Origin: an uncultured Bacteroidota bacterium | GTDB taxonomy: Bacteria; Bacteroidota; Bacteroidia; Chitinophagales; Chitinophagaceae | Reading direction: 5' to 3' | DNA length: 32,107 nucleotides | Assembly: GCA_903881585.1 (NCBI GenBank) | Contig: CAIRTW010000096.1 | Coordinates: 1 to 32,107, forward strand | Shown here: positions 1-32,107 of the stretch, in pieces | Position numbering within the stretch: the stretch's first letter is position 1 | Layout of the letters: each line of letters begins with the position of its first letter | Position numbers and translations under genes: made by a program | The notes under the pieces: model-generated | What the model saw: only the letters and a program-made list of their open reading frames with translations | The model's database searches: none | What the model was told of the DNA's origin: nothing

Positions 1-45
1 GATAATACAACCAAGAACAACTTCGTTTTACAGCAAAAAGAAAAA

Positions 46-81
46 CCGCCTCAAAATTGCTTTTGAGACGGCCTCTTTTTT
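46..81. terminator. Bidirectional intrinsic terminator candidate
   Basis: Two 11-nt arms at 46-56 and 61-71 pair with a single mismatch around a 4-nt loop. A T-run follows at 75-81 on the plus strand and an A-run lies just before the stem, so it could also work on the minus strand. It probably ends a gene that lies left of the window. The rest of 1-214 holds no gene that I can see. Confidence 0.7.
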
Positions 82-137
82 ATGCCCCTGTTTCAAAAAT
101 TTACAAAAGCATACAACTCCATCGATCCTTTGATCGC

Positions 138-153
138 CCGGATAGCTATCGGG
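138..153. repeat. GATAGCTATC palindrome, copy 1
   Basis: The 10-bp perfect palindrome GATAGCTATC (141-150) is flanked by CCCG and GGG, and by CCTTT and AAAGG further out, so it can form a longer imperfect hairpin just upstream of the first lipoprotein gene. The same core recurs at 16958-16967 and 31484-31493, always between genes. Confidence 0.6.
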
Positions 154-214
154 AAAGGTTCAGACGACTTCAACTAAAAACATTATCTTTCGCAATTCTT
201 TGCGTGCAAAAAAT

Positions 215-631
215 ATGAAAAAAAATATCCCGCTGTATATACTTTTACTTTGTATTGTTTTAATACTTACTCACTCCTGCCATAAAAAAAGTGATCCGGT
301 AAACTATGGAATAAAATTCGATGGCCACTGGACCGGCGTCAACTCCTGCGATTCCACAATTCAATCCATCGATATAGAAGCTCCGCTCAATGACTTTAAC
401 GCAGTCTTCTACACCGGGCATACAGATACCGGATTTTGCTCCAAGTCCATTACGTTTTACGGCACAGTCAACGGTGATTCAGTCTCTTTCCCTGCAGCTG
501 TATATGAAGACAGTTGCGGAAACGGATATACCTTCTACCAATACGGCACGATACAGGGCTTAACATTGATACTCACCCGGATCAGGAAGGGAACTGTGAA
601 TGACACCTGTATTTTTACAGCAACAAAATAA
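215..631 (+). CDS. Small lipoprotein with compact beta-sheet domain
   Basis: This is a 138-residue exported protein of unknown function. A hydrophobic signal segment (about residues 5-20) ends in a lipobox-like Thr-His-Ser-Cys with Cys22 as the likely lipidation site, so it should sit in the membrane facing the periplasm or the outside. The mature part opens with a Gly-x-Trp-x-Gly...Cys motif, alternates short beta strands with turns, and closes with Asp-Thr-Cys-x-Phe...Lys. That layout matches a small barrel-like domain I know from Bacteroidota lipoproteins, and the C-terminal part of the lipoprotein at 20678 has it too. I chose ATG 215; a TTG at 200 is in frame but would put charged residues ahead of the signal peptide. 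It lies 6 nt before the next lipoprotein gene, so the two are probably one operon. Confidence 0.75.
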   Translation: MKKNIPLYILLLCIVLILTHSCHKKSDPVNYGIKFDGHWTGVNSCDSTIQSIDIEAPLNDFNAVFYTGHTDTGFCSKSITFYGTVNGDSVSFPAAVYEDSCGNGYTFYQYGTIQGLTLILTRIRKGTVNDTCIFTATK

Positions 632-637
632 CGGACT

Positions 638-1630
638 ATGAAAAGCCTTATCCCTCTGCTCCTCCTTGCTGCATTTGCCATCCAGGGCTGTCAGTTGAAT
701 CCATCTGAAATGAAACGTGGCTTCGAAATCGATGAGGCAACCCGCAATGAGATCAACGACCTGGATATGAAGGTATTCCAATATGTACAGGCCGGCGATC
801 TGAACGCATTCAACCTGCTGTCATCCGCAGCAATGAAAGCACAATTAGCCACAGGCGGTCAGCAAGAAGTATGGAACAGGTTTACAAATATTTTCATGCA
901 CAGATCATACCGGGTGCACGACGAAGTATATGTCAACAGCCTGCTCCCAGGCTACAAGCTAAATATAAAACCAGAGCGGGACTCCGATAACTATGAGTTT
1001 TCCATGGCCACCACGACGCGGGAAATGGATGTATCATTTTTAATACTAGAAGACAAAGCATCAGAGTACCTGCTAACCATCATGTACGGAAAGTACAATG
1101 GTAAGTGGCTCGTGAACGGAATGTTTGTGAATGGGTATTCTGTTTTAAAGAAAACAGCGCCGGCGTATTATGCCAGGGCAAAAGAACTGTACAATGGCGG
1201 GGACCTGATCGATGCAGCAATGTGCATGAATATATGCGACAGGATTGCCCGGCCTTGCGATACGTTTTTCAAATACAAAAACATAACGGCCATGGAGCAC
1301 TTTGGAAAGAAAGTGATCCAGGAAGCTGTTGACAAATATCCGATGCCTTACACGTTAAATGATGTAAACGGGAAACCGGCCATATTCGGAATACAACCAC
1401 AACAAATTAAAGGCGAGCTGTTGCCGCAAGTCAACTATATCAGCAAGATTACGGTCGCTGATTCTGTAGCGCTAAAAAAGGAGAACAAAGAGGTGCAGAA
1501 GGCCGTAGGCCGGCAGTTTCCCCACTTCAAGGAGAATAATACGCACATCCTGTACCGTGCATTCAACGACCTGCCATCAGATAGCAAGATACCTGAGAGC
1601 TATAACTTTATTGAAGACACAAAGCAATAG
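638..1630 (+). CDS. Lipoprotein of unknown function
   Basis: This is a 330-residue predicted lipoprotein. Residues 1-17 form a type II signal peptide ending Ile-Gln-Gly-Cys, with Cys18 as the acylation site. I do not recognise the mature part. It is a mixed alpha/beta sequence with no transmembrane segment: the helical start (residues 30-75) contains a Gln-Ala-Gly-Asp-Leu-Asn-Ala-Phe stretch, as in proteins that track a residual or secreted quantity, and the middle (about 95-175) is strand-rich, ending with Gly-Lys-Trp-Leu-Val-Asn-Gly. It follows the preceding lipoprotein gene by 6 nt, suggesting cotranscription, and ends only 12 nt from the stop of the convergent gene. No terminator hairpin is visible in that gap. 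Confidence 0.8.
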   Translation: MKSLIPLLLLAAFAIQGCQLNPSEMKRGFEIDEATRNEINDLDMKVFQYVQAGDLNAFNLLSSAAMKAQLATGGQQEVWNRFTNIFMHRSYRVHDEVYVNSLLPGYKLNIKPERDSDNYEFSMATTTREMDVSFLILEDKASEYLLTIMYGKYNGKWLVNGMFVNGYSVLKKTAPAYYARAKELYNGGDLIDAAMCMNICDRIARPCDTFFKYKNITAMEHFGKKVIQEAVDKYPMPYTLNDVNGKPAIFGIQPQQIKGELLPQVNYISKITVADSVALKKENKEVQKAVGRQFPHFKENNTHILYRAFNDLPSDSKIPESYNFIEDTKQ

Positions 1631-1641
1631 CTTGCCTTTGG

Positions 1642-2691
1642 CTACTCTTCCTCATCAAAGTATATCTTATAAAAGCTCTTCCCCATCCGCTCATCATAGC
1701 CCTTTTCTATCAGGCTTTTATCCCCATGTATGTAAACATGAAAATTCTTATCCAGCTTTAGAACGCTCTTAAATACCCGCGCCTGTTTCTTCACGGCCAG
1801 CGTAGAGATATCAAACCTGTCCGGTATTTCCAGGTCATTCATCTCGGCATAGCTTGTCTCAAATTTCCGGAACGCCTTTATCATGCCGCTGTCGTCAAAA
1901 ACCTCTTTCTCAAACGACTTCTTATCAAACGACTCATTGGCCCGGAAATACTCCACAGACTTATTGAGCAGGTCTATCTGGTCCGTCTTCGCTATGTCAT
2001 ATTCCTCCGGCAGTTGCTTGGCTATAAACTGCTTGGCCACGTTCATGAACTGATTGGTCTGGAAATATTCATTCGCCTGCGGGGCCACACTCAAAAAAGT
2101 CTCTCGCCAGAACACCGCTTCCTCTCCCCTGCTTGCACTGTCGTATATCAGCACATCAAACCCCTGCTCGGCATTGGTGGGCAGCACCAGGCAGGCCTTG
2201 TCATACTTGGCTACATCCACACCTTCGCGCACGGTCAGTGCAAATTCGCTGGCATCCATTGCAAGGTCTATAAAGTGGCTCTTGGTCTCTGTTTTGTATA
2301 TCCCTATCGCATCCACAAAAGCTCCGTCCACCAGGCAGTTCTCATAGTAGCATACATATAGTTCGCCCGTTTTTATTTTGGGGTGCACGGTGCTCTCATA
2401 CAGATGTTTCGCTATGTTCACCGAGTTCTTGTGAAAGGTTGCCCCTTCAGCCAGCGTCTCCAGGCAATAATTATACACCTCATTGTAATCCAGCGACGAC
2501 AAATGATAGAACGAGTATCTGTCCAGCTCGGAACTAAACTTCGCCAGGAAAGAATCTTTGATGATGCGCAGGTCATCATCTCCCAGTTGCAGCGGCTTTT
2601 TTGATGTCACCAGGTCTTGCCCGTTTCCTTTATTACCTATATAGTGTACAGATACCTTCTGCAACACAGCCTCACTCAAACTCATTTGCAT
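1642..2691 (-). CDS. Nucleoid-associated protein, NdpA/YejK (NA37) family
   Basis: This 349-residue cytoplasmic protein resembles the 37-kDa nucleoid-associated family (NdpA/YejK). Family features visible here are the short N-terminal strand with Val-His-Tyr-Ile-Gly-Asn-Lys, the helical Phe-Tyr-His-Leu region near residue 60, the Gly-Glu-Leu-Tyr-Val-Cys-Tyr strand near 120, and a C-terminal half rich in Lys and Glu ending in Asp-Glu-Glu-Glu. In gammaproteobacteria these proteins bind the nucleoid; their exact role is poorly defined, and Bacteroidota versions often sit near accessory genes. Two in-frame ATGs lie 6 nt apart (2691 and 2685) and I cannot choose between them. The gene reads against the two lipoprotein genes on its 3' side. 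Confidence 0.85.
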   Translation of the reverse strand: MQMSLSEAVLQKVSVHYIGNKGNGQDLVTSKKPLQLGDDDLRIIKDSFLAKFSSELDRYSFYHLSSLDYNEVYNYCLETLAEGATFHKNSVNIAKHLYESTVHPKIKTGELYVCYYENCLVDGAFVDAIGIYKTETKSHFIDLAMDASEFALTVREGVDVAKYDKACLVLPTNAEQGFDVLIYDSASRGEEAVFWRETFLSVAPQANEYFQTNQFMNVAKQFIAKQLPEEYDIAKTDQIDLLNKSVEYFRANESFDKKSFEKEVFDDSGMIKAFRKFETSYAEMNDLEIPDRFDISTLAVKKQARVFKSVLKLDKNFHVYIHGDKSLIEKGYDERMGKSFYKIYFDEEE

Positions 2692-2775
2692 ATGCTTCGC
2701 TTATTGCTGTAAAGATATTTTCTTCCCGTAGCCGTGATGCTTTTTTCTTAATAATTATCTAATCGCAATCTTTTT

Positions 2776-2793
2776 ATAAGCAGCCTTGCTTAT
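2776..2793. promoter_or_regulatory. 7-bp perfect dyad in divergent intergenic region
   Basis: ATAAGCA and TGCTTAT (2776-2782 and 2787-2793) form a perfect dyad around a 4-nt spacer. It lies in the 272-nt AT-rich gap between the divergent NdpA-type gene and the OmpA gene. It could be an operator for either gene or a small hairpin; nothing else in the gap besides the promoter box at 2931 looks like a feature. Confidence 0.3.
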
Positions 2794-2930
2794 CATTGTC
2801 ATCCATCTGCACGACTGTTTTCAACCTAACAACAACATATCATATATAAATTTAACCACGAAGACCACACAATTAACGATTATATAAAAAACACGTTCGT
2901 AAATAGAATAAGGTTTTTTAAAAATATTGT

Positions 2931-2938
2931 TAGTTTTG
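2931..2938 (+). promoter_or_regulatory. Bacteroidota -7 promoter box (TAGTTTTG)
   Basis: TAGTTTTG matches the TAnnTTTG element used by the Bacteroidota primary sigma factor. A T-run at 2914-2919 may stand for the -33 element. It lies 25 nt before the ATG of the OmpA gene, leaving a short leader. Confidence 0.6.
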
Positions 2939-2963
2939 TACTCCCCCACAATAAAGTACAGTT

Positions 2964-4805
2964 ATGAAAAACATATTTACATTCATTTTGCTATTAACTG
3001 TCTTAAAAGGCTATAGCCAGGAAGCTGATACGGCTGAAATATATTTTGATTACAACGTCGCCAGGTTCAGTGACGCATCTTCAAGACGGCTGGACAGTTT
3101 CCGGTTTGCCCGGATATTGGTTCCCGGCCACAAAACTACTGTATATGGCTACACAGACTGTAAAGGCACCGACGACTACAACAAACAGCTTTCCATAGCC
3201 CGTGCAAAAAATGTGAAGAATTATCTCGTATCGCTTGGCCTTGATGAGCACGATATTGTGCACTGTGAAGGAAAGGGCAAAGCCCGCACGGACCAGGAAC
3301 AAGATAAAGACAGAAAAGTGCTTATCATCATGGAGCGCGCACCCTCTAAGTATGCAAAAGCAAAAGAAGCAGCCGCGGCTAAGGAAGCCGTTGCTAACGC
3401 AACAAAATCCAAAACAAAAACACCAAAAACCGATGCTTTAAACCCTGCAGATTCGACTGGCATGGCCGGGAAAGTTACTAAGCCGGCAAAGACGAAAACG
3501 CCAAAAGCCGGCACGCAAAGCCCGGCTGACTCGGCTGCAATGGCTGTTAAAACGGCAAAAACAAAAACACCGAAAACAGGCACACTAAGCCCAACTGACT
3601 CTGCTGCGACGGCTGTTAAAACGGCAAAAACAAAAACACCGAAAACAGGCACACTAAGCCCGGCAGACTCTGCTGCAATGGCAGCTAAAAAGGCAAGCAG
3701 AGATTCTGCGGCCATGGCCGCGAAAGCTGCAAAAAAAGCAAACGCAGACGCTGCTGCCCTGGCTGCAAAAGCTGCTAAAAAAACAAGCGCAGATTCTGCT
3801 GCTCTGGCCGCAAAAGCTGCTAAAAAAGCAAGCGTAGACGCTGCAATGGCTGCAAAAGCCGCAAAAAAAGCAAGCGCAGATTCTGCTGCCATGGCCGCGA
3901 AAGCTGCTAAAAAGGCAAACGCGGACGCTGCACTGGCTGCAAAAGCCGCAAAAAAAGCAAGCGCGGACTCTGCTGCAATGGCGGCTAAAATGGCAAAACC
4001 CACAACACCCAAAGCCGGTGGCACCCACCCTGCAGACTCTACAGGGATGGCCAAGACCACAAAACCTAAGAACCCCAAAACAGGCTCCCATAACACGTCC
4101 GATTCAACTGGTAAAATTGCTAAAACCAAAGATCCAAAATCGGATGGATCTAAACCAGGGACGCAAACCAGCACAGGAACATCCACTGGAAATGCTGCAG
4201 CCGATGGAACAGCACCGGTGCCGCTTGTACTTGGTGAAAACATGGAAAACACCGCTGCCGCACCAGTAGACGGAACTGCAAACACAGCTGGCACTCAGCC
4301 GCCCGTTGCTGCGGGCACGGTTGTGCACCCAAAAATACCTGCGCCAGAGGCCATTGTTCCACTACCAAAAGATGCTAAAGTAAAGCGCAAGGCCGAAAAG
4401 AACATAGCCACTCTTGATCCGAAAAACCTGATCATCGGCGAAATAATCCCGCTTAACAATATCTACTTCGCGCCCGCATCCAATGAAATGCTGCGCCAAT
4501 CAGAGCCATCTCTGGAGTTATTATTCAAATTCCTCAAAACCAATACGAACCTCGCTGTGGAGATTCAGGGCCGTATCTGTTGTCTTAACCCAATTGATGG
4601 CACCGATGAGCCTGATGGCAACGGCAGCACACGGTCAACGGCAAGGGCAAAAAATATTTACGATTACCTGGTTACAAAAGGCATCGAAAAGAGCCGTCTC
4701 AGCTATTCAGGATTGGGTAACACAAAGCCATCGGTTTACCCCGAGAAAACAGAATTCGACCGCGACCTCAACCGCAGGGCTACCATGAAGATCATCTACA
4801 AGTAG
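2964..4805 (+). CDS. Double OmpA-domain protein with Lys/Ala repeat linker
   Basis: This 613-residue exported protein has an OmpA-like domain at each end. Residues 1-18 are a signal peptide. The first OmpA-type domain (about 25-125) has the Ile-Tyr-Phe-Asp-Tyr-Asn start, a Gly-Tyr-Thr-Asp turn and an Ala-Arg-Ala-Lys-Asn helix. Residues 130-420 are a low-complexity linker of Lys/Ala/Ser/Thr/Pro repeats. The second OmpA domain (about 485-613) has Asn-Ile-Tyr-Phe, Thr-Ala-Arg-Ala-Lys-Asn-Ile and an Asn-Arg-Arg-Ala end. OmpA domains normally hold peptidoglycan, so the protein may bind it at two points, with the basic linker spanning the periplasm or touching the acidic wall or LPS; that role is inference. 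The first domain lacks the usual Arg-Arg end (it has Asp-Arg-Lys) and the second has an unusual Cys-Cys pair. It is transcribed from its own promoter at 2931. Confidence 0.85.
   Translation: MKNIFTFILLLTVLKGYSQEADTAEIYFDYNVARFSDASSRRLDSFRFARILVPGHKTTVYGYTDCKGTDDYNKQLSIARAKNVKNYLVSLGLDEHDIVHCEGKGKARTDQEQDKDRKVLIIMERAPSKYAKAKEAAAAKEAVANATKSKTKTPKTDALNPADSTGMAGKVTKPAKTKTPKAGTQSPADSAAMAVKTAKTKTPKTGTLSPTDSAATAVKTAKTKTPKTGTLSPADSAAMAAKKASRDSAAMAAKAAKKANADAAALAAKAAKKTSADSAALAAKAAKKASVDAAMAAKAAKKASADSAAMAAKAAKKANADAALAAKAAKKASADSAAMAAKMAKPTTPKAGGTHPADSTGMAKTTKPKNPKTGSHNTSDSTGKIAKTKDPKSDGSKPGTQTSTGTSTGNAAADGTAPVPLVLGENMENTAAAPVDGTANTAGTQPPVAAGTVVHPKIPAPEAIVPLPKDAKVKRKAEKNIATLDPKNLIIGEIIPLNNIYFAPASNEMLRQSEPSLELLFKFLKTNTNLAVEIQGRICCLNPIDGTDEPDGNGSTRSTARAKNIYDYLVTKGIEKSRLSYSGLGNTKPSVYPEKTEFDRDLNRRATMKIIYK
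3542..3990. repeat. In-frame tandem repeats coding the Lys/Ala linker
   Basis: Two repeat types are nested. The outer type is about 23 codons (69 bp), with a Lys-Thr-Lys-Thr-Pro-Lys core followed by Ser-Pro-Ala-Asp-Ser-Ala; the copies starting at 3542 and 3611 are identical over about 50 bases, which points to recent duplication. The inner type (about 3670-3990) is 14-15 codons, Ala-Asp-Ser-Ala-Ala-Met-Ala-Ala-Lys-Ala-Ala-Lys-Lys-Ala-Ser, in about seven diverged copies. All unit lengths are multiples of three, so copy number can change without breaking the frame. Confidence 0.85.
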
Positions 4806-4992
4806 TTGTAGCAATTATGTTCTGGTTTGGGTAGTTTATCGACGCAAGACAGCATGGTTTTAAGCCAATTACTAAGTTTGCCCGCGCTTGACTGCCTTAA
4901 AAACAGCATAAAAAAGCTGCGATCTTGGCCACTTTGCAAGTAGCCACCTTTTCAGGAGAAACATTTAACAACTCGCAGAACCTCTGTCCTAC

Positions 4993-6630
4993 TTACTTTT
5001 TCCGCAAAGCCTTAAACTCAGACCCGTCTTTCCACACTGGCCATTCGCTGCCATAGGCCAGACGCTTGCCCACATTAAAGAACAACCGTAGATCATCCAG
5101 CCCGCCTTCAAAAGTCCAGGTAGGATCATACTCGTCCGATGGCTGGTGATAGTGTTTATCCACGTATTCATCGCTCTGGCGCTTCCCTTCTTTTTTACCG
5201 CCTGCAGCATCATCAGTACCACCGCCTGCATTCAGCGCCGGCACTCCCTTTTTAGCAAAGTTGAAGTGATCTGAACGGAAATACCCACCGGCCTCAGGTT
5301 TCTCTTCCGGCGACAGATAACGCCCCTGAGCTTTTGCAGCCTCCACAAAATAATCTTCAAGGGTTGACTGTCCCTGCCCGCTGATGCTTACATCCTTACG
5401 CTTGCCCATTGCATTCACGCCGTCCATGTTTATTTCCGCTACGGTCTTATCAAGTGGATATATCGGGTGTTCGGCATAATATTTCGACCCCAGCAGCCCC
5501 TGCTCTTCCGAGGTTACCGAAAGAAATATTACCGTGCGTTCGGGTTTCTCCTTCTGGCTCTTAAAAGCCCGCGCCATTTCCAGCAACGCTGCTGATCCGC
5601 TGGCATTGTCTATTGCGCCATTGTATATAGTATCCCCTTTTGCATCTGGCTTCCCTATCCCCAGGTGGTCCCAATGCGCCGTATAGATAATGTATTCATC
5701 AGGGTGCTTGCTCCCAGTGATCTTGGCTATCACATTTTCTGACTTATTGTAAACCGTAGTGACCTTCACCTTGGTTGAAAGCTTTACGCCAAGGGGCACC
5801 GCTTTAAAGCCTTTTTTATCCGCCAGTGCCAGCAAAGTCGTGTCCTTGCCCGCGGTTGCCAGCAGTTTTTTCGTTGCATCGCCCGTCATCCAGCCGTTTA
5901 GTGCGCAATGATATTGTGTACTGCCCTTGGTATCCAGGTAAAGATTAGACTTACCCCATGAGTTTTGCACCACACTGAATGGATAAGAAGCCGCAGCAGT
6001 GTTATGTACGATCAGGCAGGCTTTTGCTCCTTGCCTTGCTGCTTCCTCATACTTATAGGTCCACCGGCCATAATAGGTCATGGTTCTGCCTTTAAATATG
6101 GTCGTGTCTCCAGCATTAAACCCCGGATCGTTTACCAGCACCATCACCACCTTTCCTTTCACATCTATACCGTCATAGTCGTTCCAGCCATATTCTGGCG
6201 CTACCACGCCATAGCCCGCAAATATAACTTCGTCATTATTCAGCGTTATTACAGAGTCGGTACGCTCGGTTGCCAGTATATAATCATCTACATTCTTTAG
6301 CTCCAGGCTGCCTTTTGCCCCCCGCACCTTCATCGTTGGGTCAGCATTCACGGTAATATCCACCAGCGGCACCTCCTGTATATAGCTTCCATTATTACCC
6401 GGCTCGGTGCCAAGGCGGGCATAAGTACTCTTCAGATAGTCAACCGTTTTTTCCTCACCTATAGTAAAAGGCCTGCGACCCATAAACTCATCCGATGACA
6501 GCACCTTAATGTGGGCCATGAGGCTGTCCTTATTAAAAGTGTCGGCGCTTTGCTGAGAGGGTTGGTTGCACCCTGCAAAAGCAGCAGCGAGAAATAACAA
6601 AACGGAACTACGGGAAATGGCTGATTGCAT
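4993..6630 (-). CDS. M28 family zinc peptidase, lipid-anchored, with PA domain
   Basis: This 545-residue exopeptidase candidate belongs to family M28. A type II signal peptide ends at Cys21, predicting a lipoprotein on the membrane surface. A protease-associated insert (about 125-260) precedes or interrupts the catalytic domain. The zinc ligands can be placed by motif: His319 and Asp321 in His-Trp-Asp-His-Leu-Gly, bridging Asp341 in Ile-Asp-Asn-Ala-Ser-Gly, the catalytic Glu pair 375-376 in Ser-Glu-Glu-Gln-Gly, Asp403 in Asn-Met-Asp-Gly, and His495 in His-Gln-Pro-Ser-Asp. All are present, so it should be active, probably trimming amino acids from exogenous peptides. It stands alone, flanked by a 187-nt gap on its 3' side with no clear terminator. 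Confidence 0.93.
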   Translation of the reverse strand: MQSAISRSSVLLFLAAAFAGCNQPSQQSADTFNKDSLMAHIKVLSSDEFMGRRPFTIGEEKTVDYLKSTYARLGTEPGNNGSYIQEVPLVDITVNADPTMKVRGAKGSLELKNVDDYILATERTDSVITLNNDEVIFAGYGVVAPEYGWNDYDGIDVKGKVVMVLVNDPGFNAGDTTIFKGRTMTYYGRWTYKYEEAARQGAKACLIVHNTAAASYPFSVVQNSWGKSNLYLDTKGSTQYHCALNGWMTGDATKKLLATAGKDTTLLALADKKGFKAVPLGVKLSTKVKVTTVYNKSENVIAKITGSKHPDEYIIYTAHWDHLGIGKPDAKGDTIYNGAIDNASGSAALLEMARAFKSQKEKPERTVIFLSVTSEEQGLLGSKYYAEHPIYPLDKTVAEINMDGVNAMGKRKDVSISGQGQSTLEDYFVEAAKAQGRYLSPEEKPEAGGYFRSDHFNFAKKGVPALNAGGGTDDAAGGKKEGKRQSDEYVDKHYHQPSDEYDPTWTFEGGLDDLRLFFNVGKRLAYGSEWPVWKDGSEFKALRKK

Positions 6631-6747
6631 CTGTGTGCGTTTTAGAAAAATAAATGTAGTAAAACTAAGTTCAACTGGTTTACTATTTTCTTTAATTTAT
6701 GGCATGAATGTTTTAATTAGGTTAATGGTTCAACAACTTTCTTTTAT

Positions 6748-6755
6748 TAATTTTG
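6748..6755 (+). promoter_or_regulatory. -7 promoter box (TAATTTTG)
   Basis: TAATTTTG fits TAnnTTTG and lies 48 nt before the ATG of the fatty-acid hydroxylase gene, within the divergent gap shared with the M28 peptidase gene. Confidence 0.5.
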
Positions 6756-6803
6756 ACTCCTATAATTCAGCCTACTGTGCGTTCGAAATAGTTTTTCAAG
6801 AAT

Positions 6804-7694
6804 ATGGATACCTTTTACAAGCATATTTTAGTTCTGCTTTCCATCCCCATATATGCCATAATTATCCCCTTCGAGATAATTCTTAGCAATTTCCAACATC
6901 GGAAGTTCTATAGCTGGAAGGAAACGCTCATGAACATTTACCTTAATGCATTAAACACGGGTGTCGATCTTTTACTTCGTTTGATAATTGGGCTTTCAAT
7001 ACTGAATTTTTTCTATCAGTACCGCGTTTCAATAAGCTGGAATCCAATTGTTTACTGGACTGTACTACTATTCGCAGAGGACTTTTGCTTTTGGTTGGAG
7101 CATTATGTCGATCATGGTGTGCGGATTTTCTGGGCGGTACATGTTACACACCATTCATCAACCGAATTTAACCTTTCTACCGGATTTAGATCATCAGTTC
7201 TGATGCCGGTATATAAATATCTGTATTTCATACCATTAATGCTGCTAGGATTCAAGCCACTTGATGCCATTTTCATGTATTCAATTACGCAGATATATGG
7301 CATCCTGGTGCATACCCAACACATAAAAAAACTGCCCCGCTGGATAGAATACTTCTTTGTAACCCCTTCCCATCACCGGGTACACCACGCCAGCAATATC
7401 CCCTACCTCGACCGCAACATGGGCATGACCTTCATCATCTGGGACCGTATGTTCGGAACGTTTACGGAAGAGATGCCGGGGGAAATTCCCCACTATGGTA
7501 TCACCAAACCTATAGAAAACCCCAACCATCCCATCCACATAATCACTCATGAGTGGCAGGAGATAGCCAAAGACATGACAAAAAAAATACCCGTAAAAGA
7601 CAAATTAAAGTATCTGTTCAACCCGCCCGGCTGGAGCCATGACGGTAGCACAAAAACATCGAAAGAGCTACAGAAAGACTGGAGGCAGAAATAA
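6804..7694 (+). CDS. Fatty acid hydroxylase / sterol desaturase family membrane enzyme
   Basis: This 296-residue integral membrane protein has the di-iron histidine boxes of the fatty acid hydroxylase superfamily: His100-x3-His104, His113-x2-His116-His117, and His190-His191-x2-His194-His195, with His170 and His173 between them. Four hydrophobic stretches (about 5-28, 50-70, 82-98, 135-165) anchor it, with the boxes on the cytoplasmic face. Bacterial members oxidise lipid chains or hydroxylate carotenoids or sphingolipid-like lipids; the length and box spacing resemble the alkylglycerol-monooxygenase-like branch, but the substrate cannot be read from the sequence. It has its own promoter box at 6748 and appears monocistronic. 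Confidence 0.88.
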   Translation: MDTFYKHILVLLSIPIYAIIIPFEIILSNFQHRKFYSWKETLMNIYLNALNTGVDLLLRLIIGLSILNFFYQYRVSISWNPIVYWTVLLFAEDFCFWLEHYVDHGVRIFWAVHVTHHSSTEFNLSTGFRSSVLMPVYKYLYFIPLMLLGFKPLDAIFMYSITQIYGILVHTQHIKKLPRWIEYFFVTPSHHRVHHASNIPYLDRNMGMTFIIWDRMFGTFTEEMPGEIPHYGITKPIENPNHPIHIITHEWQEIAKDMTKKIPVKDKLKYLFNPPGWSHDGSTKTSKELQKDWRQK

Positions 7695-7784
7695 TGCAGC
7701 TCCGGTTTTTCTATTTTTGGCTTCATGCCCTTGGGGGAAGTCGGATATTTGCCACCCGATGCTTTGCGGGGCATCACTCCTACA

Positions 7785-7800
7785 GGCGGCTTTAGCCGCC
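7785..7800. terminator. GC-rich hairpin between convergent genes
   Basis: GGCGGC and GCCGCC pair perfectly around TTTA, 91 nt after the hydroxylase gene and 7 nt before the stop of the convergent EngB gene. The following TTCATTTT is only a weak T-tract, so terminator activity is plausible rather than certain. Confidence 0.4.
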
Positions 7801-7806
7801 TTCATT

Positions 7807-8439
7807 TTAGCCCTCTTTCTCTGGCTTCACTATCTCCTCCAGCTTAAAATCTTTGTTCATTTCATCAATAAAGGCAAGTATCTCTTTCCGCCCAAGAAAT
7901 TTTACGGCGCTGGTAATAAAGCTGCGGGGTATGAACTCCCATTCTTTTTTCATGGCCTCTATGAACTGGCGGGCATGCTTGGCAGCCTCGCGCTGGGTGC
8001 TTTTATCGGCCTTGGTGAAAATGACATTGAAGGGCACTCCCCATGCTCCCAGCTTGCGCAGGAAGGCAAGGTCTATGTTTTGCGGTTCATGGCGGCTATC
8101 TATCAGCACAAACACCGTTACCAGGTTGGTGCGCTGCTGCAGATATCCCGCTATCATCTTCTCCCACGTAGCCCTTGTGTTTTGAGATACCTTAGCAAAC
8201 CCATAACCCGGTAAGTCCACAATGTAGAAAGAGTTATTGACCAGAAAGTGGTTGATTAGCTGCGTTTTGCCGGGTGTATTAGAGGTCTTGGCCAGTTTGC
8301 TCTGGTTGGTAAGCATATTTATCAGCGACGACTTCCCCACATTCGACCGGCCTATAAATGCATATTCCGGCATATCCGGTTTCGGGCATCCATCCACATT
8401 AGGACTGCTGATGATATATTTTGCTGTTGTTATCTCCAT
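7807..8439 (-). CDS. engB: Ribosome biogenesis GTP-binding protein EngB (YihA/YsxC)
   Basis: This 210-residue TRAFAC-class GTPase is required in many bacteria for assembly of the large ribosomal subunit. The GTP-binding motifs are all visible: G1 Gly-Arg-Ser-Asn-Val-Gly-Lys-Ser-Ser (30-38), G2 Thr-Pro-Gly-Lys-Thr (55-59), G3 Asp-Leu-Pro-Gly-Tyr-Gly (75-80), G4 Thr-Lys-Ala-Asp (142-145) and a Ser-Ala G5 near 180. Length is normal for the family. I chose the ATG at 8439; an upstream in-frame codon at 8457 is a TTG that would only add Ala-Phe-Tyr-Leu-Lys. It is divergent from the menG gene. Confidence 0.95.
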   Translation of the reverse strand: MEITTAKYIISSPNVDGCPKPDMPEYAFIGRSNVGKSSLINMLTNQSKLAKTSNTPGKTQLINHFLVNNSFYIVDLPGYGFAKVSQNTRATWEKMIAGYLQQRTNLVTVFVLIDSRHEPQNIDLAFLRKLGAWGVPFNVIFTKADKSTQREAAKHARQFIEAMKKEWEFIPRSFITSAVKFLGRKEILAFIDEMNKDFKLEEIVKPEKEG

Positions 8440-8549
8440 TTTTAAGTAAAAAGCCAAAAATCGTTTATTACCTCATTGCCCAATGTTTCCGGCATAGCTG
8501 AGCAGTATTCTCAAGCGAAGCCCCCTTTAGGGGTTTGGGGTTTTAGCCG

Positions 8550-8557
8550 TACTTTTG
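8550..8557 (+). promoter_or_regulatory. -7 promoter box almost on the menG start codon
   Basis: TACTTTTG is a perfect TAnnTTTG element with only 5 nt between its last base and the ATG at 8563. Transcription should therefore start at or within a few bases of the start codon, giving a leaderless or nearly leaderless mRNA. It also decides the start, because the longer reading frame from 8476 would run through the promoter. Confidence 0.65.
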
Positions 8558-8562
8558 CAGCC

Positions 8563-9306
8563 ATGCAATCCAATCCTGCTGCCAAAATAGTCCCCGATAC
8601 CGCGTCAAATTTAAGCAAGAAAGCGCAAGTAGCCGAGATGTTTAATAATATAGCTGGCCGCTACGACTTTCTGAACCATTTTTTATCCATGGGCATCGAC
8701 AAGGGCTGGCGCAAAAAAGCCATTGCCGAAGTGGCCATGGTAAAGCCGCAAGCCATACTGGATGTAGCCACTGGCACCGGAGATATGGCCATCGCCGCCG
8801 CCAAAACAATACAACCCAAAACAATAACCGGCGTTGACATTGCCGCCGGCATGCTGGAAGTAGGCCGTAAAAAAATAGCCACGCAGAACCTGCAACAGGT
8901 CATAACCCTCCAAACCGGCGACAGCGAATCCATGCCTTTCATCACCGGCGAATTTGATGCCGTGATGTGCGCCTACGGTGTACGCAACTTCGAGCACCTG
9001 GAGGCCGGCCTCACCGAAATGTGCCGCGTACTGCGCCCCGGAGGCAAAGTGGTAATATTAGAATTCTCCCACCCCACCCGCACCGGCATCAAACAGCTGT
9101 ATAGTTTTTACTTCCGCTACATACTGCCCACCCTCGGCAAGTTGGTCTCCAAACACAGCAACGCCTACACCTACCTCCCGGAGTCAGTCATGGCATTCCC
9201 CGAAGGAAACAGGTTTTGCGAAATTCTGAAACAATGCGGCTTTAAAGACCCAAAAGCTCGCCCACTGACTTTTGGGGTGACGACGCTTTACACAGCGTAC
9301 AAATAA
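8563..9306 (+). CDS. menG: Demethylmenaquinone methyltransferase (MenG/UbiE)
   Basis: This 247-residue class I SAM-dependent methyltransferase catalyses the last step of menaquinone synthesis, methylating demethylmenaquinone; Bacteroidota make menaquinone only, so the MenG role fits better than ubiquinone synthesis. Visible landmarks are the N-terminal Met-Phe-x-x-Ile-Ala-x-x-Tyr-Asp region (26-35), SAM motif I Asp-Val-Ala-Thr-Gly-Thr-Gly-Asp (67-74), acidic Asp92 in Gly-Val-Asp, the UbiE signature Tyr-Gly-Val-Arg-Asn-Phe (138-143), and Leu-Arg-Pro-Gly-Gly (157-161). I chose ATG 8563 because a perfect promoter box sits just upstream and the 29 extra codons from 8476 look like repeat-rich intergenic DNA. 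The third codon positions are strongly C-rich. Confidence 0.95.
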   Translation: MQSNPAAKIVPDTASNLSKKAQVAEMFNNIAGRYDFLNHFLSMGIDKGWRKKAIAEVAMVKPQAILDVATGTGDMAIAAAKTIQPKTITGVDIAAGMLEVGRKKIATQNLQQVITLQTGDSESMPFITGEFDAVMCAYGVRNFEHLEAGLTEMCRVLRPGGKVVILEFSHPTRTGIKQLYSFYFRYILPTLGKLVSKHSNAYTYLPESVMAFPEGNRFCEILKQCGFKDPKARPLTFGVTTLYTAYK

Positions 9307-9370
9307 GTTGGACCTAGTTGCTGCCGACTCCATGAAAAAAGACACGACGAAGAATGGCTAAACCTATGTT

Positions 9371-10378
9371 TTATTGATTTTTGGCTTGATTGCTTTTTGA
9401 AATATATTCTAACCTCCGCGTAATATCATCAACAATCATTTCTACAAATTTGTCTGCGATAACTTTCAATTCTTCTTGAGTATGTATTTGAGAATAAGAA
9501 CGTTCATCGATATTACTTGTACGTTGTTGAACAATCAAATATCTATATTTTTCAAACTTCACTTCAAAATTGTACCGTAAATCAAAAGCTTTCGCACCAG
9601 CCTTTTTAAATCCTTCTAATAAAAATTCAAATCCTAACATCCAAATATTCTTTTCAGATTCTACTAACGGATCAATAATATTAGCAAGAATTGCAGCTTC
9701 TAGCTCCCTCTCCTTCGCCGTTTCTGCTAAGTTTAAAAAACCGAAATTGTAGGGGTTTTTAAATAACTCACCTGCAAGTTCTGATTGAAAAACAGGAAGC
9801 GTCATTTTAAAATTTGTAATAGCCTTACCTTTTCGTTCATAAAGCCCAGATTCAATATGGTGTGTTAATACAGTTCTTTTCCACCCATTAGCTGCCGTTT
9901 CCTGGACATAAAATAATGCTTCGTGGATACAAGTGGATTTTGTGAAGATCTGTATGTGATGTCCCCACGGAATTAAACCTAAGACGGAAGGAAACTGACC
10001 CGGATTTTGTAATTGGTCAACAGCGTGTTGACTTTTTGTACTTTCAATAGTAATCTCTTTATTGTCTAATTGGTCAACACCCTGTTGACCAATATCATAA
10101 AACTTATACTATCTTCTGATGTACTTTAGATTAGATGGGGAGAATCCTTTGGCATCATCAAATTCTGCGATCAGATCAGTAGATAATTGAGTAATTACTT
10201 TATCGCCCCAATTTGAATTATCTAACTTTTCATTAATAGCTGCTCCCAATTCCCAATACAAGGAAAGCATTTCTGCATTAATTCTTAATGCCGCCCAAAA
10301 CTGGCTATTCCTTATTTTAGCCTTCAAATCAGCCAACCATTGATTATATTCATTTCCTTTAAGTTTTCCAGAAATCAT
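9371..10378 (-). pseudogene. DUF1016/YhcG-like gene broken by one amber codon, nuclease half missing
   Basis: Reading from ATG 10378, codons 1-89 encode the N-terminal domain of the DUF1016/YhcG family (the Gln-Phe-Trp-Ala-Ala-Leu and Tyr-Trp-Glu-Leu-Gly-Ala region, ending Asn-Leu-Lys-Tyr-Ile-Arg-Arg). Codon 90 is TAG (10109-10111). The same frame then stays open to 9371 and continues with family motifs: Ile-Pro-Trp-Gly-His-His, Glu-Ser-Gly-Leu-Tyr-Glu-Arg, Lys-Ala-Ile-Thr-Asn-Phe and Lys-Glu-Arg-Glu-Leu-Glu. The family usually has Trp near this site, so one TGG to TAG change could explain the break. The last 100 residues do not show the PDDEXK nuclease motifs that normally follow, and I do not recognise them. 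Family members are linked to mobile DNA and defence islands. The gene is more AT-rich than its neighbours, suggesting transfer. Confidence 0.75.
10012..10093. repeat. Repeated TTGGTCAACA dyads inside the broken YhcG-like gene
   Basis: ATTGGTCAACA and TGTTGACCAAT pair perfectly (11 bp) around CCC at 10069-10093. A second copy at 10012-10032 has one full arm and a shortened partner around GCG. On the minus strand they encode two similar peptides with a Val-Asp-Gln-Leu core, in the variable linker of the DUF1016 protein. This may be only a duplicated linker segment, or a binding site for a regulator. Confidence 0.6.
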
Positions 10379-10519
10379 AGTTTTACTCTATTAAGTTAAT
10401 AATCAATTAAAATGTGCATAGATTAAAGTACTTTAATAAATATTTTGAAAGTTAGCATTATTTTCTTCTGCAAGCACAGGAGCATTTCCTCATTTCCACA
10501 ATTCAATTACTTTTATAAA

Positions 10520-11881
10520 ATGAAACTACGCCTGCTCACCATTATTACCTGCCTCGGCATATGCAATGCCCACGCGCAGGACTCGCTGCAAATGCGCAAA
10601 ATAGCCGATGAAATACTCCTGCACGGCACCTGCTACGAAAACCTGCGGGTACTCTGCAAAACCGTTGGTCACCGCATCAGTGGCTCACCTGAGGCCGCCA
10701 AAGCCGTCACCTGGGGCGAGAAAAGCATGAAGGAAGCCGGGGCCGACAAAGTATGGCTACAGGCTGCCGATGTCCCCTATTGGTGGCGCGGTAAAGAGAG
10801 CCTGTACCTGAAAATGGGCAAAGAATATAAAAAAGTAACAGCGCTCTCTCTTGGCAATAGCCAGGGCACAGGCGGCAAAACCCTGGAAGCGCCTATAGTA
10901 ATGGTACACAGCTTTGATGAGTTCAACGCCTTGCCCGACAGCAAAGTAAAGGGCAAGATCATATTTTTCGATTACCGCTTTCGCCAGGATTTCGTCTTCA
11001 CCTTTCAGGGCTATGGTGATGCGGTGAAGTATCGCTGGGCCAGCCCAAGTGTAGCTGCGAAGAAAGGCGCTGCGGCGGTTATCATCCGCTCTACGTCCAC
11101 CGGCAAAGACGATTTCCCACACACCGGCGGCATGCACTACAACGACTCATTTGCCAAAATACCCGAAATGTCCCTAGGTAACATAACCGCCGACCAACTG
11201 GAGCAAGCCTGCGAAAAAGGCACCGCAACCGCAAAAATGACCTCTGAGTGCCGCATGATACCAACGCTGGTCCACTCCTATAATGTAATAGGTGAAATAA
11301 CCGGCTCGGAAACACCAGAAAAGATCATCACCGTTGGCGGCCACCTCGACTCCTGGGACGTAGGCGAAGGTGCTACCGACGATGGCGCTGGCTGCGTGCA
11401 ATCCATCGAGATCATCCGCGCATTCAAAGCCTTGGGGTTACGGCCTAAGTGCACCGTAAGAGCAGTATTGTTTATGAACGAAGAGAACGGCGACAAAGGC
11501 GGCGAAGCCTATGCCGACTCTGCAAAGTCGAAACATGAGCAGCATGTACTGGCCATAGAGAGCGATGCGGGCGGCTTCTCCCCTCGCGGGATAGGACTGG
11601 AAATGCCCGAATCGCAGAAACAAGCCATCCTCAAATACAAAAGCCTCTTCCTCGACTATGGTGTCTATGATTTTTCGCGCGAAGAAGGCGGCACCGACAT
11701 TGGCCCTTTGAAGAAGCAGCTCAACGTACCCCTGGCCGGCCTTATGCCTGACTCCCAACGCTACTTCGACCTCCACCATACCGATAACGACACATTCGAA
11801 CAAGTAAACCACCGCGAACTGAAACTCGGTGCCGCAGTAATGGCACAACTCATATACCTCGTCAGCGAACACGGTATGTAA
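10520..11881 (+). CDS. M28 family zinc peptidase, secreted (carboxypeptidase Q-like)
   Basis: This 453-residue peptidase starts with a cleavable signal peptide (1-20, ending Ala-His-Ala-Gln). A protease-associated domain lies at about 120-245. The M28 catalytic residues are placed by motif: His275 and Asp277 in Gly-His-Leu-Asp-Ser-Trp-Asp, bridging Asp287 or 288 in Thr-Asp-Asp-Gly-Ala-Gly, the Glu321-Glu322 pair in Asn-Glu-Glu-Asn, Asp349 in Glu-Ser-Asp-Ala-Gly, and His419 or 420 near the end. The arrangement resembles plasma glutamate carboxypeptidase / carboxypeptidase Q, so dipeptide or C-terminal cleavage outside the cytoplasm is likely. I chose ATG 10520 because a TTG at 10445 adds a segment without signal-peptide character. 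It differs in anchoring from the lipidated M28 peptidase at 4993. Confidence 0.93.
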   Translation: MKLRLLTIITCLGICNAHAQDSLQMRKIADEILLHGTCYENLRVLCKTVGHRISGSPEAAKAVTWGEKSMKEAGADKVWLQAADVPYWWRGKESLYLKMGKEYKKVTALSLGNSQGTGGKTLEAPIVMVHSFDEFNALPDSKVKGKIIFFDYRFRQDFVFTFQGYGDAVKYRWASPSVAAKKGAAAVIIRSTSTGKDDFPHTGGMHYNDSFAKIPEMSLGNITADQLEQACEKGTATAKMTSECRMIPTLVHSYNVIGEITGSETPEKIITVGGHLDSWDVGEGATDDGAGCVQSIEIIRAFKALGLRPKCTVRAVLFMNEENGDKGGEAYADSAKSKHEQHVLAIESDAGGFSPRGIGLEMPESQKQAILKYKSLFLDYGVYDFSREEGGTDIGPLKKQLNVPLAGLMPDSQRYFDLHHTDNDTFEQVNHRELKLGAAVMAQLIYLVSEHGM

Positions 11882-11894
11882 AAGGTGAGCACGC

Positions 11895-12014
11895 AACACC
11901 TCCCTTCGTGTTTTTAGGAGGGGAGGTTGAAAAGCATAGCGAAGCAGTGCTTTTCAACTGGGGTGGTTGGCTCGCGCCCAGCAGATACCTCATTCCCGCT
12001 TTACGGCCCGAATG
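11895..12014 (+). repeat. Dispersed hairpin repeat, copy A
   Basis: About 120 bp, matching the reverse complement of 25368-25490. In order it holds hairpin 1 (7-bp arms 11898-11904 and 11921-11927), hairpin 2 (10-bp arms 11927-11936 and 11948-11957) with an inner GCGAAGC (11939-11945), a conserved block CTGGGGTGGTTGGCTCGC (11958-11975), a variable spacer of about 12 nt, and a second conserved block to 12014. It fills the gap after the M28 peptidase gene and runs toward the permease gene. Confidence 0.8.
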
Positions 12015-12063
12015 GGTTAGTAGGAATGCAGGAAGAGTAAGCCACACCTTCAAATTTTCAAAT

Positions 12064-13185
12064 TTGCGAAGCACCCAACCCACAATCCTCAAAAAACTCC
12101 TGAAGAGTCCTTCAGCCCTCATCTCCTTGCTCGTCATAGCCGCCACCTGCCTCATCTCCATACTCGCATACGTCATAGCCCCCGACTCCACCCCATCTGC
12201 CAACCGCATGATCATAGAGCTCGGCGCAAAACAACCCGGTTTCCATAAGCAGCTACTCTGCATCTCCAAAACCGGCACACAACAGCACAGCAGCCGCATC
12301 ACAGAGTGGTTCACCGGCGCACCCTCATCTTATCTCTTATCACCTATCAACAGTTACTACTTTCAGGGCAGCAACCTCATCACGCAACACTATATCGACG
12401 ATGGACTGCAAGACACCATCACCTATCCCCTCTCCGCCCTCCTTCCCTCCACCCACCTTGCCGACCCACTCCCTGCCCAGCAAGACTACATAAAGCAGCA
12501 CCTCATCACTACCCGCACCTTCTGGCTCGGCACCGACCGCTATGGCCGCGACATACTCTCCCGTCTGCTCATTGGCTCCCGTGTCACACTCGCAGTGGGC
12601 ATGGTAGCCGTGCTGCTGTCGCTCACCATAGGCATCATCCTCGGCTCCATAGCCGGCTACTTCGGCGGCATTATCGACAAAGCCGTTATGTGGCTCATCA
12701 ACATACTCTACGCCATACCCACCCTGCTGCTCGTCTTCGCTATCACCCTCACCATTGGCAAAGGCTTTTGGGAAATATTCATCGCCATCGGCCTCAGCAT
12801 GTGGGTGGGCGCCGCACGACTCATCCGCGGCCAGGTCCTCGTCCTCCGCGAGATGGAATACGTCACCGCAGCAAAAGGCCTCGGCCTTGGCCAAATGCGC
12901 ATCATCTTCCGGCATATACTGCCCAACATTGCAGGTCCACTCATGGTCATTGCCGCCAGCAACTTCGCCTCCGCCATACTCGTCGAGGCCGGACTCAGCT
13001 TCCTCGGCTTCGGCGTGCAGCCACCCAACCCCTCCTGGGGCCTCATGATCAAAGAACATTACAATTTCCTCCTCACCAACCGCCCCCTCCTCGCCATCAT
13101 CCCCGGCATCGCCATCATGCTCCTCGTCTACGCCTTCAACATTCTCGGCAACGCCCTCCGCGATGTACTGGATGTGCGGGAATAA
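12064..13185 (+). CDS. ABC transporter permease, OppC/DppC type
   Basis: This is an inner-membrane subunit of a peptide/nickel-type ABC importer, about 373 residues from the TTG at 12064. A first membrane helix (about residues 20-40) is followed by a large periplasmic insert, then a cluster of helices holding the binding-protein-dependent permease domain. The cytoplasmic EAA loop is clear: Glu-Tyr-Val-Thr-Ala-Ala-Lys-Gly-Leu-Gly, then Arg-His-Ile-Leu-Pro-Asn, followed by Gly-Leu-Ser-Phe-Leu-Gly-Phe-Gly. The start is uncertain. No ATG lies near the first helix, and the frame stays open back to a GTG at 11908 inside the dispersed repeat, so the first 52 codons of that longer version look repeat-derived. 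No ATPase, partner permease or binding protein is adjacent. The third codon positions are extremely C-rich, which opens long spurious frames on both strands. Confidence 0.85.
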   Translation: MRSTQPTILKKLLKSPSALISLLVIAATCLISILAYVIAPDSTPSANRMIIELGAKQPGFHKQLLCISKTGTQQHSSRITEWFTGAPSSYLLSPINSYYFQGSNLITQHYIDDGLQDTITYPLSALLPSTHLADPLPAQQDYIKQHLITTRTFWLGTDRYGRDILSRLLIGSRVTLAVGMVAVLLSLTIGIILGSIAGYFGGIIDKAVMWLINILYAIPTLLLVFAITLTIGKGFWEIFIAIGLSMWVGAARLIRGQVLVLREMEYVTAAKGLGLGQMRIIFRHILPNIAGPLMVIAASNFASAILVEAGLSFLGFGVQPPNPSWGLMIKEHYNFLLTNRPLLAIIPGIAIMLLVYAFNILGNALRDVLDVRE

Positions 13186-13195
13186 ACAGTTAGCC

Positions 13196-13363
13196 TGAAC
13201 GGCTTATAGCCCTGACGCATTAAGGACATAGGTGTGGAATACCTATCTACGCGAATGAGCCTCTCGAAGAATCGAGATATAAAATCTACTTTAGACCTGG
13301 TTGTACGCTGGCGAAGGGGTAAGGTGGAGATAATGTGGTTGTACCGATGCCGGATCAATGAAC
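13196..13363 (+). other. Compact structured stretch, possible group II intron fragment
   Basis: No convincing protein is coded here. Several short hairpins follow each other: GGCT/AGCC near 13200, ATAGGT/ACCTAT (13227-13245) and CTCGA/TCGAG around AGAA (13261-13274). A TGGTTGTAC motif appears twice (about 13299 and 13336). The run of motifs, including GCATTAAGGACATAGGTG and GACCTGGTTGTACGCTGG, reminds me of domain I of bacterial group II introns, but this is pattern memory, not a test. It ends at the stop codon of the acyltransferase gene and has no visible reverse transcriptase, so it would be a remnant. Confidence 0.35.
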
Positions 13364-14422
13364 CTACTGGCTATCCGCAATTAATTTTCTCCTGGCGTTC
13401 AGCGCATTTATCTTTCTACTTATTGGCTTTTCAAAAAGAGCATAACTGGCAGATGCAGCAAGTATCAGCATACAAACAAAGAAATAGAAAAAATCCCGCT
13501 TCCCCATATGTATATAGCGGCTATTCAGGTTGTCAAAAAGTATATACACAGGCAATTGCAAAATGTAAATACCATAGCTTATTTCGCCTATGTACACGAA
13601 TGGCTTTATGTTGAGAAAAGGCGGGTTAAATACACTTAAACTCAGTATAAAAAGCATGAAAACCGGAGCGATCAATCCTACATGACAGCTCAGGTCTGCT
13701 GGTATGAAAGTCATTAAGAGCATTACCATAAAGAACAGTACATACATAGACCATTTATATTTCACGCTCGGCAATTTAATTTTTCCAAATAAAAAACCGC
13801 CAAACATGCCTATAAGAAACTGGTTAACATGGATAACCGGGTTGAAAAGTATCGTGTCGATAATATTATCGCTCAAAACGTGCCTCAGCGGAAAATAATG
13901 CAAATGAACAACCTGCGAGGATACATAGAGCACGGCGGTCATAAGAATGAAAAACTTTATCCTCTTCTTCAGGATGATCAATAACAACGGAAACAGCAAG
14001 TAAAAAAACAGCTCAACAGAAAGTGTCCAGGCCGGTATATTCAGGTTCATTGCATAGTCGGGAATGTATGCCTGCAGCAAGAGCGCATGAACAACTATTA
14101 ATTTGATATTGAACGCAGAAAAAGAAAAACCGCAGAAGACATAACTGACACACACGTATAAGAGTAAAGCCAGGAGGTACACCGGAACGATCCTGGCTAT
14201 CCTCTTTTTTATATATTCTGCATACACCAGGCTACTCTCCCGGTATGCGGTATACAAAACAAACCCGGAAAGAATAAAGAAATACCCTACAGCTAAAGAG
14301 CCGCTGTGAAAAAAAACGGGAAATCTGTTAAATGGAAAAACACCTCCTCCAAAATGGTAGATCACCACCATCAGTGCGGCTACGCCACGGGTAGTGGTAA
14401 GGGCATTTATTTGTTTTCCCAT
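13364..14422 (-). CDS. Acyltransferase 3 family membrane protein (OafA/YrhL-like)
   Basis: This 352-residue polytopic membrane protein has about ten hydrophobic helices. The N-terminus carries the family signature: Ala-Leu-Thr-Thr-Thr-Arg12-Gly-Val-Ala-Ala followed by the catalytic-type His23 in Ile-Tyr-His-Phe, then Phe-Phe-Ile-Leu-Ser-Gly-Phe-Val-Leu in helix 2 and Ala-Trp-Thr-Leu-Ser-Val-Glu in the middle. Such enzymes move acetyl or other acyl groups across the inner membrane onto surface sugars (O-antigen, exopolysaccharide, peptidoglycan). The acceptor cannot be told here, and no glycan gene cluster is adjacent. It is shorter than versions fused to an SGNH domain. It is more AT-rich than the permease gene it faces, consistent with a different history. 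Confidence 0.92.
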   Translation of the reverse strand: MGKQINALTTTRGVAALMVVIYHFGGGVFPFNRFPVFFHSGSLAVGYFFILSGFVLYTAYRESSLVYAEYIKKRIARIVPVYLLALLLYVCVSYVFCGFSFSAFNIKLIVVHALLLQAYIPDYAMNLNIPAWTLSVELFFYLLFPLLLIILKKRIKFFILMTAVLYVSSQVVHLHYFPLRHVLSDNIIDTILFNPVIHVNQFLIGMFGGFLFGKIKLPSVKYKWSMYVLFFMVMLLMTFIPADLSCHVGLIAPVFMLFILSLSVFNPPFLNIKPFVYIGEISYGIYILQLPVYILFDNLNSRYIHMGKRDFFYFFVCMLILAASASYALFEKPISRKINALNARRKLIADSQ

Positions 14423-14491
14423 TTATAACAATTTTCTACCTGAAAATTTACGAACAAAATATTTTATAAAAATGAACAAACAGCCTCCAGC

Positions 14492-15013
14492 TTACTTCCC
14501 CGCCCTCTTACCCTCAATCAGCGCATCTGGTGTATAGGGCTTTAGAAAGTACATTATAGAAAGACCAAAGAACGAAACATTGCTTGCCGATACCCTGCCG
14601 CTGTAATAGTACTGCCCGAAGTAAATGTTCAGATGCCAGTTGGGGCTGTAGGCATACTCTATACCGGAGGTAAGCTCTGTCATAAAGTTTTCTTTGGAAT
14701 TGAAAATAAAGCCTATGCCGGGTGTAAGTGTATTAGTGAATTTGCCCTGCTGAAAAACATTGAGGTTGGGCCTCACCTCCAGGTATACAGTCGTATCCCT
14801 GCCATCATTTTTGCCCAGGCTTGTTTTGCCTATATCAGCGCCCAGGCTGAAGCAATCCCACTGGCGGCCAGCTTCAAAAGAGAGGTTGGCTTTCTCTCCC
14901 AGTGTGCCGGGACTATTGGTAAGGCTGGGAACAAATGACAGATAAGTCTGGGCGGTGCCCCCCGTAGCTAAGGCCATAAATAACACTAGCGAAATGATTT
15001 GCTTGATCGGCAT
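14492..15013 (-). CDS. Small outer-membrane beta-barrel candidate
   Basis: This 173-residue exported protein is not one I can assign to a named family. Residues 1-21 form a signal peptide (ending Gly-Thr-Ala-Gln). The rest is a chain of amphipathic strands with aromatic girdle residues, for example near 90-100, 115-125 and 128-140, separated by polar loops; this fits a barrel of about eight strands in the outer membrane. Its last segment (Ala-Leu-Ile-Glu-Gly-Lys-Arg-Ala-Gly-Lys) is a polar tail rather than the usual terminal aromatic strand. It is monocistronic, 69 nt from the acyltransferase gene and divergent from the small membrane peptide gene. Confidence 0.7.
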   Translation of the reverse strand: MPIKQIISLVLFMALATGGTAQTYLSFVPSLTNSPGTLGEKANLSFEAGRQWDCFSLGADIGKTSLGKNDGRDTTVYLEVRPNLNVFQQGKFTNTLTPGIGFIFNSKENFMTELTSGIEYAYSPNWHLNIYFGQYYYSGRVSASNVSFFGLSIMYFLKPYTPDALIEGKRAGK

Positions 15014-15107
15014 AGGTTAAGTTTAAATGTTCGCCCAATATACTAAAGAACAACGCAATACAAAATAAGGCATGGTTTTTATAACCTTCTGACAAAAACC
15101 AATTCAT

Positions 15108-15320
15108 ATGCGCGTATTAGGAATAGTATTGATCGTAGCCGGTGTGCTGATGTTTCTGTTCAACGGGTTTAGCTACAAAACAGAGAAACGCGTGGCCGAT
15201 ATTGGCCCGGTCAAAATAGACAAAACAGAGAACCACAGTATTGGCTGGCCGGTCTATGCCGGGGCCATTACACTGATAGCCGGAATTGCAGTGCTGCTTG
15301 TGGGCGGAAAGAAGGCTTAA
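15108..15320 (+). CDS. Small two-helix membrane protein
   Basis: This 70-residue protein has two hydrophobic helices (about 3-20 and 47-65) joined by a charged 25-residue loop with Asp-Ile-Gly-Pro-Val-Lys-Ile-Asp-Lys. Glycine-rich helix starts and the short basic tail Gly-Gly-Lys-Lys-Ala suggest an inner-membrane hairpin. It resembles small hypothetical membrane proteins found in many Bacteroidota and may belong to a DUF family of that kind; the function is unknown. It precedes the beta-barrel gene by 47 nt, but that gene has its own promoter box. Confidence 0.7.
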   Translation: MRVLGIVLIVAGVLMFLFNGFSYKTEKRVADIGPVKIDKTENHSIGWPVYAGAITLIAGIAVLLVGGKKA

Positions 15321-15342
15321 TTTTTCGTGTTGGAATATTCGC

Positions 15343-15350
15343 TAGTTTTG
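15343..15350 (+). promoter_or_regulatory. -7 promoter box (TAGTTTTG)
   Basis: TAGTTTTG matches TAnnTTTG and ends 17 nt before the ATG of the beta-barrel gene at 15368, implying a short leader. Confidence 0.55.
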
Positions 15351-15367
15351 CGCTACAGCAACTCCAG

Positions 15368-16159
15368 ATGAAATTCCGCCTTTATTTCGTTTTATTTTTA
15401 TTGACTTCCGCCTGCACTTACGGGCAGGACAAGGATAAGTTGTTTGGCACGGAAGCACCCAAGCCCAGGAGCGGGTTCATACTCAATGGCAATGCTGCCT
15501 TCGATATTCCGGCAGCAGACATGGCCAAGCGGTTTGGGGTAAGCTACCGGCTGGGGCCAGCTGTGCTCTACAAAACCAGCGCAAACTGGATCTTCGGCGC
15601 CAAGTTCGATTTTATCATGGGCAGCAAAATAAAGCAGGACTCGCTGATGATAAATATCACGGACAGGTATTCGGCCAAAAGCGGAGGCCTGTATGAGTTC
15701 ATTAATAACAGCGGCGAGCGGATAGGCGTTCCGGTATATGAGCGCGGCTACGCAGTGGGCCTTACTGCTGGCAAAATAATAGTGCTTAACAAAATACACC
15801 CGGATAACGGGCTTATGCTCCTGACCACCGGAGGATTCATCCAGCACAGACTCGACATTTACGATAAAGACAAGGTAGTACCCCAGCTCAGAGGTGTGTA
15901 TCTGAAAGGATACGACCGGCTAACCAACGGTGCATTTATAGAGCAATATGCAGGATACACCTATTTCAGTAAGTACCAGCTCATCAATTTCACTATAGGC
16001 CTTGATGCATTATTTGGCTTCACCCAGGGCCGCCGAGACTATCTTTATGATGTAATGCGCCCAGACAATGCCCAGCGCCTGGATATACTCTATGGTATAC
16101 GCGGCGGCTGGTTCATACCTATTTTCAAGAGGAAGTCGGAAGACCTTTTATTTGAGTAA
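15368..16159 (+). CDS. Outer-membrane beta-barrel protein, conserved in Bacteroidota
   Basis: This 263-residue exported protein has a signal peptide (1-19; a Ser-Ala-Cys lies inside it, but Tyr-Gly-Gln looks like the cleavage site). The mature chain alternates strands and loops, with Gly-Ala-Lys-Phe-Asp-Phe, Tyr-Ala-Val-Gly-Leu and Asp-Ile-Leu-Tyr-Gly-Ile-Arg-Gly-Gly-Trp-Phe typical of barrel walls, and ends on Leu-Phe-Glu. Two Asp-Lys-rich loops may face outside. The function is unknown; a porin-like or assembly role are both possible. It sits upstream of the thymidine kinase gene, with the same orientation but separated by a repeat-bearing gap of 169 nt. Confidence 0.75.
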   Translation: MKFRLYFVLFLLTSACTYGQDKDKLFGTEAPKPRSGFILNGNAAFDIPAADMAKRFGVSYRLGPAVLYKTSANWIFGAKFDFIMGSKIKQDSLMINITDRYSAKSGGLYEFINNSGERIGVPVYERGYAVGLTAGKIIVLNKIHPDNGLMLLTTGGFIQHRLDIYDKDKVVPQLRGVYLKGYDRLTNGAFIEQYAGYTYFSKYQLINFTIGLDALFGFTQGRRDYLYDVMRPDNAQRLDILYGIRGGWFIPIFKRKSEDLLFE

Positions 16160-16167
16160 TGGCGGCG

Positions 16168-16323
16168 CAAATTCCAAATTGTAAATTCCAAAGTCAAAAA
16201 TACAAAATCCAAGGCCTGTATTTTGTATTAAAAGACAAATAAGAACAGTATTATTTGGCGTTTCTTCCATGAATTGTACTTAATATGTACCTTGGATTTT
16301 GGAATTTTAATTTTTGAAATTTG
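16168..16323. repeat. AT-rich imperfect inverted repeat before the thymidine kinase gene
   Basis: AAAATCCAAGG (16204-16214) pairs perfectly with CCTTGGATTTT (16290-16300). Both arms are embedded in degenerate AAATTCCAAA-type tracts (16168-16214 and 16290-16323) that continue the complementarity imperfectly. The right arm ends 6 nt before the tdk start codon. The same tract type recurs at 16899-17044 and 19339-19500. Confidence 0.6.
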
Positions 16324-16328
16324 GCAGG

Positions 16329-16892
16329 ATGTTTATAGAACCATTTCGTTCGGGCGCGAAGAGAGGATGGATGGAGGTCATCTGCGGCTGCATGTTCTCT
16401 GGCAAGACAGAGGAACTGATACGCAGACTGAAGCGTGTGCAGATAGCCGGGCAAAAGGTAGAGATCTTCAAACCCGCCATGGATGTGCGCTACGACCCGC
16501 TCGACATTGTATCTCATGACGCTCACAGGATACGCTCTACCCCTGTTGATAATTATTATAACATACTGCTGCTGGCATCTGATGTAGATGTGGTGGGTAT
16601 AGATGAGGCCCAGTTCTTCGACGAAGGGATCGTAGAAGTATTGGAGCAACTGATGCTGCGCGGCACACGGGTCATAGTGGCCGGCCTGGATATGGATTAT
16701 ATGGGCAAACCCTTTGGGCCTGTACCTGCACTGCTGGCCCGCGCCGAATTCATAACAAAACTCCATGCCATATGTGTAAAATGCGGCGACATTGCCAATT
16801 ACTCGTATCGCATACCCAAGATAGACGACCAGGTGCTTTTGGGTGAGAAGGACGTTTATGAGCCAAGATGCCGGAATTGCTATTATAAATAG
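16329..16892 (+). CDS. tdk: Thymidine kinase, type II
   Basis: This 187-residue cytoplasmic enzyme phosphorylates thymidine with ATP in the pyrimidine salvage pathway. The P-loop Gly-x-Met-Phe-Ser-Gly-Lys-Thr lies at 20-27, the Asp-Glu-Ala-Gln-Phe motif at 92-96 (catalytic Glu93), and the lasso region around Gly119-Leu-Asp-Met-Asp-Tyr. A structural zinc site is formed by Cys149, Cys152, Cys181 and Cys184. The length is normal. I chose ATG 16329, which has a GGCAGG just upstream; a TTG at 16314 lies inside the repeat arm. It is flanked on both sides by AT-rich inverted repeats, unlike most genes here. Confidence 0.96.
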
Positions 16893-16923
16893 TAAATCTC
16901 CAAAAACCAAAAAATGAAATTCC

Positions 16924-17041
16924 AAATTCCAAATTCCAAAAACCAAAAACCAATCCCGATAGCTATCAGCACCAGGTTCCAAGAATTAATCCTGCCCTGT
17001 TGTTCGCAAATTTGGAGTTTGGTTTTTGGAATTTGGAATTT
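16924..17041. repeat. Perfect 24-bp inverted repeat around a GATAGCTATC palindrome
   Basis: The 24-nt arms at 16924-16947 and 17018-17041 are exactly complementary (AAATTCCAAATTCC... against ...GGAATTTGGAATTT). The 70-nt loop carries CCCGATAGCTATC at 16955-16967. Similar tracts reach back to 16899. It lies between the tdk and tolC genes and ends 29 nt before the tolC promoter box. As RNA it would be a very stable stem and could end tdk transcription. Confidence 0.85.
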
Positions 17042-17070
17042 TTTTTAGATTTTCTACGGGCTCCAATCAT

Positions 17071-17078
17071 TACTTTTG
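17071..17078 (+). promoter_or_regulatory. -7 promoter box almost on the tolC start codon
   Basis: TACTTTTG, identical to the box before menG, has only 4 nt between its last base and the ATG at 17083. The mRNA should be leaderless or nearly so. It also shows that the longer frame from 17026, which crosses the box and the repeat arm, is not the real start. Confidence 0.65.
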
Positions 17079-17082
17079 CGCT

Positions 17083-18549
17083 ATGCGATTTTTTTCAGCC
17101 ATAGTTATATGCTTACTGCTAACCCATAATGCCCAGGCGCAACCCGGCGGTAATATGGATAATGTATGGTCGCTGGAGCGGTGTGTGCAGTATGCTATAG
17201 ACCATAACATCTCTATTAAGCAGGATTCCCTGAATGCCCGGCTCGCGAGGTACACATTAAAGCAGAGCCAATTGTCACAACTGCCTGCACTTAGCGCCAA
17301 TGGCAGCTATGGCCGCAGCCTTGGCCGCTCCATCAACCCAACTACCAACCAGTTTGTGGACGCAGATTACAACTTCGTGAGTGCGAGCGGCAACGGCAAC
17401 CTGCTGCTGTTTGGCTGGATGCAGGTGCGCAATACTATTGAGAAAAACCGGTACAGTCTTGAAGCCTACCTTGCCGATCTTGACCAGCTAAAAGATGATG
17501 TATCGCTGAATGTGGCCAATAGCTTCCTCACTACCCTGCTGGCACAGGAGCAGATCAACATCAGTAAAAACCAGGTAGACCTTTCCGCAGCCCAGTTGGC
17601 CCAGACCCGCGCCTTTACGGATGCCGGAAGGCTGCCAGAGCTAAATGTGGCCCAACTGGAATCACAACTCGCAACAGATAGCTCGAACCTTATCAATTCC
17701 ATTGCCAATTACAACTCTGCGGTACTGGACCTTAAATCTCTGCTTAACCTGGATTTTTCCGTACCGTTCAGTATAAAAATACCCGATGTGGAAGTAGGGG
17801 AACAAATGACCGTATCTCACTTGCAGCCAGAAGAAGTATATGAAAAAGCGCGTACACATTTTGGTTCTATAAAAAGCAGCCAGTTGCGGGTTACGTCGGC
17901 AGAAAAAGGACTTGCTGCTTCTAAAGGGAATCTTTACCCACAGCTTTCGCTCGGTTACCAGATTGGGAGTAACTGGGCGAATAATTATCAAACGATTTCA
18001 GGATATAAACCTTACACACATAACGACACAAATGTCATTAATACTGGCTCTGGCCCGGTTTACATTAATTCTTCTAATCCTATATATATCCAGGAAACAG
18101 CTCAAATTCCTACCTTATCTACCATCCCATTCGGGCAGCAACTAAACAACAATCTCCGCCAAACAGTTTTCATTGGTGTCAACATCCCGATCATAAATGG
18201 CTGGCAGTCGCAATACGCTGTGCGGCAGGCAAGGATAAACCTGGAATCCCAGCAGCTTAATGAGTATAGCGCTGAGATCACGCTGAAACAAAATGTATTT
18301 AAGGCCCACAACAACGCGCTGAACTCTATACAAAAATATTATGCAGCAAAGCGGGCTGATGAGGCCGCAAAACGCGCACTGGACTTCGCCACAAAACGCT
18401 ACGACCTGGGACTTACAAGCACCGTGGACTTACTGGTAACACAAAACTCGGCGTTTACCGCGGCCGGCAACCTCGCACTTGCCAAGTACGATCTGATCTT
18501 CAAACTAAAAGTAATAGACTATTATCTGGGCAAGGAGCTAAAATTATGA
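17083..18549 (+). CDS. TolC family outer-membrane efflux protein
   Basis: This 488-residue protein is a TolC-type trimeric channel for RND or ABC efflux. The signal peptide (1-19, ending Ala-Gln-Ala-Gln) is followed by Trp-Ser-Leu-Glu-Arg-Cys-Val-Gln-Tyr-Ala, the usual family start. Two long helical coiled-coil repeats (about 40-230 and 260-480) contain the outer-membrane strand inserts, the first around Gly-Arg-Ser-Leu-Gly-Arg-Ser-Ile and the second around 300-385, which is unusually long and rich in Tyr, Asn and Thr. The end, Asp-Leu-Gly-Leu-Thr-Ser-Thr-Val-Asp-Leu-Leu, is typical. No adaptor or pump gene is adjacent; instead the suhB-like gene starts 3 nt after its stop, so the two are likely cotranscribed. 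Confidence 0.92.
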   Translation: MRFFSAIVICLLLTHNAQAQPGGNMDNVWSLERCVQYAIDHNISIKQDSLNARLARYTLKQSQLSQLPALSANGSYGRSLGRSINPTTNQFVDADYNFVSASGNGNLLLFGWMQVRNTIEKNRYSLEAYLADLDQLKDDVSLNVANSFLTTLLAQEQINISKNQVDLSAAQLAQTRAFTDAGRLPELNVAQLESQLATDSSNLINSIANYNSAVLDLKSLLNLDFSVPFSIKIPDVEVGEQMTVSHLQPEEVYEKARTHFGSIKSSQLRVTSAEKGLAASKGNLYPQLSLGYQIGSNWANNYQTISGYKPYTHNDTNVINTGSGPVYINSSNPIYIQETAQIPTLSTIPFGQQLNNNLRQTVFIGVNIPIINGWQSQYAVRQARINLESQQLNEYSAEITLKQNVFKAHNNALNSIQKYYAAKRADEAAKRALDFATKRYDLGLTSTVDLLVTQNSAFTAAGNLALAKYDLIFKLKVIDYYLGKELKL

Positions 18550-18552
18550 CCT

Positions 18553-19338
18553 ATGGACGAACTTAAAGAAGTGCTGCTGAACGCCACCAAAGAAGCCGGG
18601 AAGATAATACTCGAGTATTTTGACGGTACATTTAAGATAGCCCATAAAGAAGGTATCAACAACCTCGTAACCGAGGTGGATAAGCTTGCCGAGGACAAGA
18701 TCATTAAAGTGATACGCGCTACATTTCCCGCGCATAGCATCATCAGTGAGGAAGCTGGCGAAATGATCAAAAAGTCGGAGTATCAGTGGATCATCGACCC
18801 TATTGATGGCACGGTGAACTTCGCCCATGGCATACCTATCTGCTGCGTAAGCATAGGCCTGCTGCATAATGACGAGATCATTATGGGTGCGGTGTATAAT
18901 CCTATGATGAATGAATTGTTTTTCGCAGAAAAAGGAAAGGGCGCTACCCTCAACGGGCAACCGATAACGGTTTCCACTAAAAGCAATTTTAAAACCGCGT
19001 TCCTCGTCACCGGGTTCCCATACAACTGGCCTGATGGCGCAGAACATCCGATAAAAGTGTTTGAGAAACTGATACTGGAAGGGTTGCCGATAAGGCGCCT
19101 CGGCTCTGCCGCGATAGACCTTTGCTGGGTTGCCTGTGGCCGGTTTGATGGCTTCTGGGAATACAATCTGCAAGCCTGGGATGTAGCTGCGGGCTACCTG
19201 ATGGTTCAGGAAGCCGGCGGCATCGTTACCGATTTTGATGGCGCTCCGGCAAATGCCTTCACGAAGCAAACACTGGCCACGAACGGCTTGATACATGAGG
19301 CGATGCTGGGGGTAATAAAAAGGAAAACGACGGAGTAA
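18553..19338 (+). CDS. Inositol monophosphatase family protein (SuhB-like)
   Basis: This 261-residue Mg-dependent phosphatase belongs to the IMPase/FBPase superfamily. The metal site is complete: Glu66-Glu67 in Ile-Ser-Glu-Glu-Ala-Gly, Asp82 and Asp85 with Gly86-Thr87 in Ile-Asp-Pro-Ile-Asp-Gly-Thr-Val-Asn-Phe, and Asp210 in Ala-Trp-Asp-Val-Ala-Ala-Gly. The C-terminal Gln-Glu-Ala-Gly-Gly-Ile-Val-Thr-Asp is also conserved. It could act on inositol phosphate, a related sugar phosphate or histidinol phosphate; the sequence alone does not decide. It starts 3 nt after the tolC stop, so coupling is likely. Downstream is an AT-rich repeat tract. Confidence 0.93.
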   Translation: MDELKEVLLNATKEAGKIILEYFDGTFKIAHKEGINNLVTEVDKLAEDKIIKVIRATFPAHSIISEEAGEMIKKSEYQWIIDPIDGTVNFAHGIPICCVSIGLLHNDEIIMGAVYNPMMNELFFAEKGKGATLNGQPITVSTKSNFKTAFLVTGFPYNWPDGAEHPIKVFEKLILEGLPIRRLGSAAIDLCWVACGRFDGFWEYNLQAWDVAAGYLMVQEAGGIVTDFDGAPANAFTKQTLATNGLIHEAMLGVIKRKTTE

Positions 19339-19500
19339 CGGAATTGGGAATTGGTCTGTTGGAATTGGGATTATCTCCGACAGCTTCCTTGCAAAAACTC
19401 GAAATATCTGCTCCCTTTTCCGGAAACCAATCCAAGTTCCTAATTCCAATTTGTCATAGTGATCAAAGTCGAACTACAAATTCCTAATTCCAAAAAGACA
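19339..19500. repeat. AATTCC/GGAATT-rich degenerate repeat tract
   Basis: Multiple GGAATTGGGAATT-type words at 19340-19370 face AATTCC-type words at 19437-19450 and 19480-19493. Pairing is imperfect. It is the same kind of tract as at 16168-16323 and 16899-17044, and it fills the gap between the suhB-like and thiL genes. Confidence 0.5.
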
Positions 19501-19513
19501 AATTACAAAATAA

Positions 19514-20548
19514 ATGGATACAACAAGAACAGAAATAGCATCACTAGGTGAATTCGGACTGATAGAGCACCTCACTAAAAATAATGAGACCCGGAATGCA
19601 GGCACACTGCTTAGCGTGGGTGACGATGCTGCGGTGATAGACCAATTTGGAAGGCAGGGTGTTATTTCTACCGATCTGCTGCTGGAAGGCATACACTTTG
19701 ATCTTATGTACACGCCGCTCAAACACCTTGGCTACAAGGCGGTGGCGGTAAACCTATCTGATATATATGCCATGATGGCTACACCGACCCAAATCACTTT
19801 GTCGCTGGGTATATCCAACAAATTCTCGGTAGAGGCGCTTGACGAATTTTATGAGGGCGTGTATGCTGCCTGTGAGCAGTTTGATGTGGACCTGATCGGC
19901 GGAGACACTACAAGTTCCAAAATAGGGTTCATCATCAGCGTAACGGCTATAGGCGAAGTGGCACCCGATAAATATGTGACCCGCAGCGGGGCAAAGCTGA
20001 ATGACCTGATCTGCGTATCGGGCAACCTTGGTGCAGCCTACCTGGGCCTGCAACTGCTGGAACGCGAGAAAAAGATATTCCTCGAAAATCCCGGCATCCA
20101 GCCAGATCTTGAAAACCAAAAATATGCCGTGGGCCGCATACTGAAACCCGAACCCAGGGCCGATATAAAAGAATGGCTGGAAAAAACAGGTATTGCCCCT
20201 ACTGCTATGATAGATGTGAGCGATGGCCTCAGCTCTGAGCTGTTGCATATTTGTAACGCCAGCGACGTAGGCTGCATACTCTATGAAGAAAAAATACCCA
20301 TACACGACGATGCCCGCAAATTGGCAATGGAGTTCCAGGTGGGCGCTGTGGCGTGCGCACTAAGTGGAGGTGAAGATTACGAACTGCTGTTTACCATAAA
20401 GCAGGAAGACTACGAAAAAGTGGCCCGGAATAACGACATCAGCGTTATTGGCTATATCACAGAAAAGACGGAAGGAGCAAACCTGCTGACAACAGGGGGC
20501 AACAAACACAAACTCACAGCACAGGGATGGAATGCGTTTCACGGATAA
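19514..20548 (+). CDS. thiL: Thiamine-monophosphate kinase
   Basis: This 344-residue enzyme phosphorylates thiamine monophosphate to thiamine pyrophosphate, the last step of vitamin B1 cofactor synthesis. PurM/ThiL fold landmarks are Gly-Asp-Asp-Ala-Ala-Val (36-41), Ser-Thr-Asp-Leu-Leu-Leu-Glu-Gly-Ile-His-Phe (52-62), Asn-Leu-Ser-Asp-Ile-Tyr-Ala-Met-Met-Ala (80-89), Gly-Gly-Asp-Thr (129-132) and Asp-Val-Ser-Asp-Gly-Leu-Ser in the second half. It is slightly longer than the E. coli protein. The other thi genes are not in the window, and I see no TPP riboswitch upstream, only the AT-rich repeat tract. Confidence 0.95.
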   Translation: MDTTRTEIASLGEFGLIEHLTKNNETRNAGTLLSVGDDAAVIDQFGRQGVISTDLLLEGIHFDLMYTPLKHLGYKAVAVNLSDIYAMMATPTQITLSLGISNKFSVEALDEFYEGVYAACEQFDVDLIGGDTTSSKIGFIISVTAIGEVAPDKYVTRSGAKLNDLICVSGNLGAAYLGLQLLEREKKIFLENPGIQPDLENQKYAVGRILKPEPRADIKEWLEKTGIAPTAMIDVSDGLSSELLHICNASDVGCILYEEKIPIHDDARKLAMEFQVGAVACALSGGEDYELLFTIKQEDYEKVARNNDISVIGYITEKTEGANLLTTGGNKHKLTAQGWNAFHG

Positions 20549-20677
20549 TACCGCTGTAATCGAAAGTTAAAAAAGCTATAGCCCAAACACCGGCATGCTC
20601 AAAAAAAGAGGAAAAAATAACCGGGTTTAGGCTCTGTTAAAGTATTTTTTTGTATTTTACGCTCAAATATTCATCAC

Positions 20678-21229
20678 ATGAAGATTTGGAAAACAACTCT
20701 GCTTACCGGTATCCTTTTCACTGCTGTTATATCTGCTATATTTTATACATCTTGTACGCAGGATGCATGTAATAATGTAAACTGCCTTAACGGCGGGTCT
20801 TGCGGGAATGGGGTGTGCCGTTGCCCATCTGGTTATGAAGGGCCACAGTGCCAGACACTGTCAACAGCCCGGTTCCTGGGCGGCTATGCCGGCTATACGT
20901 CGTGCAATAATACCCAGCAGGTGATAGACAGCGCGTTTATTACTGCCGGTGACGCGATCAATACAGTAAACGTAAAGATGAACAGCATCAGCCCCAAAAT
21001 ACTGCAGGGATATGTGAACAATAACGAAAGCACTTACTCTATTGTTGTAACTAATAATGACAGTTTCCTTGTTAGTTCTACATTTTACGAGCGCATCTTT
21101 ACCATCACATTGCAGAGCGACAACAGTCTTTCCATTCACGAGTACGAAGAGAACATTTTTAATACAGTTCCGAGTGGCAATCCCGATACCATCATTAATA
21201 AGTGTACCTTCTTAGGATTTAAGTACTAA
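20678..21229 (+). CDS. Lipoprotein with EGF-like and beta-sheet domains
   Basis: This 183-residue predicted lipoprotein has a signal segment of residues 1-25 ending Tyr-Thr-Ser-Cys26. Right after it comes an EGF-like module with six cysteines (31, 36, 42, 47, 49, 58) and the Gly-Tyr-Glu-Gly-Pro-Gln-Cys pattern, a fold more familiar from animals but recurrent in Bacteroidota surface lipoproteins. The remainder opens with Gly-Gly-Tyr-x-Gly-Tyr-x-Ser-Cys and ends with Cys-Thr-Phe-Leu-Gly-Phe-Lys, matching the layout of the mature domain of the lipoprotein at 215. A binding or surface-exposed role is likely but unproven. It is probably monocistronic. Confidence 0.82.
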   Translation: MKIWKTTLLTGILFTAVISAIFYTSCTQDACNNVNCLNGGSCGNGVCRCPSGYEGPQCQTLSTARFLGGYAGYTSCNNTQQVIDSAFITAGDAINTVNVKMNSISPKILQGYVNNNESTYSIVVTNNDSFLVSSTFYERIFTITLQSDNSLSIHEYEENIFNTVPSGNPDTIINKCTFLGFKY

Positions 21230-21243
21230 TTCTTCCGGCATAT

Positions 21244-21273
21244 TACCTGCTTCGTGAGGCCGGGATGCAGGTA
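21244..21273. terminator. Intergenic hairpin without T-tract
   Basis: TACCTGC (21244-21250) and GCAGGTA (21267-21273) pair around a 16-nt loop just after the EGF lipoprotein gene. A short GC overlap (CCGGC/GCCGG) allows an alternative fold. With no T-run behind it, terminator function is uncertain. Confidence 0.3.
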
Positions 21274-21310
21274 TTGCTAATGGCTTTATTTATAACAGAG
21301 GTTACCGATT

Positions 21311-22240
21311 ATGTCTATCCAAGTCGAAGCGCTTACCAAAGTTTACGAGACGCAAAAAGCGGTCAATAACATTTCTTTTGAGCTAAAAAAAGGTGAGATA
21401 GTAGGATTCCTGGGGCCCAATGGAGCGGGCAAATCAACAACCATGAAGATCGTTACCGGCTACCTGCCCGCCACATCGGGCAAGGCAACTGTATGCGGAT
21501 TTGAGGTGCAAGAACGGCCTATGGAGGTGCGCAAACGCCTGGGCTACCTGCCGGAGGCCAACCCATTGTACTTTGAAATGTATGTACGTGAATACCTTGA
21601 ATTTTCCGCCGGCATCCACAAACTGGGCAAGGACAGCAAAAAGCGTATAGAAGAAATGATAGGGCTCACCGGGCTGGGCAAGGAAGCATATAAAAAAATA
21701 GCGGCACTCTCCAAAGGCTACAAACAGCGTGTAGGCCTGGCACAGGCCATGCTGCACAACCCCGAAGTGCTGATACTGGACGAACCAACATCTGGCCTGG
21801 ACCCAAACCAGATAGTAGAGATACGCGACCTGATAAAGAACATAGGCAGCGAGAAGACCGTGTTGCTCTCCACCCATATCATGCAGGAAGTACAGGCCAT
21901 GTGCAGCCGCGTTATCATCATTAACAACGGCAGCATAGTAGCAGATGACTCTATAGAGCACTTGCAGCAGGTAAACACCAAGCAAGATGTGCTGGTGGTT
22001 GTTTTTGAAAAAAATATTGATTCCTCACTTCTTTCTGAGCTCAAAAACCTAGAACGCTACGAGAACACCGCGCCCAGCAAGTGGACACTCATAACCAATG
22101 ACCCCGAGGGGCTGAGGAGGGAAGTAATGCAATGGGCCGTGAAGCATGATATTAATATCAGCTCCCTGCAAGCACAGACCCAATCACTGGAAGATGTGTT
22201 CCGTAGACTGACGAATAGCAAGGAAACTGTACCAATGTAG
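21311..22240 (+). CDS. gldA: Gliding-motility ABC transporter ATPase GldA
   Basis: This 309-residue ABC ATPase has Walker A Gly-Pro-Asn-Gly-Ala-Gly-Lys-Ser-Thr (35-43), signature Leu-Ser-Lys-Gly-Tyr-Lys-Gln-Arg (133-140), Walker B Leu-Ile-Leu-Asp-Glu-Pro-Thr (154-160) and switch His189. The Lys-Val-Tyr-Glu-Thr-Gln-Lys-Ala-Val start, the Tyr-Leu-Pro-Glu-Ala-Asn-Pro-Leu-Tyr segment (79-87) and the roughly 100-residue C-terminal extension match GldA, which works with the membrane subunits GldF and GldG and is needed for gliding in Flavobacterium. GldF and GldG are not in the window; gldA is commonly unlinked. GldA homologues also occur in non-gliding species, so motility is not proven. Confidence 0.88.
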   Translation: MSIQVEALTKVYETQKAVNNISFELKKGEIVGFLGPNGAGKSTTMKIVTGYLPATSGKATVCGFEVQERPMEVRKRLGYLPEANPLYFEMYVREYLEFSAGIHKLGKDSKKRIEEMIGLTGLGKEAYKKIAALSKGYKQRVGLAQAMLHNPEVLILDEPTSGLDPNQIVEIRDLIKNIGSEKTVLLSTHIMQEVQAMCSRVIIINNGSIVADDSIEHLQQVNTKQDVLVVVFEKNIDSSLLSELKNLERYENTAPSKWTLITNDPEGLRREVMQWAVKHDINISSLQAQTQSLEDVFRRLTNSKETVPM

Positions 22241-22279
22241 TTATTGGAAGAGCCAGTTTGTAAAATGCTAAACGAAATC

Positions 22280-22287
22280 TACTTTTG
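22280..22287 (+). promoter_or_regulatory. -7 promoter box (TACTTTTG)
   Basis: TACTTTTG, the same octamer as before the menG and tolC genes, lies 26 nt before the MBOAT gene ATG and probably drives the MBOAT-SGNH operon. Confidence 0.6.
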
Positions 22288-22313
22288 CGTATCCGCGGGA
22301 CAACATAATTGCT

Positions 22314-23786
22314 ATGCTTTTTAACTCATTCGATTTCTTAATTTTTTTCCCGCTTGTCACGCTTATTTATTTTCTGTTGCCGCACAAGTTCCGCTGGTTT
22401 CACCTGCTAGTAGCCAGCTGTGTGTTCTACATGTTCTTTATCCCGGTTTACATTCTCATTTTACTGTTTACCATTATCATAGACTACATAGCCGGCATTG
22501 TTATAGAGAATGCGCCAGACAGCAAACGAAAGCTATTCCTGATCATTAGTATCGCAGCCAATGTAGGTGTGCTGGCTTTCTTTAAATACTATAATTTTTT
22601 CGCAGTCAATTTTAATGCCTTCTTTCATTTAACCAATATACACACCAGTGTTACGCTATTAAAGATCATTCTGCCCATAGGTTTGTCCTTCCATACCTTC
22701 CAGGCTATGAGCTACACTATAGAGGTATACAGAGGCAACCAGAAGGCGGAACGGCACTTCGGCATTTACGCCCTCTACGTAATGTTTTACCCACAGTTGG
22801 TGGCGGGGCCAATCGAACGCCCGCAAAATCTGCTCCACCAGTTTCATGCAAAACATGATTTTAACTGGGACAACTGCAAAGAAGGGCTGAAGCTGATGCT
22901 ATGGGGATTTTTCAAAAAGATAGTGATCGCTGAGCGACTGGCAATGGTGGTAAATAATGTGTATGGCAACCCGGCAAAATATCATGGAGCAGGCTTTGTT
23001 ATCGGTGCCATCTTCTTTTCGTTCCAGATATATACTGATTTTTCCGGCTATTCTGATATTGCCATAGGCTCGGCAAAGGTTATGGGTTTTGACCTGATGC
23101 AGAATTTCAACCGCCCCTACTCCTCCCGTTCTATCTCCGAGTTCTGGAGACGGTGGCATATATCGTTATCTACATGGTTCTTCGATTATGTGTTCAATCC
23201 TATGGTTGCGTCTTTGCGCGCCTGGCGCAAGTGGGCCATAGCTTTTGGGCTTGTAACAACTTTCTTTATCAGCGGCCTTTGGCACGGCGCCAGCTGGAAT
23301 TTTATTATCTGGGGCCTGTTTTATGGCGTGGCGCTGGTATATGAGTTTTTCACCCGCAGCTTCAGGGAGCGCATTTTCGGGGCTATGCCAAAGCGGCTGG
23401 CAAACTTCATCAGTTGGTTCTTTACATTCAGTTATGTGGTATTCGCATCCATTTTCTTCCGTGCTGACAGCCTGCACGATGCCAAATACATTATTGCCCA
23501 CCTGCTCACCGGCTGGCGCTCCGTGATGTCCATCTCCGGCATCAAAGCCCTTATTACTGCCCTGGGCGGCGGCGATACCATTTACGGCACATTCAATGTA
23601 GCGCTTGGGCTGCTGCTTATCTTTGTACTGGAGGTCCTCCAAGAGAAGATAGAAGGCAACAGCGTGAGCGCAATAGTGAAAGGAAAGCCTGTATTCTGGA
23701 GGTGGAGCTTCTACCTGCTGCTCGTTACTTCTATTTTATTCATCGGCGCTTATAATGAGCAGGCCTTCATTTATTTTCAATTTTAG
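22314..23786 (+). CDS. MBOAT family O-acyltransferase (AlgI/DltB-like)
   Basis: This 490-residue polytopic protein has about eleven hydrophobic helices. It begins Met-Leu-Phe-Asn-Ser-Phe-Asp-Phe-Leu-Ile-Phe-Phe-Pro, the hallmark start of AlgI-like proteins. Other marks are Pro-Gln-Leu-Val-Ala-Gly-Pro-Ile-Glu-Arg near 165, Tyr-Ser-Asp-Ile-Ala-Ile-Gly near 248, Phe-Trp-Arg-Arg-Trp-His-Ile-Ser-Leu-Ser-Thr-Trp near 280, and the active-site His324 in Gly-Leu-Trp-His-Gly-Ala-Ser. Such enzymes pass acyl groups through the inner membrane to a surface polymer, usually with a periplasmic SGNH-type partner. That partner is encoded 5 nt downstream. The polymer is unknown. Confidence 0.94.
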   Translation: MLFNSFDFLIFFPLVTLIYFLLPHKFRWFHLLVASCVFYMFFIPVYILILLFTIIIDYIAGIVIENAPDSKRKLFLIISIAANVGVLAFFKYYNFFAVNFNAFFHLTNIHTSVTLLKIILPIGLSFHTFQAMSYTIEVYRGNQKAERHFGIYALYVMFYPQLVAGPIERPQNLLHQFHAKHDFNWDNCKEGLKLMLWGFFKKIVIAERLAMVVNNVYGNPAKYHGAGFVIGAIFFSFQIYTDFSGYSDIAIGSAKVMGFDLMQNFNRPYSSRSISEFWRRWHISLSTWFFDYVFNPMVASLRAWRKWAIAFGLVTTFFISGLWHGASWNFIIWGLFYGVALVYEFFTRSFRERIFGAMPKRLANFISWFFTFSYVVFASIFFRADSLHDAKYIIAHLLTGWRSVMSISGIKALITALGGGDTIYGTFNVALGLLLIFVLEVLQEKIEGNSVSAIVKGKPVFWRWSFYLLLVTSILFIGAYNEQAFIYFQF

Positions 23787-23791
23787 CCCCG

Positions 23792-24715
23792 ATGAAGAAA
23801 CCGATCAAACACAGCCTGTTGTTTCTCCTCATCCTGTCGGGGGTACTTTTATTATTACAGCATACACTTGACTATCTGTATAAAAAACGGGCGTCAGATA
23901 AATACGCACTGGTGCTCAATCATAAGCTGGACCCTGATATAATGATCTTCGGGCCATCGAGCACACTAAAGCATTTTAACCCCGTTATCATAAAAGACAT
24001 TACCGGCTACAGCTCTTACAATATGGGCTATGATGGTATGTTCTTCCTCCAATTCAACTCGCTGATAAAAGAACACCTGTCTTACGAAAAGAACTGCAAA
24101 TATGTGGTAATAGGCTGCAATACATTTTTGGGCAAAGACTGGATCATCATGTCGCCGAACTCTTTCTATGCCTACCTGAACGAAGACAACGTATACCAGT
24201 CGCTGGAGCAAATAGAACCTAAGAAGATATTCCTGGCGAAATACCTGCCGGGCTACAAACTTACACTGCTAAGCAAGGCCTACTACATGAGCATTCTGTA
24301 TAACGCCCACAAGCCAGACCCGCTCAGCGGCCATGAGCCAATACTGGACACCAGCCATAATTTTGAGACCATCACAGAGCCCTTCCGCCAGCCAATTGAT
24401 GACGATGTATTTTCGCAGTTTAAGTCTACCGTAGATGCTATAACCGCCAAAGGTATAAAGGTGGTGCTGGTGATGTCCCCCATTTATGACAAAGGGTTTA
24501 ATCTCATCATTAACCGCGACACTATACTTGCCAAATACCAGTCGCTGGTCAATAAGAATGTCTCTTTCCTGGACTACACAAAAGACAGCATCTGCAGGCA
24601 TCCCGAATATTTCAACACCAACTCCCACCTGGGCCAGGCAGGCAGCATCATATTTTCAAAGACCCTCAGCAATGACCTGCTGAAACTGGAGCGGGAGAAG
24701 TACGGAAAACAGTAG
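23792..24715 (+). CDS. SGNH-like periplasmic partner of the MBOAT protein
   Basis: This 307-residue protein is anchored by an N-terminal helix (about 8-25) with the rest in the periplasm. It shows an SGNH-type first block, Asp-Ile-Met-Ile-Phe-Gly-Pro-Ser-Ser (49-57), and a last block with Asn-Ser-His279-Leu-Gly-Gln-Ala-Gly, where the catalytic His would lie. The usual Asp three residues before that His is Thr276 here, so the active site may be altered or non-catalytic. In related systems (AlgX/AlgJ, DltD, PatB) such partners hand the acyl group to the polymer. It lies 5 nt after the MBOAT stop, forming a clear two-gene operon. Confidence 0.8.
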   Translation: MKKPIKHSLLFLLILSGVLLLLQHTLDYLYKKRASDKYALVLNHKLDPDIMIFGPSSTLKHFNPVIIKDITGYSSYNMGYDGMFFLQFNSLIKEHLSYEKNCKYVVIGCNTFLGKDWIIMSPNSFYAYLNEDNVYQSLEQIEPKKIFLAKYLPGYKLTLLSKAYYMSILYNAHKPDPLSGHEPILDTSHNFETITEPFRQPIDDDVFSQFKSTVDAITAKGIKVVLVMSPIYDKGFNLIINRDTILAKYQSLVNKNVSFLDYTKDSICRHPEYFNTNSHLGQAGSIIFSKTLSNDLLKLEREKYGKQ

Positions 24716-24784
24716 CCTCCGCGCAAAAAAGAATAGCAACAGAATTTAGCATTTAGCCATTGGGATGTATCTCATAATCACACA

Positions 24785-24810
24785 AAAGCCTCCGTTTTCA
24801 CAGAGGCTTT
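24785..24810. terminator. Intrinsic terminator between convergent genes
   Basis: AAAGCCTC (24785-24792) and GAGGCTTT (24803-24810) pair perfectly around a 10-nt loop. An A-rich run precedes it, which becomes TTTTGTG on the minus strand, so it best suits the small minus-strand membrane gene but may also stop the MBOAT-SGNH operon. Confidence 0.55.
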
Positions 24811-24892
24811 GTTGGTGCTGCAAGCCTGGTAAATGCTTACCCGTTGCAGCCCGAGGTTTGGCACCGGGTCAAAGATACAATAATTTTTCCCA

Positions 24893-25237
24893 TTAAGCCC
24901 GCGGGCGGATAAGCGCACCTGCCCATGCACTTAGACCGCCAATAAGACCGCCAAGAAATGCGGTGACACAGATAAACAATCCGTAGCCGGGAAGATGGAA
25001 CAGCATGGCCATTTTTGTGGAAAGAATATGGTCGTTGACGCCATCGTGAACAAGCGCTGCTATCAGCCAGAAAGCAGCTATGCCGAGAAAGCCGGCAAGG
25101 AAGGCCTTGCCGGCCCGCTGCTCAATGAACAGTGCCACCAGGAACGACACAACGGCAATAGTCCACCAGCACGACATAAATATCTCGCCCACTGCCGAGA
25201 GCACTGCCATTAATATGATTGATAATAGGAACTTCAT
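24893..25237 (-). CDS. Small polytopic membrane protein
   Basis: This 114-residue protein is not assigned to a known family. Four hydrophobic segments (about 3-20, 24-40, 47-63 and 83-108) are separated by short charged turns: Glu-Gln-Arg-Ala-Gly-Lys after the second and His-Asp-Gly-Val-Asn-Asp-His after the third. The last helix is Gly-rich (Gly-Gly-Leu-Ile-Gly-Gly-Leu) and the tail is Arg-Pro-Arg-Ala. A conserved-looking Trp-Trp pair sits at the start of helix 2. An inner-membrane location is likely; the function is unknown. It is monocistronic, with a terminator on its 3' side and the dispersed repeat on its 5' side. Confidence 0.72.
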   Translation of the reverse strand: MKFLLSIILMAVLSAVGEIFMSCWWTIAVVSFLVALFIEQRAGKAFLAGFLGIAAFWLIAALVHDGVNDHILSTKMAMLFHLPGYGLFICVTAFLGGLIGGLSAWAGALIRPRA

Positions 25238-25367
25238 CTCTTTATAATTTAGCTGCTACCGAATTTCTATTTAGCCAAGTGCTTTTTTCAGCTTGTCATG
25301 GTTCGGCGGGGCTCACCATGACAAGTATTTCAATTTTGCTTTTTAGCGTCATTAACCCCTAGCCTGT

Positions 25368-25490
25368 CATTGGGGGCTGTGAAACGCGAATGAGCTCCGT
25401 GCCCTATGCGAGCCAACCACCCCAGCTGAAAAACACCGCTTCGCTATGTTTTTCAGCATCCCCTCCTAAAAACAGGAGGGGAGGTGTTCC
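25368..25490 (-). repeat. Dispersed hairpin repeat, copy B
   Basis: This is the inverted copy of 11895-12014. Read on the minus strand it has the same order: hairpin 1 (8-bp CCCCTCCT/AGGAGGGG arms), hairpin 2 (10-bp arms, on plus 25426-25435 and 25447-25456) with inner GCGAAGC (plus 25438-25444), the conserved CTGGGGTGGTTGGCTCGC block, a variable spacer and the second conserved block. It fills most of the 268-nt gap between the small membrane gene and the 3' end of the penicillin-acylase gene. I see no protein in that gap. Confidence 0.8.
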
Positions 25491-25505
25491 GCGCCTACAT
25501 TTTTT

Positions 25506-27974
25506 TCATCTCTTACCAACATGCCACACATATTTTACAGAACTGTCACTCTGCTTGTCACTGTTTGGAAAAAAAGCCAGCTTATTATATTTCCCTTCTA
25601 CCCATTGTTGTAAGAAATCAGCATAGTACTTACTGCCGGGATTGCCTGACTGTCCGCCGGGATAAACCCCATAAGCCTCTATCTCCTTGCCCATTTGCAC
25701 GATCATGCGCCACGAAGGGCCATGGTCTCCTTTGGCTGCATTTATGGTATTGCCCCAGCCGCCTATTTTTAAGTGATCGTAGCTGAACGCGGGGAGTTTT
25801 GCGAGATGGGTTACGGATGTATTTTTTACTTTGTACCATTCGCTGCCACCAGCTTTTTTCAACTTATTAATGCTATCAACTACTACCCGATATGAAAAAC
25901 CAAATGGATCACTATCTACAGAAAATAAGTTCGATAATCTATCCGCCTGCATTAGCTGCATTGTTTTTTCCTGCAATGGGTAAAATGAATTTAACTCTTT
26001 ATTCCCTGAAACATACGATTGAGGAAGCACATCCTGCCAAATCATTATTGACAAAATATCCCACCAAATTTGATAAATAGTTGCCGCCTCACTTTCCACA
26101 GATAACTTATAGTTCCATTTACGCAGTTCATCCTGGTAATTATCCCAGTTAGCGGTATTATATATTGTTTTACGTTCTGTTAAATAATGGCGGCTCTTAA
26201 TTTTGTCAAGCATTATGGATAGTGTTCCCGCCGCCAATTCAGAATAAGTATCATTCTGCATGGTCTTCATATCCTCAATGGTTGCCTTCTGCATACCACT
26301 CAATAAATGATTTACCCGCCATGCCCGCAGGTTCACCCAGCCGCTATTGGTATAATTGTAAGGGTAAGTGCTGTCCGTAGTCACCTGGTTTGCAGAGCTT
26401 ACATAGCCCCGCGCGGGGTTCAGTACATGCGGGTTCTCGCGCATGGGTATAAGCTGGCCCCATAGCGTTGCGCTATCGCTGCCATTCATAACGAATCTGC
26501 CCTGATCTTTCCATTGGTTCACGAACTGCCCCTGGCCCCAAAGGGCTATGTTGCCAGCCCGGTCTGCATAGGCCATGTTTTGGGCAGGGCATTGAAAATT
26601 GAGGATGGCATCTACAAACTGGTTGTAATTCTGCGCCCTGTTCAGCATATATACCGCCAGCATCTCATTGGTGCCTCTATGCCCCATCCAGCACATGGCC
26701 AGTGGCTTTTTCAGGCCACCATCCTTTGCGTTTTGGGCTTCGTAGGTTACCGGCCCGTGTATAGTGTAGTCTATTGTATCTACCACATCAGGCTTGCCTT
26801 TTACTTTTATCACCTCTACCCTTTTGTTGAAATCCAGCTGCTTGCCGGCAAACCAGTATTTGTTCTTATTGTCGTCAACTGGCTTTATGAGGTAAAAGTC
26901 TTTTACGTCGCGATAGTTGTTGGTAAGGCCCCAGGTAAGGCTGTCATTAAAACCAATGATCACACCCGGCGCACCTGGCAAGGATGCCCCATAAACATTG
27001 ATATTTGGCGCCTGAAGCTGTACCTCATACCAAAGCGATGGCAGGTTGAGGCCAAGGTGAGGATCGTTGCAAAGAATTGCTGCACCGCTGGCGGTTCTGC
27101 TGCCACTGATGGCCCAGTTGTTGCTTCCCTTGCCATCCTCTTTCTTTTCCCCAAAGTCGGCTGCAACAAAGTGCGGGAACGCTATGCTGTCCGGTGGCGA
27201 AGCGGGTATGGCAAGCGAAGGTTTGTCAAACACAGTTCCGGCAGGTATGGCGGGTGTAGCGCCGGTGATACGCTCCGGGTAGAGCAGATCAAATTCTTCT
27301 TTAGGCAACCGATCCCGCAGGTAAGTTAGCGCCAGGTCATCTGTACCGCCGGTGAGATCATCGGCCATGTATTTCATCAGCAGGGCCGTTCTCAGGTTGG
27401 TCCATTTTTCAGGAGCAAAACCTATCAGTTTATACTCGATCGGATAATCCTTGAAAGACAGCGATGCTATATATAGGTTAATACCCTCGGTATAGGCATC
27501 CATCATAGCCTTGGTGCGCGGTTCTGCTTCCATCACCCTCAGCGAGTTCTCCGCGCCATACACCATGCCCTTTCTGCGCTGCTTGCGGTCATACTCAAGT
27601 GCCTTTTCGCCCACCACCTCACTCACGCGCCCACCGGCAGCCCGTGTTTCCATATCCATCTGCCAGAGCCGGAACGTGGCATGTATGTATCCTTCCAGCA
27701 CGTAGAGATCATGATCGTTATCAGCATGAATGTGTGGCACCAGCCGTTTATCGTACCATACGGTAGCATTACTATTCACGGGCAATTTAAGATCGGCAGA
27801 AAAGTTTTTGTTTACCGGCTCGGCATTTGCCCAGCAGCCATTCACGGGGTCCAGCAGGCGGCCTATGGCAGGCACACCCGGCTTAGGCGACCTGTCCAGC
27901 AGACAAACCACCACAGTAACGATAATTAATAAAACCCAACCCCAAATGGAGCGTTTGCTCTTATTTTGTTGCAT
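25506..27974 (-). CDS. Penicillin acylase family protein (S45 Ntn hydrolase)
   Basis: This 822-residue precursor belongs to the S45 penicillin-acylase family, which self-cleaves into alpha and beta chains and hydrolyses amide bonds in acyl-amino compounds such as beta-lactams or acyl-homoserine lactones. An N-terminal hydrophobic helix (10-26) works as signal or anchor. The autoprocessing site is Gly283-Ser284-Asn-Asn-Trp, making Ser284 the nucleophile of the beta chain; it is followed by Asn-Asp-Pro-His-Leu-Gly-Leu and Pro-Gly-Ala-Pro-Gly-Val-Ile-Ile-Gly-Phe-Asn, both family blocks. The length is typical. The substrate is not predictable. A dyad-rich leader precedes it and a dispersed repeat follows it. 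Confidence 0.93.
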   Translation of the reverse strand: MQQNKSKRSIWGWVLLIIVTVVVCLLDRSPKPGVPAIGRLLDPVNGCWANAEPVNKNFSADLKLPVNSNATVWYDKRLVPHIHADNDHDLYVLEGYIHATFRLWQMDMETRAAGGRVSEVVGEKALEYDRKQRRKGMVYGAENSLRVMEAEPRTKAMMDAYTEGINLYIASLSFKDYPIEYKLIGFAPEKWTNLRTALLMKYMADDLTGGTDDLALTYLRDRLPKEEFDLLYPERITGATPAIPAGTVFDKPSLAIPASPPDSIAFPHFVAADFGEKKEDGKGSNNWAISGSRTASGAAILCNDPHLGLNLPSLWYEVQLQAPNINVYGASLPGAPGVIIGFNDSLTWGLTNNYRDVKDFYLIKPVDDNKNKYWFAGKQLDFNKRVEVIKVKGKPDVVDTIDYTIHGPVTYEAQNAKDGGLKKPLAMCWMGHRGTNEMLAVYMLNRAQNYNQFVDAILNFQCPAQNMAYADRAGNIALWGQGQFVNQWKDQGRFVMNGSDSATLWGQLIPMRENPHVLNPARGYVSSANQVTTDSTYPYNYTNSGWVNLRAWRVNHLLSGMQKATIEDMKTMQNDTYSELAAGTLSIMLDKIKSRHYLTERKTIYNTANWDNYQDELRKWNYKLSVESEAATIYQIWWDILSIMIWQDVLPQSYVSGNKELNSFYPLQEKTMQLMQADRLSNLFSVDSDPFGFSYRVVVDSINKLKKAGGSEWYKVKNTSVTHLAKLPAFSYDHLKIGGWGNTINAAKGDHGPSWRMIVQMGKEIEAYGVYPGGQSGNPGSKYYADFLQQWVEGKYNKLAFFPNSDKQSDSSVKYVWHVGKR

Positions 27975-27977
27975 TTA

Positions 27978-28012
27978 CCGTTTTTGGATTACATAAATGT
28001 ATTCAAAAACGG
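27978..28012. promoter_or_regulatory. Nested dyad directly before the penicillin-acylase start codon
   Basis: CCGTTTTTG (27978-27986) pairs with CAAAAACGG (28004-28012), and inside it TACAT/ATGTA (27990-28001) forms a second dyad. It ends 3 nt from the start codon on the minus strand, so in RNA it would cover the ribosome-binding region; in DNA it could be an operator. No strong T-tract fits a terminator. Confidence 0.4.
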
Positions 28013-28067
28013 CCGCTTTTTCTAGTAGGGCTATGACAAAAAATAGTTGCTACCCTATCAGAAAAAG

Positions 28068-28092
28068 AAAAAACCCCGCGAGGAGGTTTTTT
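28068..28092 (-). terminator. Intrinsic terminator of the C1 peptidase gene
   Basis: On the minus strand, AAAAAACC-type and GGTTTTTT-type arms flank a GC-rich core with one bulge (plus 28068-28077 and 28082-28092), and the stem is followed by TTTTTTCTTTTTC. It lies 23 nt downstream of the peptidase stop codon. Confidence 0.75.
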
Positions 28093-28114
28093 CAAAAAGA
28101 TATTATCCGGATAT

Positions 28115-29335
28115 TTAGAAATTCATTTTAGTTCGTAGCGTATTGGGTACCCCATTTTTGTGCAGCAATATGGAGGTGGTCTTGTAGCGCACATAAGCGC
28201 GGGATACATAGATAAAGCCCTTGTAGTCGTTCTTATCGCCCCATGAGTTTTTCACCTTATAGTATTTACGGCCGTTCTGGTCTTCTGCCATACCTACTAT
28301 GTGCATACCATGGTCGTCGGTAGTTTCGTAATTATCGAATGCACGCTGGCGCATTTCAGGTGTTATCGTACGCTCATCTTTAGGACCATCGAAAATATAC
28401 TTCTTCTCAGAGTCGTCCATGTCTTCATAGTCCTTCTCCGGCACATAGGCTACGCCATTCTTCCAGCTAAAGTATTTCTCGCTTACATCAGCAGCCCAGG
28501 CTACAGTAAAACCTTTGTTCAGCGCATTATCTATAATGTCGGTGAGGTCTTCCATCTGCACATTATATACACGCTGAAAAGCCCAGTTGTCCGGCACCAT
28601 CAGCACCGTCTTTTTGTAATAAGGATCGGTGGTAAGAGATCCCAGTTCCACATAATCTTCGGGGTGAATACCCACACGCTGCTCTGCAAAAGACTGTGGC
28701 GTGTACCAATGATTATCAAACTTGAATTTGCCGGGCATCTCGCCGAGGTATGAGTTCAGCACATCTTCATACGCCTTTTTCCACGATGGGGTAAGCTTGC
28801 CGTTGGGGTTAGATACCACCGCATCCAGCATAGATTTCAGGATGGCCATCATTTCCGCAAACTTGTTCTTGGTAGTACCATACTGCAGGCCGGTATATAC
28901 CTCCTGCGGCACTGCGCCATACTTTGCATACATGTTTATCACATCGTGGCATTCGCCACCATCCCCCCAGGCTATCGCACCATGCATACGCACAAAGGCG
29001 TCTGCTTTTTCCAGGTAAACACAATGCGCACTGAAAATCTGCGACAGCTCTATAGGCTCCTTACCCATCCGCATCATTTCGCTCTCCAGGAATGAATTGG
29101 TGGAATAGCTCCAGCACGTGCCGGAACTGGCCTGGTTGCGCACACCTGTATGCTCCAGGTCTATGATGGTGTTGAACTGATACTTCTTGGTGTCCTTTAC
29201 CTCGTCTTTCTTATTGGCAGGGGCATTGGGCGTAGTTACATAACTATGGTTTGATTCTATCTTTTTGATCAGCTCGTCCTGTGCATTAGCCAGTACGGGA
29301 GACAGAACTAAAGCCAGCATGATAAATTTCTTCAT
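28115..29335 (-). CDS. Secreted C1 family cysteine peptidase (PepC/bleomycin hydrolase-like)
   Basis: This 406-residue papain-fold peptidase has a signal peptide (1-19, Ala-Asn-Ala-Gln). The catalytic elements are Gln68 (oxyanion hole), Cys74 in Gly-Thr-Cys-Trp-Ser, His342 in Asp-Asp-His-Gly-Met, and Asn363 in Asn-Ser-Trp-Gly. The spacing and the long insert between Cys and His match the aminopeptidase C / bleomycin hydrolase branch, whose members are usually cytoplasmic hexamers; this one is predicted to be exported. It probably contributes to peptide use together with the M28 enzymes. It has its own terminator at 28068. Confidence 0.93.
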   Translation of the reverse strand: MKKFIMLALVLSPVLANAQDELIKKIESNHSYVTTPNAPANKKDEVKDTKKYQFNTIIDLEHTGVRNQASSGTCWSYSTNSFLESEMMRMGKEPIELSQIFSAHCVYLEKADAFVRMHGAIAWGDGGECHDVINMYAKYGAVPQEVYTGLQYGTTKNKFAEMMAILKSMLDAVVSNPNGKLTPSWKKAYEDVLNSYLGEMPGKFKFDNHWYTPQSFAEQRVGIHPEDYVELGSLTTDPYYKKTVLMVPDNWAFQRVYNVQMEDLTDIIDNALNKGFTVAWAADVSEKYFSWKNGVAYVPEKDYEDMDDSEKKYIFDGPKDERTITPEMRQRAFDNYETTDDHGMHIVGMAEDQNGRKYYKVKNSWGDKNDYKGFIYVSRAYVRYKTTSILLHKNGVPNTLRTKMNF

Positions 29336-29464
29336 TCTGAAAATATAGTTTAAGCCCTAAAAGTACCAAATTATATGATACAATGCTAGTGTACCCAGGC
29401 GTGAAAAATGGGTGAAAATTGATACTGTGGCACAGTTTTTACAACATCCATTGAAAAACAAACC

Positions 29465-30298
29465 ATGAAAAACACAATTACTAAAGTGATGACCATTTGT
29501 TTAGCCACGTTTTTACTTACATCGTGTGTAGCTAAAAAGAGATATGTATTTGCCCGCGACAAAGCCGCGCAGGAAGAAAAGGATAACCTGGCGCTGAATG
29601 GCCGGATCGACAGGCTCCGCGACACAGTACATTCGCTCCATAGCCAGCTGGCCGCACTGGGCAGTGAAAATGAAAGCGCCAACAATGCCCTGGACAGAAC
29701 AAACAGCCAACTGAATAAGACAGCCAGCGAACTGAACATGACCAAGGAGCAAATAACTGCCCAGCGCGCACGACTACAGCAACTACAGTCATTTATAGAT
29801 GCCCAGCAAAAAGCAACTGCCGACCTGAAAAAGAGAATATCAGATGCGCTGGTGGGCTTTAACAGCAGCGAGCTTACCGTGACCATGAAAAACGGAAAGG
29901 TTTACATCAGTATGCAGGAAAGTCTGCTGTTTCCATCAGGCAGCGCGGCTGTGAACCCTAAGGGTAAAGAAGCATTATCTAAAGTGGCAACGGTGCTGAA
30001 TACAAATTCCGACATCAATATAGATATAGAGGGCCATACCGACAGCATAGCCATACACACCAAGCAATACCCCGACAACTGGGCACTGAGTACAGCCCGG
30101 GCCACATCTATAGCCCATGTGCTTATAGATGAATATAAAGTAACACCGGCAAAACTGATAGCCAGCGGCCGCAGCAGCTATATGCCTATAGCCAGCAACA
30201 GCACCGCCGAAGGCCGTGCCCAAAACCGCCGCACAGAAATAATACTGGAACCAAAACTTGATGAGCTGATGGCGCTGATGGATGCACCTAAGCCATAA
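29465..30298 (+). CDS. OmpA family lipoprotein with coiled coil, paralogue 1
   Basis: This 277-residue lipoprotein has a type II signal ending Leu-Leu-Thr-Ser-Cys21. Residues 30-125 are a predicted coiled coil with many Gln, Asn and Leu. The C-terminal OmpA domain (about 145-265) carries Asp-Ile-Glu-Gly-His-Thr-Asp-Ser, Asn-Trp-Ala-Leu-Ser-Thr-Ala-Arg-Ala and Gly-Arg-Ala-Gln-Asn-Arg-Arg-Thr-Glu, the usual peptidoglycan-binding marks. The likely role is linking the outer membrane to the cell wall. The gene at 30526 is a close paralogue over the OmpA domain. It ends in a strong terminator at 30389-30426. Confidence 0.9.
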   Translation: MKNTITKVMTICLATFLLTSCVAKKRYVFARDKAAQEEKDNLALNGRIDRLRDTVHSLHSQLAALGSENESANNALDRTNSQLNKTASELNMTKEQITAQRARLQQLQSFIDAQQKATADLKKRISDALVGFNSSELTVTMKNGKVYISMQESLLFPSGSAAVNPKGKEALSKVATVLNTNSDINIDIEGHTDSIAIHTKQYPDNWALSTARATSIAHVLIDEYKVTPAKLIASGRSSYMPIASNSTAEGRAQNRRTEIILEPKLDELMALMDAPKP

Positions 30299-30388
30299 AC
30301 TTCTAAAATGATCTCAGCTATGTAACAATGCTGCCACGATATTGCACTAATTGCATCTTTTCAGATGGAAAACAGTGCATGTAAGAAG

Positions 30389-30426
30389 TAACGGGTTATC
30401 CCTCTGGGGTAGCCCGTTATAATTTT
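30389..30426 (+). terminator. Strong intrinsic terminator of the first OmpA gene
   Basis: Arms of 14 nt at 30389-30402 and 30406-30419 pair throughout (including three G-T wobbles) around a 3-nt loop, followed by ATAATTTT. It separates the two OmpA paralogues, so each is a separate transcription unit. Confidence 0.8.
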
Positions 30427-30427
30427 G
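30420..30427 (+). promoter_or_regulatory. -7 promoter box touching the terminator
   Basis: TAATTTTG matches TAnnTTTG and starts at the base after the terminator stem, so the T-tract doubles as promoter element. It would give the second OmpA gene a leader of about 90 nt. A second near-match at about 30489 is an alternative. Confidence 0.4.
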
Positions 30428-30525
30428 TGGCAGTGAGTTATGCACCGCCGTGTTAATAACTCATTTTCGGGACGGTGACATTAGTTCGTAATTTTCCGGC
30501 CGGATAATTTAAAAACCGTGAGATT

Positions 30526-31464
30526 ATGAAAAAGATACTCGTGCCTGTAGTGTTCATTTGTTTCGGATCTGTTTTGTTTAGCTCCTGTATCGTATCGAAA
30601 AAGAGATACCTGGACGAAAAAACAAGGGCCGACTTGGAACACGCCAACAATGTGGAGCTGAATAAGCGGCTGGCCGAGGAAAAAGAGAATGAAGGCAAGC
30701 TCAATGGCAACATCAGGGACCTGAACAATACCATAGCTGGCCGCGATAGCGATATTGCGAAGCTCAACAAGCGCATAGCCATGCTCAAAGACAGCATCAG
30801 CACCGATGAAAACACAATATACGAGCTGAACAGCCGGATAAACGACCTCGGCAATGAAAACAAAAATACCCACAAACAACTGAGCACCACCAATGCACAA
30901 CTAAACGCCACGAATGCCCAGATAGCCGAGCAGCGCCGCCACCTGGAGCAACTACAGGCCCTGATAGACCAACAGCAAAAAGCCACCGAAGCGCTGAGAA
31001 AGAAAATAGCTGATGCCCTGGTAGGCTTTAACAGCAATGAGCTTACGGTGACCATGAAGAACGGCCGCGTATATATAAGTATGGCGGAAGGACTGTTGTT
31101 CCCATCGGGCAGTGCAGCAGTTAACCCTAAGGGTAAGGAAGCCCTCTCTAAAGTAGCGAGCGTACTGAACACAAGCAAGGATATAAACATAGACATAGAA
31201 GGCCATACCGACAGCCTGCCCATACACACCAAGATGTATGAAGACAACTGGGCGCTAAGCACTGCCCGCGCCACCTCTATAGCGCATGTACTAATAGACG
31301 AATACAGTGTAGTGCCCGCCAAGCTGGTAGCAAGTGGCCGCAGCGAATATGACCCCATAGCAACAAACAGCACCCCCGCTGGCCGTGCCCAAAACCGCCG
31401 CACTGAGATCATCCTGGAGCCGAAGCTGGATGAGCTGATGGAATTGATGGATGGGAAGAAGTAG
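30526..31464 (+). CDS. OmpA family lipoprotein with longer coiled coil, paralogue 2
   Basis: This 312-residue lipoprotein has a type II signal ending Phe-Ser-Ser-Cys21, a coiled coil of about residues 30-165 and a C-terminal OmpA domain (about 180-300). The last 150 residues are nearly the same as in the gene at 29465, whereas the coiled coil is longer by about 35 residues and much more charged, with Lys/Asp/Glu heptads. So the two copies could span different distances between outer membrane and wall. It arose by tandem duplication. The same Val-Ser-Lys-Lys-Arg-Tyr start after the lipidated Cys is seen in both. Confidence 0.9.
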   Translation: MKKILVPVVFICFGSVLFSSCIVSKKRYLDEKTRADLEHANNVELNKRLAEEKENEGKLNGNIRDLNNTIAGRDSDIAKLNKRIAMLKDSISTDENTIYELNSRINDLGNENKNTHKQLSTTNAQLNATNAQIAEQRRHLEQLQALIDQQQKATEALRKKIADALVGFNSNELTVTMKNGRVYISMAEGLLFPSGSAAVNPKGKEALSKVASVLNTSKDINIDIEGHTDSLPIHTKMYEDNWALSTARATSIAHVLIDEYSVVPAKLVASGRSEYDPIATNSTPAGRAQNRRTEIILEPKLDELMELMDGKK

Positions 31465-31480
31465 AGGTTGAAAAATTCCA

Positions 31481-31498
31481 TCCCGATAGCTATCGGGA
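31481..31498. repeat. Perfect 18-bp palindrome TCCCGATAGCTATCGGGA
   Basis: A perfect 18-bp palindrome 17 nt after the second OmpA gene. It has the same GATAGCTATC core as at 141-150 and 16958-16967. It could act as a loop-less stem at the 3' end of the OmpA mRNA or as a protein-binding site. Confidence 0.75.
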
Positions 31499-31541
31499 GA
31501 AATTACAAAATCCAGGAACGGGTTATACGGTCAAAAATCGT

Positions 31542-31549
31542 TATTTTTG
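31542..31549 (+). promoter_or_regulatory. -7 promoter box (TATTTTTG)
   Basis: TATTTTTG fits TAnnTTTG and lies 21 nt before the start of the antitoxin gene, giving the toxin-antitoxin pair its own promoter. Confidence 0.55.
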
Positions 31550-31570
31550 AATTGCATTAAATCGTGAATA

Positions 31571-31783
31571 ATGAGAGCTACATCAGTTCACCCTCCGCTT
31601 AGCAATGTTCAGGCAGAATTGTTGAAGTTATTTTCGGCAGACATACCCGAGGATAATCTTATAGAGTTAAGGAAAATAATGGCGAAGTATTTGCTGGAAA
31701 AGGCAAGAGATAAAGCCGATGCCATTTGGGATGAAAAAGGTTATTCAGACAAAAAAATACAGGCGATTCTGAACAAAAGATAA
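31571..31783 (+). CDS. Antitoxin-like protein of a PIN toxin pair
   Basis: This 70-residue helical protein begins Met-Arg-Ala-Thr-Ser-Val-His-Pro-Pro-Leu-Ser-Asn-Val-Gln and continues with a Leu/Lys-rich amphipathic region and Ala-Asp-Ala-Ile-Trp-Asp-Glu-Lys-Gly-Tyr-Ser. This layout is frequent in small Bacteroidota proteins encoded just before PIN toxins, where it is thought to neutralise the nuclease. It has no classic DNA-binding motif that I recognise. Its TAA overlaps the ATG of the next gene by one base (TAATG), indicating translational coupling. Confidence 0.75.
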   Translation: MRATSVHPPLSNVQAELLKLFSADIPEDNLIELRKIMAKYLLEKARDKADAIWDEKGYSDKKIQAILNKR

Positions 31784-31986
31784 TGCCCATTTTAAAGATA
31801 GTCTTAGATACAAATTGCTTGCTTCGATCTATTTCCCGCAGATCCGATTATACAATTGTCCTCAACAAATTGTACGAAAACGCTTACGAACTATTTCTTA
31901 CTAATGATATACTGCTGGAATACGAAGAAAAAATAGAAGAATTTTTTTCTGCCGAGACTTCAGAACTAATACCAATTAGACATTAA
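31783..31986 (+). pseudogene. Truncated PIN-domain toxin
   Basis: This 67-residue frame has the N-terminal half of a PIN-domain ribonuclease (VapC-like, COG1569 type): Ile-Val-Leu-Asp9-Thr-Asn11 holds the first acidic metal ligand, and Leu-Thr-Asn-Asp-Ile-Leu-Leu-Glu46-Tyr-Glu-Glu-Lys the second. Family members are about 135-145 residues, and the C-terminal half with the remaining acidic ligands is missing. After residue 60 the sequence departs from the family (Glu-Leu-Ile-Pro-Ile-Arg-His, then stop), and I find no continuation in other frames downstream. It is probably an inactive relic cut by a rearrangement, with its antitoxin still intact. Confidence 0.7.
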
Positions 31987-32107
31987 AAAACGGCACTAAA
32001 GCTATTCATATAATAGTCGAAGGATGTGAGCGTTTTTATAGTTTCATTTTCAATGCTTTTTACTAGATCGGCAACTTTATCAGAAAGGTCATCAAGAGTC
32101 GGGAATA
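31983..32107 (-). CDS. C-terminal end of an unknown protein, cut by window edge
   Basis: The minus strand is open from the window edge to a TAA at 31983-31985, giving at least 40 codons. The visible end is helical and acidic, with Leu-Asp-Asp-Leu-Ser-Asp-Lys-Val-Ala-Asp-Leu and a Tyr-Tyr-Met-Asn-Ser-Phe tail. I do not recognise it. Its stop overlaps the stop of the truncated PIN toxin gene by 4 bp, so the two genes meet tail to tail at what may be a rearrangement joint. Frame length alone gives weak support. Confidence 0.45.
   Translation of the reverse strand, partial: FPTLDDLSDKVADLVKSIENETIKTLTSFDYYMNSFSAVF

Follow-up and report, generated by a model that had tools for sequence, protein, structure and literature searches.

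Mobile palindromic repeats of uncultured Chitinophagaceae and their association with small DUF559 nuclease genes

The non-coding DNA of bacteria commonly contains REP-like repeats and, to our knowledge, many of those outside the RAYT-linked families have no known enzyme. A 32,107-nt stretch of the genome of an uncultured member of the Chitinophagaceae (the window) carries two copies of a structured repeat in inverted orientation, which raises the question of what these copies are and what spreads them. The original prediction saw in them the logic of REP/BIME elements and named RAYT transposases as possible mobilizers, an interpretation that as a whole is partly supported by the analyses below. 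We assign a probability of roughly 0.6 to a different reading, in which the window copies are non-autonomous, REP/BIME-like mobile palindromes of ~120 bp and the genetic partner of their family is a small, stand-alone, Vsr-like DUF559 nuclease. That the element is a REP/BIME-like mobile palindrome is well supported, and the partnership is supported by adjacency across taxa; the predicted nuclease may be what mobilizes the element.

Structure of the element

The two copies, confirmed by direct reading and alignment, form the longest inverted repeat listed in the window (130 nt, 80% complementarity). Copy 1 (covariance-model match at 11886..12004, plus strand) starts 4 nt after the stop codon of an M28 peptidase gene (Pfam; 10478..11881, plus strand), and copy 2 (covariance-model match at 25379..25497, minus strand) directly follows a penicillin amidase gene (Pfam; 25506..27974, minus strand). 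Both are single elements, and both begin a few nucleotides past a stop codon. In copy 1, where all parts lie on the plus strand, the 5' side of an outer stem (AACACC, 11895..11900; sequence, folding and alignments) is followed by hairpin 1 (CCCTTCGT-GTTTTT-AGGAGGGG, 11902..11923; sequence, folding and alignment) and hairpin 2 (11926..11958; sequence, folding and pair counts), whose perfect 10-bp stem, with arms GTTGAAAAGC and GCTTTTCAAC at 11926-11935 and 11949-11958, is extended by an A-T and a T-G pair and whose loop holds GCGAAGC (11939-11945, from the sequence). Next come a conserved 3' core that includes the 3' side of the outer stem (GGGGTGGTTGGCTCGCG, 11960..11976; sequence and flank profile) and a variable spacer with a second conserved block (..GCAGATACCTCATT.., 11977..11995; flank profile). 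Copy 2 has the same parts in the same order on the minus strand: hairpin 1 (CCCCTCCT-GTTTTT-AGGAGGGG, 25460..25481; sequence and folding), hairpin 2 (25425..25457; sequence, folding and pair counts) with arms GCTGAAAAAC and GTTTTTCAGC at 25457-25448 and 25434-25425 and GCGAAGC at 25438-25444, and the conserved 3' core (25407..25423; sequence and flank profile). Hairpin 1, the 10-bp hairpin 2, the GCGAAGC loop and GGGGTGGTTGGCTCGC are thus common to both. DNA folding of the element strand places the two hairpins of each copy within the outer stem (AACACC with GGTGGTT, one bulge; z = -2.6 and -4.4).

The original prediction described this arrangement correctly, including the GCGAAGC in both loops and the compensation in hairpin 2, where T-A in copy 1 corresponds to C-G in copy 2 and G-C to A-T, with both stems perfect over 10 bp. 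It left unmentioned that hairpin 1 of copy 1 (CCCTTCGT/AGGAGGGG) contains an uncompensated G-G mismatch along with a T-G pair.

Flank profiles of 61 and 66 copies delimit a conserved span of ~120 bp, in which conservation begins ~16 nt before ACACC (AAAATGAG..GCG) and fades ~36 nt past the start of GGGG (CTCATT), with AATGAG..CTCATT ends in part of the copies. Across the family hairpin 1 hardly varies, and hairpin 2, although hypervariable, nearly always keeps its two arms complementary. In the window's own genome (G000; 4.85 Mb in 376 contigs) hairpin 2 comes as type A (GAAAAGCAT-AGCGAAGC-), carried by both window copies, type B (GACCGGTC-GCTTGC-like, with most loops being GCTTGC or a variant) and type C (GGCTGAGGCGTATGCCGAA); GCGAAGC, famed as a mini-hairpin, is limited there to type A. 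The family is mosaic, with extra hairpins inserted between CCTCC and TGTTTTTAGG or after TTTTTAGG, and reduced tandem units that lack hairpin 1 also occur. Copies stand tail to tail in G374, G002 and G217, head to head in G011, and in tandem arrays in G006 and G012.

One and the same repeated IS-like end interrupts three copies at the edge of the hairpin 1 loop, between CCTCC and TGTTTTTAGG (L014 1-112, L015 from 1569 onward, and L038, corresponding to both ends of contig C29 and an end of C26 in G000); the contigs end shortly beyond. Another small hairpin module (CCGTCCGAACGGCTTCAGCCGGGCGGGC and variants) occupies the same hairpin 1 site in several copies (L012, L013 2682-2814, L161, L162, L165). 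Elsewhere in the window, a coding region at 3387-4060 holds tandem repeats of 69-87 nt (Lys/Ala-rich by eye), and a gene is surrounded by low-complexity inverted repeats of the AAATTCCAAA type at 16169-17046.

Copy number, covariation and placement

A DNA search of the window's own genome returned 52 matches, and a covariance model built from 27 copies returned 55 at E<=1 and 52 at E<=0.01; in some cases two matches are the halves of a single element, or a single element appears at two contig ends, and we estimate ~50 copies. The window copies are therefore not the only two. Among 20 genomes searched with the model (own included), elements occur in 10 of the 13 from the same genus, or 9 of the 12 relatives, and the seven from other families have no match at E<=0.01. 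Exact matches to the core pattern in named records amount to 20 stretches from five uncultured Chitinophagaceae/Bacteroidetes assemblies. A looser pattern (AGGAGGGG, a gap, GGGGTGGT) is present in 19 of 395 genomes of the class (own included), several of them with single, possibly chance, matches, compared with 4 for the reversed pattern; G373, G374, G626 and G675 carry 6 to 26 matches apiece, and their hairpin 2 sequences are of several kinds. A broader search with the model, in which no more than 12 candidates were scored in each of 298 genomes of the order, gives weak grounds for inferring absence. The element has no match in Rfam at gathering thresholds.

To quantify covariation, pairs were counted on alignments split by hairpin 2 type (10 type B and 16 type A copies). 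Both sides have changed in 5 of 9 hairpin 2 pairs in type B (14 cells, compared with 4.3 in shuffles) and in 6 of 12 pairs in type A (21 cells, compared with 7.0), and 96-97% of the hairpin 2 cells remain paired. Every shuffled and slid control has a lower covariation score (maximum 0.045 compared with 0.180 observed, and maximum 0.107 compared with 0.203); the number of double-change pairs is reached by 59 of 500 shuffles for type B and 9 of 500 for type A, and the number of pair types is not above the shuffles, most of which reach it. No pair of hairpin 1 or the outer stem changed on both sides in the same alignments. The expectation of many, mostly intergenic copies with further covarying hairpin 2 pairs is supported, together with the REP/BIME-like character of a multi-copy, structured and mobile family. 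Uncompensated stem changes, which the original prediction would have counted against its reading, do occur, but they are rare, at 3.6% of hairpin 2 cells in type B and 3.1% in type A.

Placement was assessed with a simple ORF finder for 68 copies from G000 and G003, of which 12 were too close to the border of the retrieved sequence to be classified. Of the 56 classified copies, 54 lie outside ORFs of at least 200 aa and two overlap one; 35 stand between tandem genes (18 in one direction, 17 in the other), 14 have convergent neighbours and 4 divergent ones, and the context of one is undetermined. An empty site for copy 2 is found in G003, where flanks 84% and 81% identical to those of G000 enclose 30 bp rather than 178 bp; at this one site compared, no target duplication is clear. 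By eye, all 19 genus relatives lack an element within 260 bp past the stop codon of the penicillin amidase orthologue, and 18 of 19 lack one within 260 bp past the M28 peptidase orthologue, the exception (G022) having one at another offset. A different palindrome, GTAG..CTAC, follows the M28 peptidase orthologue in G003, G027 and G022. A second palindrome family (GTAGAGACGCAATGCATTGCGTCTCTAC, with a GTAG foot at both ends; L192, L193, L196) lies downstream of M28 peptidase, the intergenic region that copy 1 occupies. Translations at five close-copy loci of G000 and G003 revealed, by eye, no transposase between copies.

RAYT and DUF559 genes near the elements

Membership in a RAYT system, as the original prediction suggested, finds no support in the window's own genome, where all six Y1_Tnp matches are free of elements for 1.5 kb or as far as the contig reaches; two elements on contig C54 lie ~4.6 kb from one of them. 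The RAYTs L034 and L035 of this genome carry motifs (NHMH/NHLH, YIHNNP/YIHDNP) that resemble the ones the available portion of PMC6006769 gives for subclass 2.6, and are flanked by their own, other hairpins. The subclass 1.2-like Y1 genes have no element near them at the loci examined.

We extended the search over relatives to ~58 RAYT-type loci in two sets of 30 and 28, some of which are fragments of one gene or weak matches. In the first set, L250 (G002) has a plus and a minus element, one on either side, within ~100 bp, and L249 and L251 each have an element ~1.1 kb away; in the second, L296 (G217) has a tail-to-tail pair ~140 bp away and others have elements at ~0.9 kb or more. No other RAYT/Y1 locus fetched has an element within 300 bp, some of the stretches ending at contig ends. 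L250 keeps its lineage's own TTTCGGATT..AATCCGAAA hairpins nearer to the gene than the elements, and this own-hairpin lineage also occurs in L034, L232 and L233 without any element. In L082, paired elements whose two hairpin 2 sequences nearly match those around L250 occur without a RAYT, which fits nesting, and we read the L250 RAYT as nested within an element pair.

The RAYT lineage in question is flanked by TTTCGGATT..AATCCGAAA and GGGGATT..AATCCCC hairpins (L034 1186-1410 and 1986-2038; L250 1422-1475 and 2050-2100), which are likely the cognate repeat of the subclass 2.6-like RAYT. At L339 1057-1579 (G006, contig C51), two partial RAYT copies 337 bp apart adjoin a whole RAYT gene. In G007, an element is directly adjoined by an endonuclease gene (L251 ~2430-3090, minus strand; by eye) that appears HNH-like from its motif.

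A different gene emerges from the pairs of G374, where one of five tail-to-tail pairs listed has a 424-bp spacer that holds a DUF559 gene (PF04480). We sought PF04480 in 18 genomes picked for element content or near kinship and obtained 41 matches in 14 genomes. Those in ORFs of 644-1272 aa and weak matches were left out (L342-L345, L347, L356, L363, L369), leaving 33 short DUF559 genes that still include the broken or short L362, L368, L379 and L381. By script, 11 of the 33 (L346, L348-L351, L353, L354, L361, L365, L375, L378) have an element no more than 200 bp from the domain or the stop codon, with hairpin 2 missing in L350 and L361; at L364 the element is at 627 bp. Elements are arranged plus upstream and minus downstream of the gene in L350 (G675), L353 (G374), L354 (G338) and L378 (G022) by script, and in L349, L375 and L371 by eye. 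A tail-to-tail pair stands on each side of L346, orientations are mixed at L348 and L365, L351 has copies upstream only, and at L370 the elements face the opposite way. The protein of L378 is letter-identical to that of L055 (record CANJQU010000074.1, same genus as the window), and its gene is flanked by the window's own subfamily, including a type A hairpin 2.

In a tree of 23 DUF559 proteins, the 11 genes given an element-flanked label all fall in one group of 12 (fork support 87/85), and the flank label changes twice, compared with a mean of 7.9 in shuffles, none of 500 being as low; labels were set by eye among the flanks listed, L370 being labelled though outside the script's 11 and L354, one of those 11, being absent from the tree. 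Genes elsewhere on the tree are mostly beside other C/G palindromes. These include L357 of the window's own genome, whose only other DUF559 match lies in a 644-aa ORF and which has no DUF559 gene between inverted element copies. At E<=0.001 no DUF559 match was obtained in three element-bearing genomes, G003 (30 element matches), G012 (29) and G011 (9), so that, with only an off-clade gene in G000, the partner can be absent.

A hairpin with a C-rich and a G-rich arm lies within 300 bp of 27 of the 33 Bacteroidia DUF559 genes. The same test is positive at 1 of 19 loci for each of the two orthologue sets (both hits being elements of this family), 2 of 28 RAYT loci and 1 of 18 other Y1 loci (controls reduced from 20, 20, 30 and 21 by short flanks of <300 bp or no placed gene; the 33 DUF559 loci are unfiltered). 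The difference from the two orthologue sets has a Fisher p of ~1e-11, to be read with the fact that the hairpin definition and the 300-bp limit were picked after the flanks had been seen.

Beyond the Bacteroidia, a tblastn search of a plasmid collection with the G022 protein yielded 42 records with DUF559. From these, 19 loci were chosen by species (Azospirillum, Sinorhizobium, Sphingomonas, Methylobacterium, Shinella, Novosphingobium, Sphingobium, Qipengyuania, Photobacterium, Picosynechococcus, Synechocystis, Pseudanabaena and Deinococcus; one, L404, lies inside a large ORF). In these three other phyla, a C-arm/G-arm hairpin lies within 300 bp of 18 of the 19 genes, 11 of which have one on either side, and one (L403, Novosphingobium) has none; the background is 94 of 1240 overlapping windows (7.6%) in ten longer loci. 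A further locus outside this count, L407 of Neisseria gonorrhoeae, has one hairpin 255 bp downstream. The palindromes of the plasmid collection differ from the window's element and have the C-arm/G-arm design in common with it. The 4.9-kb gene at L404 6864-11729, part of a BREX cluster in Pseudanabaena galeata, includes a DUF559 segment that has C/G palindromes both within it and in its surroundings. At L392 1177-1587, on a Sphingomonas plasmid, a DUF559 gene separates sufB from sufC, which looks like an insertion into the suf operon.

A profile of the 23 DUF559 proteins matches PDB entries 3hrl, an endonuclease-like protein (E 7.8e-33), and 3r3p, a mobile intron protein (E 3.2e-6) that we take to be I-Bth0305I, of Vsr fold. 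Invariant residues include D59, E70, D72, G73 and H76 (numbering of the first protein); single-sequence structure prediction (mean pLDDT 49.8) was too poor for use. The likeness to 3r3p consists in the profile relation and in a role in mobility, although 3r3p presumably resides in an intron, unlike a DUF559 gene between palindromic repeats. In Caulobacter, the DUF559 protein VsrA is termed Vsr-like, and the SOS response of cells without the methyltransferase ScmA depends on it, which suggests that VsrA likely cuts DNA (PMC12907096, available in part). As described in that portion, VsrA shares the DUF559 domain and Vsr-like nature with the proteins studied here but is treated as a mismatch-repair enzyme, and palindromes next to its gene are not mentioned there. 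A literature search, with subscription papers mostly outside its reach, returned no paper linking DUF559 with repeats.

Proposed mechanism, alternatives and significance

Among known systems, the family resembles REP/BIME with TnpA-REP (RAYT, including the Bacteroidetes subclass 2.6; PMC6006769, available in part) in its many intergenic palindromes, in occurring as singles and, as in BIMEs, in inverted pairs with short spacers in relatives (G374, G002, G217), in its mosaicism and covarying stems, and in flanking a small nuclease gene. It differs in that the element is ~120 bp rather than a 20-40 bp unit, with two side-by-side hairpins in an outer stem, hypervariable hairpin 2 and no GTAG/CGTC foot, and in that its partner by adjacency is a Vsr-like DUF559 nuclease rather than an HUH/Y1 enzyme. 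The GTAG/CGTC palindromic repeats (PMC3733652, available in part) are likewise short stem-loops found as singles and as head-head and tail-tail dimers, with complementary stem changes among subfamilies; our element is about three to six times longer, and neither the consensus of 27 copies nor the flank profiles of 61 and 66 copies show a conserved foot of this kind. Like MITEs, the elements are non-autonomous and short, with inverted ends (AATGAG..CTCATT) in part of the copies and gene-holding pairs in relatives, but a hairpin array replaces simple terminal repeats and no clear target duplication is seen at the one empty site compared. Integron attC sites had been considered from sequence alone and were dropped.

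Copy number, predicted structure, covariation, mosaicism, the empty site and DUF559 adjacency are observations, and the repeated flanking of DUF559 genes by relatives of the element points to this enzyme, in place of the usual REP transposase, as the probable agent of spread; nuclease action and causality are inferences. The nuclease may recognize extruded hairpins and nick or break DNA there, and repair could then copy the element to new intergenic places, either by itself, in a tail-to-tail pair or together with the enclosed gene. A Vsr-like enzyme might also act at stem mismatches, with one arm templating the other, which would explain how hairpin 2 changes yet stays paired. L250 and the element-bearing genomes without a detected DUF559 stand against a simple one-to-one rule.

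The alternatives differ in what they make of the same loci. Were the elements ordinary REP/BIMEs whose hairpins a subclass 2.6 HUH/Y1 transposase (TnpA-REP) recognizes and spreads, the RAYT between two elements at L250, the pair ~140 bp from a RAYT at L296 and the presence of subclass 2.6-like RAYTs in the genome would be accounted for, and atypical hairpins are described beside Bacteroidetes subclass 2.6 genes in the available part of PMC6006769. We nonetheless judge this unlikely, given the lack of elements within 300 bp at every other RAYT/Y1 locus fetched (some cut by contig ends), the nearer hairpins that the L250 lineage also has in element-free loci, the RAYT-free pairs of L082, and the missing GTAG or CGTC foot. 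Because one RAYT (L250) also lies between two elements, element pairs may simply be insertion hot spots, which weighs against the DUF559 partnership. A possibility somewhat less unlikely than the RAYT system is that DUF559 is a homing-type parasite of pre-existing palindromes that spread by other means, inserting where it cuts as other sequences insert at the hairpin 1 loop. Genomes with elements and no detected DUF559, the IS-like end (L014, L015, L038) and RAYT (L250) found in elements, and the profile match to the mobile-intron endonuclease 3r3p all agree with such a parasite; however, the flanking repeat type tracks the DUF559 tree, and other DUF559 genes lie beside different C/G palindromes, in four phyla in all, which looks like an own set of ends and not one shared target.

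It is very improbable that the elements are instead cis-acting RNA structures (3' ends, mRNA stabilizers or terminators) selected at each site. Covariation, the start of both window copies a few nucleotides past a stop codon and the scarcity of copies between divergent genes (4 compared with 14 convergent) could be read in that way, but copies between tandem genes show no orientation bias (18 compared with 17), all 19 relatives lack an element within 260 bp of the orthologous stop codon at the copy 2 site, Rfam gives no match at gathering thresholds, and several copies contain other insertions.

Returning to the DUF559 partnership, we advance tentatively, and at rather less than even odds, a broader proposal: DUF559 proteins may be the enzymes of a separate, widespread class of REP-like palindromes with C-rich and G-rich arms in Bacteroidota, Pseudomonadota, Cyanobacteriota and Deinococcota, a Vsr-type nuclease taking the place of the HUH transposase. 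Nicking at mismatches would keep drifting stems paired, so that the mobility machinery, and not selection on RNA, would make the compensatory changes.

Pfam lists DUF559 as a family "of unknown function"; should the link prove right, the repeat and DUF559 would each gain a partner. The repeat would then have a testable route of spread, and its paired yet hypervariable hairpins would be explained without a conserved RNA. The link would also carry a warning, in that covariation in repeats can arise from a DNA-repair or mobility mechanism.
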